Shown: positions 1 to 64,000 of the stretch, piece by piece
Layout of the letters: each line of letters opens with the position of its first letter
Position numbering within the stretch: the stretch's first letter is position 1
NCBI GenBank assembly: GCA_021732025.1
Contig: JAKFVU010000027.1
Location: 1 to 64,000 of the forward strand
Length of the DNA: 64,000 nt
Source: Candidatus Obscuribacterales bacterium
Lineage (GTDB): Bacteria > Cyanobacteriota > Vampirovibrionia > Obscuribacterales > Obscuribacteraceae
Direction: 5' to 3'
The notes under the pieces: model-generated
Databases searched by the model: none
What the model was told of the DNA's origin: nothing
The model's input: the letters and a program-made list of their open reading frames with translations, nothing else
Program-made: the position numbers and the translations under genes

Positions 1-1
1 C

Positions 2-190
2 GGCTTGGGTCCTGCTGTGAATTGTCTTGGGCTTCTTTGGAGCTTTTGGATTTCGGCATTTTCTTTTTTCGTTTATTACTTGAGTTGGAAAGCAGACCGC
101 TGGGCAACACCCGAAGAATTCAACTTATGGCTGCTGGGTTTCCCCCCTGACCAGGTTCGTCGGTCTTCGCCGTCACCCAACGATCTGTGA
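2..190 (+). CDS. Possible 3' end of a gene entering from the left edge
   Basis: The frame is open from the left edge of the window to a TGA at 188-190, 62 codons. The translation starts with a hydrophobic, aromatic-rich stretch that could be a membrane segment (about residues 5-27) and ends with a Pro/Ser-rich tail. No family is recognised. A second frame is open for about 49 codons over the same stretch, so openness alone is weak evidence. If real, this is the C-terminus of a gene that starts outside the window; it could equally be non-coding. Confidence 0.2.
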   Translation, partial: GLGPAVNCLGLLWSFWISAFSFFVYYLSWKADRWATPEEFNLWLLGFPPDQVRRSSPSPNDL

Positions 191-379
191 ATAGTGATTA
201 TAGACGAAATATCCTAGCAATAGCAGTGCAATGTAAATACTGCCTTTGCTACTCCTCGCTCTGAACCTTTTGACAAGGGCTTACACTTATCATTCGGCCA
301 AATTGGAATCTGTGAATTTGAAACTTTACCGATATCGGTAAAAAAATGACTAAGCTTGGCAAGTGGGAGCAAATTTTTC
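191..379. other. Leader region upstream of the methyltransferase gene
   Basis: No gene is visible here. A TTGACA hexamer lies at 270-275 but has no convincing -10 box at normal spacing. The notable content is a perfect 18-bp palindrome at 325-342, listed separately. An SD-like GGGAG at 365-369 sits 10 nt before the ATG at 380. Confidence 0.5.
325..342. promoter_or_regulatory. 18-bp perfect palindrome, candidate operator
   Basis: TTTACCGATATCGGTAAA is a perfect dyad with no loop, 37 nt before the chosen start codon of the methyltransferase gene. Its size and position fit the binding site of a dimeric repressor. The 12-bp core ACCGATATCGGT recurs once more in the window, at 8873-8884 inside the btuF-like gene. 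No regulator gene lies next to it, so the binding protein is unknown. Confidence 0.45.
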
Positions 380-1489
380 ATGCTGAAGTACCTTTCAACC
401 CTCCGTTTGATGCCGCCTACGCCTATAACTTCGGCTTTAGAGGGAAGTTGGGCGATTCAAGTTTTGAAGTCGGCAGTAGATCTTGGTATTTTTGAATCGC
501 TTAGCGCTGGACCGCTCTCGGCTGCCCTAATTGCTAAGAAGCAATCTTTACAGGTGAAGGGAACGAAGCTAATTGCCGATGCGCTGGTGGGCATGAATTT
601 ACTCGACCGAGCAGACCTGAATGGGCATGTGCGTAGCACCGAAGCGATTTATGAGTTGAACATGACTTCTCAGACCTACTTAATTTCGGAAAGCCCCCTG
701 TTCATGGGAATGTACTTAAAACAGCACGATGAGCTAGATAAGATGTGGCGCGGTTTGCGTGAAACAATTCGCACCGGTGTTCCAGTGATGGAAGTCAATG
801 AAGACGCCAAAGCGGAGGAGATTTTTCCCCACTTAGCAGAGGCGATTGTGCCCCTGAATTACTGCATTGCCTCTGACGTTGTTAAATATCTAAAAGAGCG
901 CAATCGCGGTGCTGGCAGCACTAACTCAAAGAATGGCAATTCACGAGAAGACAATCTAAAAGAAGAGAAAAGAGCTCTCAATGTTCTTGACTTGGCTGCT
1001 GGTTCAGCTGTTTGGAGCATTCCCTTTGCCCAGGACAACCGCGATAACCACATTGCTGCAATTGATTTTCCTGCTGTACTTGCTGTCACTAGAAAAATCA
1101 CCGAGCGTTTCGAAGTGGCTAGCCAATATACTGAGGTGCCAGGTAGTTGGCGTGACATAAGGCTTTCGCCTGGTTTATATGATGTTGTTATTCTCGGCCA
1201 CATTCTCCATTCGGAGGGCTTAGAGATGACAAAGAAATTGCTAGCCTACTGTGCTGCAGGGCTCAAAGAAGGAGGCACCTTGGTAATTGCTGAGTACATG
1301 CCGAATCAAGAGCGCACGGCACCGCTGTATCCGTTGATGTTTGGCCTAAATATGTATCTTGCTACTACCAATGGCTGCGTATTTAGCTTTGACGAAATTA
1401 CCAGTCTGTGCCGAGCCGCTGGCTTTAGTGATGTTTATCGCCATCAAGGGGTTGAGTACGTTTCACCAGTTGTGTTCGCAACAAAATAG
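380..1489 (+). CDS. SAM-dependent O-methyltransferase (plant/bacterial OMT-like family)
   Basis: The 369-residue protein resembles the Methyltransf_2 family (hydroxyneurosporene, acetylserotonin and caffeate O-methyltransferases). An N-terminal helical dimerisation region (about residues 10-110) is followed by a Rossmann methyltransferase domain. Visible parts are the SAM-binding strand VLDLAAGSAVWSIPFA, the acidic turn AAIDFPAV, the strand YDVVILGHILHSEG and the late motif GGTLVIAEYMPN. A Ser/Asn/Lys-rich insert precedes the SAM motif. The ATG at 380 is preferred over an upstream TTG at 356 because GGGAG lies 10 nt before it. The next gene starts 11 nt after the stop, so the two are probably cotranscribed. 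The substrate cannot be told. Confidence 0.8.
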   Translation: MLKYLSTLRLMPPTPITSALEGSWAIQVLKSAVDLGIFESLSAGPLSAALIAKKQSLQVKGTKLIADALVGMNLLDRADLNGHVRSTEAIYELNMTSQTYLISESPLFMGMYLKQHDELDKMWRGLRETIRTGVPVMEVNEDAKAEEIFPHLAEAIVPLNYCIASDVVKYLKERNRGAGSTNSKNGNSREDNLKEEKRALNVLDLAAGSAVWSIPFAQDNRDNHIAAIDFPAVLAVTRKITERFEVASQYTEVPGSWRDIRLSPGLYDVVILGHILHSEGLEMTKKLLAYCAAGLKEGGTLVIAEYMPNQERTAPLYPLMFGLNMYLATTNGCVFSFDEITSLCRAAGFSDVYRHQGVEYVSPVVFATK

Positions 1490-1500
1490 TAGCGGCAGCA

Positions 1501-2988
1501 ATGACAGATCAATCTAAAACACTAAACGCCCAAGCGAACGAACCAATTTTTATTTGGGTTCAATATAAGGCGGAAGAAGTAAATAACGGCTACTGGCAGG
1601 TTTATGCACAGCTGCAATTGCCCCATAGATTGTTCTCTGTTTTTGCCTTGAGTTTTAGCGTAGCTATGGGCTATGTGCTTTTGTCACCTGAGAGTCCGCT
1701 ATCTACGGCTAATACAGTGGCCGAGCTGATGCAGCTTCAATACTTGCCTGGAGTCTTAATTGCAGGCGTTGGTATTCCTTCCACTTGTATGGCAATGCTT
1801 TACTTGCTATTGCGGCACTTGTCTGAAAGTAGTTATCGCAAGCGTCCGAATTTTCATTTCCCGATGATGTATGTCCTCTATCCAACCGGAATTCAAGTTC
1901 AGTTTGCCACTGGCACAGGGATGATCGATTGGCGTCAATTTTCACTTGCACTGGAGAGCGCTGAAAGTTTTTGTTTGGCGTCCAACATCAACGATGTTTT
2001 TGTTTTGCCGAAACGGTGTTTCGCCTCAGAAGAAGAAGTCGATGCTGTAAGGGCAATACTTGTCGCTAATTCGCGCAATTTCAAAAAAGTCGGCAAGAAC
2101 AGCAAAGCTGATTCGATTGTCTATGAAAAGAAAGCAATATCATCGGTCATGATCGACGGAGTGCACTTCCCACTTCCTGATATGGTGCCACCGAACCGGG
2201 AGCAAGATAGCGACAAGCTAACAACAAATGCCTTGCCCGATGATTGCTCAGCGCACGACACCGGTGCTAATCCTGCTGAGAATCACGGCAATGGAAATCA
2301 GGCTATTCCAAATCAAGCTAATACAGATCAAGCTATTCCAAATCAAGCTATTCCAAATCAGGCTAATCCAGAACAGGCTAATCCAGATCAGGCTAATGCA
2401 AGTCTCTCTTCTGCGCCTCTAGGCGCCAGTCTCGGTAGTAGTCTGAAAACTGGTCTAGAGGTCGAAGTTCTCTACCTTTCTGGTGAGATTGCTCAGGCTG
2501 AAAATATCTATTTCTTTCGTAAAAGGCTTGTGCTCTTAGGTGTAGTTTATGTGGCGCTTGCGTTATTGATGCCACTTAACTTTCTTGCCTTAGGTTATGT
2601 CTGGAACTTGCCCCAAGCTACAGCTGTAGTAATGAGTCTCTATCAGCAGCTTGTGCTGTTGCTCATCCCCGTTTATATAGGCCATGCTGTCTATATTTAT
2701 TGGAGCATTATGCAGCGCACCAAAGTCAATGACGAAGCAGCACAAGTGTTTGTTTTTCAATTAACTGAGGAAGGCTGCGGTGTTCGCACGGGTGAGCGCT
2801 ATGTAGTCCTGGCGTGGTGGCACTTTGAAGAATGTTGGGAAACTGATGATCAGTTGATGATGCTCTTAGGTAGTCGTGGGCGAACAATGTTTGTACTACC
2901 CAAGCGGGTATTCCCTGACCGTGCAGGTCTAGCTTATGCCACAAATTTATTGCAACGCAAAATTAAGCACTACAAAGTACTTAGTTAG
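1501..2988 (+). CDS. Membrane protein with two YcxB-like units
   Basis: 495 residues made of two similar halves. Each has a pair of membrane segments (about 45-65 and 80-100; about 340-365 and 375-400) followed by a soluble beta-rich segment that ends in the same signature: DVFVLPKRCF near 175 and TMFVLPKRVF near 465. That pattern matches the C-terminal YcxB-like domain, whose biochemical role is unknown to me. The halves are joined by a low-complexity linker (about 245-310) with seven pentapeptide repeats, mostly NQAIP or NQANP. The stop codon lies 1 nt before the end of the convergent gene. Cotranscription with the methyltransferase is likely. Confidence 0.6.
   Translation: MTDQSKTLNAQANEPIFIWVQYKAEEVNNGYWQVYAQLQLPHRLFSVFALSFSVAMGYVLLSPESPLSTANTVAELMQLQYLPGVLIAGVGIPSTCMAMLYLLLRHLSESSYRKRPNFHFPMMYVLYPTGIQVQFATGTGMIDWRQFSLALESAESFCLASNINDVFVLPKRCFASEEEVDAVRAILVANSRNFKKVGKNSKADSIVYEKKAISSVMIDGVHFPLPDMVPPNREQDSDKLTTNALPDDCSAHDTGANPAENHGNGNQAIPNQANTDQAIPNQAIPNQANPEQANPDQANASLSSAPLGASLGSSLKTGLEVEVLYLSGEIAQAENIYFFRKRLVLLGVVYVALALLMPLNFLALGYVWNLPQATAVVMSLYQQLVLLLIPVYIGHAVYIYWSIMQRTKVNDEAAQVFVFQLTEEGCGVRTGERYVVLAWWHFEECWETDDQLMMLLGSRGRTMFVLPKRVFPDRAGLAYATNLLQRKIKHYKVLS
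2296..2400 (+). repeat. Seven tandem 15-bp repeats coding for a pentapeptide linker
   Basis: Seven consecutive 15-bp units, consensus AATCAGGCTATTCCA, start at 2296, 2311, 2326, 2341, 2356, 2371 and 2386. They keep the reading frame of the surrounding gene and encode NQAxP-type pentapeptides. Differences between copies are mainly A/T and A/G changes. A coding minisatellite of this kind can gain or lose units by slippage without breaking the frame. Confidence 0.9.
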
Positions 2989-2989
2989 C

Positions 2990-3478
2990 TTAGTCTTGTC
3001 CACCGGCAGCAAAACCAGGACCGCTATCGGCATCGTCAACATCGGTATCGGCATTGTTCAAGCGCAACAGTTCGCGGCGCCATTCTAAGTCTGCTTGAGC
3101 TTCTTTGATCAAGCTTGCTAATCCTTGAAAATCAGCGAAGGAAAGATCAATGGCTAGACCAATATCAAAAGTTAGTTTGACCCGCTCGCAATTGGGCGAG
3201 CACGACATGCAGACCATGTGATCAGGTCCACAAACCTCGAACATTTGAGTTTCATCGCATTGCAGCGGATCTTTTTGCCAATCTAAATACTCAATGAACG
3301 TGTCATCCTCAAGACTCTGCTGTACCAGCAACACAAGCGCTTGGTACTGAGTGTTGTTGAGGTAAATGGTGACTTCTTGCCGACGAAAATCAAGAGCGAA
3401 CTCTCCATTTTCTTTGTCTAAATAGAGATCGGCAAAAGCATTGGCGAAACTGATTTGAAAAGCGGTGCTTGTCTTCAT
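2990..3478 (-). CDS. Small Cys-rich hypothetical protein downstream of hemB
   Basis: 162 residues, no family recognised. The ATG at 3478 has a good SD (AGGG, 6 nt away) that overlaps the hemB stop region, so it is coupled to hemB and ends the hem operon. The middle carries a Cys cluster CGPDHMVCMSCSPNC (spacing C-x6-C-x2-C-x3-C), which could hold a metal or be redox-active. The C-terminus is acidic and Gly-rich and probably disordered. The operon position suggests a link to tetrapyrrole synthesis, but nothing in the sequence proves it. Confidence 0.65.
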   Translation of the reverse strand: MKTSTAFQISFANAFADLYLDKENGEFALDFRRQEVTIYLNNTQYQALVLLVQQSLEDDTFIEYLDWQKDPLQCDETQMFEVCGPDHMVCMSCSPNCERVKLTFDIGLAIDLSFADFQGLASLIKEAQADLEWRRELLRLNNADTDVDDADSGPGFAAGGQD

Positions 3479-3480
3479 CT

Positions 3481-4572
3481 TTACCCTGGTTGTTTGAGCC
3501 ACTGAGCAACATCTTTGGCATGGTACGTGATTACTAGATCAGCCCCTGCTCGGACTATACCCGTTAAGCACTCCATCACAACTTTTTGCTCGTCTATCCA
3601 GCCATTGGCTGCAGCAGCCTTGACCATCGAATACTCACCAGAGACATTATAGGCCGCAATCGGTAATTTAGTGAGATTGCGAGTTTGACTAATGACGTCA
3701 AGATAGGGCAGGGCTGGCTTAATCATAACAATGTCAGCGCCTTCCTGGATGTCCAGCTCAACTTCACGCAGTGCTTCACGACCGTTGGCAGGATCCATTT
3801 GATAACTCTTACGGTCACCAAACTGCGGAGCCGATTCGGCAGCTTCGCGAAACGGCCCATAAAGAGCAGACGAGAACTTAGCACTGTAGGCCATGATTGG
3901 AATATTTTCAAAACCATTGGCATCTAAAGCAGCGCGAATGGCTGCAATGCGACCATCCATCATGTCTGAAGGAGCGATTATATCGGCTCCAGCAGCCGCT
4001 TGTGAGACTGCCGAGCGAGCGAGAATCTCCAAGCTAGGGTCATTCAGCACTTTGCCGTCATGCACAAGTCCGCAGTGGCCGTGATCCATGTACTCACAAA
4101 GGCAAGTGTCGGCAATAACCATAAGATCGGGAAAACGTTTCTTCAGCTCGCGAGTGGCGCGTTGCACAATGCCATCGTCTGACCATGCTCCAGTCGCTTG
4201 CGAATCTTTGCTTGAAGGAATGCCAAAAAGAAGTACAGAGCTGAGGCCCAGGTTGACTGCTTCTTCGGCTTCTTTCAACATTTCATCAATACTCTGTTGA
4301 TGAATTCCAGGCATAGACTTGATCGGGGTTTTGATGCCCTTGCCTTCAACAATAAAGAAGGGATAGATCAGCTGTTCAAGCCGCAAATGGGTTTCACGCA
4401 CCATGGCCCGCAGGGGTGCCTTTGAGCGCAGACGGCGCATACGCATGTCAGGAGTGACTCTAGGTAACACATACTTAGAGCTGCTTGTACCTAACTCTGT
4501 CGAAGCTTTATCTAGCACTTTATCTAGCCCGGTCGATGCCTTGTCTCGCTCTGCAGCCACAGTCTCTTTCAT
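3481..4572 (-). CDS. hemB: Delta-aminolevulinic acid dehydratase (porphobilinogen synthase)
   Basis: Condenses two 5-aminolevulinate molecules to porphobilinogen in the cytoplasm, the second committed step of tetrapyrrole synthesis. 363 residues, with about 40 extra N-terminal residues relative to the usual 325. The active-site zinc cysteines are present as [14 protein letters not shown] (Cys157, Cys159, Cys167), which marks the zinc-dependent type. The two catalytic lysines are in [13 protein letters not shown] (Lys232) and [12 protein letters not shown] (Lys285, Schiff base). The ATG at 4572 is chosen over a TTG at 4596 because AAGGA lies 7 nt upstream of it. It is the fourth gene of the hem operon, 72 nt after hemD. 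Confidence 0.96.
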
Positions 4573-4644
4573 CAAATGGTCCTTATTATTGGGCAATAGC
4601 CATATAGCTACTAAATATATCGCCTTGGGGAGCTTGGGTTCTGC

Positions 4645-5583
4645 CTATATATGATTCTGTTCGAATTTTAATGATGCCAAGAGTGCATCTATCAGACCCG
4701 GAAGCGTGTGCTGCTCTGAGACAACATCAATGCGACCAAGGCATTGCTCTGCTGCAGCGGCGGTTACCGGTCCGATAGCAGCTATTTTAACTGAGGCCAG
4801 TAACTTTGCCTTCTCTTGCTGGAGTAGCGCTAAGTTCTCTTTATTATTGCCGTGCGATAAATTTGCAGATACATTCAGCTCCGGCAGCAAATCTGACTCA
4901 GGGGCCAAACCCAATCCGAGCTGCAATCCCAATTCAAGTAATTGCCCTAGATTCCTAGCGGTCTGGGCACTGGCTAGAGTGATTATGTCTACTTTATTGT
5001 CTTTAAGTAGAGTTACAAGTTCAATTGCCAATTGCTCTTCGCCATCCGGCAGGCCGCTCTCGTAAGCAATCACTTTATCAACTTGGGCGCCAGCCTTTTG
5101 TAGCTGATCGGCAATTAGCGTTCTGCCGATGTTAGTCCTGGGCCAAAGAATGCGCTGTCCACTAAGTTTCGGCTGCCCTGGAAATTCGCTAACTAGGTTT
5201 TCTGCTACATAGACAGACGGCTGAAAAGCCACAGCCAATCCTGCTTCTGTTAGGCAGTTGGTAGTAGTAGGTCCGATGCTTGCCAGTTGACATTGGCTCA
5301 AGGTGTGGGCGGGAAGGCCTAGTGCCTGCATCCTTCTCAGTGTGTATTTCACTGCATTTTGACTAGCGAAAATGATCCACTGATATTGATTTAGTTTATT
5401 GAGGGCTTGATCTAACTCACTGCAATCTGAAGGTGGCCGCACCGCTAGAAGCGCCTTTTCAATCGTAGTGGCGCCTTGGGCGGCTAGTAAAGCAGAAAAG
5501 CTATCGGCTTGCTCTTCTGCTCTGGTTATTAGTACTCTCAGGCCCTGCAATGATTTATCCGACTTAAGGGGGTGATACCACAT
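4645..5583 (-). CDS. hemD: Uroporphyrinogen-III synthase
   Basis: Closes and inverts ring D of hydroxymethylbilane to give uroporphyrinogen III. 312 residues, somewhat long for the family (usually about 250). Family features visible are the N-terminal strand GLRVLITRAEEQADSF, WIIFASQNAVKYTLRRM near residue 75, and the late ASAQTARNL and AIGPVTAAAAEQ segments of the second domain. HemD is poorly conserved, but position between hemC and hemB supports the call. The first 20 nt overlap the end of hemC, which suggests coupled translation. The extra length is a Leu/Gly-rich stretch around 215-265. Confidence 0.9.
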   Translation of the reverse strand: MWYHPLKSDKSLQGLRVLITRAEEQADSFSALLAAQGATTIEKALLAVRPPSDCSELDQALNKLNQYQWIIFASQNAVKYTLRRMQALGLPAHTLSQCQLASIGPTTTNCLTEAGLAVAFQPSVYVAENLVSEFPGQPKLSGQRILWPRTNIGRTLIADQLQKAGAQVDKVIAYESGLPDGEEQLAIELVTLLKDNKVDIITLASAQTARNLGQLLELGLQLGLGLAPESDLLPELNVSANLSHGNNKENLALLQQEKAKLLASVKIAAIGPVTAAAAEQCLGRIDVVSEQHTLPGLIDALLASLKFEQNHI

Positions 5584-6553
5584 TTGGTGTTGAGCGGCGC
5601 AGCTCTTCTAAGATTTTATCGGCCCCGGCATCTTGTATTTTCTTAGCTAGAGCTTTGCCTAGCAAATGGGCATACTCTCTTGGTCCACTAATTGAATCGC
5701 GATAAATTTCGCTGCCATCAAGAGCGGCAACGCAACCAGACAGAGTGAGCTTGCTGTTATCCTCAGTTTGCACGCGGGCCAAGGCCCCAGCAGGCACTGA
5801 GCAGCCGCCTCCAAGAATATCTAAGAATGCGCGTTCTGCTGCGATTTCATCTTTGGTCACTTTGTCATCGATGCTGCCTAGCATCTCTAAAATATCTTTG
5901 TCGTTGGCTCTACATTCTACTGCTAGAGCACCCTGGCCTACTGCTGGTGTGCAAATTTCCAAATCAAGATATTGAGTAATTCTCTCGTGCAGCTCAAGGC
6001 GCAATAGTCCGGCTGCCGCAAGAATCATGGCATCGCACTGACCTTCGTCTAATTTGCGAATACGTGTGGGAATATTGCCGCGCATATCAACGAATTTCAA
6101 ATCTTGGCGCAAAGCACTCAGTTGTGCGGCCCGTCGTCTGCTCGATGTTGCCACTGTGCTACCGGGTGCTAACTCCATAAATGAGGCCGCTTTGTTGCTG
6201 ACGAAAATGTCGCGCGCATCTTGCCGGTTCATTACACAGGCTAGAGTTAGACCTTCTGGTAAGTCTGTCGGTAAATCTTTCAAGCTATGGACAACGAAGT
6301 CAACGCGATCTTCGAGCAAGGCTTCTTCTAGTTCTTTGACGAAAACACCGCGGCCACCAAGTTCAACTATGGGGCGGTCTAAAACCTTGTCACCACCAGT
6401 GGTGATTGGGTGAACTTCGAAGTTGGCATCGGGAAAAGATTTCTTGAGAGTTTCGATGACAACATCTGTTTGCAGACGTGCTAATTTGCTCTCTCTGGTG
6501 CCAACGCGAATAGTGCTAATTTTTGAACTTTTCACAAAGGCACTCAAAACCAT
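5564..6553 (-). CDS. hemC: Porphobilinogen deaminase (hydroxymethylbilane synthase)
   Basis: Polymerises four porphobilinogens to hydroxymethylbilane. 329 residues with the full family pattern: VGTRESKLARLQTD at the N-terminus, HSLKDLPTDLP near 90, the Arg-rich ATSSRRRAAQL, and the dipyrromethane-cofactor cysteine in LGGGCSVPAGA (about Cys251). The start is either the ATG at 6553 or the adjoining GTG at 6556, which shares a base with the hemA stop codon TAG. There is no clear SD, so translation is probably coupled to hemA. The 3' end overlaps hemD by 20 nt. Confidence 0.96.
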   Translation of the reverse strand: MVLSAFVKSSKISTIRVGTRESKLARLQTDVVIETLKKSFPDANFEVHPITTGGDKVLDRPIVELGGRGVFVKELEEALLEDRVDFVVHSLKDLPTDLPEGLTLACVMNRQDARDIFVSNKAASFMELAPGSTVATSSRRRAAQLSALRQDLKFVDMRGNIPTRIRKLDEGQCDAMILAAAGLLRLELHERITQYLDLEICTPAVGQGALAVECRANDKDILEMLGSIDDKVTKDEIAAERAFLDILGGGCSVPAGALARVQTEDNSKLTLSGCVAALDGSEIYRDSISGPREYAHLLGKALAKKIQDAGADKILEELRRSTPNVVSPP

Positions 6554-6555
6554 CA

Positions 6556-8046
6556 CTAGTTTAAAATTGGACGTTGGACTGACGGCGCACTGGCCTCATG
6601 AATTTTGTCTTGTAGCTTTTCTTGGAATTTCTCTTGCGTCTTTTCTTGGAATTTGTCTTGCATCTTTTCTTGGATTTTCTCTTGCGTCACGCGATTCTTG
6701 CGCGCTTCGGCGCAAGCTGCCGATTGCTGTGATGCAAACTTCGCCATGCTGTTTGCTGACAGTGGCGATAGTGGATCAAGATTGAATAGAGTACGGAGAG
6801 CTTCTGCCTGCTGGCGCAAAATCTCATAGTCTTTAGTGGCTTTCAGTTGCACTGTGGGATGATGCAAAATCTGATTAACAATGGCTCGGCTTATAGCCTC
6901 CATGTCCTGCCCGCTATTTAGACCAGACAAGATTGTATTTTTAGCCATGTGCTCTTGTCTAATTGCTTCAATTTTTTCGCGCAGAATAGCGATTGTCGGC
7001 ACCACTAACTGTGAGCGTTCCCAGTTGTGATATTCCTCAAGAGTCTCGTAAATAATGGACTCGGCGTCGCTAATCAAGGCTTCTCTATGGGCCATGTTCT
7101 TCGCCACGATTTGGCTTAGATCATCAGCTATGTAGAGTTCAACTCCCTCAAGCTCAGCTACAGACGGATCGACATTTCTTGGAACCGAAATATCGATGAT
7201 GATTTGCTTGGGCGATTTTTCGTGACGTTGGCGCGCTAATTCATCACGCTGTAATACAAATTGGTTTGAGCCAGTGGCCACAATTACTAAATCGGCTTGA
7301 GCGGCAACAGCTGTGCGCTCTTCAAAAGTAAAGCCGGTTTTTAAGCGCTCTTTATTGCTGAGCTTGTTGCCTAAGAAGTTTTCGATACGCTCGCTATTGC
7401 GATTGAAGAGAACAATTGGTCCTTGACCCGGATCTGAAAGAAGGTGCTTTGTACAAATTTGACCCATCTTGCCGAGGCCAATCACGGCGATTGATTTGTC
7501 TTTGAGGTTGCCCAACAAATCTTTTGCCAATTCGACCGCTGCCGAGCTGACTGACACAGCCTTTTTGCCAAGAGTAGTTTCGGAGCGAACTCTTTTGCCG
7601 TTTGTGAGAGCTAGTTTAAATACTATGTCGAGTATCGGTCCGGCGGTTCCGCGTTCAAGAGCAGCCTGGTGTGAGGCTTTTACTTGCGACATGATTTGGC
7701 CTTCGCCAAGAATCATACTGTCTAAACCAGCAGCCACACGCAATAGATGCAGCACTACGTCATCTCTGAGCAGGCGGAAATTGGGCTTAAGGGCGCCATG
7801 GTCGCTAACCGACTGCACTGAACTGAAAAACAAGTCAATTTCTTTGAGACCAGCAGCGACGTCGTCGACCACTGCATACACTTCTGTGCGGTTGCAGGTT
7901 GACAAGATGGCCGCTTCTTTAATATGGGGGAAGCGTTTGAGGGCTTCTAAGGCATGGCCGATGCAAGAATCCGGAATGCAGAACTGTTCCCGGATGGCGA
8001 TGGGAGCTGAATGGTAGTTGATGCCGCTTACGACTAAGTGATTCAT
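6556..8046 (-). CDS. hemA: Glutamyl-tRNA reductase
   Basis: First enzyme of C5 tetrapyrrole synthesis: reduces glutamyl-tRNA(Glu) to glutamate-1-semialdehyde with NADPH. The catalytic cysteine is in STCNRTEVYAV (Cys51). The specificity and hinge region AAGLDSMILGEGQI, the NADPH-binding VIGLGKMGQI and the late LVIVATGSNQFV are all present, and the C-terminal dimerisation region follows. 496 residues is longer than usual (about 420-450). The extra is a repetitive Lys/Gln/Glu tail (about 453-482) and a short final segment. First gene of the hem operon. The substrate tRNA is charged by GltX (43831-45294). hemL is not in the window. Confidence 0.96.
   Translation of the reverse strand: MNHLVVSGINYHSAPIAIREQFCIPDSCIGHALEALKRFPHIKEAAILSTCNRTEVYAVVDDVAAGLKEIDLFFSSVQSVSDHGALKPNFRLLRDDVVLHLLRVAAGLDSMILGEGQIMSQVKASHQAALERGTAGPILDIVFKLALTNGKRVRSETTLGKKAVSVSSAAVELAKDLLGNLKDKSIAVIGLGKMGQICTKHLLSDPGQGPIVLFNRNSERIENFLGNKLSNKERLKTGFTFEERTAVAAQADLVIVATGSNQFVLQRDELARQRHEKSPKQIIIDISVPRNVDPSVAELEGVELYIADDLSQIVAKNMAHREALISDAESIIYETLEEYHNWERSQLVVPTIAILREKIEAIRQEHMAKNTILSGLNSGQDMEAISRAIVNQILHHPTVQLKATKDYEILRQQAEALRTLFNLDPLSPLSANSMAKFASQQSAACAEARKNRVTQEKIQEKMQDKFQEKTQEKFQEKLQDKIHEASAPSVQRPILN
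6604..6684 (-). repeat. 12/24-bp tandem repeats in the hemA 3' end
   Basis: Units of 12 bp, alternating so that a 24-bp period is the clearest, encode a four-residue period Q-(E/D)-K-x near the C-terminus of HemA. The predicted peptide is strongly charged and helical. Copies differ by single bases, with K/M/F/T/L/I variation at the fourth residue of each unit. Confidence 0.85.
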
Positions 8047-8359
8047 GTTACCTGCGCAGAGCGCTTTTCAGAAACGGAAGTTTCCCTTGACCCAGATTAT
8101 AGCGACGTTTTCGGCCAGTAGGCCCGAGTCGATAATCACAGTAAATAAAACGTATTCTCTAAAAATGGTCAAAATGACAATTCGGAAGACAATCCCATTT
8201 CCTTACTCATCCTATATTAAATCCGATTGTGAGCCGATTCATCCATCTTTTGGCTGAAGAGATTCGCCATTTTTGGGCATTTTAGATACTCAATTTCTCA
8301 CATAAACAATGTTGAATAAATCGGAATCGAATGTAGCAAGCTAATTGCTGGCTGTTTTT
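8047..8359. other. Intergenic region between hemA and the btuF-like gene
   Basis: The 313-nt gap holds the candidate hemA -10 box at 8096-8101. The rest, toward the end of the btuF-like gene, is AT-rich. I see no tRNA, no convincing hairpin with a T-tract, and no ORF with a ribosome binding site. Confidence 0.5.
8096..8101 (-). promoter_or_regulatory. Candidate -10 box for the hem operon
   Basis: A perfect TATAAT on the minus strand lies about 50 nt before the hemA ATG. No good -35 hexamer is seen 16-18 nt upstream, so the promoter would need an activator or another sigma factor, or the match is chance. Confidence 0.35.
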
Positions 8360-9301
8360 CTAACTTTTCGGCTCTGACCACTTCGCCAGCTCTTTGGTCA
8401 GCTCGGGGTGAAATACCCCTCCAAGCCAGGCCATTCCTTTCAAGACCCTCAGAGTGGGACGGGAGAGCATGTCGTTCTTTTGATCCGGCAGATAATAAAT
8501 GTGCTGCTGCCGCACTGCCTGAAGCTTGTTCCATGGAGACTGCTTGATGAAGGCCTGATTGCGCGCTTCAAAAGGCATGACAATGACGTCTGGATTGCTC
8601 AAAACTAATCGCTCAAGACTGAAGCGAGGATAGCTTGCGGCCATATCACCGGCGATGTTTGTGCCACCACAGGAGGTGATTATGTCATCGATAAAGCTTG
8701 CTTTGCCTGCTGTCATCAACGGTTGCGGCCACACGCAGTAAAAGACTTTTGGTTTGCGCTTGCTCTTTTTGACAATTTGCGCCAGTGTCTGTAGGCGGTC
8801 CTCGAATTTCTGAGCGGCGGCCTCTCCCTCTTGGTAATGGCCTGTAAGCCGCCCCAGTGCCTTAAGATTTTTACCGATATCGGTGAGTTTATTGTTGTCA
8901 ACAATTACCGTCTTCATTTTATGGTTCTTAATCTTGGCTGCCAATTCTTCTTGACCCGAAACCAGCAAGACCAAGTCTGGCTTTAGTCGGGCCAGACGCT
9001 CTAAGTTGGCCGATATGAAAGTGCCCACTTTGGCAATTCCAGTCACTTCTTTGGGATAGTCACAAAAGGAAGAAACCCCGATTATTTGCTCTCTTGCCCC
9101 AACTGAACATAGTAGTTCGGTGTTTGAGGGCGCCAAGGAGACCACTCGTGGTTTCTCTGGTGAATTGACATTGGCAAGCGGCACCGCTGAACTTTTCAGG
9201 CTTGCGGGATCTGCTATGGCCGCTAGGCAAGTGATTAAGCTAAAAAATAGTGCTGCTGAGAGCAAATGCGATCGATGGATTATTGACGGTTTTCCAGCCA
9301 T
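8360..9301 (-). CDS. Periplasmic substrate-binding protein, BtuF-like (cobalamin/iron-chelate type)
   Basis: 313 residues. An N-terminal hydrophobic signal (about 11-30, ending near LAAIADPA) precedes a periplasmic-binding domain of the BtuF/FhuD class (PF01497). Visible are PRVVSLAPSNTELLCSVGA at the start of lobe 1, VGTFISANLERLARLKPDLVL, and the second-lobe segments VFYCVWPQPLMTAGKASF and LVLSNPDVIVMPF. Such proteins hand cobalamin or a ferric chelate to an ABC importer. No permease or ATPase component is next to it, so the ligand is open; a role in B12 or iron uptake is likely. The ATG overlaps the end of the upstream ATPase gene by 22 nt. Confidence 0.82.
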   Translation of the reverse strand: MAGKPSIIHRSHLLSAALFFSLITCLAAIADPASLKSSAVPLANVNSPEKPRVVSLAPSNTELLCSVGAREQIIGVSSFCDYPKEVTGIAKVGTFISANLERLARLKPDLVLLVSGQEELAAKIKNHKMKTVIVDNNKLTDIGKNLKALGRLTGHYQEGEAAAQKFEDRLQTLAQIVKKSKRKPKVFYCVWPQPLMTAGKASFIDDIITSCGGTNIAGDMAASYPRFSLERLVLSNPDVIVMPFEARNQAFIKQSPWNKLQAVRQQHIYYLPDQKNDMLSRPTLRVLKGMAWLGGVFHPELTKELAKWSEPKS

Positions 9302-9828
9302 TTATGGGCTTCTTTTAGACGCTCTTGGTGATCGAGACTTTGGAGGGTAAGTGTGCGATCGAGCAATTGCCAATCGAACAGAGTCATTCTAACCAATCGG
9401 TCGATTTGTTTTTGGTAGTCCAAATCGGTCCAGCGAAAGCCGTCGTCAGTTGGTGGAAACATTGGCGGGATGTAAATGATGTGGGTGTAAAGCGAACTTT
9501 GCTGGCGTGCCTGCTGATAATAGCTTTCGCTGTCGTAGGTCATCGCCTGGCATATGTTCCAGCGTTGCCATAAGACCCAGGCGTCAATTGCGGAGCGGTC
9601 AGAGATAAAGCTACCGAGCTTATTTTCTTCACTAATTTGGGCTTGCAAAACCTTGGTTTTAAATAGTTCTTGGTCTGGAATTTCGCCGGGATACTGAAAA
9701 CCCATCTCTAAGCACAGCTTTCTGCCTAGTTCGGGAATGACCGGCAATGCCAGAAGCGGAGTCAGCGCTTCCACCAAGGTGGTTTTGCCGACTCCGCTTG
9801 CTCCAATGACTATTATGCGTTTGCTTAT
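9280..9828 (-). CDS. P-loop ATPase/kinase (AAA_28, NadR-like) with a non-canonical start
   Basis: The Walker A motif GASGVGKTT is encoded just upstream of the first ATG/GTG/TTG (TTG at 9777), so the gene must start earlier. Between the flotillin stop (9855-9853) and the P-loop there is no ATG, GTG or TTG. The best candidates are an ATA at 9828, with AAGAG 7 nt before it, or an ATT at 9843. Later features fit the AAA_28/NadR type: SDRSAIDAWVLW (about residue 75) and a HIIYIPPMFPPTDDG strand. About 182 residues. Small kinases of this class phosphorylate nucleosides or similar compounds; the substrate here is unknown. It overlaps the btuF-like gene by 22 nt. Confidence 0.7.
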   Translation of the reverse strand: MSKRIIVIGASGVGKTTLVEALTPLLALPVIPELGRKLCLEMGFQYPGEIPDQELFKTKVLQAQISEENKLGSFISDRSAIDAWVLWQRWNICQAMTYDSESYYQQARQQSSLYTHIIYIPPMFPPTDDGFRWTDLDYQKQIDRLVRMTLFDWQLLDRTLTLQSLDHQERLKEAHKWLENRQ

Positions 9829-9852
9829 GGTCTTACTCTTAATTGCGAATTC

Positions 9853-11436
9853 TTAGTTATTGGGATTTGCTGGTGGTTGTTGCTGCAGCGGCTTAGCTGC
9901 TGGAGCTACTGCCTGAGCAGGTTTCGCTTGATGATTGTTTTCTTCTGGTTGACCGCGCCGGCGCATTTGATCGGCTAGATCGATTCCAGTGAGACCCTTA
10001 ATCATTGTCAGACTTTGGGCGGCAACATTCAAGACGTCTCCGCTTATCTTGCTGGCGCCAGTGGTATCACCACCGGTGGAAAGCAAGGTGATCGATCCGA
10101 CCTTGGCTAGAGGAGAAGCAGCAGCTTGTACTAGATCTGGCAGCTTGTCGATAATCATCTGCATCACGGCAGCATCGTTGTACTGTTTGTAGGCTTCAGC
10201 TTTTTTCGACATGGCGTCGGCTTCGGCTTGACCTTTAGCTGCTGTCACTTGAGCTTCAGCAAGACCTTTGGCGCGGCTGGCTTCAGCGTTTGCTATACCC
10301 ATTGTGCGCACAGCATCTGCTTCGGCTACGGCTCTTAGTTTTGTCGCTTCTGCTTGACCTTGAGCTGCTAGTTTGACCGATTGTGCATCGGCTTCAGCCA
10401 ACATCGTTCGCTTGAGACCTTCTGCTTGAGTCATCAATCTAATTCTTGATTGCTCAGCTTCGGCTGGCTTTGTGATCTCGGCTTCCAGAGCCACTTGTCG
10501 CTTCATAACTTCGACTTGTTGTAGTTCTACTTCTTTTTGCGCTTCCACGATTTTTACTTTCTGCATTTCTTCAGTCAGTTTTTGTTGTGATTGCGCTTTG
10601 ACAATTTCGTACATCATGTCTGATGAGGCCTTAGTTCTAGCAACTTCAGATTGATAGGTAGCTTGGCTCACTTGGAAGTTTTTAGATGATTCAGCAACTC
10701 TGGTGTCTGCTGCCAACTTAGCTTTTGCACCTTCTTCAGCCGCCTGTGCTTGGGCAATTTGAGCATCGCGGGAAGCACTAGCTTGAGCAATTTGTGTCTC
10801 TTTGGTGGCTTCGGCTTCACCGATTGCGGCACTACGTTTAGCTTCGGCAGTTTGTTTCTTACCTAGAGCTTCGAGGTAGCCAACCGAGTCGCGGATTTCT
10901 TTGATGGTGAATGAATCTACTATCAGACCCATTTTTGCCAAGTCAGCAACCGATACTTCTTGCACTCTTGAAGCGAATGAATCGAAACTTTGAATCAGTT
11001 CTTCAACTGTCATCGTACCTAAGATAGCTCGCAAGTGGCCTACGAGAGTTTCGTGGGCGACTGTGGCAATCTCATCGTTAGTCTTGTTGAGGAAGCGCTC
11101 AGCGGCTGTGGCAATGGCTTCTTCGTCGCCACGCACTTTCACTTGTGCTACACCTTCTACGTAAATAGGGACACCATTTTTAGTGATCATTGCGGCGTTT
11201 GAGTGCACTTCAATTGTCATCACTTCGAGAGAGAGCAAATGCCTTTGGTGCATGACAGGAATAACTATTCCGCCGCCGCCTCTGAGCACCTTGATGCCTC
11301 CAGGAACAGCGCCAGTAATAATCATCGCTTCGTTGGGGCCGCATTTTTGATATACGTTGGCCAAGAAGTAGAAGATGCTTAGAATGACGACAAAAGCAAT
11401 TGCTCCTCCGCCCCAAAGCACAATATTTGGATCCAT
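9853..11436 (-). CDS. Flotillin-like SPFH-domain protein
   Basis: 527 residues, matching the flotillin class (YuaG/FloT) of membrane scaffold proteins. An N-terminal membrane hairpin (about 5-26) is followed by the SPFH/Band 7 domain (about 30-190; NEAMIITGAVPGGIKVLRGG, TKNGVPIYVEGVAQVKV). A long Ala/Glu/Lys coiled-coil follows (about 200-440), rich in AEA repeats such as AIGEAEATKE. The tail is Gln/Pro-rich. The start has a strong SD (GGAGG, 9 nt upstream). In Bacillus, flotillin works with an NfeD-family partner; here an NfeD-like gene lies just upstream on the same strand, so the pair is conserved in kind. Confidence 0.92.
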   Translation of the reverse strand: MDPNIVLWGGGAIAFVVILSIFYFLANVYQKCGPNEAMIITGAVPGGIKVLRGGGGIVIPVMHQRHLLSLEVMTIEVHSNAAMITKNGVPIYVEGVAQVKVRGDEEAIATAAERFLNKTNDEIATVAHETLVGHLRAILGTMTVEELIQSFDSFASRVQEVSVADLAKMGLIVDSFTIKEIRDSVGYLEALGKKQTAEAKRSAAIGEAEATKETQIAQASASRDAQIAQAQAAEEGAKAKLAADTRVAESSKNFQVSQATYQSEVARTKASSDMMYEIVKAQSQQKLTEEMQKVKIVEAQKEVELQQVEVMKRQVALEAEITKPAEAEQSRIRLMTQAEGLKRTMLAEADAQSVKLAAQGQAEATKLRAVAEADAVRTMGIANAEASRAKGLAEAQVTAAKGQAEADAMSKKAEAYKQYNDAAVMQMIIDKLPDLVQAAASPLAKVGSITLLSTGGDTTGASKISGDVLNVAAQSLTMIKGLTGIDLADQMRRRGQPEENNHQAKPAQAVAPAAKPLQQQPPANPNN

Positions 11437-11463
11437 CTTTGCGTTCCTCCAAAAGCCTTCGAA

Positions 11464-11484
11464 AAGCTCCCGAATTCGGAGCTT
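11464..11484 (-). promoter_or_regulatory. Inverted repeat in the flotillin leader
   Basis: AAGCTCC at 11464-11470 and GGAGCTT at 11478-11484 form a 7-bp stem with a 7-nt loop just upstream of the flotillin SD. In RNA it would be a hairpin about 35 nt before the start codon. It might tune translation or mark a processing site. It is not a good terminator because the following T-run is short. Confidence 0.35.
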
Positions 11485-11719
11485 CCTCGATGGACTTATT
11501 CCCTATATTTAGTCAAAACCGTTGTCTATCAGATGTCCTAATGACTTCCTAATAACTTTTCAATCCTATACCGCATATGGTGCCTAACAAGGGATTCCAG
11601 TTCTTTTCTTTATATTCTTGACAACTTTTTGTTCCCGATATTTAATCTGTTTATCGGTCGCCGCCTGTGGCGTCCTCGCGGCTCATTGGTTGCACTAGCG
11701 CTGTGGCTTTTTGCAGCAT

Positions 11720-12565
11720 TTAATGGCCGTCTAGTTGGCTGTCAGAAAATGGTTCTACAAGAACTACAGGACCATCGGTCTCAACAATTATCACCTTGGA
11801 CCCCCGAGAGATTTCGCTGCCGACCTTGGCTGGTCGAGCTGCAGCATTGAAGCGGGTAAGGCCGATAACATAGCTGACTTCGCCCAGTCGGCCATCCTTT
11901 ATTGGCGTGTTTACCTCAGCAATTTGTCCAATCGCCTGCTGTGAGCTGGTGAGGCTAGAGGCTGTCAGTTTGCTTGTGGCCCAACCGAGAATGGCTTTCA
12001 TCAAGTTGACTGCAACCACTCCAGCAAGAACTGCAGGTATTAGGGTGAAAGGCCCCATCCAAGGCAGGAAGGAGCGCACGGTGATGCCGGTGGCGCCAAA
12101 GAAACCAATGAAAATTGAAATGGTCATTGGGCTGAAAATGCTCAGCAGAGTGAAGTAAAGATTCTTCTGGGCGTGGCCATGATTGACTATTTGATTGGTA
12201 GCCGTGCGCCCATCGTCGTCACCGCCACCGTCGTGCGAACCACTGTGGCTGCCGCCATCGTGCGAAATGCTATTACCGCTGGCCGCGTGGTGGCCGCCGG
12301 TTAATCCGCTGTGGCCGTGGCCGAAGTGCGAGCCGCCGCCGCCATCGAGGTGGTGGATACCGTGAGCAGCCTCGATCACACCGCTGGCATGACCGCCGAC
12401 GCCACCATGACCGACACTATCGGAACCATCCGAGTGAATGGAATGTCCACTACCGTCAGAGCTGTCATGGCCAAAGTGACCCATCATCAAAGAAATGACG
12501 ATGAAGCCCCAGCCAAACACTGTGCACATCAAGTACGTTTGCCCAAGTAGGTCGAATCCTGTCAT
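11720..12565 (-). CDS. NfeD/YuaF-like membrane protein with a His/Gly/Ser-rich loop
   Basis: 281 residues: a first membrane segment (about 8-30), then a roughly 110-residue low-complexity loop dominated by His, Gly, Ser and Asp. Two further membrane segments follow (about 140-165 and 172-195), then a C-terminal beta-rich OB-fold-like domain (about 210-270; QAIGQIAEVNTPI, SRGSKVIIVETDG). The layout and position next to flotillin fit the NfeD-family partner proteins that stabilise flotillin assemblies. The His-rich loop, with many HxH and GHG patches, is not normal for the family and could bind metal ions. No strong SD is seen before the ATG. Confidence 0.7.
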   Translation of the reverse strand: MTGFDLLGQTYLMCTVFGWGFIVISLMMGHFGHDSSDGSGHSIHSDGSDSVGHGGVGGHASGVIEAAHGIHHLDGGGGSHFGHGHSGLTGGHHAASGNSISHDGGSHSGSHDGGGDDDGRTATNQIVNHGHAQKNLYFTLLSIFSPMTISIFIGFFGATGITVRSFLPWMGPFTLIPAVLAGVVAVNLMKAILGWATSKLTASSLTSSQQAIGQIAEVNTPIKDGRLGEVSYVIGLTRFNAAARPAKVGSEISRGSKVIIVETDGPVVLVEPFSDSQLDGH

Positions 12566-12739
12566 GTTTTAAAATACCGGCGTCAAAGTAAACTGCACTT
12601 ACAAAATAAATTGAACGAAGAAACGAATGTATTGAATTACTCTCAATTCAGATACCCCGAAAAGATAACTGGTAAACTCCAAAAACCGGCCCGAATACTA
12701 AAGAAAAGACTAATCAAGAGGGTGGAAGGCGACCGCGAA

Positions 12740-12769
12740 TTGACAAAGTAGTTGATTGCTGGCTAATAG
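12740..12769 (+). promoter_or_regulatory. Candidate promoter for the tRNA nucleotidyltransferase gene
   Basis: TTGACA at 12740-12745 is followed 18 nt later by TAATAG at 12764-12769 (CTAATA at 17 nt). The -10-like CTAATA recurs twice downstream at 19-bp intervals within the tandem repeat, so more than one start point is possible. Confidence 0.4.
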
Positions 12770-12807
12770 TTGTTTGCCTGGCTAATAATTGATTGACTGT
12801 CTAATAT
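12752..12807 (+). repeat. Three tandem 19-bp repeats before the start codon
   Basis: Three imperfect copies (12752-12769, 12770-12788, 12789-12807), consensus TTGNTTGNCTGGCTAATAA. CTAATA falls at 12763, 12782 and 12801, exactly 19 bp apart. The array ends 25 nt before the ATG at 12832. Confidence 0.75.
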
Positions 12808-12831
12808 AGGTTTGCCTTCCCGAGCTAAAAG

Positions 12832-15465
12832 ATGGAACTTGCCTTTGCCCACAGCAACATGGATTTTGATTCTTTGTCAGCGCAGTACGCTCTGACAAAA
12901 CTTTTTCCTGCCTGCAAAATGGTATTGGGCCATCCTCTGACTGGGAACTTGCGCAGTTTTATTAGCTTGAACCGCGATTATCTGCCGATTATCGATGTTA
13001 AGTATGTCGACCCAGCTAAGGTGACGCGCTGCTTTCTTGTCGACTGCCAGCACTATGAACGGTTGGATACCGGCGTACGCAAGTTGCTAGATACTGGTCT
13101 GCCGCTTACGATTTATGATCATCACGAACGTGACGATGACAGCCTTTTAGCAGTAGCTAAAGACGATTCGCAAATTGAAGCAGTCGGTGCTGCCACCACA
13201 ATTTTGGTGGAAAAAATTCGTCAAAAGAAGATTGTCTTGTCGCAGTTTGATGCCACACTTTTGGCTATTGGAATATTTGAAGACACCGGCTGCTTAACCT
13301 ATGCCGGAACAACTCCCCGAGACGCTGAGTGTGTTGCTTATCTAATTCAACACGGTGCAGACCTGTCGGTGGTGCGCGAATATATTCGTCCGCGCATCGA
13401 GCAAGAACAAGTTGCCTTGCTCGAGGACCTACTGAGAGCGGCTCAGGTCATATCGGTAGAAGGTCATAAGATTGTGGTTGCCACTGCAGAAGTGCCGAAG
13501 TATATCGAAGAATTGGCCTCTATAACGAGACAATTACTTGACCTTGAAGCCGTCGATGGTGCTTTCACCGTGGTGCACATGAAAGATCGAGTGCACATTG
13601 TTGGCCGCGCCGATCCGCGCATTCTCAGTGTGCAATCGGTAGTAAAAATCTTTGGTGGTGACGGGCACCCAGGGGCCGCTTCTGCTGTGGTAAAGAACGG
13701 AAATGTCACAGAAATTGCCGAGCGAATTAAAATGATTCTGCATGAGCAGATTGCACCACAGCCATTAGCTCGTGATCTTATGGTCAGTCCGGTGCGCACA
13801 ATAAAACCAAGCGTGTCCATGGATGATGCTGGTCGTATGATGCTGCGCTATGGCCTTGATGGCCTGATAGTCTCCGACAATGAAGAGCTAGTCGGTGTGG
13901 TTTCGCGCCGCGATATCGATCAATCGAGCCACCACAAACTCGGCCATGCAAAAGTGTCTGGCTTCATGAGTAAGCCAGTTATTTGGGTCACTGAAGATAC
14001 TCCACTAAGCAAGATTCAAGAGCTGATGGTGGCGGAAGACATAGGTAGACTGCCGGTTCTGGATGGCAATAAGAAATTGATCGGTCTTGTTTCTCGACGC
14101 GATATCCTCAATAGTTTGTTTGGCAAGCAGTACGCTCGGCAAGAGAATGCTGCCCAATTTGCCGCACCCGCCAATGAGCAAGATGTAGCGACAAACTTAG
14201 ACACCAAACTAAAACAAGTAGATAGCGATACTGCCTGGCTCTGCCGCACAATTGGTGAAGTTTCCCAAGAGCTAGGCATGTCAGCCTATGCCGTAGGTGG
14301 CTTTGTGCGCGATCTTTTGCTCAATTTGCCCAACTTCGATCTTGATTATGTCATTGAAGGTTCAGCGCAACAACTGGCACTGCGTCTCGTTGAGCTCTAT
14401 CCAAACAAAATGGAAATTGCGGCAACTCACGACCGCTTCCAAACTGCTACCCTCATATATCGTTGTGATGATGGCAGCGAACGCGAGGTTGATCTTTCTA
14501 CTGCTCGCACTGAGTTCTACGAGTTTCCAGCGGCGCTGCCTGAGGTAGAAGTTTCTAGATTAGAGCAAGATTTGCTCAGACGCGACTTCACTATTAACGC
14601 CTTGGCAGTTTGTGTTAATCCCAATAGATTCGGCGACCTGACCGATCATTTTGATGGCTTGCGAGACCTTGATCGCAAGGTCGTACGTATTCTTCATCCC
14701 TTTAGTTTCATTGAAGACCCCACTCGCATGGTTCGTGCGGCGCGCTTTGCCGGTCGTCTTGGTTTTCATCTTGATGCCAAAACCAAAGAACAAGCAAAAC
14801 GTGCCAGTCAGATGGGAATCTTTGATGACCTAGGCGGGGTGCGCATCAAAGCTGAGCTGAAGTTGATTCTGGAATCTCCTCATCGTTTGCGAGCGCTCAA
14901 CTTGTTAGCTGAGCAAAGCGGAAATCTCTGCTACCTTGATTCGCAATTAGAGTACGGGGACGGTGTGCGCAAAACCATTAGGCGGGCCGAACGCCTGCTT
15001 AGTCGCTACGACGTCGATGAGCCATGGGTTGTTTATTTAGGGGCATTGCTATCAGAGTTGCCACCAGAAAGAGTTGCCGGTGTAGTCGAGCGCTTGATGC
15101 TGACCAATCATCAGCGCGAAGTGATTGAAAGTGGTCTTGAATTGCACCGATTTATGCCTTCTAGCATTGGCGAAATGAAACGTTCTGAGCTATATGAGAT
15201 GCTGCACGGCAAGGTGCGAGAAGCTCTTGCTATTGCGGCCGCTGCTGGACAAGTGGGAACCGATTTTCGTCGCTCAATTAAGCTCTATCTTGAAGAATTA
15301 GCTGATACCAAACTCGATATCACTGGTGCCGATCTAATTGCCAGTGGATTTAAGCCCGGCCCTAAGATTGGCGAAGCCTTGAAGCATGTTCTGGCCGAGC
15401 GCCTTGATGGCCAAGTTAGCGGCCGCGAGCAAGAATTGCAAGAGGCTTTCGGTTATCTGAAGTAG
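12832..15465 (+). CDS. DHH-CBS-CBS tRNA nucleotidyltransferase (A-adding or CCA-adding type)
   Basis: 877 residues with three parts. First is a DHH/DHHA1 phosphoesterase domain (AFAHSNMDFDS, IYDHHERDDD with DHH at 96-98, and GGDGHPGAAS near 276). Two CBS domains follow (about 318-432; DLMVSPVRTI, ISDLMV-type repeats). Third is a class II tRNA nucleotidyltransferase (from about 470): GGFVRDLLL, the metal-binding FDLDYVIEG, LLRRDFTINALA and EDPTRMVRAARFAGRLGF. It repairs or builds the 3' CCA end of tRNAs. In Aquifex and Synechocystis, enzymes with this fusion add only the terminal A; whether that holds here cannot be read from sequence. Transcribed alone. Confidence 0.93.
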   Translation: MELAFAHSNMDFDSLSAQYALTKLFPACKMVLGHPLTGNLRSFISLNRDYLPIIDVKYVDPAKVTRCFLVDCQHYERLDTGVRKLLDTGLPLTIYDHHERDDDSLLAVAKDDSQIEAVGAATTILVEKIRQKKIVLSQFDATLLAIGIFEDTGCLTYAGTTPRDAECVAYLIQHGADLSVVREYIRPRIEQEQVALLEDLLRAAQVISVEGHKIVVATAEVPKYIEELASITRQLLDLEAVDGAFTVVHMKDRVHIVGRADPRILSVQSVVKIFGGDGHPGAASAVVKNGNVTEIAERIKMILHEQIAPQPLARDLMVSPVRTIKPSVSMDDAGRMMLRYGLDGLIVSDNEELVGVVSRRDIDQSSHHKLGHAKVSGFMSKPVIWVTEDTPLSKIQELMVAEDIGRLPVLDGNKKLIGLVSRRDILNSLFGKQYARQENAAQFAAPANEQDVATNLDTKLKQVDSDTAWLCRTIGEVSQELGMSAYAVGGFVRDLLLNLPNFDLDYVIEGSAQQLALRLVELYPNKMEIAATHDRFQTATLIYRCDDGSEREVDLSTARTEFYEFPAALPEVEVSRLEQDLLRRDFTINALAVCVNPNRFGDLTDHFDGLRDLDRKVVRILHPFSFIEDPTRMVRAARFAGRLGFHLDAKTKEQAKRASQMGIFDDLGGVRIKAELKLILESPHRLRALNLLAEQSGNLCYLDSQLEYGDGVRKTIRRAERLLSRYDVDEPWVVYLGALLSELPPERVAGVVERLMLTNHQREVIESGLELHRFMPSSIGEMKRSELYEMLHGKVREALAIAAAAGQVGTDFRRSIKLYLEELADTKLDITGADLIASGFKPGPKIGEALKHVLAERLDGQVSGREQELQEAFGYLK

Positions 15466-15468
15466 CCA

Positions 15469-16785
15469 CTATGTACACTGCCGGACTGTAGCACTGATCG
15501 AACGACAAATATCGCAGAAGAAAGCATAGTGTGAGTCTAGTTCGAAAATGCCTAGGCCTGCTGCGTCAATTTGCAAAATGAACTTCATCAGTCTTTGGCA
15601 TGCTGGACAGGTTGGATAGTCGCAGTTTTGTAACCAATCAGGGGCTCCACCAAATTTAGACTTGTGGGGTCTGAGGTTATCTAGCCAAAATTCATAGAAC
15701 AGAAATGGGTCTTGTGGTGTTGCACCAACTTCAAAAGACAGATTCTTATAAGGCAGATCTTCAAAGTGGAGAGAAGCTGGTTCGAGCAATGGTGGATATT
15801 TGATGTTGTTACAGGCATGCCAACTGGCACGGTCAGCCTTCTCGAATTCACAGAAAATCTCTTCTGAAATGAGTGAACACTGGTTGCAATAATAGAAAGG
15901 TATGCGCACTGGTGCTATTTCCGAGCCCAGCAGCTTCTCGACAATTTGTGGTGCTAAATTTGCAAGGAGAAGAAGTGGTCCCTTGCACAGGGGGCAGGCA
16001 AGGTGCGCGTCAGTATAGAGATCCAGTCGTGTATGTGCAGTGCTAGGTGGTTCCATCAGATCGAGAATTTGGCTTTGATGATAGTAAAGATGGCGTTTTT
16101 GACGGGTTGGCGTTATTTCCCAGCCAGCATTGAGTGCGGCATGTTTCAAAGCTTCGTGGTAGTTGTCAATTTTGCTTTCTTCATTGTCCAGGAGAGAAAT
16201 TAGCTTTTCTGTGACACTTTCATTATCAACAAAGGCTAAATGCAAAAGCGCCTCTGTGTTGCCTTCCTGTAGTCTTAGCAAAAGCTCCTCTATTACCATT
16301 GAGCCAGACCGTCGAAAGATTGCATTTCCGCTTTCTGGCACATCTAGAAGTTCTAGCAACAATTGGTCTAGATCAAAGTTCGTTAGACCTGCCATCAGGT
16401 TTGCTATTTCAACGGCGTGCAAGCGCTCTTTCTGATTTGGTGATTTTAATTGGACACTAACCTTTTGAGATAGTTTTCTTAGTTCGTGCTCGGTCATCTC
16501 AGCAACTAATTCAAATTTCGACTTCGGATATTCGATCAAGTTTATTAGCGGATCGTAAAATTGTTGGTAGTTGAACACTGTTAGGAGTATTTCTACTTTG
16601 TCGGATATGTTCTGAAAGGGATTGAGATCTTTTATGTTGTTCTTGATGTACAGATCTCTAGCTGCTTTTTCTATGGCATCAAAACAGGGCATGCAATATC
16701 CCTTCAAGTGTTTTTCAAACAGGGGGTTGAGATCGCCCTTGCAATCTGGTTTGATACAGGCGATGCGCTCCTTGTTCTCGGCCAC
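15469..16785 (-). CDS. Hypothetical zinc-ribbon/DUF1963-like protein
   Basis: 438 residues, GTG start with GGGG 7 nt upstream. Three pairs of Cys motifs suggest zinc sites: CIKPDC with CMPC at the N-terminus, CPLCKG with CNQC near 265-310, and CPACQ with CDIC near 400-430. The middle (about 100-240) is helical and resembles HEAT-type repeats. The C-terminal segment HKSKFGGAPDWLQ followed by CPACQRLMKFILQID looks like the DUF1963/YwqG family. Function unknown. It ends 3 nt after the convergent tRNA nucleotidyltransferase gene. Confidence 0.6.
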   Translation of the reverse strand: MAENKERIACIKPDCKGDLNPLFEKHLKGYCMPCFDAIEKAARDLYIKNNIKDLNPFQNISDKVEILLTVFNYQQFYDPLINLIEYPKSKFELVAEMTEHELRKLSQKVSVQLKSPNQKERLHAVEIANLMAGLTNFDLDQLLLELLDVPESGNAIFRRSGSMVIEELLLRLQEGNTEALLHLAFVDNESVTEKLISLLDNEESKIDNYHEALKHAALNAGWEITPTRQKRHLYYHQSQILDLMEPPSTAHTRLDLYTDAHLACPLCKGPLLLLANLAPQIVEKLLGSEIAPVRIPFYYCNQCSLISEEIFCEFEKADRASWHACNNIKYPPLLEPASLHFEDLPYKNLSFEVGATPQDPFLFYEFWLDNLRPHKSKFGGAPDWLQNCDYPTCPACQRLMKFILQIDAAGLGIFELDSHYAFFCDICRSISATVRQCT

Positions 16786-16887
16786 TTCATGTCCCCTTTA
16801 TCTACAGGTCAGTCAAGCAAAATTGCAGTTATAGTCGCAGCATAATATACACTACAGCAGCAGTATGTTCGGACGGCTAGGACGCTA

Positions 16888-17754
16888 ATGCACTACGATT
16901 CAAGAATTATTGAAGTTAATGGCATCTCTATCAATGTGCTGGTAGCAGGAGAGGGGCCGCCCGTGCTGTTTCTACACGGCTTTCCTGATTCGTTGCACCT
17001 ATGGGACGAAGTCCTGCCATCCTTTATCGCTGCCGGTCATAAGGTAATTGCCTATGATCAAAGAGGATTTGGATTATCTGATGCACCGGAAGGGGAGACT
17101 GCATACAAAATTGATGCCATTATCGGCGATGCCATAGGGGTTTTGCAGGCACTAGATATAAAGGAGAAGGTAATTGTCGTTGGCCACGATTGGGGCTCAG
17201 TAATCGCTTGGTTGTTGGCGATTCGTCACCCGGAACTTGTGCAACGATTGGTGGCCATTTCAGTCGGCCATCCTACTTCTTATCGCCAGTCTGGATGGAC
17301 GCAGAAATTGAAAGGCTGGTATATCTGGCTGTTTCTCTGTCGAGGCCTCGGTGAGTTTGTCATCAGCAGAGATAATTTTCGCGCAATTCGTTCTATGGGT
17401 TCGACAATTTCACTTCCGGCTACTAATGAGCATTCGGATAGGCGGGTACGCGATCTCAGCCGCCCAGGCCGCTTAACAGCTGGATTGAATTGGTACCGTG
17501 CCAACGCTCGTGATCTATTCATGACGAAAACAGCACATTGCACCGTGCCTACTCTAGGAATTTATGGTCCAGATATTGCTCTCACTGCTGAACAAATGAT
17601 CAATAGCAAAAGGTATGTTGATGCACCTTGGCGTTATGTTGAAATGACTGATTGTACGCATTGGATACCGCTAGACAAGCCAAAGGAGCTAGCGGAAGTT
17701 ATTTTAGATTGGTTAGCTGGGGCTCAGGGTGGTAAGGAACAAAAGGTCTCTTAG
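16888..17754 (+). CDS. Alpha/beta hydrolase, epoxide hydrolase-like
   Basis: 288 residues of a soluble alpha/beta-hydrolase. The HGFPDS oxyanion motif is at 30-35. The nucleophile elbow is GHDWGS, with Asp101 rather than Ser, which places it with epoxide hydrolases and haloalkane dehalogenases. A likely acid is Asp229 (YGPDIALT) and the catalytic His is His258 (DCTHWIP). The cap region (about 130-210) is Trp/Tyr-rich. The ATG has AGGA 5 nt upstream. The next gene, a lipoprotein, starts 3 nt after the stop, so the two form an operon. Natural substrate unknown. Confidence 0.85.
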   Translation: MHYDSRIIEVNGISINVLVAGEGPPVLFLHGFPDSLHLWDEVLPSFIAAGHKVIAYDQRGFGLSDAPEGETAYKIDAIIGDAIGVLQALDIKEKVIVVGHDWGSVIAWLLAIRHPELVQRLVAISVGHPTSYRQSGWTQKLKGWYIWLFLCRGLGEFVISRDNFRAIRSMGSTISLPATNEHSDRRVRDLSRPGRLTAGLNWYRANARDLFMTKTAHCTVPTLGIYGPDIALTAEQMINSKRYVDAPWRYVEMTDCTHWIPLDKPKELAEVILDWLAGAQGGKEQKVS

Positions 17755-17757
17755 TTG

Positions 17758-19098
17758 ATGAATTTGAAAAGACGCCTACTCGTTCAATTTGCAGCGCTAT
17801 TTTCACTACACGGCCTCCAAGGATGCGGTTTGAATTCGCTGTCGCCTTCTCTCGATACCGCTTCGCCTAATGGTGATTCTGCGCCCGTTGCAGAATTCAA
17901 ACCAGGACGATGGGAATTCATCTTTGAACCAGGGCCAGAAGCAATTAGGAAGGAAGAGACCCTCAAGAAAATCGATAGATTCTGGGCTGATTTCAAGGCG
18001 AATAAAGATAAGCTGACTTGGACTTCCGATCCCAAAGCGGATAAGACTTTAGTAGGAAATTGGTTTAGTCGCCACGTCCATAGCTTTGACCCCAGGCTTG
18101 AATGGGAGGCCGGTGGTAACAAAAATGGCGGCAGCGATCTTGATATATCGGCAGCCGAGAACATCGATTTAATGCCGCTTTTGCATACCATCATTGAACG
18201 AGCTGGCAATATTCCGGGTTGGCATTTCAGCTGCTTTCGCCAGCCAATGCGCAGTGATTTAGTGGCAGAAGCTTACCAGGCGAGAACTCGCAAACAATTG
18301 CCAGCATACCGAGCATCGGTGACTCGCAGTAAGCATGATGGTATAGATGTCGCAATAAGTTCTCCCAGGTTTATTGGCAGCAACCGAGCAGAAGATCTGG
18401 GAACGGCCATGCTTCTTTCTGAGATCGTACTGGGTGAAGAAGATGCAGAGAAGTGGGTGAACGATGTTAGCTCCTCTCAAGCGCCTCTAAAAAGCACTGT
18501 TCCGTTTGACTATAACAAGGAAGCCGAGAATTTTTCAAAGTCGTTTGAGGAGCAGAAGTGGTCTATCACTTCGAAACGACCAAAGAAATACCGATGGCAG
18601 ATTAAGTATCCTGATAGAGTTGTCCTGCTCACGGCTAGTAAGGCAGCCTTCAAAGATTCAGATAAGTATGAACGATATCGTTTCAGTTGGATGTCTCCTG
18701 ATGCCGAACTTGCCCAGGCAATGTCCCATAGCTCGCGCTTCTTTTCCGAACACTTCTCTGCGCTAAATGAGAAGTTCGCCTACTTGCATGTGATCTCAAC
18801 GCCCGGGGACGATACTGATAATAGGCGGCCTGACATCGAGGATGCCCTAGATAAGTTGCTTCGAGAAAAACAGCTTGGCTCAGTTGTTGCCACAGGCAGA
18901 GGTAAGCCTGAAAGTTACTACTTTGATCTTTGTCTTACTGACGTAGAAAAGGCCGTACCAGTTCTGAAGAATTTTTGTGTAACGCAGAAACTACCGGCGA
19001 AAACATGGCTGCGATTTTACGATCTGTACTGGCGCAATGAGTGGGTGAAAATGCTGCCAACCACACCAGAACTAAAGAATCCACAAGAAATGTGGTAG
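17758..19098 (+). CDS. Putative lipoprotein of unknown function
   Basis: 446 residues. A positively charged start and hydrophobic stretch lead to a lipobox LQGC (Cys23), so the protein should be lipid-anchored in the envelope. No known domain is recognised. The mature part has many aromatic and charged residues (KPGRWEFIFEPGPEA near 48; a Tyr/Trp-rich end DLYWRNEW). The ATG at 17758 directly follows a TTG codon that abuts the hydrolase stop, so translation is probably coupled. Confidence 0.6.
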   Translation: MNLKRRLLVQFAALFSLHGLQGCGLNSLSPSLDTASPNGDSAPVAEFKPGRWEFIFEPGPEAIRKEETLKKIDRFWADFKANKDKLTWTSDPKADKTLVGNWFSRHVHSFDPRLEWEAGGNKNGGSDLDISAAENIDLMPLLHTIIERAGNIPGWHFSCFRQPMRSDLVAEAYQARTRKQLPAYRASVTRSKHDGIDVAISSPRFIGSNRAEDLGTAMLLSEIVLGEEDAEKWVNDVSSSQAPLKSTVPFDYNKEAENFSKSFEEQKWSITSKRPKKYRWQIKYPDRVVLLTASKAAFKDSDKYERYRFSWMSPDAELAQAMSHSSRFFSEHFSALNEKFAYLHVISTPGDDTDNRRPDIEDALDKLLREKQLGSVVATGRGKPESYYFDLCLTDVEKAVPVLKNFCVTQKLPAKTWLRFYDLYWRNEWVKMLPTTPELKNPQEMW

Positions 19099-19122
19099 TT
19101 AGTCTGTTCTGGTACGACATCG

Positions 19123-19143
19123 GAAATCAGAAATCAGAAATCA
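19123..19143 (+). repeat. Three perfect 7-bp repeats at the convergent gene ends
   Basis: GAAATCA is repeated three times without a gap, and the second copy contains the stop codon of the LRR gene on the minus strand. It is probably a slippage product at the 3' junction of two convergent genes. Confidence 0.7.
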
Positions 19144-21068
19144 ATTCGTCGAAAGTTGTGCTCTGAGTCTTCAAGTTCAATGTATGAGCCTTCTGTTAGC
19201 ATTGTCTTTAGGCTCTCGGTTAGTTCTTCGTACATGGCTGCACTGTCTGGGCCGCTAAAGAATATAGTGTGGTAGCCGATGCCGACCTCGTGTCCCGACC
19301 AGCGACCTAGAAGGTCCGCTTCCAGAATTTTTTCAATTCGATCTTCTATATAGTTGTATCTGACAAGTTCTTCTTCGTTGTCGAATTCACCTATTGTTTT
19401 GATGTGAATACGAAGTTCTTGTAATGGCTCTTTTGCTTGGGGGGCTTCCCTCTCTGCGTTGTCTTCTGCTGTCTTTCCGCTTCGCTCTGGAGGTTCGCTC
19501 TCTTCTGAAAGGCTCGTCTGGCCAGTGGTATATTCTCGATCGATGATGTCTTGACTAAATTTAAAGGCACTAACTGTGCCTGCTCTTTTTAGGGCAAGAG
19601 TATTTTCGAATTGAGGATCGTCGGATCGCAAACCAATGAGCGCTGGGTGGCCCCTGAAACACTCAATTTGCTCTGCTGTAAGGCTTTTGAGTTCGAACAG
19701 CAAAATCTCTTCAAGTACTGGCGCGGCCGCGGCACCGGTCACGTTATTTAGTCGTTTCAATGTTCTCAAGTTCAGACGGCGTAGCTTTTCTAGTTTGCTA
19801 AACGGCGGTAGCGACTCAAGATTGTTGAGGCCCTCAATTTGTAGATATTCCAAATGATTGCATAGTGCAATCTCTGGAATTCCACTTATCTTTGGTAGTC
19901 TTGCTAGTCCCAAATATTTTAGACGACCTATGTCTTGTAAGGCAGATAGATTATGTACCTTGCAATCAGCAATAGCCAGTGATTGCAAATTTCTTAGAGC
20001 TGTGAGCGAAGATAGATCTTTTAGAGTTATCTCGCTGATTAGTAGTGCTCTAAGTTGCTCTAGATTCGGAATTTTATCTAGTGGCTCATAGTGTCCGATT
20101 AGCTTGAGTGATTGAAGTGACTTGAAATGTTTGAGAACTTTCAATGAAGGTTTCTTTGTCGCTGCGCGCAGATCTAGATCTAGTCTAGTCAATTCTGGGG
20201 ACAGGCCAGTAAGGCCAGTTAAATCTGTAAACTCACCGTGTTCGAGACAGACTCTGTGTAAGTGCTGGAAATACTTGAGAAACTGAAGTTCACTTCCTCT
20301 AAATCCTGAGTCTTCGTAGCCTTGTATTCGTAATGTTGCTTTTGGGGCTCGCAACATTGCGTTGGCGATCTCCACGTAAATGTCTGGAGCCAAGCCCATA
20401 TTGACGCATACATTGAGGGTGTCGGGTCCTATTTTTGCTAATTGGTTTTCGTTGAAGGGCGAATTAACGCACCATTGGTAAGGATTGAAACTAGCGAAAA
20501 CTAGCTCTTCATCAGATAGTGGTTCCGGTTGTCGCTGACGTATTGGTTTTGTCAGTGATATTGATGCCTCGTGTGCAATGAGTGAGAGTTCAATCTTTGG
20601 TATTGGAAATTGATTGACTAAATCTTGCGCTGGTGTAGCACAGAGGCTGTACTTCGTGCACGCTGCTAGGATTATTTCTGCTGCTATACCGGTCTGGAAA
20701 TCGGTGAATTCATCAGCGCTCATATGGCGAAAGTCGTCATAGTGAATTTTACGACCGGCAAAAAGTTCACCCTTGTTAACACGGAAAGTTGTTTCTGTGT
20801 CTCTATCCCAAGGCACGCAAAGAGCTAGATTGGCCACCAGCGCTCTGTAGGGAGTTTTGTCAAAGAAGCCAGTTTCTATGAGCACTGGAACGATTCGCTC
20901 GACAAGAGTTTGAAATTGTGTGGGTGAGCCGTGAGGCGGCCAGATTCGCCTGGCTTCATTTAGCTTTTCGATTGGATGAATTATATGTTGCCCGAGTGTT
21001 ATCCCAAAAAGTTCTGGCCATTGCTCTTGAGTGAATTTATCTTTTTTATCCGAGCTAGGCGTTGGCAT
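19134..21068 (-). CDS. Leucine-rich-repeat protein
   Basis: 644 residues without a signal peptide, so probably cytoplasmic. The N-terminal 200 residues are of unknown type. The centre (about 265-455) has LRR-like repeats of about 22-24 residues, seen as LTRLDLDLRAATKKPSL, LQSLKLIGHY, LRALLISEITLKDLSSL, LQSLAIADCKVHNLSAL, LKYLGLARLPKISG and LRRLNLRTLKRL. An acidic linker leads to a C-terminal domain (about 560-644) with short beta-like segments. LRR domains bind proteins; the partner is unknown. The ATG has AGGA 4 nt upstream. Confidence 0.65.
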   Translation of the reverse strand: MPTPSSDKKDKFTQEQWPELFGITLGQHIIHPIEKLNEARRIWPPHGSPTQFQTLVERIVPVLIETGFFDKTPYRALVANLALCVPWDRDTETTFRVNKGELFAGRKIHYDDFRHMSADEFTDFQTGIAAEIILAACTKYSLCATPAQDLVNQFPIPKIELSLIAHEASISLTKPIRQRQPEPLSDEELVFASFNPYQWCVNSPFNENQLAKIGPDTLNVCVNMGLAPDIYVEIANAMLRAPKATLRIQGYEDSGFRGSELQFLKYFQHLHRVCLEHGEFTDLTGLTGLSPELTRLDLDLRAATKKPSLKVLKHFKSLQSLKLIGHYEPLDKIPNLEQLRALLISEITLKDLSSLTALRNLQSLAIADCKVHNLSALQDIGRLKYLGLARLPKISGIPEIALCNHLEYLQIEGLNNLESLPPFSKLEKLRRLNLRTLKRLNNVTGAAAAPVLEEILLFELKSLTAEQIECFRGHPALIGLRSDDPQFENTLALKRAGTVSAFKFSQDIIDREYTTGQTSLSEESEPPERSGKTAEDNAEREAPQAKEPLQELRIHIKTIGEFDNEEELVRYNYIEDRIEKILEADLLGRWSGHEVGIGYHTIFFSGPDSAAMYEELTESLKTMLTEGSYIELEDSEHNFRRIDF

Positions 21069-21107
21069 TTTTCCTACTTAGTACACTTCGCGCGTGACTT
21101 TAACCAA

Positions 21108-22142
21108 TTACTTCAGCCACGATCTCTTTTGAATTTGTGCCGCTGAAGGCACAATCATTTGCACGGCGCTCGGTACAGCTTTGATGTGCATTGGTGTCAT
21201 GCCGCAGGCGTCACCATCGATCATTGCTAGGCCCTGAAGTTGCTGGCTGCGGCCATCTGTTTGGCCAGTCAATGCATATTTGACTTTGTGGTATCCCTGT
21301 TCGAGAAAAGACAATGGTCGCCTACGCGGCACCACTTCGATCAAAACTTCTTTCACTTTCTTGATGTAATAAGGCGCGGTATTGCCAGTGACGCTTGGCG
21401 TCAGACCCGTAGCAAAGTGAAAGCCATATTTTAGATAGTCACTAAATTCTTTCGGGGCCAAAACGCACAGGTCAAGCAAACCGTCGTGCATTGACGCCGA
21501 TTCAGAAAGCATACCTACGCCAAGATCGGCAATATTGGTAATGAAGATTCCTGAGGCCGTGACTTTAAACTCTTCACCATCGGCGGTGACTTTGAAAATG
21601 ACTGGAGCCTGTGCCAACGTTTGAACCATTGAACCTGCATAGGCCAGCATCTTCCAGTTTTCCTTGTCGGCCTTGCCTGGCGTAACGATTGCGTCGGACA
21701 ATGGGCCCACTCCGGCGGCAGCAGCAAAGTAGTTGCCGTTCATGAGGCCGAGATCTATCTTCAGTGGCTCTCCGTTCAAAATGACGTCTATAGCAATGTC
21801 GACAGGGTCTGATAGTAAATTCTCTTCAAAGATTTTCAGATTGCGGGCCAGTAAATTACCCGTACCTAGTGGCACAATTCCTAGTTTCGTTTCAATTTTC
21901 TGACTGGCTAGTGCATGAATCACCATGCGCACAGTGCCATCTCCACCGGCGGCGACAATAAGGTCGAAGTCACTATTAAGGCCGTCTAATAAGTTGTCAT
22001 GAGTCGTGCTTGCAGTGGTGGATACCGTAGTGACGTCGTAACCACCCTCGGTGCAAAGACGGTGAACGCATGTACCCAGCCACATTTCTGGGCCAGCGGC
22101 AGAGCCTGCTGTGGGGTTGTAGATCAATAATGCTGCTGGCAT
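21108..22142 (-). CDS. Diacylglycerol kinase-family lipid kinase (YegS/BmrU-like)
   Basis: 344 residues. The N-terminal NPTAGSAAG nucleotide loop, the signature VAAGGDGTVRMVIHAL near 65-80 and PLGTGNLLARNL near 97-108 identify the DAGK_cat domain. The C-terminal beta-sandwich domain follows, including VPRRRPLSFL and the end segment MIDGDACGMTPM. Such enzymes phosphorylate lipid alcohols at the inner membrane face. A 12-bp-stem inverted repeat lies about 50 nt upstream of the start. It is a single-gene unit, 39 nt upstream of the LRR gene. Confidence 0.88.
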   Translation of the reverse strand: MPAALLIYNPTAGSAAGPEMWLGTCVHRLCTEGGYDVTTVSTTASTTHDNLLDGLNSDFDLIVAAGGDGTVRMVIHALASQKIETKLGIVPLGTGNLLARNLKIFEENLLSDPVDIAIDVILNGEPLKIDLGLMNGNYFAAAAGVGPLSDAIVTPGKADKENWKMLAYAGSMVQTLAQAPVIFKVTADGEEFKVTASGIFITNIADLGVGMLSESASMHDGLLDLCVLAPKEFSDYLKYGFHFATGLTPSVTGNTAPYYIKKVKEVLIEVVPRRRPLSFLEQGYHKVKYALTGQTDGRSQQLQGLAMIDGDACGMTPMHIKAVPSAVQMIVPSAAQIQKRSWLK

Positions 22143-22191
22143 AGTTCAAGGCCCATGATACTTTCTTTCATAGTTTCTTACATTCGTTACC

Positions 22192-22225
22192 TATTGACCT
22201 ATCTTGCTTGCGATAGAAGTCAATA
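22192..22225. promoter_or_regulatory. Large inverted repeat upstream of the lipid kinase gene
   Basis: TATTGAC (22192-22198) pairs with GTCAATA (22219-22225), and CTATC (22199-22203) pairs with GATAG (22212-22216). A 2-nt bulge separates the two blocks on one side and the loop is 8 nt. It lies 50 nt before the lipid kinase start and could be an operator or an mRNA hairpin. Confidence 0.45.
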
Positions 22226-22371
22226 GCAAGTAGAATCATCCCTCTTGTTGATTGGGCAGCAGATAACTATCGTTCTCATCTACAGCCCATATCTCCCTGG
22301 TGGTAGGCTTCTATATCTGTCTTATCGCTATATTATCTGAGCGTAATGTGATACCGTTCTCAATGGCACGG

Positions 22372-22399
22372 TTGACAATTAAATGGATTTCAGTATTGT
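22372..22399 (+). promoter_or_regulatory. Candidate promoter for the SRPBCC gene
   Basis: TTGACA at 22372-22377 is followed after 16 nt by TATTGT at 22394-22399. The resulting leader would be about 125 nt. Confidence 0.4.
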
Positions 22400-22532
22400 A
22401 GTCCACACACGCAAACCAAATGTGTAACCGTGAAGTCATCACCATAACAGTCCGAAATTACAGTAATTCGACACAGCGGCAATTTCCTCTTCGCAAGACA
22501 TGTGGTCTTCCGATCAGAAAGGCAGGAATCTA

Positions 22533-23171
22533 GTGAAATTTCTCAATAAATCGGTAGCTGCACTTATTTCAGCAGTATCCGTATCTATGTCGCTATCGCT
22601 TTTTGCAGGTACAGCTGATCAAGGTCAAGCAGCGTTTGCAAAAGGTCATCACGAAAGCAAGCATGAAAATATCACTGAAGAATTGATGCACGGCAAAACT
22701 TACATTGTTGCCCGAGTATCTATAAAGGCCTCTCCTGATAAGGTTTGGCAAATTCTTTCTGACTACGATAATGCACCGAAAGTTTTTCCGCAGGTGAAGA
22801 AGAGCCGATTGATTCAAGATCATGGCACCACCAAAATCGTGAAGCATGTTCTTGCTCCTTCTGGCCTGCCAGGCACTTATGAGTACGTCGTTGAAGTTAA
22901 AGAAACAGCTCCTCATTCATTAGAATGGCACCGCATTTCTGGTGCATTCAAGCAAGTTGATGGTTATTGGAAGTTGGAACCTCTAGATGGTGGCCACACA
23001 ACTCTAGTTACTTACGCGAGCTACGTTGATGGCGGTTTCTTGATGCCGCAGCCCTTGGTTCGTCGTCAATGCCGTATTGATATGCCAGAGGTAATGAATA
23101 CGCTCAAAGCTCAGGCTGAAGTGCACTCTGGAGTTCAGATTGCTGGTCGGCCACAGGCTCACGGCCAATAA
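22533..23171 (+). CDS. Secreted SRPBCC/START-like protein
   Basis: 212 residues from the GTG at 22533, which has AGGA 5 nt before it; an ATG at 22500 would add 11 residues in front of the signal peptide. The signal peptide covers about residues 1-31 (MKFLNKSVAALISAVSV then a hydrophobic core ending near GQAAFA). The mature part is a SRPBCC (polyketide cyclase/START) domain: VSIKASPDKVWQILSDYDN, FPQVKKSRL, SGLPGTYEYVVEV and FKQVDGYWKLEP. These helix-grip folds bind hydrophobic ligands. A periplasmic location is inferred. Function unknown. Confidence 0.75.
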   Translation: MKFLNKSVAALISAVSVSMSLSLFAGTADQGQAAFAKGHHESKHENITEELMHGKTYIVARVSIKASPDKVWQILSDYDNAPKVFPQVKKSRLIQDHGTTKIVKHVLAPSGLPGTYEYVVEVKETAPHSLEWHRISGAFKQVDGYWKLEPLDGGHTTLVTYASYVDGGFLMPQPLVRRQCRIDMPEVMNTLKAQAEVHSGVQIAGRPQAHGQ

Positions 23172-23189
23172 GCTCAGCGGCTTAAATCT

Positions 23190-24014
23190 TTAGTCCCACC
23201 AAAATGTCCAAAGGCCGCTGTTGAGTAGCTCATAGGCATAGGGTGCTAGTTCGCCTTCGGCCTGTTCTACTCGGTCGCTGCAATAGCCGTAGTGTTCGCG
23301 TGCGGCCTTTAAGGCCTGTTCTTTCGTCATCGGTGGCTCTTCTACAAAGCACTCAATCACATTGGGTTCTATCGCCATCAAGCAAGCGCCATAGATTTCG
23401 CTCCAGCGCTTAAGCATGGCGCAATGCTCTGGTGAGTTCGGGCAATTGGCTAAGCCGCCGAATCTCAGCAGAATAGGTATTTCATAAGATTTAGTGGTCG
23501 GCAAAAGACCTATGTAAACGCGCTCGCCTAGGGTCATTTTGTGTTGATCTTGGTCCCAGTTGTTGATGGCAAGCGGTTGGTCTTGTAGCTCGAAAAGGTC
23601 CGGCTCTGCCACTAGGCCGACTTTAATAGCTGAGGGCCACTCGCCGGTGGGGCAGACAAAGCGCTCAAGGCGTTCGGCTAGCCAGTTCTGGCAATCTATA
23701 TTGTTTGCTTGGGCAACTAGTGCCTGGGTGGAAGCTGGAGGCTCATCACTGAGCTCACCTAAGTGTTCCATCAAGAGTTCGAATGACTGATCTGTGCCCA
23801 GAATTACTGGAGTAAATTGTGCAGCATCTTTGTCGGCGGCAGAGGCTTTGGCCGTTCTGGAGAGTGCCTCTCTTAGGCGATGCCAACAGTCTACTGCTTT
23901 ACTACCGCTAGTTTGAAAGGCGAACATGGTCTGGCCATCCGCTAGAGCAATCTCTAGGAGTGACTGATGGTCTACATCTTCTTCAATTAATAGGGATCTA
24001 ACTTGGGCAAGCAT
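23190..24014 (-). CDS. DUF4253-domain protein
   Basis: 274 residues. The C-terminal half matches the DUF4253 pattern: YEIPILLRFGGLANCP (near 180), YGACLMAIEPNVIECFVEEP, the helix TKEQALKAAREHYGYCSD and the terminal LNSGLWTFWWD. The N-terminal 100 residues are not recognised. Cytoplasmic by prediction, function unknown. There is no clear SD before the ATG. It is convergent with the SRPBCC gene and divergent from tRNA-Ser. Confidence 0.65.
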   Translation of the reverse strand: MLAQVRSLLIEEDVDHQSLLEIALADGQTMFAFQTSGSKAVDCWHRLREALSRTAKASAADKDAAQFTPVILGTDQSFELLMEHLGELSDEPPASTQALVAQANNIDCQNWLAERLERFVCPTGEWPSAIKVGLVAEPDLFELQDQPLAINNWDQDQHKMTLGERVYIGLLPTTKSYEIPILLRFGGLANCPNSPEHCAMLKRWSEIYGACLMAIEPNVIECFVEEPPMTKEQALKAAREHYGYCSDRVEQAEGELAPYAYELLNSGLWTFWWD

Positions 24015-24096
24015 ATGGTTAAGTTTGTGAGGAGGAGTTCAGATTAGCCTTTCCGAATTATCGCACTTTGCTGATAGAATGACCTTCTTCTGATGA

Positions 24097-24183
24097 GGAG
24101 AGGTACCGAAGCGGTCATAACGGCGCCGCCTCGAAAGCGGATGGGCGCAAGCCACGTGGGTTCAAATCCCACCCTCTCCGCCA
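24097..24183 (+). tRNA. tRNA-Ser (anticodon CGA)
   Basis: An 87-nt tRNA with encoded CCA. The acceptor stem GGAGAGG (24097-24103) pairs with CCTCTCC (24173-24179), followed by discriminator G and CCA (24181-24183). The anticodon stem CCGC/GCGG flanks the loop CTCGAAA, with anticodon CGA at 24132-24134. A long variable arm, typical of tRNA-Ser, precedes the T-arm GTGGGTTCAAATCCCAC. It reads UCG codons. Confidence 0.97.
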
Positions 24184-24211
24184 TTTTTGAGAACTGAATA
24201 GTATTGTACCG

Positions 24212-24234
24212 TTGAACAGTGTCTTTCTGTTCAA
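24212..24234. other. Inverted repeat after tRNA-Ser
   Basis: TTGAACAG and CTGTTCAA form a perfect 8-bp stem with a 7-nt loop, 28 nt after the tRNA. It could end or trim the tRNA transcript, but there is no strong T-tract. Confidence 0.35.
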
Positions 24235-24269
24235 TCAAAAATATTTACGGCACCATTTGCGCCACCATA

Positions 24270-24295
24270 GATATTTACTGATGGTGATAAATATC
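24270..24295. other. AT-rich inverted repeat after the TPR gene
   Basis: GATATTTA and TAAATATC form an 8-bp AT-rich stem with a 10-nt loop, 16 nt past the stop of the TPR gene on the minus strand. A weak transcription end or a protein-binding dyad are both possible. Confidence 0.3.
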
Positions 24296-24311
24296 GATTG
24301 AGGTATGAATG

Positions 24312-25013
24312 CTATCTAGAATAGCGGTCGGCATTTTGGCCTCCCGATTTGTCTACAAGATCATTGGCCAATTTCTTGTCTGCTTTCGCTAGGTCTTTTT
24401 TACCGAGTTTTTCGTAAATATTTGCTCTCTGAAAGAGGTACGGGATTCTCTCTAATGGGCCTATCGTTGGCATTAACTTGGTCAAGCTCACTACTGTCTC
24501 TTCCAGTCTGCCGTTGCGCTCTAAAACTCGTGCTTGATCTTTGTATCCGGGCAAGCAGCCGAGGGCGATGCCGCGATTGTAGTCGGCTAGCGCCAGGGCG
24601 TCTTTACCTTGGCTATCATATATTCGACCTCTGGCGACCAGTGGCCAGCCTATAGTAGGTTTCAGCTTCGCGGCAGCGGTAAAGTCTGCTTTAGCCAGTT
24701 CAAGCTTGCCTAAAATTAGGTAGGCGTCGGCTCTTCTAACATAGAACAGTGAGTTTTTAGGGCTGATAGCAATAGCTTTAGTGCATAGCGCGACAACTGT
24801 ATCGAAGTTTTCGTTCTTATACTGGTTATCTATTTGCCTTTTCAGTGAGGCTAAATGAGGAGGACAGTACCAGAGCTCCCTTTCGTCTGCGGCTTTGAGG
24901 CCAAATGCGGTGTTAATACTAAACAGGAGCGAGATTAGTAAGCAGACCAGAAGAGGAATTGACCAGCTGCATTGGCCTGAACATGCTCGAATAGCGCTCT
25001 GTAAAACTTTCAT
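24312..25013 (-). CDS. Membrane-anchored or secreted TPR protein
   Basis: 233 residues from the ATG at 25013. The N-terminus has a basic start and a hydrophobic segment (about 18-36), a signal peptide or anchor. Then come about four tetratricopeptide repeats, seen as FDTVVALCTKAIAISPKNSLFY, LELAKADFTAAAKLKP, ALALADYNRGIALGC and the late LGKKDLAKADKKLANDL. TPRs mediate protein contacts, probably outside the cytoplasm here. A longer reading frame reaches back into the opposite-strand protease gene, but the hydrophobic start argues for 25013 (or an ATG at 25046). Confidence 0.65.
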   Translation of the reverse strand: MKVLQSAIRACSGQCSWSIPLLVCLLISLLFSINTAFGLKAADERELWYCPPHLASLKRQIDNQYKNENFDTVVALCTKAIAISPKNSLFYVRRADAYLILGKLELAKADFTAAAKLKPTIGWPLVARGRIYDSQGKDALALADYNRGIALGCLPGYKDQARVLERNGRLEETVVSLTKLMPTIGPLERIPYLFQRANIYEKLGKKDLAKADKKLANDLVDKSGGQNADRYSR

Positions 25014-25144
25014 AGAAATCTTCGACTGAGTGGGCCATATTGCCATCCTACCCGAAATGCTGGGGGTAAGTACGTATTTTCCTGATTGCTTGACTACCTG
25101 GCGAAGCGTATTGTCATCTTCATCGAGAGCAAGTTGAGGCGTTA

Positions 25145-26602
25145 ATGCAAGGCCAGCCTTTTGAATCAAACAGTGAGTCAAATAGCGCCAAGACTGGTGA
25201 ATCAGTTGGCGAAAGAGCCAACGAGCGGTCCGTTGAGCAGTCACTAAGTTTTCTCGACGTCATTGCCGCCGATAAAGAACCAACGCAGTCTAAAAAAGGC
25301 CGTGGTAAATCGGTTAGTTCCAGCGGAAGCGCCAAGGCGCCTCCTGAGGTTGATACAGCAGCTTGTCCCACTTCGGCGGAATACGAGAAGCGTATCAACG
25401 ACTTGGCACGCCGCATATTTGACCCGAGTACGTTGGGCGATTTAAATGAGCTTAAAACCAAGTACAACTGCGACATCCAGCGTACCAAAGATCCTATTAA
25501 ATACGTGAAACTGGCTCTAGATGTAGATGATAAAGATCCCTACACTAGCTATTTCACGCCCGAAGCCTTTGCCAACTTTAAGAAAGCGCAAAAAGGAGAG
25601 GTCGTCGGGGTGGGCGTGGAGTTCGTCATGCCCACCGCAGCAGACGATAAAACTGGAAAAAATCCGCCTCTCATTGTGCACAGTTTCGACGGAACGGACG
25701 CACGCGGTCATGGATTGCAGCCTGGAGACCAGGTCTTGGCCATTAATGGCGAGGACATGCAGGGCAAGAGCTGGCGCGATGGCGCCAATGCCTTGGGCGG
25801 AGCCGACCGTACGCCGGTAACACTGCGAATTATGCGCGATGGAAAGGTGAGCGATGTAGTCCTCACCCGCACCAATGAAGAGCCGACAAATGTAAGCTCT
25901 GAAATGCTTGATGGCAAATTTGCTCGTATTAAAGTACGCACGTTTATGACAGATGACACCTCAACTCAAATTGAGCAAGCCGTAATTGATAATCCCAATG
26001 CGAAAGGCTATATTTTGGATCTGCGACACAATGGTGGCGGTTTGCTTGATCAGGCGTTTACTTCGGCATCGGTCTTCATGAAAGATGGAAAGGTTGCCAC
26101 GATTAAGACAAGATTGGATTCTGATCCGGCTCATCCGTTGTATGAAACTAATGTTTATCGAATCGGTAGAGACGGCATCACAAAAACTACTAATGACGAA
26201 AAGCCCCGCCCCTACTTCCAGCGGCATGCCGACCGCGTTGATAAGCCTGTGGTGGTGCTAGTTGATCAAGGCACTGCATCAGCCGCAGAAATTCTCGCTG
26301 GCGCACTCAAAGATTCTGATGGTGCCTATGTAGTTGGCACTCCTACATTTGGAAAGGGAATCGGCCAATCAGTTTTTCCTGATCTCTTAGACAAAGGTGC
26401 TACCAAAGTAACTACCTTTAGATATTACACACCATCAGGCTTCTGGCCCGGCGATGGTCACGATTCTCGCATCGGTTTGCAGCCAAATCTGGTGGTAGAT
26501 AATCCAACACCGCAGCTATACAACACTAGCAAAGACAGCCAGATTAATGCCGCTATAGGCTACCTGCGCACTAAGGTACCGGCTGAGAAAAGATCGCATT
26601 AG
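25145..26602 (+). CDS. S41-family C-terminal processing protease (CtpA-like)
   Basis: 485 residues: a disordered, charged N-terminal 75 residues, an N-terminal helical region (about 78-145), a PDZ domain (about 150-240; GVGVEF, GLQPGDQVLAINGE) and the S41 catalytic domain. The catalytic dyad is Ser379 in DQGTASAAEI and Lys404 in TPTFGKGIGQS, with LDLRHNGGGLLDQA as the supporting motif. CtpA-type enzymes normally act in the periplasm. No signal peptide is seen here: the ATG has GAGG 5 nt upstream and no earlier start exists before a stop at 25091-25093. Location is therefore uncertain. Confidence 0.88.
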   Translation: MQGQPFESNSESNSAKTGESVGERANERSVEQSLSFLDVIAADKEPTQSKKGRGKSVSSSGSAKAPPEVDTAACPTSAEYEKRINDLARRIFDPSTLGDLNELKTKYNCDIQRTKDPIKYVKLALDVDDKDPYTSYFTPEAFANFKKAQKGEVVGVGVEFVMPTAADDKTGKNPPLIVHSFDGTDARGHGLQPGDQVLAINGEDMQGKSWRDGANALGGADRTPVTLRIMRDGKVSDVVLTRTNEEPTNVSSEMLDGKFARIKVRTFMTDDTSTQIEQAVIDNPNAKGYILDLRHNGGGLLDQAFTSASVFMKDGKVATIKTRLDSDPAHPLYETNVYRIGRDGITKTTNDEKPRPYFQRHADRVDKPVVVLVDQGTASAAEILAGALKDSDGAYVVGTPTFGKGIGQSVFPDLLDKGATKVTTFRYYTPSGFWPGDGHDSRIGLQPNLVVDNPTPQLYNTSKDSQINAAIGYLRTKVPAEKRSH

Positions 26603-26712
26603 GAGTTGATGAGCCCTCCGAAAAGTGGGTCCAACACTTGCTAAACTGACCGACAGCTCGTCAAACTTTGTCCTCGGCCGTCTATGCTGAGCACAATAAC
26701 AGGAGTTTACTA

Positions 26713-27495
26713 ATGCTTGGACGCGGATTTGGCCTATTCATATATGCCACCATATTGTTAATGGTGCTCGTTGCATTTCTCTTTGGAATTCTTTCCTGGC
26801 TCAAGGTTCCAGTGGGAACTACAGTTGATTGGATTATTGGTGTTGCATCAGCTTGGTGGTTGTTGATTATCACAACGGCTCCGTGGAATGTCTATTTTGA
26901 GTCGTTGTCGGTACTCGATGAAGCCAGCAATAGTAGGAAGGCTGGAATAGATTTCGATTCTTCTAAAGTCAAATTTGTAAAAAGGCTCAATACAGTGTCG
27001 CTTGTGCTTGCAATTGGCTTGCACGCTGTTTCTTCGGTGGTTTTGTTTTATCTATCGGCTGCTCATATAACACCTGTTGGTTACTACGGGGCGGCAGCTG
27101 CGGCACTGCTGACGGTGCTAAGGCCCGCGCTTAGAGCTTACGAATATCTCTGGCAAAGGCTGAGAGAAATTAAGCAGAGCATTAGTTATCCACGAGAAGA
27201 TGTGCTTCAACTGCGTGCGAGAATTGAAACTCTTGAAGGTACGCTGCGCAATATTGATGTATTGCTAGATATTCAGAACCCTTCTAGCATACCTGCTCGC
27301 ACAAATCGAGAGTTGGCAAATCTAAAAGCGATTTTTGAAGACCTGGCGCAGAATTACACCAAATTATTGCAAGACAATAGAGCTGAGCATGAAACTCTTC
27401 GTCGCGAAGGGCAGAGTGCAATCAGCAAACTTTCATCTGATAGTCAGTTCCTCGATCATGTCCGCGAGATTGTGCGCATGATTAAGTCAGCTTAG
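26713..27495 (+). CDS. Membrane protein with a cytoplasmic coiled-coil tail
   Basis: 260 residues; ATG at 26713 with AGGAG 7 nt upstream, which rules out a longer start at 26668. Four membrane segments are apparent (about 5-30, 35-58, 90-112 and 116-135). A C-terminal coiled-coil follows (about 145-255; VLQLRARIETLEGTLRNID and a later helical stretch). No family recognised. It stands alone between the protease and the arsR-type gene. Confidence 0.55.
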   Translation: MLGRGFGLFIYATILLMVLVAFLFGILSWLKVPVGTTVDWIIGVASAWWLLIITTAPWNVYFESLSVLDEASNSRKAGIDFDSSKVKFVKRLNTVSLVLAIGLHAVSSVVLFYLSAAHITPVGYYGAAAAALLTVLRPALRAYEYLWQRLREIKQSISYPREDVLQLRARIETLEGTLRNIDVLLDIQNPSSIPARTNRELANLKAIFEDLAQNYTKLLQDNRAEHETLRREGQSAISKLSSDSQFLDHVREIVRMIKSA

Positions 27496-27536
27496 GTGAG
27501 CGAAGTGCTTTCCCTGTCTGTCTGTCGGGACAGATT

Positions 27537-27875
27537 TCAATGCTCCGAAAATTCTTTCATCACTTGGCCGTAGCGTTTACCAACGGCACCGCATACGATG
27601 TCGCACAGTTGATAGATAGTGCTGTCACCAATACTGTAGTAAACAAACAGACCCTGCCTACGCTTCTGCACAATGCCCTGTTCAGCGAGCACGGAGAGGT
27701 GTTTACTAACATTGGCTTGGCTCATGCCACTTAATTCGCAAAGTGCTTGCACTGATTGCTCGCTATTAAACAGATGCTGAAGTATCTGCAAGCGCGAAGC
27801 ATCTGAAAGGGCACGGAAGCGAGCAGCGACTATTTCGAGCGCTGGCCTCGATAGCGGTTTATTTTTGTCTTTCAC
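27537..27875 (-). CDS. ArsR/SmtB-family transcriptional repressor
   Basis: 112-residue winged-helix repressor: RFRALSDASRLQILQHL, then the recognition helix MSQANVSKHLSVL, and the wing KRRQGLFVYYSI. Cysteines at 46 (helix 2 region) and 91/95 (CDIVC, last helix) could sense a metal, sulfide or persulfide. Their spacing does not match the Cys pair of BigR/SqrR, so I do not assign it to that group. It is divergent from the rhodanese gene with a dyad-symmetric operator candidate between them, which suggests it controls that gene and itself in response to sulfur or arsenic stress. Confidence 0.85.
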   Translation of the reverse strand: MKDKNKPLSRPALEIVAARFRALSDASRLQILQHLFNSEQSVQALCELSGMSQANVSKHLSVLAEQGIVQKRRQGLFVYYSIGDSTIYQLCDIVCGAVGKRYGQVMKEFSEH

Positions 27876-27916
27876 GATGGGAAACCCTAATTGCTGTTTC
27901 CAGTTTACAACTGTCT

Positions 27917-27960
27917 GGTTATTTCAACAATCAATCTTTGGGTTGATTCGCTGTATAACC
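27917..27960. promoter_or_regulatory. Nested palindromes between arsR-type and rhodanese genes, candidate operator
   Basis: GGTTAT (27917-27922) pairs with ATAACC (27955-27960), and AATCAA (27929-27934) pairs with TTGATT (27943-27948). Both dyads share one axis at 27938.5. A further palindrome ACCAATTGGT lies at 27958-27967, and a -10-like TATAGT at 27970-27975. The arrangement fits ArsR-family dimers binding over both divergent promoters. Confidence 0.55.
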
Positions 27961-28035
27961 AATTGGTGATATAGTGAATTCGTTGGCGTAGATAGCTTAT
28001 TGGCGCCAGGCAGTTGTTTGTGAGAGGGCTTCTTT

Positions 28036-28623
28036 ATGTCAGAACAGTCAAATACCACTGCTTGTCAGCAGGTAGCTTGTGCCGATTTGTCTTCCAAAGT
28101 TTCTGAATCGGTGCTCTTGGATGTGCGTAGCCCGATTGAGTTCGAAGTTGAGCACATTGCCAACTCTATTAACGTGCCATTGAATGAGCTTGAGACTCGC
28201 TTCGAAGAAGTGCCGAGAAAAGGACAGCTGGTCGTTATATGTAGATCAGGCAAGCGCGCTGAGCGGGGCGCCTATACCCTACTTGGTCGCGGTTTCCAGC
28301 CACAAGTTCTTGCGGGAGGCATAGTTGCTTGGCGTAAAGCAGGCTTGCCGCTCAAAGAAGGCAAGAAAATGCTACCGATTGAGCGCCAGATTCAGTTGGT
28401 TGTTGGTGTTGGCGTGTTAACCGGGGTGCTTTTGGGCGTTTTAGTCAATCCATGGTTTCTCGTTATTCCCGCATTCTTTGGTGCCGGGCTGACTTTTGCT
28501 GGGCTTTCTGGCACCTGTGCCTTGGGGCTTCTATTGATGGAAGCACCCTGGAATCAGCTGCCACGTAGCGTCACTCCAGCTAAATGTGACGAGCCAAAGG
28601 CAAAAGGCGGCTGCTGTGGCTAG
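28036..28623 (+). CDS. Rhodanese with C-terminal DUF2892 membrane domain (YgaP-like)
   Basis: 195 residues, ATG with GAGGG 7 nt upstream. An N-terminal rhodanese domain (about 12-110) has LLDVRSPIEFEVEHI and the active-site loop VVICRSGKR, with the persulfide-carrying Cys69. The C-terminal part is two membrane helices of DUF2892 (about 120-165; PIERQIQLVVGVGVL, GLSGTCALGLLL, MEAPWN). The layout is that of E. coli YgaP, a membrane sulfurtransferase. The tail ends in GGCCG. It is divergent from the ArsR-type repressor and 63 nt upstream of the TGA-interrupted ORF, probably in one operon. Confidence 0.9.
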   Translation: MSEQSNTTACQQVACADLSSKVSESVLLDVRSPIEFEVEHIANSINVPLNELETRFEEVPRKGQLVVICRSGKRAERGAYTLLGRGFQPQVLAGGIVAWRKAGLPLKEGKKMLPIERQIQLVVGVGVLTGVLLGVLVNPWFLVIPAFFGAGLTFAGLSGTCALGLLLMEAPWNQLPRSVTPAKCDEPKAKGGCCG

Positions 28624-28686
28624 GCTACTTAGGGGTATCATGAAAGTGTCGTCATCAGAAGCCGAAAAAAATGGGGTAAGTTACTT

Positions 28687-28911
28687 ATGAACGATCTGAT
28701 TTGGCTTGTGGGCTTCGTGCTCTTATACTTCGCCTTGCAACTTTATATATTGCCGAAACTCGGCATCCCTACCTGAATGTCCCGTAGCTGCTCGGTCGAG
28801 CAGTCAAAAACGAAAGGCAGTGAAGATGTTCAGACAGAAATTGTCCAGCAAGAAACTTCCCAACCAGAAACTATCCAACCAGAAACAGTGCCACCAGACT
28901 CAGTGCCATAA
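28687..28911 (+). CDS. Candidate small membrane selenoprotein (in-frame TGA at codon 30)
   Basis: The ATG at 28687 starts MNDLIWLVGFVLLYFALQLY, a single membrane helix, then ILPKLGIPT and a TGA at 28774-28776. The same frame then runs 44 codons to a TAA at 28909-28911, starting MSRSCSVEQS. If TGA is read as selenocysteine the product is 74 residues with a U-x4-C motif (U30, Cys35). The tail has pentapeptide repeats with conservative changes: QPETI, QPETV, PPDSV. A 6-bp hairpin with a GGTC loop sits 11 nt after the TGA. GGGG lies 10 nt before the ATG. The alternative is a 29-residue peptide plus a separate 44-residue ORF from the ATG at 28777. It follows the rhodanese gene. Confidence 0.6.
28788..28803 (+). 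promoter_or_regulatory. Bacterial SECIS-like hairpin
   Basis: CTGCTC (28788-28793) and GAGCAG (28798-28803) form a perfect stem closing the tetraloop GGTC (28794-28797); a G-T pair can extend it. Counting the T of TGA as 1, the loop is at 21-24. In E. coli fdhF the SECIS loop GGUC is at 22-25. A G in the first two loop positions is the known rule for bacterial SECIS elements. The bulged U of the fdhF element is not obvious here. Confidence 0.55.
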
Positions 28912-28991
28912 AAATTAATTGAGCGCATATCTGGAGATAGAAGTGGCTGGTGTGCAACGAAGTTATGGCTCTGTTCCTTGCTTTTAAGTAT

Positions 28992-30047
28992 TTAACATTG
29001 ATTCTCTGGAATTCCCTTTTCGTACCATTTTTTGCTGCTGTTGACTATTTTTACGACTGCTAGCATTAAAGGCACTTCAATCAATACACCAACCACAGTG
29101 GCTAGAGCGGCTCCTGAGTTGAAGCCAAATAGACTTATTGCGGTTGCTACAGCAAGTTCAAAGAAATTGCTGGCGCCAATTAGGGCTGATGGACCGGCGA
29201 CACAATGGGCGACACCGAACTGCTTGTTTAGCAAGTAAGCCAATGTCGAATTGAGAAAAACTTGGATGAGAATTGGTACAGCCAACATCGCTATTACTAG
29301 TGGTTGTTTGAGAATTGCTTCTCCCTGAAAAGCAAATAGCAAAATAAGTGTGGTCAGCAGCGCTGCAAGTGAGACGGGGTGAAGAAATTCAAGGGTCTTG
29401 TCAAAAGTGCTCTGCCCTTGCTTTAGCAGTATCTTTCGCCACAATTGAGCGATCAGAACTGGTATCACAATGTAGAGTCCAACCGATATCAGCAATGTGT
29501 CCCATGGAACGGTGATGGCCGATAAACCCAGTAAGAGACCTACTATTGGAGCAAAGGCGAAAATCATAATTAGGTCGTTGACAGCTACTTGTGAGAGCGT
29601 GAAGTAGGGGTCACCTTTGACCAGTTGGCTCCAGACAAATACCATGGCTGTGCACGGTGCTGCGGCTAACAGAATCAAGCCAGCTATATAGCTGTCGATT
29701 TGATCATGGGGAAGGTATGGTGCAAAAATGACGCGAATGAATATGTAAGCAAGAAAGGCCATGGAAAATGGCTTTACTGCCCAATTTATAAACAGCGTTA
29801 CCGCGATGCCTTTCCAGTGACCTTTGACTTGACCGAGGGCACTGAAGTCAATTTTTAAAAGCATCGGTACGATCATAAGCCAAATCAAGAAGCCAACAGG
29901 TATATTTACATTGGCGATCTCAAGTGAGCCGATTAGTTTCACCGGCCCGGGCAGCAGTTGCCCTAGGGCAATACCCGCACCGATGCAAAGAAAAACCCAG
30001 ACAGTGAGCCAACGCTCGAAGAAGCCTATACTAGGTTGCTCAACCAT
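28992..30047 (-). CDS. Arsenite efflux permease, ACR3 family
   Basis: 351 residues with about ten membrane helices. The family's conserved Cys is in AAAPCTAMVFVWS (Cys132). Other markers are FERWLTVWVFLCIGAGIALG at the start, WLMIVPMLLKIDFSAL, NWAVKPFSMAFLA and GASNFFELAVATAISL. It exports arsenite across the inner membrane. Start and arsC stop overlap as TAATG, so it is the last gene of arsR-arsC-acr3. Confidence 0.95.
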   Translation of the reverse strand: MVEQPSIGFFERWLTVWVFLCIGAGIALGQLLPGPVKLIGSLEIANVNIPVGFLIWLMIVPMLLKIDFSALGQVKGHWKGIAVTLFINWAVKPFSMAFLAYIFIRVIFAPYLPHDQIDSYIAGLILLAAAPCTAMVFVWSQLVKGDPYFTLSQVAVNDLIMIFAFAPIVGLLLGLSAITVPWDTLLISVGLYIVIPVLIAQLWRKILLKQGQSTFDKTLEFLHPVSLAALLTTLILLFAFQGEAILKQPLVIAMLAVPILIQVFLNSTLAYLLNKQFGVAHCVAGPSALIGASNFFELAVATAISLFGFNSGAALATVVGVLIEVPLMLAVVKIVNSSKKWYEKGIPENQC

Positions 30048-30469
30048 TAGGTTGTCCTGCTGACTGACTGCACGCGAGCAACGTCTAGTTCTTCTACAAG
30101 ATTTTGCACTAGATTCTTCACCTGATCTCTTATTTCCCGAACTCGCTCAATTGGCTGCCCTTTTGGATCTTGCAAGGCCCAGTCGGTTCTCCTTAGCCCG
30201 GGAATCATTGGGCATGTTTCGCCACAGCCCATAGTAATGAGCATGTGGGCGTCAGCTGCTAGCTCATCGGTGAGCAGCTGCGGTTTTACTTGAGAGAGAT
30301 CGATACCTACTTCTTTCATGGTTTGCAGCACTTCTGCATGTACGGTGATACCGGGTTTGGTGCCAGCCGATTGTGCCTGAGCTTTGCTACTATCGCAATA
30401 TAAGTTGAAAAAGGCTGCAGCCATTTGTGAACGTCCAGCATTATGCACACAGGCGAAGATTACTTTCAT
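30047..30469 (-). CDS. arsC: Arsenate reductase, low-molecular-weight phosphatase type
   Basis: 140 residues. The phosphatase-like P-loop CVHNAGRSQMAAAF has the catalytic Cys7. The relay cysteines are in ITMGCGETCPMIPG (Cys82, Cys86) and the general acid is in ALQDPKG. It reduces arsenate to arsenite, usually with thioredoxin, supplying the substrate of the ACR3 pump encoded next. The start overlaps the arsR end by 4 nt, and the stop overlaps acr3. Confidence 0.95.
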   Translation of the reverse strand: MKVIFACVHNAGRSQMAAAFFNLYCDSSKAQAQSAGTKPGITVHAEVLQTMKEVGIDLSQVKPQLLTDELAADAHMLITMGCGETCPMIPGLRRTDWALQDPKGQPIERVREIRDQVKNLVQNLVEELDVARVQSVSRTT

Positions 30470-30792
30470 GGTTTTCTGTCCGTATTAATTTCGGTGCAGC
30501 AATTGTTTTTTCCCTCACAACAGTTTTCTAGAAGGAAATTGATGAGGCTTTGCATGGTGTCGTAGTTGGCACTGTAAATAATTAAGCGCCCTTCTCGACG
30601 GGATGATAGAAGGCCTGCTTGGCTAAGTTGTTCAAGGTGGTGTGACATAGTTGCCGGCGTTATGCCGAGTTGTGAGGCGATAGTGCCAGCAGGGAGACCC
30701 ATTTGTCCGCGTTGGACCAAAAGGCGGAAGACTTTTAGTCGCGATTCTTGGGAGAGAGCGCCAAAGGCGTTTAATACTGATTGTATTTCCAT
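30466..30792 (-). CDS. arsR: Arsenical-resistance repressor ArsR
   Basis: 108-residue winged-helix repressor: FGALSQESRLKVFRLLV, LPAGTIASQLGITPATMSHHL with the recognition helix, and SRREGRLIIYSANYD as the wing. As(III) is probably bound by the C-terminal cysteines in ENCCEGKNNCC. It heads the operon arsR-arsC-acr3 and should repress it without arsenite. The start codon lies inside a 16-bp palindrome in the promoter, and there is no SD, so translation is probably leaderless. Confidence 0.93.
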   Translation of the reverse strand: MEIQSVLNAFGALSQESRLKVFRLLVQRGQMGLPAGTIASQLGITPATMSHHLEQLSQAGLLSSRREGRLIIYSANYDTMQSLINFLLENCCEGKNNCCTEINTDRKP

Positions 30793-30828
30793 ATTTGTAC
30801 AAATATCAAAATATTACTGCTTTGTCAA
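30791..30828 (-). promoter_or_regulatory. arsR promoter and operator, apparently leaderless
   Basis: On the minus strand TTGACA (30828-30823) is followed after 17 nt by TATTTG (30805-30800). The perfect palindrome ATATTTGTACAAATAT (30791-30806) covers the -10 box and the first two bases of the arsR ATG (30792). The expected transcription start falls at or a few bases before the ATG. Bound ArsR would block both. Confidence 0.65.
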
Positions 30829-30899
30829 GCTGTCGTGGTTCTATACCGCTCCTCTTTGCCCCTATAATTAGGCTTGCGCATGGCATTGCTTGACAGGAC

Positions 30900-31325
30900 T
30901 TGGCCGCAACTTTGAATAAGATTGACTTCAAAACTTTGTGGAAGACTCGACCGATTTTCAGGTTGCTGCTGGCCATCGAATTAATTTTCTTGATAGCTAT
31001 TGCAGCTCTGCTAATTTCCTTTGTGCAAGATCCAACACCACTGCCCTTCAATAGTGAAATTTGGGACTTCGGTGTCGGTCCGACTCGCTATTCTATGGTT
31101 CATGACCTGATTGGGTCGGGCAGGCTCATCGGTAAAAACGTTGAGCAGCTTGAAAAGCTTCTCGGAACTCGTTTGTGTGAGCGAAAAGTAGTTGACAACA
31201 AAGTCGTTCAACTGAGCTATGTCATGAGTCGGGGCCTGAAAGAAACCCATCTTGACCTCGATTTCAGTGACGGTTTGTGTGTTGGCGCACAAATCAGAAG
31301 GCCAGTTGACGCGGCACTGCCTTAG
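30900..31325 (+). CDS. Membrane-anchored protein with a possible BamE-like domain
   Basis: 141 residues, starting at a TTG (30900 or 30912; both imperfect). One membrane helix (about 20-42) is followed by an outer domain: SMVHDLIGSGRLIGKNVEQL, LEKLLGTRLCERK, VVQLSYVMSR and a final LDFSDGLCVGAQI. The order helix - LLG - strand - strand resembles the SmpA/BamE fold, where this pattern binds outer-membrane assembly partners. That resemblance is by eye only. It reads away from arsR. Confidence 0.5.
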   Translation: MAATLNKIDFKTLWKTRPIFRLLLAIELIFLIAIAALLISFVQDPTPLPFNSEIWDFGVGPTRYSMVHDLIGSGRLIGKNVEQLEKLLGTRLCERKVVDNKVVQLSYVMSRGLKETHLDLDFSDGLCVGAQIRRPVDAALP

Positions 31326-31430
31326 CAAATATTGCCGGCAAAATTATTTTTGTGCATCCCTTCTTTCTCTGTACATAGATGAGTTATTCGCCCTCGTGTA
31401 GAATGGGCTTATCTTATTTGAGGTCTTACC

Positions 31431-31910
31431 ATGCGCCTGTCGGTTCTCTTGTGTTCGTTGCTTATCCCTGCGACTGTCGTGGTGACTGGCTGCAGTAAGA
31501 CTGATAAAGTTGGAGACAAGACCACCACAACCACTACAACCACGACCACTGAGACAGCTAAACCTGTTGGTCCTCACAAGGTAATGGTTTCGCCAATTAG
31601 TGAGCATAGCTATACTCCTGATCAGCAACGCTACTGTATAGATTTGCAGAATCGCCTAGCGGAAGGCTGGCGGCCACTGAAGTCTGACCACCGCTATAGT
31701 GTGGCTGTTGAGTTTTTGATTACTCGTCCAGGCTATTGCACCGACGTGCATACAGTTAGCGCCACGGGTGGTCAAAGAGCAATTGAAAGAACAGTTGACT
31801 CGGTGAAAATACAGTCACCATTTGCTCCCTTACCAGCTGATTTCAAAGAAGCTCCAGCGCCATTCCGCTGCGACTTCGTTTACTATCCTGAAGGTAGTCC
31901 TTCTAAATAG
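31431..31910 (+). CDS. Lipoprotein with TonB C-terminal-like domain
   Basis: 159 residues. The signal sequence ends in the lipobox VTGC (Cys21). A stretch of ten Thr residues (about 32-41) forms a linker. The C-terminal part (about 65-155) looks like a TonB/TolA C-terminal domain: LAEGWRPLKSDHRYSVAVEF, TDVHTVSATGG, RTVDSVKIQSPFAPLP and a last strand FRCDFVYYP. Three cysteines in this domain could form a disulfide. ATG with GAGG about 8 nt upstream. The role is probably structural or interaction-based in the envelope. Confidence 0.65.
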   Translation: MRLSVLLCSLLIPATVVVTGCSKTDKVGDKTTTTTTTTTTETAKPVGPHKVMVSPISEHSYTPDQQRYCIDLQNRLAEGWRPLKSDHRYSVAVEFLITRPGYCTDVHTVSATGGQRAIERTVDSVKIQSPFAPLPADFKEAPAPFRCDFVYYPEGSPSK

Positions 31911-32065
31911 TATTCGTTAAATCGACGAGATTTGCGCTGAGTGCCTAGCATCTAGGCTCACGGGCTATTTATTCGTCTGCAATCTATTGTTTTGATGTGG
32001 TTGTAAGTAGTGTTCCACTGCGAAAGTTCGGGCATATCAAGATTGAAAGTGATCAATCAGGATTG

Positions 32066-34198
32066 ATGGAAGCAAAAGCAGAACCTACTTTGAATCCAGC
32101 TGAGAAAATTGGTGGCAGCCCCACAGGTGCGCCTGCAAATTCGCAGCCGCCTATTGGCGTCAATGCCTTTATTTTGGTCGCTCTGGTTAAAGTTGCGGTC
32201 ATGGTGCTTTTCTCGTCTGGTTATATGAATCAGCTGTTTGTGCCATTCGTGCAGCATTTTATCAGTCACTTTGACAATCCCTGGGACTTCTATTTCCAAA
32301 CTACTACGCAGCGGGATCAATTTCCTTATCAGCCGCTCATGCTCTATCTTGTGGCTTTCTTCTGCCTGCCTCTGAAACTAATTGGTTTTGAGAACAGTTA
32401 TCTGGTCAATTTCTTCATGAAGTTGCCAACTCTGCTCAGCGATATTTTGATTGCCTTCTTACTAGTCAAAATGTTTCCCGCTCGCCTTAACAAGGTGTTC
32501 TGGTATTACTTCCTTTCGCCCATTATTTTTTACGCCTGCTATATTCACTCGCAACTTGACTTGATACCAACGGCGATACTATTTTCGGCTGTTTATTTCT
32601 TGCGCAAGCATGACACGCTCAAGTCGGCTTTGCTCTTTGGGCTGGCTTTGGCCACAAAGTCGCACGTTGCTGCAGCCTTGCCTCTCTGTCTTACTTATAT
32701 CTACCGCAATCAAAAGCCTAAGACTGCTGCGCTCTATCTTGTCGGCTCCATTCTTATGCTTGTTTTCTGGGTTTACCCGTTTTTGTCTTCGCCCGGATTT
32801 CAAGCCATTGTTTTGCATAACCCCAAGCAGAGTCAGATATTTGAGTCATACATCAGTATCGGATCAATGCATATTTTCTTGCCCGTTCTGGCTGTCTGCA
32901 GCACATATGTGCGTTTTGCCCTTTACCCTAAAATCAATCTAGATTTGCTCGACGCCTTTCTCAATATAGTCTTTGCCCTTTTTGTAGCCTTGATTGTTCC
33001 AGCTCCGGGTTGGTACGTCTGGATTGTGCCCTTCCTCAGTATTTTCATGATCAAATATAGCCGGCGCGATAGTCGCATTGTGCCTGCTGGAATTGCCTTA
33101 TCTTGTTTCTACTTGTTCTATTTTCTTTTCTTCCACCAGTTTGATTATCCAGCCATTGTATTTTGTGGCCATATTTGGAATTTGGGTATTCCAGGCGAGC
33201 ATCTTTCATCGTTGGCATTTACTTTGCTGGAAGCGACTTTACTGGCCAACATCGTGCTCTGTTACCGCACTGGTGTGCGCAGTAATTCTATTTACAAACG
33301 TGAGAAGGCAATTGTCATTGGCATTGGTGGCGACAGTGGTGCTGGCAAGTCGACTCTTTTACAAGACATAAAATCACTATTGCAGAACCGCGTGGTCGAG
33401 CTTGAAGGCGACGCTGATCATAAGTGGGCTCGTCACGATGAGAATTGGAAAGGCAAGGACATTACTCACCTTGATCCGAAAGCCAATTTTCTGCATCGTC
33501 AAGCCGATACGCTCTTTAATTTGAAGCGGGGGCGCAGTGTTGAACGGGTTGACTATGACCACTCTACCGGTGCTTTTACCAGCGCTCGTCTGATCGAACC
33601 CAACGACTTTATTGTGCTCTCTGGATTGCATACTTTCTATTTGCCGAAGTCGCGCAAAGTTATTGATCTCAAGATATTTATGGATCCCGAAGCTGAGCTG
33701 AAGACCTTCTGGAAAGTCAGCCGTGACCATCGTGAGCGGGGTTATACCGAGAAACAGGCTAATGCGCAGATTAGTAGAAGGAAGACTGACGCTGATAAAT
33801 TCATTTCACCGCAAAGAGAGTTTGCTGATCTTTGTATCCGTTACTATCCCCAAGCTTTGCTCGATGAAGGATCGCTCACTGCCCAAGCAAAACTTTCACT
33901 TAAGCTGTCACTCAGTTCAAGCATTCATTTAGAAGATCTTGTGCAAGAGCTGATGGCTAATGGTTTGCTGTTGCACTGGGACTATAGCGAGAATCTCTCT
34001 AAGCAAGATTTGACTCTTTCAGAACCTGTACCACCAGCACTGTTGCAGAAGTTGGCCAGCGACATGATTCCAAATTTGGAAGAGTTAGTCGAGAACAGAA
34101 TTGAGTGGGCCGAGGATTTACGCGGCTTTGTTCAATTGATTATTTTGCTTATCATCAATGATTTGATGAAAGACAAGGAAGAAATGCATGAAGAGTGA
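32066..34198 (+). CDS. GT-C-like membrane protein fused to a uridine-kinase-like domain
   Basis: 710 residues in two parts. The N-terminal part (about 30-410) has ten or so membrane helices and resembles GT-C mannosyltransferase-type proteins (QFPYQPLMLYLVAFF, CYIHSQLDLIPTAILF, GLALATKSHVAAALP, PGWYVWIVPFLSIF). The C-terminal part (from about 420) is a P-loop kinase of the uridine kinase/phosphoribulokinase class: GIGGDSGAGKSTLL, LEGDADHKWARHD, VERVDYDHSTGAF and RDHRERGYT. First gene of the glycan operon. The ATG at 32066 has AGGA close upstream; a TTG at 31997 is possible. The kinase may phosphorylate a glycan precursor; inference only. Confidence 0.7.
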   Translation: MEAKAEPTLNPAEKIGGSPTGAPANSQPPIGVNAFILVALVKVAVMVLFSSGYMNQLFVPFVQHFISHFDNPWDFYFQTTTQRDQFPYQPLMLYLVAFFCLPLKLIGFENSYLVNFFMKLPTLLSDILIAFLLVKMFPARLNKVFWYYFLSPIIFYACYIHSQLDLIPTAILFSAVYFLRKHDTLKSALLFGLALATKSHVAAALPLCLTYIYRNQKPKTAALYLVGSILMLVFWVYPFLSSPGFQAIVLHNPKQSQIFESYISIGSMHIFLPVLAVCSTYVRFALYPKINLDLLDAFLNIVFALFVALIVPAPGWYVWIVPFLSIFMIKYSRRDSRIVPAGIALSCFYLFYFLFFHQFDYPAIVFCGHIWNLGIPGEHLSSLAFTLLEATLLANIVLCYRTGVRSNSIYKREKAIVIGIGGDSGAGKSTLLQDIKSLLQNRVVELEGDADHKWARHDENWKGKDITHLDPKANFLHRQADTLFNLKRGRSVERVDYDHSTGAFTSARLIEPNDFIVLSGLHTFYLPKSRKVIDLKIFMDPEAELKTFWKVSRDHRERGYTEKQANAQISRRKTDADKFISPQREFADLCIRYYPQALLDEGSLTAQAKLSLKLSLSSSIHLEDLVQELMANGLLLHWDYSENLSKQDLTLSEPVPPALLQKLASDMIPNLEELVENRIEWAEDLRGFVQLIILLIINDLMKDKEEMHEE

Positions 34199-34880
34199 AG
34201 GCATTCTCCTTGACCTCGATAATACAGTCTATGACTACAAGTCTGCTCACGAACCGGCTATAGCTGCGGCTCTGAAGTGGTTGGCGGGAGAACTAGAGCA
34301 GAACCTCGATGCTGTTGAGAAACAGTATGTGGCTTGTCGACAGAGAGTCAATCAAACTCTTCATGGTCTGGCTTCTTCGCATAGTCGACTGCTATATTTT
34401 CAAGGAATTGTTGAATCTTTTGGCCGCTTTCCTCATCAATTGGCCTGCAGGGCTGAAGATTTGTATTGGCAAGTCTTTTTTGAAAACATGCAACTGCGTC
34501 CGGGCTGCCTCGCTTTTCTAGAATCTGTCGGTTTGCCCATTGCTATTGTTACTGATTTAACTGCCCGCATTCAGTTCGAGAAAATTGCCCATTTAAAACT
34601 GGCTGGCTATTTGCATGCAATCGTCACCAGCGAAGAGAGTGGGCATGAGAAGCCACATCCTCGTATATTTGAAATGGCCGCCGATAAACTTGATTTACCG
34701 TTGAACCAGCTATGTATGATTGGTGACAGTTTTGAGCGCGATATCGAAGGGGCGCACAAACTCGGTCTCAACTGCTTTTGGTATAGCTCTGAAGGCGATA
34801 GGGGGCGTTTAGCAGAGGCTAATTATAGTGTTACCGTTTTCGATGATTTTCTTCAGCTGCTTGAGATGGTTAGAAAATGA
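34188..34880 (+). CDS. HAD-family hydrolase
   Basis: 230 residues with all four HAD motifs: nucleophile LLDLDNTVYDY (Asp9 and Asp11), IAIVTDLTARIQ, the lysine in SGHEKPHPRIFE and the acidic pair in MIGDSFERDIEGA. A helical cap lies between motifs 1 and 2. It is likely a small-molecule phosphatase acting on a phosphorylated sugar or polyol. It overlaps the preceding kinase fusion by 11 nt and the following aldolase by 4 nt. Confidence 0.88.
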   Translation: MKSEGILLDLDNTVYDYKSAHEPAIAAALKWLAGELEQNLDAVEKQYVACRQRVNQTLHGLASSHSRLLYFQGIVESFGRFPHQLACRAEDLYWQVFFENMQLRPGCLAFLESVGLPIAIVTDLTARIQFEKIAHLKLAGYLHAIVTSEESGHEKPHPRIFEMAADKLDLPLNQLCMIGDSFERDIEGAHKLGLNCFWYSSEGDRGRLAEANYSVTVFDDFLQLLEMVRK

Positions 34881-35986
34881 ATGACATAGTCACTGAAATT
34901 GCCGACCTCGTTGAAATTTCCCGCTTTGCCGGTGAGCGTTTTGATTTGGTGCAAGCCGGTGGCGGTAACACTTCAGTCAAGCTTGATGATGGCAGAATAT
35001 TTGTCAAGGCATCGGGAATGGCTCTTAGTGAAGTTAGTAAAGAAGATGATTTCTGCCTCTTGCAATGGCCGCCGTTGTTAGAATTTTTAGCTGGCTGTGA
35101 TAGTACTGCCACAACTGAGATGCTCGAAGCCCAGGCCAAAGTAGCTGTTGCTGAGGCTCTTACCCCTGGACCTAGAAGGCCTTCGATTGAGGCTTTGCTT
35201 CACTGCCTTTTGGGGAAATACACGTTGCATACTCATCCAATTGCAGTGGCGGCTCTTGTTTGTCGCCAGAACTGGCAAAAGATTGTTAGAGAGATTTTTG
35301 CCAGTGATTTTCCTCAGTATCAAGAGTCTCTATTTCTTGTTCCCTACAAGACCCCAGGGCCGGCTCTAGCTGTAGCACTTCATCAGCAGCTGCAAGAGAA
35401 GAATTGGCAGCCTGGATTAGCAATTGTTTTCTTAGAGAACCATGGTCTCATTGTGGCCGGTGCTAATAAGCAAATGGTGATGCAAATTACTAATGAGCTT
35501 GTTGATAAACTGGCAAGTCACCTCGCTTTTAACTTGTATCGCTACAAACTTGTCAATTTTGCTTCGGCTTTAGTAAACCAAGTTTGTAATACAAAGTGGT
35601 TAGCCTATCTCAGTGATGATCAGGTGCTCGAGAGTGCTCTCAAGAAAAATCCCGACTATTTGCTGGCCTCGTGCGCTACCCCTGATCAACTGGTCTACTG
35701 TGGTGCTAGTGGGCTCTCCTTAAGCGAGTTTGATAGCCCAGATGCGGTGCTGGCGGTGGCCGATTACCTGCATAAATTTGGTCATCCACCCAAAGTTATT
35801 GTTTCTGGCGAGCATATTTTGCTACTTGGTCAGAGTTTGCGCAAGTGCCGTGAAAGTGAAGAGGTACTTCGTTCGCACGTAATGTTGCAGCTCGGTGGCG
35901 AGCTTGACACTATGAACTATCTGGCTCAAGAAGAAGTGGAATATTTGAGTAATTGGGAAGCTGAAAAATACAGGCAGACCCTATGA
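34877..35986 (+). CDS. Class II aldolase/adducin-family protein with extra C-terminal domain
   Basis: 369 residues. The first about 230 match class II (zinc) aldolases: LVQAGGGNTSVKLDDG, a metal-binding His pair in YTLHTHPIAVAALV (about 117-119), YKTPGPALAVAL and FLENHGLIVAG. A further 130 residues (EVEYLSNWEAEKYRQ at the end) are not part of the minimal fold. Relatives such as fuculose-phosphate aldolase cleave or form C-C bonds of phosphorylated sugars. It overlaps both neighbours by 4 nt. Exact substrate unknown. Confidence 0.82.
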   Translation: MNDIVTEIADLVEISRFAGERFDLVQAGGGNTSVKLDDGRIFVKASGMALSEVSKEDDFCLLQWPPLLEFLAGCDSTATTEMLEAQAKVAVAEALTPGPRRPSIEALLHCLLGKYTLHTHPIAVAALVCRQNWQKIVREIFASDFPQYQESLFLVPYKTPGPALAVALHQQLQEKNWQPGLAIVFLENHGLIVAGANKQMVMQITNELVDKLASHLAFNLYRYKLVNFASALVNQVCNTKWLAYLSDDQVLESALKKNPDYLLASCATPDQLVYCGASGLSLSEFDSPDAVLAVADYLHKFGHPPKVIVSGEHILLLGQSLRKCRESEEVLRSHVMLQLGGELDTMNYLAQEEVEYLSNWEAEKYRQTL

Positions 35987-37674
35987 CCCATGTTGTAATT
36001 CCGATGTCTGGTTTGGGTGAGCGCTTTATCAAGGCGGGCTATGAGCTGCCCAAGCCTCTTATTGAAGTAGACGGCAAGCCTATGATCGAGCATGTGGTCT
36101 CGATGTTTTCAGCCAACGACAAGTTTACTTTCATCTGCAACAGTGAGCATCTAAGTCAAACTGATTTGCGCCAGGTACTCAATAGAATTGCTCCCCAAGG
36201 AGAGATTATTTCTATTGATACTCATAGAAAAGGGCCAGTCTATGCAGTTTCACAGTGCTTCGATCGCATTGAAGATGGCGAAGAGACAATCGTCAACTAC
36301 TGCGATTTCTATTCATATTTCAATTATCCTCAGTTTCTAGCCAAGGTGCGCAGTCGAAAAGCTGCTGGTGCAATTCCTGCTTATCGCAATTTTCACCCAC
36401 ATATGTTGGGCACCGATAACTATGCTTTTATCAAAGAAAAGAACCACTGGCTGGAAGCCATTCAAGAGAAGAAGCCATTTACCGATAATCGCATGGCCGA
36501 GTTTGCTTCTAATGGTACCTATTATTTTGCGCGCGGTGAGCACGTCAAACACTACTTTGCTGAGCTAATCAAACAAGATATTCAAGTCAATGGCGAATAC
36601 TATGTCAGCATGATTTATAACCTGATGGTAGCTGATGGGCTGAGGGTTCTAGTTTACGAAGTAGACTATATGTTGCAATGGGGCACGCCGCGCGATTTAG
36701 AAGAGTACCAGCACTGGTCTGACTATTTCACTAGATTGGCTACAGAAGGCTCTGAGGATGAACCAAGAACCGGGCAAAAGAGCCGCCCGGCTAGTCAACG
36801 AATTTCAGGTGCTCATAGTGTCGTTGTTAGTGACAGCAGTGTTGTCGATGCTTGCTTGATTCCGATGGCCGGCAAGGGGTCTCGCTTTGCTGAAGTTGGC
36901 TACCTAACACCTAAGCCCTTAATTCCAGTTTCCAATAAACCCATGGTGGTGCTCGCTTGCGACAATTTACCTGAGGCAGCGCGCTATGTATTTGTTGCTC
37001 AGAAAGAGCATCTAGATAATTCTCAGCTAAAGGGAATTTTGACTGAACAGTTTCCCAATGTCAGCGTTGTCGCCATTGATGGTATCACTGCCGGACAAGC
37101 TTCGTCATGCCAGTTAGGTATTGATGGAGCTGAGCCGCCAATTGATCCTGAAGGGAGCTTGCTCATTGGTGCCTGCGATAACGGCATTGTTTATGATCAG
37201 AGCAAATGGCAAGCGCTGATGGCAGATCAGTCAATTGATATGGCTGCTTTTAGCTTTCGCAATCATCCCTCGAGCGAACGCAATCCGCAAATGTTTGGCT
37301 GGCTCAGAATCGCTGAAACTAAGCAAACAGAATTTCCAGTGGTCACCGGTGTTTCGGTGAAGAAAGCAATTTCTGACAATCCACGAAACGATCATGCCAT
37401 CGTTGGTGCCTTTTTCTTTCGCAAGGCTAAGTATTTTAATCAGGCCATGACGGCGATGCTAGAGCAAGACATTCGTGTTAACGGTGAGTATTACGTAGAT
37501 AGCATGGTGGGCGTCTTAGCCGACTCTGGCCTTAAGTGTGTGGCATTTGAGGTAGTCGATTATATTTCTTTTGGCATTCCTAACGATCTGAAGACCTTTG
37601 CCTATTGGCAGTCGTTTTTCAGAAAATGCTCCTGGCATCAATATAAAAAGGAGGCCAGCAAAGCACAGGCATGA
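35983..37674 (+). CDS. Tandem-domain sugar nucleotidyltransferase-like protein
   Basis: 563 residues formed of two homologous nucleotidyltransferase domains. Domain 1 (1-250) starts VVIPMSGLGERFIKAGYELP with KPLIEVDGKPMIEHV and an acidic YCDFYSYF. Domain 2 (about 289-555) starts LIPMAGKGSRFAEVGYLTP with KPLIPVSNKPMVVL and GACDNGIVYD. Both keep the G-x-G-x-R-F and K-P-L signatures, so both could be active, or one regulatory. Each ends in a similar NGEYYV and V.DYxxxxG segment. It should activate a sugar or polyol phosphate with CTP or UTP. Overlaps the aldolase and GT2 genes by 4 nt each. Confidence 0.85.
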   Translation: MTHVVIPMSGLGERFIKAGYELPKPLIEVDGKPMIEHVVSMFSANDKFTFICNSEHLSQTDLRQVLNRIAPQGEIISIDTHRKGPVYAVSQCFDRIEDGEETIVNYCDFYSYFNYPQFLAKVRSRKAAGAIPAYRNFHPHMLGTDNYAFIKEKNHWLEAIQEKKPFTDNRMAEFASNGTYYFARGEHVKHYFAELIKQDIQVNGEYYVSMIYNLMVADGLRVLVYEVDYMLQWGTPRDLEEYQHWSDYFTRLATEGSEDEPRTGQKSRPASQRISGAHSVVVSDSSVVDACLIPMAGKGSRFAEVGYLTPKPLIPVSNKPMVVLACDNLPEAARYVFVAQKEHLDNSQLKGILTEQFPNVSVVAIDGITAGQASSCQLGIDGAEPPIDPEGSLLIGACDNGIVYDQSKWQALMADQSIDMAAFSFRNHPSSERNPQMFGWLRIAETKQTEFPVVTGVSVKKAISDNPRNDHAIVGAFFFRKAKYFNQAMTAMLEQDIRVNGEYYVDSMVGVLADSGLKCVAFEVVDYISFGIPNDLKTFAYWQSFFRKCSWHQYKKEASKAQA

Positions 37675-38438
37675 TCTCAGATGCACGCGACGTAATTAGC
37701 TTACCCAGCCAATCGCCTACTTTTACAGTGGTGATGCCCTGCTATAACGAATCAAAAAATATCCCACTTCTTCTCAGTCGATTTGCCAAGATCGCCGGTG
37801 GCGATACGGCTGTTCAACTGCTGCTTGTCGACAACGGTTCTACTGACGATTCGTCTAGTGTCTTAGCCAGCCAATTGCCCCAGTATTCATTTGCTAGGTC
37901 GCTGAGAGTACCGGTTAATCAAGGCTATGGCTTTGGTATTTTGGAGGGCCTGCGTGCCTGTCAGAGTGATTTCATCGGCTGGACCCATGCTGATATGCAA
38001 ACTGATCCCAGCGATATTCTCAAGGCAATAGAGCTAGTTAAAGGCGCTGGTTATGCCAGTGACATTTATGTAAAAGGTTTGCGTCGAGGCCGCCCTCTGG
38101 CTGATTCATTCTTTACCGGTGGCATGAGTATCTTTGAGACCTGCTTCATGGGCACCAATTTATGGGATATCAATGCCCAGCCCAACATATTTCACCGCTC
38201 GTTCTTTCAGTCCTGGAAGGAGCCACCAACAGACTTTGCTTTAGATCTCTATGCCTACTACATGGCCCGTCAGAAGAATCTTAATATTGTTAGATTTGAT
38301 GTTGTCTTTCCTCCGCGAATTCACGGTGAATCAAAATGGAACACCGGTTTTAAATCAAAGCTCAAGTTCATCAAGCGCACCATCGATTTTAGTATCAAAC
38401 TGAAGAGCGCCCTCAGTCACTCATCAAAGGAAGTTTGA
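37671..38438 (+). CDS. Family 2 glycosyltransferase
   Basis: 255 residues of GT-A fold: TVVMPCYNESKNIPLLL, LLVDNGSTDDSS (about 54) and GWTHADMQTDPSDI (the DxD-type region, about 106). A positively charged C-terminal stretch (KFIKRTIDFSIKLKSAL) follows without a clear membrane helix. It resembles dolichyl-phosphate mannosyltransferase-type GT2 enzymes, which move a sugar to a lipid carrier, perhaps for the GT-C proteins downstream. The next gene starts immediately after its stop. Confidence 0.85.
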   Translation: MISDARDVISLPSQSPTFTVVMPCYNESKNIPLLLSRFAKIAGGDTAVQLLLVDNGSTDDSSSVLASQLPQYSFARSLRVPVNQGYGFGILEGLRACQSDFIGWTHADMQTDPSDILKAIELVKGAGYASDIYVKGLRRGRPLADSFFTGGMSIFETCFMGTNLWDINAQPNIFHRSFFQSWKEPPTDFALDLYAYYMARQKNLNIVRFDVVFPPRIHGESKWNTGFKSKLKFIKRTIDFSIKLKSALSHSSKEV

Positions 38439-39032
38439 ATGCATTTTATCGCTCATCGCATCAATCAGTTAGAGTCATTGCGACAGGTGCCTGCTCAATT
38501 TGGGTGTGAAATAGATCTGCGTGATCGCGCTGAGCGTTTGATATTGCAGCATGATCCCTTTAAAGACGGCGAAGATGCTGAGCCATTCTTTGCCGAGTAC
38601 AATAATCATGGCACATTGATTCTCAATGTGAAAAGCGAGCGCATTGAAGATACTATTTTGCCACTAATGCAGAAGTACAAAATTGAGAATTACTTCTTTC
38701 TCGATTCGTCGCTGCCAATGATAGTCAATTTGACGAAGCGTGGTGAGAAGCGCATTGCTTTGCGCTATTCAGAGTTTGAAACTATTGAAACAGTGCTCAA
38801 TTTTACTGGTCTTGTAGATTGGGTCTGGATCGATTGTTTCACGCGCCTGTCGCTCAATAGAGACGACTATAAGCGCTTGAAAGAGGCTAACTTCAAGCTT
38901 TGTCTAGTTTCACCCGAACTGCAGGGTCGCCCAGACGATATTCCTGTCTATAAACAACAGATGGCAGCCGATGAAATTGTAATGGATGCTATTTGCACCA
39001 AGCAATATAATATCGATCTCTGGAGTTCTTAG
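38439..39032 (+). CDS. Glycerophosphodiester phosphodiesterase-like protein
   Basis: 197 residues. The start HFIAHRINQLESL, GCEIDLRDRAERLILQHDPF and TLILNVKSE mirror the catalytic half of the GDPD fold (His-Arg, Glu-x-Asp, His-Asp). At 197 residues it is shorter than usual (about 240) and the C-terminal half is divergent (VDWVWIDCFTRLSLNRDDY). It might cleave a phosphodiester in a glycan or lipid, or be a non-catalytic binding relative. Abuts the GT2 gene; the next gene starts 1 nt after its stop. Confidence 0.65.
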   Translation: MHFIAHRINQLESLRQVPAQFGCEIDLRDRAERLILQHDPFKDGEDAEPFFAEYNNHGTLILNVKSERIEDTILPLMQKYKIENYFFLDSSLPMIVNLTKRGEKRIALRYSEFETIETVLNFTGLVDWVWIDCFTRLSLNRDDYKRLKEANFKLCLVSPELQGRPDDIPVYKQQMAADEIVMDAICTKQYNIDLWSS

Positions 39033-39033
39033 A

Positions 39034-40695
39034 ATGGCTCAGGCAGTCGACGAAGTGCAAAGGCAGGCGGCCAAAGATGTAGACAATCAACCTGTGTCTA
39101 GTGATTTGTCTATTGTTGTTCTGCTTGCTGTGGGTGCCTTGTCGCTGGTTGCTGTTTTGTCTGGCCTGCACTGGTGGCTCTGGCACCCGATGCTGATTTT
39201 TTGTGATCAAGGTCTTTATGTGCATATGGCCCAGCTTCTTCTCGAAGGGAAAGTGCCGTATGTAGACATGTTTGACGTTAATCCTCCTTTGGCTATCTAC
39301 ATTCAGATTTTGCCAGTCTTGCTGTCTCGACTGTTTCATATGCCCTTGCCGCTCAGTTTTTCTATCTATGTTTGCGCTCTTGAACTACTAAGCTGTTGTC
39401 TTGTGCTCTGGGTACTGGTGGCGGCAAGACGTACTGGTGCTGCTATATTGGGCGCAAGCGCTCTGCTTGGCTTTGTTTACTACAACCACCTTCAGCGCAT
39501 GGATTTCGGTCAGAGAGAGCATATATTTTGCATTGTTTATGCTCCTTTTCTTCTCTTGCGTTATTTGCGCTGGCAAGGAATTACAATTGGTCGTTGGCCT
39601 TGCATCGCTGTCGGGGTCATCGCTGGTATTGGCTTGGCGCTGAAGCCGCACTTTATGCTCATGGCCTGTGCCCCAGAGATTGTCTGGTGGCTGCGTACTC
39701 GTCAGTCTAAGCCATTGCTCGCCCCAGAGGTTCTATCTGTGGTGGCAGTAGTGGCCATTTATCTCTTCCATTTTATTTTCTTGCCCCCTCAAGAATTACA
39801 AGCTTTTTTCAATTTTGTCGTACCAATTTATAAAGAAGGCTACGAATACTACGTTACTTCTCCGATATTCAATATGGCCAGTTTCTGGCGTATCGATTTT
39901 CTGCTACTTGCTTTAGCGTCGGTCTTGGCCCTGGTTTTGGCTCGCCTCAGCAGCCTGCCTTTAGCTATCTGCGCTTTTTCGTTTATGTCGGCTGTTGTAT
40001 TTGTCTTGGCTGGTCAGGCTTGGTCATGCCATATGATTGCCGTGCGCATGGGAAACTCTATGGCACTGGCTGTAGAGGCGGCCTTGCTTTATCAGGTGCT
40101 ACCGTTACACCTGGTCGGTTTAGGTCGGCCCAAGTTGGCTGGTATGGCGGCTTCGTTATTTGCTGTAGCCATTATTGGTGGTGGCATGTATCTAAATGCT
40201 GCAAAGGTCGTTGAAAATGAAGAGTTTCTCAACCGCCAGCCCTACCCGTTGGTTCAGGTTGGCTATCCTGAATGGGGTATGGGTGCTGCCGATGACATGG
40301 AAAACTTTGTCGCTTCTTGCTTAGAGCACAGTAGTAAAGGCGATTCTATTCTGTTTATTTGTGCATCGATGGCCCCGGGCTATCCTATGCTTTTGCAGAT
40401 GGAACGAAAGCCCGGTTCGAGATTTTTACACGGTATGATGCTGCCCATTTTGTCTTTCATCATTGATCGGCCAGACCTTAGTGCTAAAGCGCGAGAGCGT
40501 TTCAAGGGCTATAAGAAACAAGTTATTGACTGGTATAGCGAAGACATAAAAAAGAATAGGCCAAAGCTCATATACATTCAAGATAATCCTATGAGTTGGG
40601 TTTTTGGTGATGTTGATTTTATCAACACGATAATGTCTAACTATAAAAAGCTTGAAGAGAGAAACGGTATAAGTGTGTACAAGCGCAATGACTAG
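39034..40695 (+). CDS. GT-C-family membrane glycosyltransferase-like protein
   Basis: 553 residues with about eleven membrane helices. After the first helix (about 30-50) comes the outer loop DQGLYVHMAQLLLEGKVPY followed by VDMFDVNPPLAIYIQ, the pattern of PMT/ArnT-type transferases that use lipid-linked sugars. The C-terminal soluble part (about 440-553) faces the periplasm. ATG at 39034 with GGAG 8 nt upstream. It is a paralogue of the next gene. Confidence 0.75.
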   Translation: MAQAVDEVQRQAAKDVDNQPVSSDLSIVVLLAVGALSLVAVLSGLHWWLWHPMLIFCDQGLYVHMAQLLLEGKVPYVDMFDVNPPLAIYIQILPVLLSRLFHMPLPLSFSIYVCALELLSCCLVLWVLVAARRTGAAILGASALLGFVYYNHLQRMDFGQREHIFCIVYAPFLLLRYLRWQGITIGRWPCIAVGVIAGIGLALKPHFMLMACAPEIVWWLRTRQSKPLLAPEVLSVVAVVAIYLFHFIFLPPQELQAFFNFVVPIYKEGYEYYVTSPIFNMASFWRIDFLLLALASVLALVLARLSSLPLAICAFSFMSAVVFVLAGQAWSCHMIAVRMGNSMALAVEAALLYQVLPLHLVGLGRPKLAGMAASLFAVAIIGGGMYLNAAKVVENEEFLNRQPYPLVQVGYPEWGMGAADDMENFVASCLEHSSKGDSILFICASMAPGYPMLLQMERKPGSRFLHGMMLPILSFIIDRPDLSAKARERFKGYKKQVIDWYSEDIKKNRPKLIYIQDNPMSWVFGDVDFINTIMSNYKKLEERNGISVYKRND

Positions 40696-42412
40696 AATTC
40701 AAAGGAACCTACTTCCTATAGTTCTTGCTGCTCTTGCGATTTTTGCTGTGAGTATTGTCTATCGCGCATTTTTTGTTAGCGACCTTTGTGGCGCTGTTTG
40801 TTACGAGGTTGAGGCCGCTAAGCGCATGCTGCAAGGTCAGGTGCCTTTTCGCGATTTTTATTTTGATTTACCACTGACCACTGTCTATCTGCGCATGCCA
40901 ACAGTGTTGCTGGCCCAGCTAATTTCAGCACCAGTTAATTCAGTTTTGTCTTTCCGCGCTATTGCCCTTGCTTCTTTTGTCGAAATCTCACTGCTGGCGG
41001 TGCTTTCTTTTGCCCTTTGTTTTTATATTGTGCAAGCAAGTAAGTTAGACAAGGTCAGCCAGAAACAGTTGTGGTTCGCCCTTCTTGGTACTGCAATAGC
41101 CAATTTGGCCATGGGCTATTCTTATGGCTGCGCTCAGCATGTTTTTGCTCTTTTGCTTAGTCCTTATTTTTTCTTGCGTCTGTCTGCTTGGCTGAAGGCG
41201 GCTAACAGTTCCGACACTGGTGACAAGATTGGCAATCCTTGGTTTCGATTTTTTTGCGGGCTTATGGCTGGTTTTGGCGCTTCTCTAGATCCTTTATTTA
41301 TTATTGTCCCCATAACAATTGAAGTTGTAGAGTTACTCACCCGTTACCTGGGGGGGAAGTCCAATACCTTTGCAGATGAATTCTTCTGGCTGCTTGTCAG
41401 TTTTCTATTTTCGTGGTCGTATCTGTTGGGTCTTGATCAAAAGGCTCTGGCTGAGCTTTTTGATTGGATCATTCCTCTTAAATATACAAGCTACTATTTA
41501 GATCAGATTGCTTATTTCGGCCTCGGCGCCACTCCAGATCGTCGCGATGTTATTTATCTTTGTACCGCAGCGGCTTTGGGCGCGTTTGGTCTGGTCAATC
41601 GTCTTCCTTTGTTGCGGCCGGTTATGGCTTTTATGATGTCTGGATTTGTCCTCTATCAGATGGGCATGTCTGGTTTGAGCACTGATATTTTGCTGCTCAT
41701 TTGGGCTACTTGCATGGCCTTTGCCGTGGAAGTTTGTTATTTGTTTGACAGTAGTTTTTTTGCCAGTTTTTGCCGTCGTTATCCGAAACTCTCATATCGT
41801 CGCTTACCTAAGGTTCAGTCTGCTGCTCTTGTGGCATTGTGCACGCTTGCATTCTTGACTCTGGCCGTACTTGAAGCGATGCAGCGGCGCGACAACGTCA
41901 CAGTTTGGAGTGGCCCCCAGGCTATTGATCCAACTTATCTCGAACTAGCTGATTCGTTTCCCAAGTATTGCCCTCCCGGCGCTTCGATTATGATTCTCAA
42001 TGGCCGCCTGCTGCCGGGCTTTCCTCTTTATAGTCAGGCTGAAAAACCGATCGCGGGTTATTTCATTAGCACTGAACCCTTTAGCTCCCTGGCTAATATC
42101 GAGAACCACAATTTGGCAGATCACATGGTCGGTAAACCGTCTGGCTGGATAGTGACAACTAAACAGAAGATGTTTGAGCGTTTGCGCAGTGACATAAAGG
42201 TGAACAAGCCAGGGGTGATTGTCATTGAGGGGGGTCAGACCTTTGACGGTTTAGAGAAGTCAGGCATTATTGCTCAGATTTTGTTAGATTACACATGCAA
42301 GTGCGAGGCCCGCTATCACTCAAGGTGTATCGGTGCTAAAGAATTCGCTGATTGGAACTATCGCTATAACGTCTATGAGCGTAAGCACGAGAATGAAAAG
42401 AAAGCTGATTAA
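40688..42412 (+). CDS. Second GT-C-family membrane glycosyltransferase-like protein
   Basis: 574 residues, paralogous to the preceding one: CGAVCYEVEAAKRMLQGQVP then FRDFYFDLPLTTVYLRMP corresponds to the DQGLY/VDMFD loop, but the first acidic position is changed. About eleven helices and a soluble C-terminal part follow. The ATG at 40688 overlaps the stop of the previous gene, so translation is coupled. Its stop TAA overlaps the cysS stop from the opposite strand (42409-42412, TTAA). Confidence 0.72.
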   Translation: MTRIQRNLLPIVLAALAIFAVSIVYRAFFVSDLCGAVCYEVEAAKRMLQGQVPFRDFYFDLPLTTVYLRMPTVLLAQLISAPVNSVLSFRAIALASFVEISLLAVLSFALCFYIVQASKLDKVSQKQLWFALLGTAIANLAMGYSYGCAQHVFALLLSPYFFLRLSAWLKAANSSDTGDKIGNPWFRFFCGLMAGFGASLDPLFIIVPITIEVVELLTRYLGGKSNTFADEFFWLLVSFLFSWSYLLGLDQKALAELFDWIIPLKYTSYYLDQIAYFGLGATPDRRDVIYLCTAAALGAFGLVNRLPLLRPVMAFMMSGFVLYQMGMSGLSTDILLLIWATCMAFAVEVCYLFDSSFFASFCRRYPKLSYRRLPKVQSAALVALCTLAFLTLAVLEAMQRRDNVTVWSGPQAIDPTYLELADSFPKYCPPGASIMILNGRLLPGFPLYSQAEKPIAGYFISTEPFSSLANIENHNLADHMVGKPSGWIVTTKQKMFERLRSDIKVNKPGVIVIEGGQTFDGLEKSGIIAQILLDYTCKCEARYHSRCIGAKEFADWNYRYNVYERKHENEKKAD

Positions 42413-43818
42413 ACCTTCTCCCAGGTAGCTCCGTCGGCACTATCCATCACGTTTACGCCTATCTCAGTCAAACTCTTGCGAATGAGATCTGATGAAGCAT
42501 AGTCTTTTCTTTCCCGGGCTTCTTTGCGCAACGTCAAAATCAAATCTATTAGTTTGGCACCAGTTGCGGTATCTAGCTCTTGCCTGGTGTCGATCATGGT
42601 TAGACCTAAGACTTTGGCATAGTGCACAAGAGTGCTGGCCAGATATTGCTTGTCGGCTGCTGACTTTGATTGGGTGATCTCATCAGACAACTGATAGAGC
42701 TGCGAAATAGCCACGGCTGTGTTGAAGTCGTTATCCATGGCAGCACTAAACTCTTGTTTGAAGTTAGCGGCAGTTTTCTGTGCCCCATCACTAGGAGCGG
42801 CAGCATCGGCTAAGCCTTGCTCAAAGCTAGCTGCTCTAAGCAAACGCTGAATTCCGGTGCTTGTTGCTTGCAGGCTCTCTATGGTGAAATCAATTGGATT
42901 GCGATAGTGTGATTGCAGAATAAAGAGGCGGATGGTGTCAGCAGAGAATTGTTCAAGTAAGTCTCTAATAGTTTTGAAATTACCTAGTGACTTGGCCATT
43001 TTTTCTGAATTGGTTTGCACGAAACTGTTGTGCAGCCAATAGCGCGCCATGGGCTGACCATGTAGAGCTTCAGACTGAGCAATTTCGTTTTCGTGGTGGG
43101 GGAAAACCAAGTCTTCACCACCGCAATGTATATCGATGGTTTCGCCTAAAATGCGCTTGACCATGGCTGAGCATTCTAAGTGCCAGCCAGGGCGACCTTT
43201 GCCCCAAGGGCTTGGCCAGCTCAATTCGTTTTCGTTGGCCGATTTCCATAGGGCAAAATCAACGGGGCTCTTTTTCAAATGGGCTAAAGCTTCTTGGGCC
43301 ACGGCCTGTTCCCGTGAGCCAGTTAGTAGCTGTTCTAAATTTTGCTTACCGAGCTTGCCATATTCTTTGAAGGAGGCCACGTCAAAATAGACATCGCCAC
43401 TGGCTTCGTAGGCGTGACCGCCGTCAATTAAGCCTTGAGTGAAAGCAATCATTTGACTGATGTACTCTGTGGCGCGCGGCTCAAAATCAGGTGATTCAAC
43501 ATTGAGGGCATGCATATCGTGCCAGAAGGCATAGGTGTACTGCCGAGAGAGCTTTTCTGGTGTGATACCAAGCTCGCTGGCACGCTTAATGATTTTGTCG
43601 TCGACATCGGTGATATTGCGCACGTAGATGACGTCGTAGCCGACAAAGCGCAGGTAGCGTTGTACAACGTCCCAGACAATGGCCATGCGGGCGTGGCCCA
43701 GGTGGCTCAAATCGTAGACAGTAGGTCCGCAGGCATACATTCTGACGACGTTACCTTGGAGCGGAACAAATTCTTCTTTCGCGCCAGAAAGAGTATTGAA
43801 AACTTGTATTTTATTCAT
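42409..43818 (-). CDS. cysS: Cysteinyl-tRNA synthetase
   Basis: 469 residues. The class I HIGH motif appears as SHLGHARM (about 36), KMSKS as EKMAKSLGN (about 272), and the zinc/cysteine pocket as MYACGPTVYD, WHLECSAM and the HCGGEDLVFPHHENE block. It charges tRNA-Cys. It lies directly downstream of gltX (12 nt), likely cotranscribed. Confidence 0.97.
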   Translation of the reverse strand: MNKIQVFNTLSGAKEEFVPLQGNVVRMYACGPTVYDLSHLGHARMAIVWDVVQRYLRFVGYDVIYVRNITDVDDKIIKRASELGITPEKLSRQYTYAFWHDMHALNVESPDFEPRATEYISQMIAFTQGLIDGGHAYEASGDVYFDVASFKEYGKLGKQNLEQLLTGSREQAVAQEALAHLKKSPVDFALWKSANENELSWPSPWGKGRPGWHLECSAMVKRILGETIDIHCGGEDLVFPHHENEIAQSEALHGQPMARYWLHNSFVQTNSEKMAKSLGNFKTIRDLLEQFSADTIRLFILQSHYRNPIDFTIESLQATSTGIQRLLRAASFEQGLADAAAPSDGAQKTAANFKQEFSAAMDNDFNTAVAISQLYQLSDEITQSKSAADKQYLASTLVHYAKVLGLTMIDTRQELDTATGAKLIDLILTLRKEARERKDYASSDLIRKSLTEIGVNVMDSADGATWEKV

Positions 43819-43830
43819 TGATATAGCTGC

Positions 43831-45294
43831 TTACTTATGAGTTAGGGCCGCTTCCAGACGGGATTTTACTCGCTCGGCACCTAGTATTGAAATAATTGAA
43901 CCCAGATCTGGACCTTGGGTTTTTCCTGATAAGGCGGCTCGAACGGGCCAGTAAAGGTCTTTTCCTTTTAAGGAAATTTCTTTACCGAAGGCGTCGACCG
44001 CCTTCTTACAGGCTTGATGGTCATCCCAGGGCATTGCCCCAAGACCATTTAGCATTGTGGTGAGAACCTTTTTGGCATTGTCAGAACTAAGAACGCTTTG
44101 GACAACATCGTCGGGAATAGTGAGGGGCTCAAAGTAGAATTGCACCGCTGCGGTTAGCTCAGACAGTGTGGTCAGGCCTTCTCGCACTGAAGCAACTATT
44201 GCCGCAAGCTGAGCTGAGCTGTAGGCGCTGGTATCGTAGGTGGTGAGGAATGGTGTTGCTCTGCTGACGATTAGTTCGAGCGGCAAACTTCTGATGTAAT
44301 GGCTATTGAACCAGTTGAGGCGGGCAACGTCGAAAACTGCTGGGCTTTTAGATACTTTGTCGAGATCAAAGACAGCGGCGGCTTCATCTAGGTCATAGAT
44401 TTCTTTGCCTTCAGGATGGGTGAAGCTCATTTGCGCAAGATAGTTGACGATCGCTTCTGGCATGTAGCCTTGAGCGCGATAGTAATCGATATGAACAGTC
44501 TCACCGTGCTTACGCTTAGAGAGCTTCTGGTGCTCAATGTCAAAAATTAGCGGAGCGTGACCGAACTCTGGTGCTTCCTTGGCCATGGCCTGATAAAGCA
44601 GCAATTGTTTGGCTGTGTTGTGAATGTGATCTTCGCCGCGAATGACATGACTCATTTTCATGTCTACGTCGTCAATCACCACAGCGAAGTTGTAGATGGC
44701 TACGCCGTTTGATTTGACTATAACCATGTCGCCGCCGAGATCTGACGTGTCAATGGCGATTTCGCCTTTGACGTGATCGTGCCACGATACTACCTGTGGT
44801 TCTTCGACGATGAAACGAACTGAGGGAATGCGACCTTCTTCTTCAAATTGTTTGCGTTGTTCAGCGCTAGTTTCTCGGCCTCTGTTGTCGTAACGAGGCG
44901 CTGCATTAGTGGCCTTTTGCTCTTCTTTGAGAGCCGCTAGCTCTTCTTGGGTGGCGTAGCACAAATAAGCTTTGCCACTGCTAATCAGCTGATTGGCCAT
45001 GGTGTTGTAGTGATCGATTTTTTCTGTCTGGCGATATGGTGCGTAGGGTCCGCCGATATCGAGGCCCTCGTCCCAAATCAAGCCCAGCCATTTCAATCCG
45101 TCGATGATGTCTTTTGTGTATGTCTCTTTCGAGCGTTCTTCATCGGTATCTTCTAGGCGAAGAATGAACGTGCCTTTATGCCTTTTGGCATAAAGGTAAT
45201 TGTAAAGAGCCGTGCGGGCCGTGCCAACATGCAAATTGCCTGTCGGGCTGGGGGCTATGCGAACTCGTACTTCTGTGTTCATATCAAGACGCAT
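43831..45294 (-). CDS. gltX: Glutamyl-tRNA synthetase
   Basis: 487 residues. HIGH motif as PSPTGNLHVGTARTA, RLEDTDEERS, the GEDHIHNT loop and KLSKRKHGE (about 256) as KMSKS. It charges tRNA-Glu, which feeds protein synthesis and, through HemA, heme synthesis. The ATG at 45294 has AGGTG 6-7 nt upstream and is preferred over a TTG at 45312 and an ATG at 45282. Followed by cysS. Confidence 0.97.
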   Translation of the reverse strand: MRLDMNTEVRVRIAPSPTGNLHVGTARTALYNYLYAKRHKGTFILRLEDTDEERSKETYTKDIIDGLKWLGLIWDEGLDIGGPYAPYRQTEKIDHYNTMANQLISSGKAYLCYATQEELAALKEEQKATNAAPRYDNRGRETSAEQRKQFEEEGRIPSVRFIVEEPQVVSWHDHVKGEIAIDTSDLGGDMVIVKSNGVAIYNFAVVIDDVDMKMSHVIRGEDHIHNTAKQLLLYQAMAKEAPEFGHAPLIFDIEHQKLSKRKHGETVHIDYYRAQGYMPEAIVNYLAQMSFTHPEGKEIYDLDEAAAVFDLDKVSKSPAVFDVARLNWFNSHYIRSLPLELIVSRATPFLTTYDTSAYSSAQLAAIVASVREGLTTLSELTAAVQFYFEPLTIPDDVVQSVLSSDNAKKVLTTMLNGLGAMPWDDHQACKKAVDAFGKEISLKGKDLYWPVRAALSGKTQGPDLGSIISILGAERVKSRLEAALTHK

Positions 45295-45359
45295 TTTAGC
45301 ACCTAGGTTCAAATGAACCGGCTTTAGCTCTTGACGTGCTTTACACTTCTAGCTCAAAA

Positions 45360-46241
45360 CTAGCGATCAGCTGGGTTGATAACCATGCAATCAACCATGG
45401 CCACGCCTGATGAGAGCATGTTTAGCTTCTCGGCCGCGCCACGGGAAAGATCTATTACGCGGTCATCCACAAACGGTCCACGATCGTTAACTTGGACAAC
45501 GCAGGTGGCACCAGTGCGACGGTTCATAACCAATAATTTTGTGCCGAATGGCAATGTGCGATGAGCGGCAGTGAGGCCGTGCATGTCGAAACGATCGCCA
45601 TTTGAAGTGCGACGGCCGTGGAATTTGCCGCCATACCAGGAGGCGTGTCCACTAAAGTTAGGAGAAAAATTGTCTGGTGCCACATTGAGGTTGGGCAGCG
45701 CTGAGTGGTTAAGACAAGCCACTAGTGCCTGCTCTGGTGATTGCGTCTCGGCTAGCTTGAGGAAGTTAGCTGGAATCTGCTGCACACCCAAGATTGTGCG
45801 AATACTGTTTACTATTTTGAAGCTATATTCGAGTGCCGACGACTTGTTTGTTTCAGGCAATTCGAACTTCACAGCGTTGCTGCCATCTATACGAATTGCT
45901 GCTAACTGACCTTCGCAGGCCGGAACCAATTTGGCGGGGTCTAATTTCTCGCCTTTGAGCAGGTCTTGCAGTCTATCTGCTAAATCTTCGGCGCGGTCTT
46001 CTGCTGAGCCAGCAGGGGTCTCTCCGCGATAGGTAATAAGTTCTTTGCCGTTAAGAGTAACGGAGGCACATTCTTGATCGTTTTCTTCCCAAACATTTGA
46101 TTCAACTTCTGGGTCAATATCTGCACCCGCACTGACGTTGTCGGAGGCTAATGCTTGTGAGGTGCTACAGAAGGTAGCTGCCACCAGGCTGAGGGCCAGT
46201 GCTACTCGTTTATGTTTAGCTTGAAGGAACATCGAGATCAT
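45360..46241 (-). CDS. RlpA-like septal/peptidoglycan protein
   Basis: 293 residues from the ATG at 46241. A signal peptide spans about 1-32 (MFLQAKHKRVALALSLVAA to ALAS). The middle (about 33-190) is not recognised. The C-terminal double-psi beta-barrel (about 194-285) matches RlpA: SWYGGKFHGRRTSNGDRFD, LTAAHRTLPFGTKLLV and VNDRGPFVDDRVIDLS. RlpA-type enzymes are lytic transglycosylases acting on denuded septal glycans. The SPOR domain of E. coli RlpA is absent. It is 65 nt upstream of the gltX start region. Confidence 0.85.
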   Translation of the reverse strand: MISMFLQAKHKRVALALSLVAATFCSTSQALASDNVSAGADIDPEVESNVWEENDQECASVTLNGKELITYRGETPAGSAEDRAEDLADRLQDLLKGEKLDPAKLVPACEGQLAAIRIDGSNAVKFELPETNKSSALEYSFKIVNSIRTILGVQQIPANFLKLAETQSPEQALVACLNHSALPNLNVAPDNFSPNFSGHASWYGGKFHGRRTSNGDRFDMHGLTAAHRTLPFGTKLLVMNRRTGATCVVQVNDRGPFVDDRVIDLSRGAAEKLNMLSSGVAMVDCMVINPADR

Positions 46242-46871
46242 TAAGTGATCACTCTCTCTAGTGCCTGGGCCAGGCGTATTGCTGATGCGTTCTCGGATGG
46301 GAGAGAACCGTTTTTCTATGGCTGCGCTGGGCGTATATGCGATAGATAACTTCCGGCCAGGTCTTTCGAAGCAGGCGAAAAGGTAACAGATGGCTTGGTG
46401 GCACGTCAAAGATCCGCTGACAAGTTCGATTTTTCTGAACTGATTTGGTGTTGCGGGATTGTTTGCGAAATTTAAGAAAGGTGGAGTTGACAAAATGTTT
46501 GAGATCTGCCGCCCCCTTGGCTTGCTGTGAGCTTTCATCACTGGCTTTAGCACAACGAAGATGAAGCGTCGCTCATCTTGCTCCTTGGTAAGTGATGTCA
46601 GGGGCGTAAGGTAACGCTCTGTAAAACCTTTGTTAAGCGCGGCCTATTTATTTCATCCGCTAAGTTATTAGCATTTCACAAAGCCCTAATCGCAAGTACC
46701 TGCTGCGTTCTCAAGGCTTTACTGCAGGCTCTCGTATATGTCCTGGGATCTTAAACTTTCTTCGTCAAATATTGTGTTGCGAAGAGACATTTGCTCTTCC
46801 GCTCATAGTTGATTAAGTCTGATTATCAGGCACTGCCAGTAGTATCGGACGCTAAAATGGCTCTCTGGGCT
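46242..46871. other. Long intergenic region between yebC and the rlpA-like gene
   Basis: No gene is called in these 630 nt. A reading frame extends the rlpA-like gene back to 46553 but lacks a signal at its start. A 7-bp hairpin (AAGATGA at 46558-46564, TCATCTT at 46573-46579) is present without a T-tract. The stretch should hold the rlpA promoter and the end of yebC. A non-coding RNA cannot be excluded. Confidence 0.45.
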
Positions 46872-47630
46872 CTAGTTCAAGAACTCTTGCATCCAATTTT
46901 GATCCATTTCAAAGTTGGCAAAAACTGACTGCACGTCATCATGATTTTCTAGGCTGTCTATCAGCCTGAGCAGCAGTCTGGCTGTCTCTGCACTGTCGAT
47001 CTCAACAACTGTGCTCGGGATCATGGCGTTTTCTGCAGACGAAACCTTGTAACCTGCTTTTGCTAAACCATCACGTACTTTTTCTAACTGATCAGGACTG
47101 CAGATTACCAGTGCCTCTGCTTCCATTGAAGTGTCGAGATCTTCTGCACCGGCATCTAGAGCCGCTGTAAGCAGAGCGTCTTCGTCGAACTGAGCACCTT
47201 TTTCTAAAAGCACTTCGCCACGCTCTTTAAACATCCAGCCAACACAGCCGCTGTCGCCCATGTTGCCACCAAATTTTGAGAAGTACATGCGCACATCGCC
47301 GGCGGTTCTGTTGCGGTTGTCGGTAGTGCATTTTACGAGCACGGCAACCCCGCCTGGGCCGTATCCTTCATAAACGAGTTCTTCAAAATTGTCGAGAGCA
47401 CCAGCTCCAGAGCCCTTTTCGATCGCTCGTTGAATATTATCGTTAGGTACGCCTTCAGCCTTCGCTCTATCTATAGCCTGGCGCAAGCGGAAGTTACCAT
47501 TGGGGTCACTGCCGCCAAGTTTGGTGGCGATGATGATTTCACGCGACATCTTGGCGTACATCACTCCACGTTTTTGGTCGACGACAGCTTTGTGTCTTTT
47601 GATGGTGGCCCACTTTGAATGACCTGACAC
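46872..47630 (-). CDS. yebC: YebC/PmpR-family protein (TACO1-like)
   Basis: 252 residues with the family start SGHSKWATIKRHKAVVDQKR and KLGGSDPNGNFRLR, DRAKAEGVPNDNIQRAI, VYEGYGPGGVAV and NRTAGDVRMYFSKFGGNMG. The family has been described both as DNA-binding regulators and as factors easing ribosome stalling at proline stretches. GTG start with GAGGAG about 7 nt upstream. Confidence 0.95.
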   Translation of the reverse strand: MSGHSKWATIKRHKAVVDQKRGVMYAKMSREIIIATKLGGSDPNGNFRLRQAIDRAKAEGVPNDNIQRAIEKGSGAGALDNFEELVYEGYGPGGVAVLVKCTTDNRNRTAGDVRMYFSKFGGNMGDSGCVGWMFKERGEVLLEKGAQFDEDALLTAALDAGAEDLDTSMEAEALVICSPDQLEKVRDGLAKAGYKVSSAENAMIPSTVVEIDSAETARLLLRLIDSLENHDDVQSVFANFEMDQNWMQEFLN

Positions 47631-47914
47631 TTGTTACTCCTCACACAAAAAACGAAAAATACTTCCTTATATATAGAATGCAATTTGGCAGTCAAGCGAT
47701 AGCGCTAGCATCTGACAACCCCCTAAATTTCATTCGCTGCCTTAAATTGTCCCACGCGCATAGCTTGTGCACAAAAGACAGCTAGTTAACCTTTATTGTA
47801 TGGTTGCTAGGTTGCTACAATTTGCGACTATTTAGAGATAAAGGAAGGCACTCAGCTTTTCAAGCGCTTAAGGTCATATGCACATGTGGCATTGACCCAA
47901 TTACGGAGAACTCT

Positions 47915-49819
47915 ATGACTATTAGAAACTCGTTCAGGATTTTCACTTTTGCTTTAGCTGCAACTATTTCTGTCGGCTCTAATTTGGCCTGGAATATGGA
48001 AGCTTCAGCTCGTAGTGATTCCGATTCGATTTCGGGTCTTCAAATTGCGGCGAACAAGACTTATCAAATTCGCATTACTCGTGAGACCGTTAGAGCTGAT
48101 CAGCTCATGATGCAAGGCAAGTTCACTGAAGCTGCCGATCTGTATAAGGGTGAGATGACTCGCAGTCCTAAAAGTACAGCTGCTGCTGTTGGCTATGGCA
48201 TGGCCCTTGCTAAGCAATTCAAACTCGATGCTGCTGAAGAAAATTTCGCCAAAGTATTGGCCAATGATCCAATGAACGCCATGGCTCATGCTGGTAAAGC
48301 AATGGTGATGTTGAATCGCCTTACCTCATCGTCGGGCACTGTCATCAAAAACAAAGACGCCACTTTGCGTAGTGCCGAAGCTGAAGCCAAGCAAGCAATC
48401 AGTATTGACCCTGGCATGCCAGAGGCCCACATCACTTTAGGAAACATATATAAGGAACAGGGTCGTTTAGACGACGCTATCAACGAGTACAAAGAAGCGA
48501 CTCACCTTGATCCTAAAAACTCTGAGGCCTACGGCCAAATGGGTATCGCTAAGCTCAATAAAGAGAATTATGCTGATGCTGTTGCTGCCTTCAAACAGGC
48601 AGTGTCACTCAATTCTGGCAATTCAACAGCTCACTATGGTTTGGGCCGTGCTTACTATAAGCAAGGTCTCTACGACGAAGCTCTGAAGGAACTAAATACA
48701 TCACTCTATCAAAACCGCAACAGCGCACCTGTGCACCAGACCATGGGTGACGTTTACGCAGCCCAAGGCAACACTGTAGCTGCTATTCAACAATTGCAAA
48801 AGTCAATCAGCATCAAGCCAGAGAATCCTGATGCTTACTTGCATATTGCTGATATCAGACAAGGCCGCGGCGATCTCGAAATGTCGATTGCTGAACTGCG
48901 CTCAGGCCTAGAGATGATGCCGAACAATCCCGATTTGCATTTGCGTGTGGCTGATCAAAGTTTGCAACTAGAAAAGCTTGATGACGCTGTTAAAGAGTAC
49001 CGCACAGTGCTTGATGCCAATCCACAAAACTCAGCTGCTGCTAAGGGTTTGACTAGAGCCTATTATCTTAAGGCCAACAAAGAAGCCACTGGTGCATTCT
49101 TTGTTTCAAACGAGTACGAGTCAGCACAACGCATGATTGATCAAGCGGTCAAAATGAACCCGAATGACATGGAACTGAGACTGGCACAAGCTAAGTTGCG
49201 TTCGATGGCTGGTGTTCCAATTGATCTGGCGAGCATTGGCACACCGACCAATGATGGCGAGAGAGTGGCTTACGCAGAGGCTCTTCTTGCCCAGAACAAA
49301 TTTAGTGAATCTGATCAGCAGATGAACACTGTCATTGCTAACGCTGCTGATGCAAAGCAAACCTTTGCTGTCGGCGATCTGGCTTTGATGATCAAAGACC
49401 TTCCTAGTGCTGAAGCTGCTTACAAAAAAGCCGCAAGCTTCCCCGGTGGTGAAGAGAGAGCTAAGCGCGGTCTCAACTTAGTCGCTAAGCAAAAAGATGT
49501 TGCTCGGCAAGAACTAACTCTCGGCGACGATCTTGCTCGCCGCAGCCAACTCGCTAGCGCTATCGATAAATATCATGCTTCTATCTATGACAATCCAAAG
49601 ATTGCCGATAGCCGCATGGGTATTGGTAAGACACTAGAAAGACTTAAGCCAGAGGCTTCAAAAGATCTTAAAGAAGCGGTTGTGCAGTACAAAGCCTACA
49701 TGGCTCTAACTCCCAACATGCCTCCTAAAGAGGTCGAGAAGATGAACAAGAAAATTGCTAATCTTTCTGAGAAGGCCTACAAGCTTGAACAAAAAGAGAA
49801 AGAGCGCCAAAGAGGTTAG
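47915..49819 (+). CDS. Secreted TPR-repeat protein
   Basis: 634 residues from the ATG at 47915 (GGAG 6 nt upstream). A signal peptide covers about 1-33 (FALAATISVGSNLAW to ASA). At least eight TPRs follow, for example AEAKQAISIDPGMPEAHITLG, LDDAINEYKEATHLDP and YADAVAAFKQAVSLNS, then a Lys/Glu-rich tail. It is likely periplasmic and a protein-interaction scaffold. Next gene murD is 42 nt downstream. Confidence 0.8.
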   Translation: MTIRNSFRIFTFALAATISVGSNLAWNMEASARSDSDSISGLQIAANKTYQIRITRETVRADQLMMQGKFTEAADLYKGEMTRSPKSTAAAVGYGMALAKQFKLDAAEENFAKVLANDPMNAMAHAGKAMVMLNRLTSSSGTVIKNKDATLRSAEAEAKQAISIDPGMPEAHITLGNIYKEQGRLDDAINEYKEATHLDPKNSEAYGQMGIAKLNKENYADAVAAFKQAVSLNSGNSTAHYGLGRAYYKQGLYDEALKELNTSLYQNRNSAPVHQTMGDVYAAQGNTVAAIQQLQKSISIKPENPDAYLHIADIRQGRGDLEMSIAELRSGLEMMPNNPDLHLRVADQSLQLEKLDDAVKEYRTVLDANPQNSAAAKGLTRAYYLKANKEATGAFFVSNEYESAQRMIDQAVKMNPNDMELRLAQAKLRSMAGVPIDLASIGTPTNDGERVAYAEALLAQNKFSESDQQMNTVIANAADAKQTFAVGDLALMIKDLPSAEAAYKKAASFPGGEERAKRGLNLVAKQKDVARQELTLGDDLARRSQLASAIDKYHASIYDNPKIADSRMGIGKTLERLKPEASKDLKEAVVQYKAYMALTPNMPPKEVEKMNKKIANLSEKAYKLEQKEKERQRG

Positions 49820-49861
49820 AGCTTTTTCTCCCGACTGCAAGCCACCTGTTACAATTAGCGG

Positions 49862-51250
49862 GTGGCAGACTGGAATAACAAGAAAGTAACGATTTTAGGA
49901 TTAGGTAGAAGCGGCATCGCCGCCGCTTCCTACCTAGTTAAGCGCGGGGCTAAAGTTCTTGTATCCGAGTCTCAGCCGAAAGACAAGATCAATCCAAAGC
50001 TGCTAGCTGAGCTTTCTGCACTGCCTGTTGAAAGTGAGTTTGGCGCGCATAGTGAGCGCTGCTTAAGCTGGTCTGAGCTAGTTATTACTAGTCCTGGTAT
50101 TCCGCCCCACTCTGACGTCATGCTCAGAGCGAAAGCTCATGGCCGCGAAGTTATATCTGATGTAGAGCTAGCTTTCCGCGAGTGCAAAGGGACCGTTCCT
50201 TTTATTGCTGTAACCGGCACCAATGGCAAGTCTACGACTACGGCGCTAATTAGCTACATTCTCGAAAAGGCGGGGCGCTTAGCGCCAGCTTGCGGCAATA
50301 TCGGCGTGCCAATTTTGAGCCGGTTAGATAGTGGCCCTCTCGACTTTTTAGTGGTGGAAGTTAGCTCTTATCAGCTTCAGTATTCGCCAACTTTTGCACC
50401 CTTTATTGGCATTTGGCTTAACCTCACCCCAGACCACCTTGATTGGCATGGTGGGCTTGACCCATATATAGAAGCAAAACGCTCTATGTTCGCCCATCAA
50501 GACCTCGAATCGTACGCCATTCTCAATCAAGACGATTCGGTGGTGGCCACGACTAAAACAAAAGCTGAGCTATTTCCTTTTACTCTTTTGCCCGATCCCA
50601 ATCACGGCATACAAGGTGCATATCTAGAAGATGGCTTCTTGTGCTATTCGCACAATGCTCGCACTCGCGTTGTCTGTAGTGAAAAAGATTTGCGCATCAT
50701 CGGCAAACACAACATCGAGAATGCACTAGCGGCCATCTCTGCTTGCTGCTTAGCCGGGTTGAATGAGAAAGAAATAGAGCAGCATTTGCGCACGTTTAAG
50801 GCCCTAGAGCATCGCCTAGAGTTTGTCGAAACCGTTGATGGCGTTGACTTTTACAATGATTCAAAGGCTACCAATACTGATTCAGCAATCAAAGCTCTAG
50901 AGTCGTTTCCTGAGAAAAGTGTCGTACTTATAGCCGGTGGCAAAGACAAAGGCACTCCACTATCCGATTTAATTCTCTCGGTTAAAAAATACGCTTTGGG
51001 CGTTATCCTTATTGGTGAAGCTAAAGAACGCTTCGAAAGAGCGTTACGCGAAGCCGGATTTAACGATATATACGTTGCCGCTACCATGGAGGAAGCTGTT
51101 CAAATCGGCGGAAAATTGAAAAAAGGACCAGTATTACTTTCCCCTGCCTGTGCCAGTTTCGATATGTTCAGGGATTTCGAGGATAGAGGCCGTGTCTTCA
51201 AGGATCTTGTCCGCGCAAGAGCGCGAGAGATGGCGTCGCCGCGACAATAG
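49862..51250 (+). CDS. murD: UDP-N-acetylmuramoylalanine--D-glutamate ligase
   Basis: 462 residues. GLGRSGIAAASYLVKRGA at the N-terminus, the ATP loop VTGTNGKSTTTALI (about 116), NLTPDHLDWHGGLDPYIEAK and EHRLEFVETVDGVDFYNDSK then ATNTDSA. It adds D-Glu to the peptidoglycan precursor in the cytoplasm. GTG start. Its end overlaps the ftsW start in a different frame. Confidence 0.97.
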   Translation: MADWNNKKVTILGLGRSGIAAASYLVKRGAKVLVSESQPKDKINPKLLAELSALPVESEFGAHSERCLSWSELVITSPGIPPHSDVMLRAKAHGREVISDVELAFRECKGTVPFIAVTGTNGKSTTTALISYILEKAGRLAPACGNIGVPILSRLDSGPLDFLVVEVSSYQLQYSPTFAPFIGIWLNLTPDHLDWHGGLDPYIEAKRSMFAHQDLESYAILNQDDSVVATTKTKAELFPFTLLPDPNHGIQGAYLEDGFLCYSHNARTRVVCSEKDLRIIGKHNIENALAAISACCLAGLNEKEIEQHLRTFKALEHRLEFVETVDGVDFYNDSKATNTDSAIKALESFPEKSVVLIAGGKDKGTPLSDLILSVKKYALGVILIGEAKERFERALREAGFNDIYVAATMEEAVQIGGKLKKGPVLLSPACASFDMFRDFEDRGRVFKDLVRARAREMASPRQ

Positions 51251-52487
51251 CGGAGACTCAAACGATAAAACTTCTGCCGCACCTGAATACAGAGGCGGCA
51301 TTGATCGTACTCTGGTTGGCATTGTCTTAAGCCTGTGTGGCTTCGGCTTAATGGCCGTCTATTCAGCCTCGGCACCCGAGGCTCAGCAAAGCTTCCACGA
51401 TTCCACAACCCTGTTGCGCAAGCAGACCATGGCTTTTGTCATTGGCCTTTTTGTCATGTTTACGGTCAGTCGCTATGACTATCGCCGTTTGAAAAAGCTG
51501 GCTTGGCCTCTGGCCTTGTTTGCTCTGGCGTCGCTCGCTATAACTCTCGTCAATATTCCTGGTCTAACTGTGCAAACCATGGGCTCAAGCCGTTGGTTGA
51601 CCGTTGGTCCTCTGCAATTCCAACCGTCAGAAGTAGCAAAAGTAGCTACTATCTTGCTTTTGGCTTCAGGGCTATCGAGATATTTCTGGCGCGATCCTCA
51701 AATTCTCTTACGAATTGTAGTGGTGCTTGCTATGGCTGGCATCGTCATCAAACAGCCTGACTTAGGCAGTGCCAGTATGATTCTTGCTAGCCTGCTCACT
51801 CTATTGTTTGCCAGTGGTACCAACTTCTTGCTTCTTCTTGGTGCCCTCGGCGGCACTGCTCTGCTTGCCTGGCAGCACGTACAAAAACACCCGTATCAAA
51901 TGGCCCGCATTGAGACTTGGCTTAATCCATATCTTCATCCGCAAAAAGAAGGCTGGAATATTATTCAAGCCCAGTATGCCATTGGCTCTGGCGGCCTCTG
52001 GGGTCAAGGATTTGGCCGCTCGTTGCAAAAACTCTATTATCTGCCTGTACAATTTGCCGACTTTATTTTTGCAGTAATAGCTGAAGAGTTTGGTTTGATT
52101 GGCTGTTGCTTACTGATCGGCCTTTTTGCTCTCTTTGGTGTCTACGGCTACCGCGCAGCCCTTTCGGCTAAGACCCTATTTGGTCGCATATTAGCGATTG
52201 GTATCACAAGTGAAATCTGTACCCAAGCCGTCATCAATATGATGGTAACGACAGGCCTCCTGCCAGTTACCGGTATTACACTACCGTTCATCAGCTATGG
52301 TGGCACATCGCTGGTCGTCACTCTTTCTATGGTCGGCATTTTGCTATCAATCTCGCGCGATCGCGCTGCTATAGATGACGATGAAGATGGTGAAGAAGCT
52401 GATGAAGTGGAGACAACTCCACCCCTGCCACCTAATCAGCCGCCCACGAAACCCTCTCTCTCACCCAATGCTTTAAGCACACTGTAA
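51150..52487 (+). CDS. ftsW: FtsW-type lipid II polymerase/cell division protein
   Basis: About 445 residues, SEDS family with ten membrane helices. Markers are GLMAVYSASAPEA, GSSRWLTVGPLQFQPSEVAK, QPDLGSASMILASLL, YAIGSGGLWGQGFGRSLQKL and TGITLPFISYGGTSLV. The start is uncertain: GTG at 51150, GTG at 51192 or TTG at 51207 are all possible, and all overlap murD, suggesting coupling. The Pro-rich C-terminus is probably disordered. Its place between murD and murG favours FtsW over RodA. Confidence 0.93.
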   Translation: MPVSICSGISRIEAVSSRILSAQERERWRRRDNSGDSNDKTSAAPEYRGGIDRTLVGIVLSLCGFGLMAVYSASAPEAQQSFHDSTTLLRKQTMAFVIGLFVMFTVSRYDYRRLKKLAWPLALFALASLAITLVNIPGLTVQTMGSSRWLTVGPLQFQPSEVAKVATILLLASGLSRYFWRDPQILLRIVVVLAMAGIVIKQPDLGSASMILASLLTLLFASGTNFLLLLGALGGTALLAWQHVQKHPYQMARIETWLNPYLHPQKEGWNIIQAQYAIGSGGLWGQGFGRSLQKLYYLPVQFADFIFAVIAEEFGLIGCCLLIGLFALFGVYGYRAALSAKTLFGRILAIGITSEICTQAVINMMVTTGLLPVTGITLPFISYGGTSLVVTLSMVGILLSISRDRAAIDDDEDGEEADEVETTPPLPPNQPPTKPSLSPNALSTL

Positions 52488-52502
52488 GGACTGTTCTGAT
52501 AG

Positions 52503-53654
52503 ATGGCCGGTCATCGCATAGTACTAACAGGTGGTGGCACAGGTGGTCACATTTACCCAGCTCTTTCAGTGGCTGAGCAGATTAAGGACGATCCATCAGT
52601 CGAAGCCATCTTATATATAGGAGCGATTGGTCATCCTGAAGAGAAACTGGCAAAAGAGAATGGACTCGATTTTGTTGGTTTGAACGTTTCTGGTATGCCG
52701 CGCAGTTTGTCACCCCGCCTCATTACTTGGCCGTTTCAAATGTGGACAGCAATCGAACGGGCCAAAGAAGTTTTACGCCAGTTCAAGCCCACTGTTGTAT
52801 TGGGAACCGGCGGATATGCCTCTGCTCCACCCCTTGCCGCTGCAAATGCACTAGGAGTGCCAACCGCGGTGCATGAACCAGATGCCCATCCCGGGCTAGT
52901 GAACCGCCTCTTGTCTCGTCGAGCCCAATTAGTCTCGCTCGGTATGCAGGGTGCAGCCGCTCGCATTAATGCTCCCCTTGGACGAATCGTTTTTAACGGC
53001 AATCCTGTGCGCAAGAGCTTCTTGGCCGAGCGTCACCGTGATGCTGGCTGTGCCATCTTGGGTCTGCGCTCAGACCTGAAAACTGTATTGGTAACTGGTG
53101 GCTCGCAGGGTGCGAAAGCACTTAACGAAGCTGTTGTCGCTGCTTTGCCGCGTTTGCTTGAGATTGAGCCACATATTCAAATTGTGCATCAGTGCGGCGA
53201 TAAAAATCTCCATGACGTCAAAGAGAGGCTCAATCCGAGTTTAGCTCCTAGTCCTCGTTATCATTTGCGGGCTTACTTTGATGATCTATCGATTGCATAT
53301 GCTGTTTCTGATCTGGCTATAACTAGAGCTGGAGCCATGACCGTGGCTGAGCTAGCCGTGACCGGAACACCAGCAATTTTTGTGCCTTATCCGTATGCTG
53401 CCCAAGACCATCAGACTCACAACGCGCGCTATATGGAGTCACAGAAAGCGGCACTGGTGATACCGCAAGAAGATCTTACCGGCGAAACAATTTTCAATCA
53501 CATCGCTGCCTTGATCGGCGACGACAGCCGCTTACACGAGATGCGCAAGCGTATGACTGAGATTGGAAAGCCTGATGCGGCCAAGATTTTGGCGCAACAA
53601 TTGAAAGAGATAAGCGCCCAGTATCAAGGCATAGTGCCCCAACCGACGGTCTAG
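52503..53654 (+). CDS. murG: UDP-GlcNAc--undecaprenyl-PP-MurNAc-pentapeptide GlcNAc transferase
   Basis: 383 residues of GT28 type: LTGGGTGGHIYPALSVAEQI, GTGGYASAPPLAAANALGVP, HEPDAHPGLVNRLL, VTGGSQGAKALNEAV and the acceptor site ITRAGAMTVAELAVTGTPAI. It makes lipid II on the inner face of the membrane. It is 15 nt after ftsW and ends the dcw-type cluster here. Confidence 0.97.
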   Translation: MAGHRIVLTGGGTGGHIYPALSVAEQIKDDPSVEAILYIGAIGHPEEKLAKENGLDFVGLNVSGMPRSLSPRLITWPFQMWTAIERAKEVLRQFKPTVVLGTGGYASAPPLAAANALGVPTAVHEPDAHPGLVNRLLSRRAQLVSLGMQGAAARINAPLGRIVFNGNPVRKSFLAERHRDAGCAILGLRSDLKTVLVTGGSQGAKALNEAVVAALPRLLEIEPHIQIVHQCGDKNLHDVKERLNPSLAPSPRYHLRAYFDDLSIAYAVSDLAITRAGAMTVAELAVTGTPAIFVPYPYAAQDHQTHNARYMESQKAALVIPQEDLTGETIFNHIAALIGDDSRLHEMRKRMTEIGKPDAAKILAQQLKEISAQYQGIVPQPTV

Positions 53655-53670
53655 TCTTACCTAATTTGAT

Positions 53671-53955
53671 TTAGGAAATTACAGGCTGTGTTAAGCCGGT
53701 AATTATTGGTACACCCATATCAGCTGTGAAGTCTTCACGAGCAAAAGACTTCTCTTCAATAGAACTGATTGTCGCTTCTAAGCCAGCAATGGCAGCGAAG
53801 ACGTTGGCAGTCTCTAAAGGTGTCTGATTAGTGTTGGTGTGCTGACAGCGGCTAAGAATTTCTTTGAGCTCAGTCAGGGCAGTTTTTACTATAGAGCAGT
53901 TTGGCGCGGGCATCAGTGGTTCTCTTCTAGAAGGGTGATTCCCTTGGGTTGCCAT
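53671..53955 (-). CDS. Small hypothetical protein
   Basis: 94 residues from the ATG at 53955 (an ATG at 53913 is also possible, with a purine-rich stretch upstream). Mostly helical (IVKTALTELKEILSRC, ANVFAAIAGLEATISSIEEK). No family recognised. Convergent with murG; the stop codons are 16 nt apart. Confidence 0.4.
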   Translation of the reverse strand: MATQGNHPSRREPLMPAPNCSIVKTALTELKEILSRCQHTNTNQTPLETANVFAAIAGLEATISSIEEKSFAREDFTADMGVPIITGLTQPVIS

Positions 53956-54165
53956 TATCTTGACCGAGTGTAGCATAGGCTTGAAAAGAAGCAGATAGAG
54001 CAAAAGGGCAAAAGAAGTTAAATTTGTAGTCAAGTAGTTATATCGTTTAATTAACCTCAGCCCTAGTGGCGTCGGTGGGCTGTCTCGGTGGATTTTTCTT
54101 GCGACAGAACCGGTTATGATCTATTTAAGCGATCGTTACTGTTTAAGCAAAGTTGTTGAGACTAC

Positions 54166-54837
54166 ATGCCTTTTCTTTTCCTACTAACTGTTCTACTGCT
54201 GTTCTTCTGCTTCTTTGCCGCGTTCACTTTTTTCTGCGTGCTGGCTTGGCTTGTCTACAAATATTTTCGCGATCGCAAAAGAGCTCGCATTATTCGCTTG
54301 CGTGTTTATCAGAAGCGACTAAAGGCGGTAGTAGCTGAATTGCTTAAGCAGATCAATGAGCTAGATCAAATCAGTAAGTATTCGGGTTTGGACCGTGATC
54401 AAGTGTGGTCAAAGAAGTACGACGATACCTTGAAAAAATTGCTATCAGCTAACGATAAGTTGGCGGATGCTCAATCATTTGTTGACATGAAAGAGCTAAA
54501 TGCAGGCCAGGAGTCACTGTTGTATGTTGTACGAACAATACATGTGGTCAACTACCGTATGCGCGAGATGACGCCAAATGAAAACTTCGATGACCTCAAT
54601 TTTAGTAGTGAAGAAATACAGTTTGAAACAACGGTAAAAGATGCTGACGCTCGCGCGAGTGCCGCTAAGGTCGAGTCAATTCGGGATGGCAAAATTGCGG
54701 GTACTGACGATAAGGTTGAGCAGTCGAAAGAGTCGCCAAAGAAAGTTGATGATGGAGTTATTGACGGTGGCTCAAATGCGCATGATGACCCGGGTTCAAT
54801 AATTTATCTAAAAAAACGGGAACAAAAAGGGCAGTGA
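54166..54837 (+). CDS. Membrane-anchored coiled-coil hypothetical protein
   Basis: 223 residues. A long N-terminal membrane helix (about 3-32, Phe/Leu-rich) and a basic stop-transfer region (KYFRDRKRARIIRL) precede a helical domain (about 45-140; KRLKAVVAELLKQINELDQI, LLSANDKLADAQSFVD). The end is Asp/Lys-rich and disordered. LemA-like architecture is possible, but the family signature is not clear. Confidence 0.55.
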   Translation: MPFLFLLTVLLLFFCFFAAFTFFCVLAWLVYKYFRDRKRARIIRLRVYQKRLKAVVAELLKQINELDQISKYSGLDRDQVWSKKYDDTLKKLLSANDKLADAQSFVDMKELNAGQESLLYVVRTIHVVNYRMREMTPNENFDDLNFSSEEIQFETTVKDADARASAAKVESIRDGKIAGTDDKVEQSKESPKKVDDGVIDGGSNAHDDPGSIIYLKKREQKGQ

Positions 54838-55317
54838 TTTTTTTGAGTCTTCCTTGCTTTTGCCTTGCGCTTTCTTCGGATCTACTTAGCATCTACTCAG
54901 TATCTACTTTGTGTCCACTTTGGCAATTTGGCGCCACCATTTCTGGTGCGAAATTTCGGGCCAAAAGTTTTAACAAAAAAACTTCCTGACAACCCTGCGA
55001 AATGTGGTGAGATCTGTAAGAATAGAAGAGTAAGGTTCAACACTCTAGTAATTCGTTTGCCGGGGCGTGATTCAACGCCAATCTGGGCGAATGCTTTGCT
55101 TTAGGAAAGAACGACTACTTAGTGTGATCGATGGCTCTGGGCACCATGCCTTGAGCTAGATTAGCTACATGCTTAGAACACTGGTTTCTAAGCGCGTCTC
55201 CGCACGCGAAAAACACTGAGGTTGGATCTGACAATGCGCCGTCGTTTACGAACGGCCGAAATGAGAGAGAGGTAAATCGATGTAGAGATGCATCGATACT
55301 TGAAGGGGAGAGAGACA
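54838..55317. other. Structured leader of the acidic repeat protein gene
   Basis: 480 nt without a supported gene. The 3' part holds three hairpins in a row. GCTTAGAA/TTCTAAGC (55171-55178, 55186-55193) is an 8-bp stem. CGCGT/ACGCG (55193-55197, 55204-55208) is a short stem followed by AAAAA. ATCGATG/CATCGAT (55276-55282, 55291-55297) is a 7-bp stem just before the SD. No consensus promoter is obvious. The leader may be regulatory RNA. Confidence 0.45.
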
Positions 55318-56046
55318 ATGAGTAAGAAAAAACACGGCCTAAGCAAAGCAGCTGAACCAGTAGTCGAAACAGAAACAGAAATTTCCAGTGTCACCATCGT
55401 GCCAGAAGAAACAGCAGAGGCCGCTGAGGCTGTAGCAGAAGACACTAGCGAAAGCTGCGAAGCAAAAGCAGAAGCAGCAGAAGTAGCAGAATGTGCAGCT
55501 GAGGCTGAAGAAGCAAAAACTTGTGAACCATGTGAAGAAGCTGCACCAGAAGCGGCAGCTGAAGAAGTAGCAGAAGCTGAAGAAGCCAAAGAAGAAGAAG
55601 CTAAAGAAGAAGCTGCACCAGAAGCAGCAGCTGAAGAAGTAGCAGAAGCTGAAGAAGCCAAAGAAGAAGAGGCTAAAGAAGAAGAACCAGAAGCCGCAGC
55701 TGAAGAAGTAGCAGAAGCTGAAGAAGCCAAAGAAGAAGAGGCTAAAGAAGAAGAACCAGAAGCAGCAGCTGAAGAAGTAGCAGAAGCTGAGGAAGCCAAA
55801 GAAGAAGAGGCTAAAGAAGAAGAAGCACCAGAAGCTGAAGCTGAAGAAGTAGCAGAAGCTGAGGAAGCCAAAGAAGAAGAGCCTGCAGAAGAAGAAGTGG
55901 TAGCTGAGGCTACCGAAGAAGCAGCTGAGGATGCGGCGGCTGAAGAAGAGCCAGCGGCCGAAGAAGAAGAAGCTCAGGCAGAGTCAGCAGAAGTCGAGGA
56001 AGAAAAGCCTCCATCTGAAGACAAAGAAGAGCAACAAGCTGCTTAA
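55318..56046 (+). CDS. Very acidic Glu/Ala-rich repeat protein
   Basis: 242 residues; ATG with AAGGGGAG 7 nt upstream. About half of the residues are Glu and a third Ala, with some Lys. A 23/24-residue unit (AAAEEVAEAEEAKEEEAKEE) is repeated five times between about 77 and 192. There are four Cys, in SCEAK, ECAAE and CEPCEE. The N-terminus is basic (MSKKKHGLSK). Predicted highly charged helix or disordered chain. No signal peptide. Function unknown; good translation and transcription signals suggest high expression. Confidence 0.75.
   Translation: MSKKKHGLSKAAEPVVETETEISSVTIVPEETAEAAEAVAEDTSESCEAKAEAAEVAECAAEAEEAKTCEPCEEAAPEAAAEEVAEAEEAKEEEAKEEAAPEAAAEEVAEAEEAKEEEAKEEEPEAAAEEVAEAEEAKEEEAKEEEPEAAAEEVAEAEEAKEEEAKEEEAPEAEAEEVAEAEEAKEEEPAEEEVVAEATEEAAEDAAAEEEPAAEEEEAQAESAEVEEEKPPSEDKEEQQAA
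55546..55893 (+). repeat. Five tandem 69/72-bp coding repeats
   Basis: Units start at 55546, 55618, 55687, 55756 and 55828, with lengths of 72, 69, 69, 72 and about 66 bp. Units 2-4 are nearly identical, differing mainly by synonymous A/G changes. They encode the Glu/Ala/Lys repeats of the acidic protein. Confidence 0.9.
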
Positions 56047-56053
56047 ACAGAAA

Positions 56054-56079
56054 GCGAGAGGCCCAGCCTCTCGCTTTTC
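56054..56079 (+). terminator. Rho-independent terminator of the acidic protein gene
   Basis: GCGAGAGGC (56054-56062) and GCCTCTCGC (56066-56074) form a perfect 9-bp stem with loop CCA, followed by TTTTCTCTT. It starts 8 nt after the stop codon. The other strand also has T-rich sequence after the stem (TTTCTGTTT), so it can serve the convergent gene too. Confidence 0.93.
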
Positions 56080-56094
56080 TCTTAGAGAGCGATT

Positions 56095-56694
56095 CTATTG
56101 CAGGTTATCTGGACCGATCAGTTGCAGGTTATCTGGACCGATCAGTTGCAGGTTATCTGGACCGACCAGTTGGTTTTTTCGAACTTTGAATTTGGCTAGC
56201 CGTTTTAGTGTTGGTAGGCTTGCCCCGTCGCCACTGCGGTGACCAAGAAGGTCAAGAGTGATTGTGCCTTTGCTTATTTTCAAGCTATTGGCTCGAGAGC
56301 GGTCTCCCAGTGAACGATCGCCAATTAGTTGCGCTCCCTTTTCACTGGCGACAAAGACTAGCAGATAGGTGAAATAGCCAGATCCACCTGAGTTGTAGAC
56401 AAAGATTGCCGCACCGTCATTGATACCATCTCCGTTTAAATCACCGATGGCGGTTTTGACAAGCTCACCAGTGCAGCCATTCCATTCGGCCTTACCGGCT
56501 TTGAATTGAACCGTTTCGCTGCCGGCCTCCGAAACTGTCGGTACATTGCAAAGACCATTGAGCAGCGAAGCTTCGCTAATTGGCGCGATGGCTTGTTCAC
56601 CTTTGCTTGGTAGCGTGACAATTGCTAGGGTGCTAACGGCCGCGCATATGGCCACTGCGCATGAAAAACTCAACTTTCCAAATGTTGTTTTCAT
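56095..56694 (-). CDS. Secreted hypothetical protein with octapeptide repeat tail
   Basis: 199 residues from the ATG at 56694. A signal peptide spans about 1-36 (MKTTFGKLSFSCAVAICAAV). The mature part has GDLNGDGINDGAAIFVYNS, a calcium-loop-like motif of FG-GAP/VCBS type, and YFTYLLVFVASEKGAQLIGD. The C-terminus ends in three copies of LIGPDNLQ, encoded by a 24-bp tandem repeat. A longer frame reaches an ATG at 56814 but would bury the signal peptide. Function unknown. Confidence 0.65.
   Translation of the reverse strand: MKTTFGKLSFSCAVAICAAVSTLAIVTLPSKGEQAIAPISEASLLNGLCNVPTVSEAGSETVQFKAGKAEWNGCTGELVKTAIGDLNGDGINDGAAIFVYNSGGSGYFTYLLVFVASEKGAQLIGDRSLGDRSRANSLKISKGTITLDLLGHRSGDGASLPTLKRLAKFKVRKNQLVGPDNLQLIGPDNLQLIGPDNLQ
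56101..56172 (-). repeat. Three tandem 24-bp repeats at a gene's 3' end
   Basis: Three units of 24 bp (56101, 56125, 56149) are identical except for one base (T to C, 56165) in the third. They encode LIGPDNLQ three times at the end of the secreted protein, 3 nt before its stop codon. Confidence 0.95.
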
Positions 56695-56812
56695 CTGCTC
56701 TTTACATTCTCTTAAGGCATTAACTTCTTCCGAGTCTACATGCAGGGTCTGGGCGGTGGTATCTTTATCTCCCACTTCATAGTCTGAGAGTAGTACCTTC
56801 CGAGAGGTTGTC

Positions 56813-57916
56813 ATGGCGACGTCCACCCTGAGAGAAACCCCGCTAGCTTCGGCACACCGCAAGCTATCAGCCAAGATGGTCGATTTTGCTGGCTGGAACA
56901 TGCCAGTGCAATATAAAAGTATCATCGCTGAGCACATGGCAACACGCGAAAAGATTGGCCTTTTCGATGTTTCTCACATGGGCGAATTTCTCGTTACCGG
57001 TGCCGGCGCTCATGACTTCATTCAATACATTATTGCCAACGATCTCAATCGACTGGCCACTGCTGACCGCGCCCTTTACTCTCAGCTTTGCTACGAAGAT
57101 GGCGGCACGGTTGATGACTTGATTGTCTATCGCCGCAAAGAAGATTTTCTCTTGGTGGTCAATGCTTCAAACATTGATAAAGACTGGGAATGGATTAGCA
57201 GTCACGCGTCAAAATTCGATGTTAAATTGACCAATATTTCGGATCAGCTTGGATTGCTTGCTCTGCAAGGGCCTCAGGCCGTGCCGCTTTTAAGCGAAAT
57301 TGTTGGGGAGTGGGTTAGTCAGTTGCCATCCTTTGGCTACGGCGAAGCCACTATCGATGGCACGAGCTTTAGCTTCGGTCGCACCGGTTATACAGGAGAA
57401 GACGGTTTCGAGATTTTTGTACCAACCGCTAAAGCCGAGTGGCTCTGGAATCTTTTGCTAGAGCGTGGCCAGGCAAAGGGCATTGAAGCATGCGGCCTAG
57501 GCGCACGCGATACTCTGCGCTTAGAGGCAGGGTTGCCTTTGTACGGTCATGAGCTTGAGCGCGATATTAGCCCTATCGAATCAGGATTGGGCTGGAGCGT
57601 AAAGCCAGACAAAGGTGATTTCATTGGTCGCGAAGTTCTTGCTAAACAGAAAGCCGGCGGCTTAGAGCGACAAATTGTTTGCCTAAAGGGAACTGGTAAA
57701 GCAGCCCCTCGTCAAGGCTATAGTGTTTTTCATGGTGACAAAGAAGTCGGGAAGGTCACTAGTGGTGCCCCCGGTGTGTTTGTCGGTTATCCACTGGCCT
57801 TCGCTCTTGTATCGATGCCAGTAACTAAAGTTGGTACCGAACTGACAATTGGCATTCGCGATACCAAAGTGCCCGCCACTGTAGTTAATCGTCCATGGTA
57901 CAAACGTAAAAAGTAG
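56813..57916 (+). CDS. gcvT: Glycine cleavage system T protein (aminomethyltransferase)
   Basis: 367 residues: LSAKMVDFAGWNMPVQY, GLFDVSHMGEFLVTG, DGGTVDDLIVYRR, FGRTGYTGEDGFEIFVP and GARDTLRLEAGLPLYGHEL. It transfers the methylene group from the aminomethyl-lipoyl H protein to tetrahydrofolate, releasing ammonia. Partner gcvH lies 2.7 kb downstream; gcvP is not in the window. GAGAGG lies about 6 nt before the ATG. Divergent from the secreted protein gene. Confidence 0.96.
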   Translation: MATSTLRETPLASAHRKLSAKMVDFAGWNMPVQYKSIIAEHMATREKIGLFDVSHMGEFLVTGAGAHDFIQYIIANDLNRLATADRALYSQLCYEDGGTVDDLIVYRRKEDFLLVVNASNIDKDWEWISSHASKFDVKLTNISDQLGLLALQGPQAVPLLSEIVGEWVSQLPSFGYGEATIDGTSFSFGRTGYTGEDGFEIFVPTAKAEWLWNLLLERGQAKGIEACGLGARDTLRLEAGLPLYGHELERDISPIESGLGWSVKPDKGDFIGREVLAKQKAGGLERQIVCLKGTGKAAPRQGYSVFHGDKEVGKVTSGAPGVFVGYPLAFALVSMPVTKVGTELTIGIRDTKVPATVVNRPWYKRKK

Positions 57917-57947
57917 TCTGCGCTGAACAATTTGAGAGACCACAATC

Positions 57948-58424
57948 TTGACTGATGAGAGCTCTACATTTTTAGTTATTTGCCTGCTAGCAGGTGGTGT
58001 CGTGTCGGTTGTGGCCTTGTTTATCCTTTCGGGAATAAGCAAGAGACCGGGCCACTCTGGACGCATTCCACCTGCTCGTAGCTTTTATCTTGAGCAAGAA
58101 GAAGCGATGGCCCGAGTGCGCGCAATTTTGCAAGAGCAATTGATTGGTTGCAGATGGCGCATCACATACGACCGTGCTGGTGAAGGGCGGCTTCAAGCTC
58201 GTGTTTATGGCACGCCAACCGGGTCAACGGGCAAGCAGCCCGTGGACATTTTACTCAATATGCTTTTTCACAAACTTGATGCTAGTACCACTGAGCTTGA
58301 GTGGAGCTACGTGGTTATGAGTGGTAAACCTGAAGATGCAGATTTGCTAGTCAACGAAAGTAATCGTTGTTTTCTTGAAAGTCTCTCCTTGCCACCAATT
58401 GAAAATCCAGCAGCGACAACCTAG
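57948..58424 (+). CDS. Membrane-anchored hypothetical protein
   Basis: 158 residues from a TTG start. One N-terminal membrane helix (about 8-30) precedes a small soluble domain (about 45-150): LEQEEAMARVRAILQEQLIG, GRLQARVYGTPTG and LEWSYVVMSG. No family recognised. It follows gcvT by 31 nt and is convergent with the peptidase gene (3 nt between stops). Confidence 0.5.
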   Translation: MTDESSTFLVICLLAGGVVSVVALFILSGISKRPGHSGRIPPARSFYLEQEEAMARVRAILQEQLIGCRWRITYDRAGEGRLQARVYGTPTGSTGKQPVDILLNMLFHKLDASTTELEWSYVVMSGKPEDADLLVNESNRCFLESLSLPPIENPAATT

Positions 58425-58427
58425 CAA

Positions 58428-60431
58428 TTATTTATCGCCGTAAATTTGGGCATTCTCGTGTTGCTCTACAACTTTTAGGAAGGGATCATCCTTTCCGCTT
58501 ATTGCCAGCACATAACAGCCGCCCGGAAATTCTCCGGTGTTAGCAACTTTGCTACAAATTTCTTGTGCAGCGAGGCTACGCTTGTCGCCTGAGAATGTTC
58601 CGGGATCTATTCGGAGACGTAAGAGTAAGAGAAACATGCGATCAGATTTTTCGTATTGCATTGTTTTTTCAATTAGATATGCAGCGCGAATTTCTTTAAA
58701 CTGACTAACTGTTTGCACGATCTTTTCTATCTCTTCTGGCTTGGCCGTGTGGGCAATTAGATCGTCACTTAGACTGACAGAGTCTCTCTCGGCCCGGTAT
58801 AGACGATCTTCTTCGTAATAGCCGATCAATACCTTCTCATACTGTTCGCTTTTTTCTACGTTGTTTTTTGATTGATAGTGATGCAGCAAAATTTGACATG
58901 CTTCAGTTCGGTAAGCTTTGCCAGCAGCAGCAGTAATTTCAAGAAGAGGTATGCCAGATTCATCTTCATTGTTCAATAGCATGTAAGCGCCAAGGGTGAA
59001 GGCACTTACTGGTTCTTCTTTATTCTCATTTCTAATAGCTTCAAAGTAGGGCAGAGCTACTTCTATCCCTTCAGTAATCTCAATTCCGTTTGCTTGCTCA
59101 ATTTTTTCTTCTAATGTGAGATTCTCGCCGTCTTCAAGCCTTTTGTTTATTTTCGCCAACTGTTCAGTGACCAGCTTTATTCTTTTGCCGCGAGCTGTCC
59201 ACCATTCACCTTCTTGGGTTTGCCATTCAAGGTTGGCTATATCGAGTGCCTTTTGATAGTTGGTACCAAATATGGTTTCGGCTGCATTTTTCTCAATCTG
59301 TTTATTCAGTTCGAAGATCTCAATTAATTTTGCTGATTTCTCAGTGTTAGAGAGGCCGTCAAGTGCCTGTACTTGAGTGCTTGCGCGAATACGCTCGCTG
59401 AATGCGGGATGAGTATCGAAGGGCTGTGGTTTTTCTGTGAAAATACTCTCTATTGATTTGGTAAGTAAGTCTTTATCAGTTATTTCGCCGGCGATGGCGG
59501 CGGCTATTTTGTTGTAGATGTCTGGCGGTGCGCTGTCTTCAGCTGGATAGCTGCGGTAAATTTTTTCTAGCACAGTTGAGGTGATGATGTTCTCGCGAGC
59601 AGTGATAGCAAGAAAGCTTCTTGCATGTGCATCTGCACCGGCTATCTCAATGGCGAGCCTGTCTGCCTCTCTTTCTTGATGTCTAGCAATTACTTGAGTA
59701 AGTGTGAGAAATCGTGGTTGATACCAGTCAAGAAAACGCATCATAACAACAAGCAAGAATGATGAGTTAGCATCAAGTGCCGTCATGATTTGACTCCAAC
59801 GAGTACGCATTGAATAAATCCAAGCACTGCGTTTTGAGTGATGGTTAGCTAGGTGGCCTAGTTCGTGAACCAGCACCGATTGAAATTCTTGTTCCGTCAG
59901 TGCTAGCAAAAGACCAAGCCCAATAAAAACATAGTTTTCGTAAAAGCCAAATAAACCAAAACGTGGATGCTGCACGACGCTGGCATTCATTTCTCTGGTA
60001 AGCATTATGTGGTCAACTTTAACGCCAGTTTTTTTAGACAAGCTATCTACAAACGTGAATAATTCAGGAAAATCTGCTCGGGTTAGTTTGTTACCGCGTG
60101 GCGGGTCAAAGCGCACCCAGAGGGCCTTTACATAGCAGCCGAAGGCAATACATGTGGCCGCAATGAGAGGCTTGAGACCAGCAATCAAACCGATTGAAAT
60201 TTTTGTCGCCAGGAAAATTATTAGAACTATGACAAGGCCAAGCAAGATTGGCACGATGAACATGTAGAGATAGCCAATGAGAGCCCATAGAACGACTTTT
60301 AATCGATAGGCTCGCGGTGACTTTTTTGCCAACTCTTCTGCCCGTTTTACTCGAGTTAGAAATTCCTCCTCTTCTTTCGAGGATACTTCCTGTTCTGGCG
60401 GTTGTTCGTTCATTAAGGTCGAAGATGTCAT
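58428..60431 (-). CDS. M48-family zinc metallopeptidase (HtpX/Ste24-like) with extended C-terminus
   Basis: 667 residues. Two membrane segments (about 45-75 and 82-105) and the M48 domain: VLVHELGHLANHHSKRSA with zinc ligands in HELGH (189-193), and RHQEREADRLAIE with the third ligand Glu253. A long C-terminal part (about 330-667) of helical, TPR-like character follows, uncommon in HtpX. M48 enzymes degrade damaged membrane proteins or process substrates at the membrane. Weak SD. Confidence 0.88.
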   Translation of the reverse strand: MTSSTLMNEQPPEQEVSSKEEEEFLTRVKRAEELAKKSPRAYRLKVVLWALIGYLYMFIVPILLGLVIVLIIFLATKISIGLIAGLKPLIAATCIAFGCYVKALWVRFDPPRGNKLTRADFPELFTFVDSLSKKTGVKVDHIMLTREMNASVVQHPRFGLFGFYENYVFIGLGLLLALTEQEFQSVLVHELGHLANHHSKRSAWIYSMRTRWSQIMTALDANSSFLLVVMMRFLDWYQPRFLTLTQVIARHQEREADRLAIEIAGADAHARSFLAITARENIITSTVLEKIYRSYPAEDSAPPDIYNKIAAAIAGEITDKDLLTKSIESIFTEKPQPFDTHPAFSERIRASTQVQALDGLSNTEKSAKLIEIFELNKQIEKNAAETIFGTNYQKALDIANLEWQTQEGEWWTARGKRIKLVTEQLAKINKRLEDGENLTLEEKIEQANGIEITEGIEVALPYFEAIRNENKEEPVSAFTLGAYMLLNNEDESGIPLLEITAAAGKAYRTEACQILLHHYQSKNNVEKSEQYEKVLIGYYEEDRLYRAERDSVSLSDDLIAHTAKPEEIEKIVQTVSQFKEIRAAYLIEKTMQYEKSDRMFLLLLRLRIDPGTFSGDKRSLAAQEICSKVANTGEFPGGCYVLAISGKDDPFLKVVEQHENAQIYGDK

Positions 60432-60618
60432 TGAGAACTTGCCTGTCGTTTGTTTTCAGTGCAAGTATTGTGCCCGTTTCTTTTGGCGGAACTTCTAAGC
60501 CGCAGATTCCAAGAGCACTCTTTTAAGTTACATTCATGCATTAAGTTGAGCAAATGGGATGCCAACTCTATTACTCTTTAGAGAGTAATTTTGTCTCTAA
60601 GTACCAGGGAGAACCTTC

Positions 60619-61002
60619 ATGCTGAGTCATCCAGACGAGCTTAAGTACGTAAAAAGCCACGAGTTCGTGAGTGTCGAAGGCGATGTCGCTACAATCGGCA
60701 TTACGGCTTTTGCTGCCGACCAGCTGGGCGATGTCACTTTTGTTGAATTGCCGAAAGTGGGCGAAAAGTTTAAAACCGAACAAAAGTTTGGCGTAATCGA
60801 ATCGGTCAAGTCAGTTTCTGATTTGTTCATGCCTATTGCTGGCGAGATTACCGCAGTGAACGAGAATCTTAATTCTGAACCAGAGCTTGTCAACCTCGAC
60901 ACTTATAAAGGTGGCTGGATGATCAAAGTGAAAATCGAGAATGCCGCTGAAGTAGCCAGCCTTATGAGTGCTGAAGACTACAAGAAGTTCATCGTCGACT
61001 AG
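60619..61002 (+). CDS. gcvH: Glycine cleavage system H protein
   Basis: 127 residues, lipoyl-domain fold. The lipoylated lysine is Lys64 in VIESVKSVSDLF. Start YVKSHEFVSVEGDVATIGIT and end GWMIKVKIEN with LMSAEDYKKFI. It shuttles the aminomethyl group between P, T and L proteins. ATG with AGGGAG about 8 nt upstream. Transcribed alone. Confidence 0.97.
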   Translation: MLSHPDELKYVKSHEFVSVEGDVATIGITAFAADQLGDVTFVELPKVGEKFKTEQKFGVIESVKSVSDLFMPIAGEITAVNENLNSEPELVNLDTYKGGWMIKVKIENAAEVASLMSAEDYKKFIVD

Positions 61003-61066
61003 TCGACTAAAGTTTGCTGCGCAGCAGAAATGCAGGCAGTCAATGACATTATGAGAAGCGGCAGAT

Positions 61067-61630
61067 CTACTGATTTGTCGCTTCTTTTTGATTGGCATTT
61101 TCTACATTTGCATCTGGGCTCACAGCCTCAGGTTGTGACAATTGTCTGAGCTGATCTTGAGCTAGATCATAAAACCGTGAGCCTGCAGAAATTTTGGCCA
61201 ACTCTTGCACAGCCGTTTGATCGTTGCGGTCAGCATCAAGCTTGGTCATGGCATCTAAATATAGTGCTTGGTTCAGTAAGTCTTCGCTATTGTCAGCGCT
61301 AGTGCCGCCGAAAAATTCTGGTATGGGCGAACTGCGCAAAATGCCGATAGCCGCCTTGTAGTTGCCTTGCATGATGTTGGTCTTGGCCGAATGGGTGGTT
61401 AGTCCCTTGACAAAGCTAACCGTTAAACCAGCCATAGCGAAGAGCAAACCAAGGGCCAGCAGAATGTCGACGGCCATTGGATGTTTGTAGGTCTTTTGCT
61501 GAGGCTTGCCATTTTGACTGGCAACATCTGAAGAAGCATTTTCTTTGGCTTCAACTTCAGCCAAGAATGAATCAGCGATCTTATCCATCGCGGAGACGTG
61601 GTCTTTTGTGTCGTTGGTTTCCGGGTCCAC
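61067..61630 (-). CDS. Membrane protein with a small periplasmic domain
   Basis: 187 residues from a GTG start (an ATG at 61588 is possible). A charged N-terminal region, one membrane helix (about 53-75; AVDILLALGLLFAMAGLTVS), then a helical periplasmic segment (GNYKAAIGILRSSPIPEFFG, LLNQALYLDAMTKLDADRND) that is TPR-like. No family recognised. It follows the HEAT-repeat gene on the same strand, 69 nt away. Confidence 0.5.
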   Translation of the reverse strand: MDPETNDTKDHVSAMDKIADSFLAEVEAKENASSDVASQNGKPQQKTYKHPMAVDILLALGLLFAMAGLTVSFVKGLTTHSAKTNIMQGNYKAAIGILRSSPIPEFFGGTSADNSEDLLNQALYLDAMTKLDADRNDQTAVQELAKISAGSRFYDLAQDQLRQLSQPEAVSPDANVENANQKEATNQ

Positions 61631-61699
61631 TATATGTGTTGCCTAGTTTTTAAGATGATCAGTTTCAATCTTAGTATAGAAGCACTAATGATAGCCAAT

Positions 61700-63487
61700 C
61701 TAGCAATTTTGGCTGAGAAATTCGTCAATGCGGCTGATTTTCACAGTGCTAGTGGTTGTCTTCTTGATATCAGTTAAGGCCGCTGCCACAGCAGATTTGT
61801 GTCCAGAGCCGGCTAAAGAAGCTAGGGTGTCGAAACTGGCTTTAGCCACTGATATTTCTTGGGCATTGATCATTCTGCTCGTCGCTGGTATTAGCTCGTC
61901 TAGGTTAAGAGCGGCTACTCCTTGCAGTGCTTGCAGTCGCACCTGGGTCGAAGGGTCATTGAGAGCTTTAGTGATGGCTGCTTTTATTGCCACCTTAGAG
62001 TCATCCCCTTTATTGTCATGATTGCCGCTGCCGAGCTTTACTACTGAAGCCAGAGCTTCTTCGCGTTTGTCCGAGGCATAGTCAGATGTTGCTAAAAGCA
62101 AAAATTTTAGCGATTCGCTGTGAGGCAAATTGGCTAATGCTTTCAATATGTACCAGTAAGAATTTGCGGCTTCTAGGTCACCTTCTTGCACAGGGCTGGC
62201 ACTCATAGGCATTTGTGTGCGGCCTTCTACATTGACAAGCTGCTTGGCCAATTTAATTAGTTGTGGTGCCGATTGACCATTGCCCAGGCGGCCAATGGCT
62301 TCGATGATTTCATTGCGATACGGCGCTGCTTGAGGTATCTCAACGATAGATGAAAGCAGTTGAGCATTTTCTTGCAGATCAATTTCGCCAATCAGTTTAA
62401 GACCGTGACGTAGAGCGCTGTTGATAGCCTCATTATGATTGTCCGAAGTGCTATTGGCAGCGCTAAGGGCGAGGAGCATGCTCTCTATTTCTGCCACCAC
62501 TATTTGTCTAAGATCTTTGTTGGCTATCAGCGCCTTGGCTTCAGTGGTTGACTGCTCAGCATCTTCGTTGTCGAGCCAGACAATTAGTTGATGCAGCGCA
62601 CGCATGCGTACGGTATTGGGCTGAGTTTTAAAGGCTTCTGAAAGTAGCGGAAGACATTCATGCACGCTGGCCTCGGTCAATATCTCCGGTGCCCCTGAGA
62701 ACGTTTGCTTAGACGCTTCCAACAGGCCGACAATTAATGCGGCGCCCAAGTCTTTCAGTTTGGCATCGTCTTGGGCTAACAGCTCGATAGGTTTGTGTTG
62801 GCGAGCGACGCCAACGGCGGCGTAGTCGACAAATGGATGATATTGACTAAAGGAGCGGCTAATTTCTTCGCCCACTTCAGCGATAGGCCAACGCGCTAAA
62901 GCACTAACAGCGTCGACCTTGATCCAAGGTTCGTCGTTGCTTAGATATTGCACCAGTGCTTGTTTCGCTTCAGGTGTGCGGAAGGCAGCTAGGGCTCTTG
63001 AGATATGGCAAAAGGCCGGAGTGGTATTGTTGGCGGTGGCAGCAAGGGCTCTGATGATACCGTCTTGCGCCTCGGCAATCTGTAAGTCTGCCAAAACCAG
63101 TGCAGCGTTTGCCCGTACGCGCCAGTCTTGGTGCCGCAAGGGGTCATAGTCTTGCACTTCATAGTCGTCTGATTTGGGCGGCAACAGCGTGGCCAAGGTG
63201 CGCTGTGCATCGCTTGCTTTTAATTCTGTGAAAATTCGCACTAGTTTGTCTTCCCACCAGAGGGGAGCCAACTTTAAATTGATACAAAGATTGTGAGAAT
63301 TGCTGCGGCTTACTGCTGAGGCAATATCGGCTCGCACATCTTTAAATTCTCTATGATTATCGGGGCTAGTGCCTACTAAGCCGTGATAGACAAGGAAGTG
63401 TTCGAGTCCGAAATTGTCAACTTTGACGTCTGGTTTCTCGGCAAAAAGAGTTGAGGCGCGCTTTAGCCACTTTGCAAGCAAGGTCAT
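61700..63487 (-). CDS. HEAT-repeat protein
   Basis: 595 residues built of HEAT (PBS-lyase-type) repeats: DWRVRANAALVLADLQIAEA, EPWIKVDAVSALARWPIAEV, DPSTQVRLQALQGVAALN and similar segments with period about 30-35. No signal peptide or membrane helix. HEAT solenoids bind other proteins; partner unknown. It is likely cotranscribed with the membrane protein downstream. Confidence 0.7.
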   Translation of the reverse strand: MTLLAKWLKRASTLFAEKPDVKVDNFGLEHFLVYHGLVGTSPDNHREFKDVRADIASAVSRSNSHNLCINLKLAPLWWEDKLVRIFTELKASDAQRTLATLLPPKSDDYEVQDYDPLRHQDWRVRANAALVLADLQIAEAQDGIIRALAATANNTTPAFCHISRALAAFRTPEAKQALVQYLSNDEPWIKVDAVSALARWPIAEVGEEISRSFSQYHPFVDYAAVGVARQHKPIELLAQDDAKLKDLGAALIVGLLEASKQTFSGAPEILTEASVHECLPLLSEAFKTQPNTVRMRALHQLIVWLDNEDAEQSTTEAKALIANKDLRQIVVAEIESMLLALSAANSTSDNHNEAINSALRHGLKLIGEIDLQENAQLLSSIVEIPQAAPYRNEIIEAIGRLGNGQSAPQLIKLAKQLVNVEGRTQMPMSASPVQEGDLEAANSYWYILKALANLPHSESLKFLLLATSDYASDKREEALASVVKLGSGNHDNKGDDSKVAIKAAITKALNDPSTQVRLQALQGVAALNLDELIPATSRMINAQEISVAKASFDTLASLAGSGHKSAVAAALTDIKKTTTSTVKISRIDEFLSQNC

Positions 63488-63572
63488 GCTTCTGGTCCCG
63501 TAAATGCTATGATCAGCAGTTTATCAGGGTTTGATTACCCTTTCTCATCTATCTTTTCTACTGGGGGTTTCC

Positions 63573-64000
63573 GTGAACACCTTCTTAAGCAGCGGCCAGT
63601 TGGCATTGCAAGAACAGTATTTAAAATTTGTTGCAGAGCAAATCGCTCCGCTAGCCATGGCACTCGATACCGAGCAGGTCAGCTCGAAAGAGGCGATGAC
63701 CCTGCTTGCAAAGGGTGGCTATTTGGGTTTGACCGTTCCCCGTGAATATGGCGGCCAGGGGCTTGGAGCCCTTGAACTAGTGCTTTTTGCGGAAGCTCTT
63801 GCCAGCGCGTCGGCCGGTCTGGCGCTAGCTCTTGCCAGCCACTACAGCGTGATTGAGTTAATAAATAAATTTGGTTCTGACACTCAGAAATCTCGCTATC
63901 TTTCGCAAATGGCCAGCGGCGACTTAATCGGTGCTCAGGCTTTCGGCGAAGAAATGGCTGGGTCGGATTACAAGGCGGTTCAGACCACTGCCAGTGGAGA
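63573..64000 (+). CDS. Acyl-CoA dehydrogenase, 5' part (runs off the right edge)
   Basis: GTG start at 63573 with GGGGG 5 nt upstream; the frame is open to the window end (142 codons). The N-terminal helical domain has LTVPREYGGQGLGALELVLF, ALASHYSVIELINKFGS and GAQAFGEEMAGSDYK, typical of the acyl-CoA dehydrogenase N-terminal and middle domain start. The enzyme oxidises acyl-CoA with FAD in fatty or branched-chain acid degradation. It is divergent from the HEAT-repeat gene. Confidence 0.85.
   Translation, partial: MNTFLSSGQLALQEQYLKFVAEQIAPLAMALDTEQVSSKEAMTLLAKGGYLGLTVPREYGGQGLGALELVLFAEALASASAGLALALASHYSVIELINKFGSDTQKSRYLSQMASGDLIGAQAFGEEMAGSDYKAVQTTASG

Follow-up and report, generated by a model that had tools for sequence, protein, structure and literature searches.

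Where does translation of a kinase begin when its P-loop is encoded ahead of every canonical start codon in its frame? This question is raised by a gene that follows a flotillin gene in a 64,000-nucleotide stretch of DNA from a Candidatus Obscuribacterales genome (hereafter the window, the whole stretch that was analysed). We searched the literature on this group and on start codons and found no publications on this kinase gene.

The kinase gene and its neighbourhood

The gene belongs to a cluster at 5564-12565 in which an upstream gene, flotillin, the kinase, a BtuF-like protein, HemA and HemC follow one another, and this order was found in most family loci long enough to contain it. The features on which the analysis turns are as follows.

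11720 to 12565, minus strand: conserved upstream neighbour gene, which precedes flotillin in many relatives
9853 to 11436, minus strand: flotillin (SPFH), with Pfam Band_7 and Flot over cut-off; its stop codon is the TAA at 9855-9853
9841 to 9843, minus strand: ATT, a second start candidate, judged less likely; ATC in the congeners G001, G004 and G005
9836 to 9840, minus strand: AAGAG, a weak Shine-Dalgarno candidate 7 nt before the ATA (duplex energy -2.4)
9826 to 9828, minus strand: ATA, the proposed kinase start codon, put forward on the ATA or ATC of relatives and the lack of a canonical start before Walker A
9280 to 9828 (stop included), minus strand: NadR-kinase-like P-loop kinase, 182 residues counted from the ATA
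9781 to 9804, minus strand: Walker A motif GASGVGKT, lying ahead of TTG 9777, the first canonical start
8360 to 9301, minus strand: BtuF-like periplasmic binding protein (Peripla_BP_2 108.8 bits; TroA_like over cut-off)
6556 to 8046, minus strand: HemA, glutamyl-tRNA reductase, the conserved downstream neighbour (GlutR_N and others; order conserved)

The gene at 11720-12565, which we take to be NfeD-like, gave no Pfam match and carries a long stretch rich in His, Gly and Ser; the gene after HemA is presumably HemC. The flotillin ATG is preceded by a strong GGAGG at 11450-11446 (duplex energy -9.3), and the ATG of the BtuF-like gene lies inside the 3' end of the kinase gene, with a 22 nt overlap in the window. 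Two congeners, G003 and G002 (L034, L035), have about 0.8-0.9 kb between the kinase and the BtuF-like match where the window has the overlap.

On the minus strand, the frame of flotillin stays open beyond its TAA for 190 codons, up to a TAA at 9282-9280, and the first ATG, GTG or TTG within it is the TTG at 9777. The preliminary description had placed Walker A upstream of this codon, and the coordinates (9804-9781 against 9777) confirm it; re-reading the sequence likewise confirmed that the 25 codons from the flotillin TAA to TTG 9777 contain no ATG, GTG or TTG, that the flotillin and kinase frames are identical in the window, and that an AAGAG stands 7 nt ahead of the ATA at 9828 and an ATT at 9843. 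The two remaining frames contain stops ahead of Walker A and have no ATG on offer. Twenty-five codons in a row without such a start are by themselves no rarity (chance about 0.28 by simple arithmetic if 3 of the 61 sense codons are counted as starts), and the kinase and flotillin frames would agree by chance in 1 case in 3. Chance does not account for the presence of an invariant P-loop in this run (GASGVGKT in 15 of 15 aligned sequences), nor for the lack of a normal start in relatives as well.

The encoded protein matched Pfam AAA_28 (PF13521) with 61 bits against a cut-off of 27, over residues 12-163 of the 190-residue frame. Structure prediction for the 182 residues from the ATA gave a complete model (mean pLDDT 89.5) with beta strand 1 at residues 4-9, and the best match among solved structures was the kinase part of NadR (8x7f; Z 20.0, rmsd 2.2, 171 aligned; Foldseek E 1.8e-07). 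Deoxynucleoside, thymidylate and other nucleoside/nucleotide kinases also reached Z of about 16 against the model. Full NadR identity was rejected, as TIGR01526 scored 17.9 bits, far under its cut-off of 341.15, with a match limited to residues 8-60, and the chain has 182 residues. By predicted whole-chain fold, the protein is therefore described here as NadR-ribosylnicotinamide-kinase-like: it resembles the NadR kinase domain in whole-chain fold (Z 18.7-20.0 in the top four rows) and in its AAA_28 match, and differs from NadR in standing alone, in the absence of the adenylyltransferase domain and in an identity of only 14-21%. Between the window and the congener G004, the kinase gene has 54 synonymous and 24 amino-acid-changing codon differences, and it is under purifying selection.

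The start codon across relatives

The kinase was matched in 62 of 99 genomes, and in 45 of 50 from the same family. We tabulated 54 flotillin-kinase junctions, of which 53 were informative (43 from the family, 1 from the same order and 9 from the same class); G035 was tabulated but its contig ends inside the gene. Eight matched genomes were left out of the junction table: G042, where the gene is split over two contigs, and G051, G052, G054, G059, G078, G083 and G093. An ATA or ATC lies 8 to 11 codons ahead of Walker A in 10 of the 43 informative family junctions, and the other 33 have ATG, GTG or TTG 6-25 codons before it. The genome from the same order has GTG at -11, and the nine from the same class have ATG at -12 or -14. 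Since canonical starts stand close before Walker A in these other relatives, the start of the window's kinase is expected at about the same place. An ordinary ATG there, which the preliminary description had set against a rare start, was found nowhere within the genus; more distant relatives have ATG, GTG or TTG at this place, which marks the start of the protein.

The place of ATA 9828 is ATA in three congeners with separate assemblies (G001, G004 and G005), in each case with AAGAGTAAGACC ahead of it as in the window and with the AAGAG stretch identical among all four. It is ATC in the congeners G003 and G002, and ATC again in G030 and G009, both genomes of a second genus. A rare codon thus occupies the matching place in 6 of 6 genomes of the genus, window included, and in 2 of 2 of the second. 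Elsewhere in the family, G018 has an ATA preceded by AAAAGGAGTAAGCGC and G015 an ATC preceded by GAGGCAGCC, the latter displaced upstream by three codons relative to the window. The rare start first suggested at ATA 9828 is therefore upheld, as ATA or ATC, throughout the genus and in four further family members. Nine of the 53 kinases, those of the window and eight relatives, lack a canonical in-frame start upstream of the conserved core; G009 does have an in-frame ATG, but it is far away, 47 codons ahead of Walker A. A start further upstream is ruled out in G003, where a TAG in the same frame stands two codons before the ATC.

The same comparison bears on whether the window's ATA is the result of an error. 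The window's genome is a draft of 85 contigs at 84% completeness, and the preliminary description had allowed that a sequencing or assembly error might have altered an ATG. The identical ATA in three separate assemblies and the ATC in four further genomes of two genera argue against this, and because independent assemblies share the ATA we rejected error as a general cause; we give it practically no weight.

A second proposal was that read-through of the TAA, or a frameshift, yields a flotillin-kinase fusion that needs no kinase start of its own. The two genes do share a frame in the window, G003 and G018. Seven of the ten genomes with a rare start (G001, G002, G004, G005, G009, G015 and G030) have the two genes in different frames, and in G003 another stop in frame, a TAG, separates flotillin from kinase. 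With sister genomes in different frames, read-through fails as a shared mechanism, and we rejected the fusion as very improbable.

The codons between the ATA or ATC and Walker A change mainly at their third positions, which argues that they are translated. Codons -4 to -2 read Ile-Ile-Val in 8 of 8 genomes of the two genera, again with third-position changes. This bears on a start within beta strand 1, at one of the Ile codons at -4, -3 and -1 or at codon -2, or else at TTG 9777, either of which would give a shortened protein. Standard gene finders would choose such codons, namely the GTG at -2 in three congeners (G001, G004 and G005) and TTG 9777 in the window. In the remaining five genomes of these genera (the window, G002, G003, G009 and G030) codon -2 reads GTC, GTA or GTT, no Shine-Dalgarno precedes -4, -3 or -1 in the window, and a start at TTG 9777 would remove both beta strand 1 and the invariant P-loop. 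We consider an internal start quite improbable.

The ATT at 9843, named earlier as the other option, lies five codons before ATA 9828 and would add I-K-S-K-T to the N-terminus. At its place G001, G004 and G005 have ATC; the four closest genomes thus retain a near-cognate start here, and codons -12 to -5 (24 nt) are identical in all of them. In-frame stops occur at or after the matching place in G003 and G002 (TAG) and in G030 (TAA), making the ATT less likely than ATA 9828; moreover, the sequence before it gives a duplex energy of just -0.4 to -1.0, and +0.3 in G004. The ATT is thus a possible start, and an unlikely one.

Ribosome binding, phylogeny and the proposed mechanism

Returning to the ATA, the duplex energy of the AAGAG ahead of it is -2.4 kcal/mol in the window and its three ATA sisters (G001, G004 and G005). 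A fraction of 0.498 of 500 same-base shuffles of the window site is as low, and because shuffles of its own bases reach a similar energy, the window's own Shine-Dalgarno is judged weak. Clear ones precede the rare codon in G018 (-8.4), G009 (-6.4), G030 (-5.9) and G015 (-5.6). Across the ten ATA and ATC codons the mean is -4.3 kcal/mol, and random stretches of the window average -1.7; when the set is collapsed to seven genomes the mean becomes -5.2, which a fraction of 0.00015 of random seven-member draws attains. Shuffled bases give similar energies in most cases, and G018 alone stands out (0.026). A short pattern found the standard anti-Shine-Dalgarno 16S tail in 24 of 50 family genomes, including G001 and not including the window's own (G000); a longer pattern, probably badly built, found it in 0 of 50.

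We built a tree from flotillin, the kinase (from Walker A on) and HemA with 45 rows, using a quick method and with several rows gappy. On this tree the rare-start label required 3 changes compared to 9.2 for shuffled labels, indicating that it is clustered. Nine of the ten rare-start genomes fell in one clade, with G018 apart. The same clade also includes genomes with canonical starts (GTG in G032 and G039, ATG in G014), and the rare start is therefore not fixed in its clade.

As a control, we counted loci without a canonical start before the conserved core and found 9 of 53 for the kinase, 0 of 36 for HemA, 0 of 25 for flotillin and 1 of 18 for HemC (the latter in G010), the rows being related genomes and not independent trials. 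Seventeen flotillin loci (cut, or with an alignment starting late) and one kinase locus were skipped. The window's genome was also compared with G004 over 324 kb, about 7% of the genome, in which 179 non-overlapping gene pairs were conserved. In 37 of these pairs, 10 or more aligned codons preceded the first canonical start, and among the 37, only the kinase had a domain motif in the upstream stretch, as judged by eye from the N-termini. AUH starts therefore do not seem to be in wide use in this lineage.

Together, these data make initiation at the rare AUA at 9828, with kinase output presumably kept well below that of flotillin, the best explanation and very probably the correct one. The start site at AUA or AUC is well supported; we infer a throttling, dose-setting role, co-transcription with flotillin, low expression and dependence on IF3. 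The kinase message is most likely shared with that of flotillin, as only 24 nt separate the two, and flotillin itself would be initiated from its strong GGAGG and AUG. Ribosomes finishing flotillin at 9853, or binding anew at the weak AAGAG, would start the kinase 24 nt on, at an AUA that initiator tRNA would read inefficiently. The product, 182 residues long, would have the N-terminus (f)M-S-K-R-I-I-V-I-G-A-S-G-V-G-K-T... and would retain both beta strand 1 and the P-loop in full. Its poor AUA start would hold the kinase well below flotillin and would in principle make kinase output IF3-dependent, in the manner of infC and sigR. We suggest only tentatively that this is a maintained regulatory device, in which the level or activity of IF3 (initiation stringency) sets kinase dose within the conserved flotillin-kinase-BtuF-HemA cluster of one Obscuribacterales clade. 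Such a device, which we regard as somewhat doubtful, might be reflected in the swaps between AUA and AUC with no return to AUG in two genera and might have recurred separately in G018.

Relation to known rare-start systems

The kinase start is most likely a real, conserved non-canonical AUA/AUC codon that joins a known class of such starts. Few conserved non-canonical starts have been documented in bacteria; in Listeria, 6 of 2265 conserved genes are reported to have a fixed one (PMC13068326). The present case adds an enzyme gene from an uncultured relative of cyanobacteria, by comparison alone. Annotation restricted to ATG, GTG and TTG would place the start directly ahead of the P-loop or beyond it, and database entries for this genus may consequently show a shortened kinase that looks inactive. 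The interchange of AUA and AUC over two genera also offers a set of natural variants in which to study how a weak start is kept weak.

The classical example is infC, which encodes IF3 and is described as starting with ATT in E. coli and ATC in Streptomyces (PMC5472188), and with AUA in S. aureus (PMC13009471). It resembles the kinase gene in having a conserved AUH start of a full-length functional protein, and differs in encoding the autoregulating IF3 rather than a metabolic-type kinase. We surveyed 40 infC loci, of which 4 gave no motif match and about seven had long open extensions. Each of the six congeneric genomes, the window's own among them (G000-G005; L101-L106), has a TTG start preceded by GAGGTACGC, and most other rows among those listed show TTG at a like place. 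None of these six genomes thus showed an infC-like AUU circuit, so the classical loop offers no local comparison. Separately, two or three IF3_N matches were observed in G018, G040, G017, G016, G033 and G042, where most other genomes have one; these are possible extra IF3 paralogues.

Staphylococcus ccpN (AUA) and cvfC1 (AUU) are reported to have conserved non-canonical starts that lower output, and that of ccpN is kept between S. aureus and B. subtilis (PMC13009471). They share with the kinase a conserved non-canonical start codon; in contrast to the weak Shine-Dalgarno of the window's kinase, theirs is described as strong and extended, and their starts were seen by ribosome profiling whereas that of the kinase is known here by comparison. 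In S. aureus reporters, AUA is stated to give about 10% of the output of AUG, and up to 30% for ccpN in rich medium (PMC13009471). Finally, sigR of Streptomyces is described as having a GTC start repressed by IF3 (PMC5472188). Its start is GTC, not AUH, and repression by IF3 has been demonstrated for sigR where we would only expect it for the kinase; in both, a rare start sets, or for the kinase would set, the amount of one protein relative to another encoded in the same operon.

Follow-up and report, generated by a model that had tools for sequence, protein, structure and literature searches.

The window, the whole 64,000-nucleotide stretch of Candidatus Obscuribacterales DNA that was analysed, contains a short reading frame with an in-frame TGA between a rhodanese gene and a cluster of arsenic genes. 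The features of this region are the following.

27537..27875, minus strand: ArsR/SmtB-family repressor, transcribed divergently from the rhodanese gene (NCBIfam HTH_metalloreg, 84.4 bits, cut-off 55)
28036..28623, plus strand: rhodanese with a YgaP-like membrane domain and a Cys-rich tail (Pfam Rhodanese, 57.8 bits; YgaP-like_TM, 27.6 bits)
28687..28911, plus strand: predicted selenoprotein gene, ATG to TAA with TGA as codon 30 (Sec30), 74 residues when TGA is translated as U
28690..28761, plus strand: codons of a predicted single membrane helix, residues 2–25 (helix in AlphaFold2; invariant residues in the alignment)
28774..28776, plus strand: UGA codon, predicted selenocysteine 30 (UGA in 72 of 81 relatives)
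28788..28803, plus strand: core of the predicted SECIS stem-loop, CTGCTC GGTC GAGCAG (six pairs, covariation, three phyla)
28789..28791, plus strand: Cys35 codon, candidate resolving cysteine (U-x4-C)
28992..30047, minus strand: ACR3 arsenite efflux transporter, convergent neighbour (TIGR00832, 374 bits, cut-off 283)
30047..30469, minus strand: arsenate reductase-like protein, ArsC (TIGR02689, 70 bits, below the curated cut-off)
30466..30792, minus strand: second ArsR-like repressor, of the arsenic cluster (an open reading frame that clusters with ArsR-like neighbours of relatives)

The reading frame at 28687–28911 comprises 29 codons beginning with the ATG, the TGA at 28774–28776, 44 more codons and the TAA, exactly the layout that an earlier note, made from the letters of the DNA, had described. 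Its translation is MNDLIWLVGFVLLYFALQLYILPKLGIPT-U-MSRSCSVEQSKTKG...PPDSVP, followed by the TAA, and its start codon aligns with the starts of the homologues. The AlphaFold2 model of the 74-residue protein consists of one helix, residues 2–25, with a mean pLDDT above 90 for residues 1–20 and a disordered remainder, in agreement with the single-helix membrane protein envisaged in that note. The redox-type spacing that the note had pointed to is present in the translation as U30-x4-C35, and the Cys35 codon lies within the SECIS stem. Across 81 aligned loci, the mean net charge is −0.7 before the helix and +1.3 after it, and in 74 of the 81 the net charge is more positive on the C side of the helix; by the positive-inside rule, this charge distribution predicts an N-out/C-in topology.

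Homologues were sought in 53 genomes of the order Obscuribacterales and by a pattern scan of genomes from 84,980 species that yielded 54 loci, including Myxococcota and Verrucomicrobiota. Matches, a few of them weak, were obtained in 36 of the 53 Obscuribacterales genomes, and nearly all good matches carry one in-frame TGA. When the phylum to which one of the myxobacterial genomes belongs was searched with a profile, 32 of 379 genomes were positive. The aligned family core reads YFA[LM]QL[WY]ILPK[LM]GIxT-U-MS[RK]SCSVEQ; the scan pattern itself accounts for part of the conservation of YFALQLWI in the genome-scan loci, and the profile search shows a looser stretch. Viral contigs held no relative of the 74-residue protein, and the plasmid matches, two weak ones from Nostoc (36–40% identity, E values of 3e-3 and 1), were judged spurious.

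At the position of Sec30, the 81 loci have UGA in 72 cases, a Cys codon in eight and an Arg codon in one. Q18, P23 and G26, at −12, −7 and −4 relative to this position, are invariant, and T29, at −1, is kept in 80 of 81 loci. A Cys at +5 is found in 61 loci; the roughly one-quarter without it belong mostly to one myxobacterial subgroup (“RRS”), in which a Cys often lies near the C terminus instead. The C-terminal tail is poorly conserved, and homology in it is nonetheless detectable. Cys at position 30, which the earlier note had regarded as decisive, occurs in two loci of the order (L171 and L189) and in seven of the Myxococcota (L201, L206, L207, L214, L255, L256 and L261), the count of eight in 81 being that of the tree set, to which L189 is additional. 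No relative with a simple end after KLGIPT was seen.

An ATG directly follows the TGA in the window and Met occupies this position in 66 of 81 relatives, an arrangement that would also suit a stop and restart, in which a membrane peptide of 29 residues would terminate at the UGA and coupled translation would start a 44-residue protein from the ATG beside it. In the other loci, however, the residue is Ala, Leu, Val, Ser or Thr, and the codon after the UGA is CTG in L208, L222 and L223; this variability removes the stop-and-restart reading. Moreover, the Cys forms fuse both halves, and such a reading leaves unexplained the covariation of the hairpin and the co-segregation with SelB described below. 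We consider it very improbable.

The hairpin downstream of the UGA has a 6-bp stem (28788–28793 paired with 28798–28803), extendable by one G-U pair, and a GGTC loop at 28794–28797; the stem begins 11 nt and the loop 17 nt after the TGA, as the earlier note had proposed for the stem. For the 44 nt that follow the TGA, the folding energy is −13.4 kcal/mol and the z-score −2.2. The published model of bacterial SECIS elements specifies a loop of 3–9 nt, a stem of 4–16 bp, a distance of 16–37 nt from the UGA, a G in the first two loop positions and an MFE of ≤ −7.5 (PMC13188914), and the window hairpin lies within all of these constraints.

Comparison of 32 distinct Obscuribacterales sequences shows standard pairs in 192 of 192 pair cells (100% paired), with changes on both sides in two pairs and six cells. 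None of 500 shuffles of this set reached the observed pairing, the number of both-side cells or the covariation score, and sliding the partner strand by one to three columns lowers the pairing to 20–54%. Some compensatory changes are synonymous on both sides, such as TGC/GAG to TGT/GAA in L185, L194 and L195. In an alignment of 48 sequences from three phyla, 15 of which were brought into register by eye, the six pairs are 92–100% formed with many pair types, and the next outward position is 35% formed. A second stem, CGCGTC-GGTC-GACGCG or CGCGCC-GGTC-GGCGCG, is found in Myxococcota; because the exchange of T-A for C-G turns Thr into Ala, the SECIS RNA appears to drive the protein sequence there. 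The myxobacterial Cys forms have no such hairpin. Per-sequence fold z-scores do not separate Sec from Cys forms (means of −1.56 and −1.46), so the case for a SECIS element rests on pair covariation rather than on energy. No Rfam family matched the element. Judged from their conservation in dozens of genomes, the combination of hairpin, UGA and downstream frame is beyond chance.

Variants of this arrangement occur in a few genomes. L171 and L189 are Cys (TGT) forms that retain the hairpin, with the loops GGTT and GGTC, respectively, in genomes with SelB; they look like recent Sec-to-Cys conversions, with UGU recoding as an alternative, and L189, which lies at a contig end, is possibly an assembly error. 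L221 (3114–3179), in a genome with SelB, has the Arg codon CGA in place of the Sec codon, and its frame stops seven codons later. Two or three paralogues per genome are found in G311, G339, G336 and G335, some of them outside the rhodanese operon, and contig C124 of G336 carries two selenoprotein copies 3 kb apart.

The genome assembly of the window (4.61 Mb, 85 contigs, 84% complete) contains a tRNA-Sec with the anticodon TCA (UCA), selA (531 bits) and selD (354 bits). Of the four sel genes that the earlier note had named for checking, three are thus present, whereas selB was not found in this 84%-complete assembly, yet SelB is present in all five other genomes of the genus. An initial suggestion from TIGR00475 that the whole genus lacks SelB was overturned by a profile built from the order's own SelBs. 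Outside the order, SelB is present in 12 of 13 genomes found through the UGA form versus none of four found through the Cys form, a split with a chance of about 0.002 (hypergeometric, ignoring phylogenetic dependence). Within the order, the UGA gene occurs in 31 of 45 genomes with Sec machinery versus one of eight without (Fisher p = 0.004, again ignoring phylogenetic dependence). One genome that is 75% complete (G331) has the UGA gene and no detected Sec machinery, and the UGA form L212 (G352) has a perfect GAGTC-GGTC-GACTC hairpin in a genome in which no SelB was found. Decoding of the UGA as another amino acid, through a reassigned code or a suppressor tRNA, is highly unlikely: homologues substitute Cys, never Trp or Gly (Arg once), tRNA-Sec(UCA), SelA and SelD are at hand, and the status of the UGA tracks SelB.

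The sequence that follows the UGA bears the marks of coding. Synonymous divergence is about halved across the SECIS element (pS of 0.39 versus 0.75), and the pN/pS of the tail is 0.40 in frame 0 versus 0.80 and 2.51 in the other frames, as calculated from 21 non-independent pairs with a frame-neutral filter, a filter on amino-acid identity being biased. Changes in the tail number 89, 37 and 99 at codon positions 1, 2 and 3, so few fall at second positions. From these substitution patterns, the tail is taken to evolve as protein in frame 0 under purifying selection. An ordinary truncated protein or a pseudogene, with the UGA as a true stop or a sequencing error, would accord with the missing selB of the window's assembly and with the poor conservation of the tail; the same UGA in dozens of independent assemblies, the in-frame selection beyond it and the SECIS element leave such an explanation virtually no chance. 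Decoding of the UGA as selenocysteine is very well supported by these comparisons, and we hold it highly probable that 28687–28911 encodes a selenoprotein with Sec at 28774–28776. The selenoprotein reading of the earlier note is thereby sustained by the conservation of UGA or Cys, the covariation of the SECIS element, the co-segregation with SelB, and the presence of tRNA-Sec, selA and selD.

The note had also surmised that the family is new. The 74-residue protein matched nothing in Pfam, NCBIfam 20.0 or the PDB, and scans of 30 and 32 family members against family models gave nothing near any cut-off. A 2026 catalogue lists 119 prokaryotic selenoprotein families (PMC13188914); its Table 1 has no fitting entry, those without a model having been compared by description only. 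A full-text literature search on selenoproteins of Melainabacteria, Obscuribacter and Myxococcota, with thin coverage of subscription papers and preprints, returned nothing on point. The small protein therefore appears, by these searches, to represent an uncatalogued selenoprotein family with a known kind of decoding, distributed among Obscuribacterales (Cyanobacteriota/Melainabacteria), Myxococcota and Verrucomicrobiota.

Its predicted decoding is reminiscent of that of E. coli fdhF, with an in-frame UGA, a loop that starts with GG 17 nt downstream, and tRNA-Sec, SelA, SelD and SelB in the lineage. As in other SECIS-dependent bacterial selenoproteins, Cys homologues occur where SelB is absent; unlike those proteins, it resembles no catalogued family and has no Trx fold or known domain. 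TsoB (NF045694), a rhodanese/DsbD fusion-like selenoprotein with the motif UxxxxU, has the same spacing (U-x4-U/C), and the rhodanese, DsbD membrane domain and ArsR-type regulators that are its partner domains are found near loci of the small protein. The TsoB model, however, has 572 positions, whereas Sec is here predicted on a separate single-helix protein, which does not match NF045694 and has no rhodanese/DsbD fusion architecture. Rhodanese and CoA-disulfide-reductase selenoproteins are included in Table 1 of PMC13188914; the same enzyme families are neighbours here, without an in-frame UGA, and it is the small protein that would carry the Sec.

The rhodanese gene lies on the same strand, 63 bp upstream of the selenoprotein gene, and the two likely form one operon, of which the divergent ArsR/SmtB repressor is the likely regulator. 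In 13 loci of the order, the window included, a rhodanese or a CoA-disulfide reductase–rhodanese fusion ends 24–97 bp upstream on the same strand, and in many loci an alpha/beta hydrolase gene lies downstream. Some myxobacterial Cys forms adjoin genes for thioredoxin and for a DsbD_TM–thioredoxin protein. In several loci of Verrucomicrobiota, a truncated globin gene precedes the family gene and is itself preceded by a gene that we take, from its sequence, to be argG. The wider Myxococcota have no conserved neighbour gene.

The proximity of ACR3, ArsC and ArsR in the window, together with ArsA near eight, ArsD near six and ACR3 near five related loci, might indicate an arsenic-specific selenoprotein, in which Sec30 and Cys35 bind As(III) or serve ArsC at the membrane and hand over to ACR3. 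Against this stand the Verrucomicrobiota members, beside which no arsenic genes were recognised, the many paralogues in the order that adjoin none, and the Myxococcota; we judge such a role unlikely. Because the neighbours differ by lineage, with none conserved in Myxococcota, we consider a general redox role whose coupling varies with the lineage more probable than a protein dedicated to arsenic.

The protein is probably a small membrane-tethered thiol/selenol redox protein. In the mechanism that we favor, tRNA-Sec(UCA) and SelB would enable the ribosome to read UGA 28774–28776 as selenocysteine, under the direction of the hairpin CUGCUC-GGUC-GAGCAG, whose stem starts 11 nt downstream. The resulting T-U-M-S-R-S-C motif would sit at the cytoplasmic surface of the membrane, where the flexible hydrophilic tail starts. 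The selenol would attack a substrate that is oxidised or persulfidated and located at the membrane or close to it, and Sec30 would then form a selenenylsulfide with Cys35. Regeneration of the selenol would fall to a thiol system of the cytoplasm: in this case the rhodanese/CoA-disulfide-reductase proteins, whose genes share the operon in many relatives, and in Cys-form relatives thioredoxin or a DsbD-type protein. In this order, the protein would be coupled to an ArsR-controlled sulfur/arsenic stress operon. We regard this sequence of selenol attack, Sec30–Cys35 selenenylsulfide and regeneration by a thiol system as the likeliest mechanism, with about an even chance of being right.

Placement of the Sec where a membrane-proximal tail begins, beside invariant P and G and a near-invariant T, as well as the lack of a conserved partner gene in Myxococcota, would also be consistent with a membrane-surface peroxidase, acting for example on lipid hydroperoxides, rather than with disulfide/persulfide exchange. 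A peroxidase is doubtful, since the AlphaFold2 model of one helix and a disordered tail contains no peroxidase fold or Trx-like domain, and the genes next to it in the order suggest thiol/persulfide exchange. Returning to the membrane-tethered redox protein, an architectural parallel is offered by SELENOK and SELENOS, eukaryotic single-pass membrane proteins with Sec in a flexible cytosolic tail; the likeness is one of working only, with no sequence relation claimed, and the decoding system and the position of Sec differ. Tentatively, and with somewhat less confidence than in the mechanism itself, the family could stand for a class of selenoproteins that is widespread among bacteria, spans the membrane once and has its Sec in a short, flexible tail. 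In Obscuribacterales, Myxococcota and Verrucomicrobiota, these proteins would serve as a selenol relay, tethered to the membrane, that connects thiol/persulfide enzymes of the cytoplasm with membrane substrates, and the SECIS element would fix much of the tail sequence.

The family occurs in most sampled Obscuribacterales genomes and in 32 of the 379 searched in one myxobacterial phylum. It lies outside Pfam and NCBIfam, and a standard gene caller is expected to truncate the gene to about 29 residues or to miss it. Its members would document the use of selenocysteine in non-photosynthetic relatives of cyanobacteria and link selenium to an ArsR-controlled rhodanese/CoA-disulfide-reductase/arsenic operon. 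At about 55–75 residues, they provide a very small model for comparing Sec with Cys at a membrane surface, with natural versions of both, and the SECIS elements of three phyla in one alignable family can be used for training and testing SECIS predictors.

Two further observations concern the Sec machinery of the order. In the genus of the window, the SelB proteins of G300, G301 and G298 (L152, L153 and L154) are 638–875 aa long and their profile match is broken near position 548, an apparent insertion between domains. In the Obscuribacterales genome G311, which also has a normal tRNA-Sec(UCA), a tRNA-Sec-shaped RNA that has the anticodon GCA (Cys) and a T preceding CCA is encoded at L303:714–809 (contig C17, 124713–124808, minus strand); inspection by eye of the open reading frames within about 6 kb revealed no selB or cysS. 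By its sequence features, this RNA fits the selC* tRNA-Cys described in a review whose list does not include the phylum of Obscuribacterales (PMC7609411).
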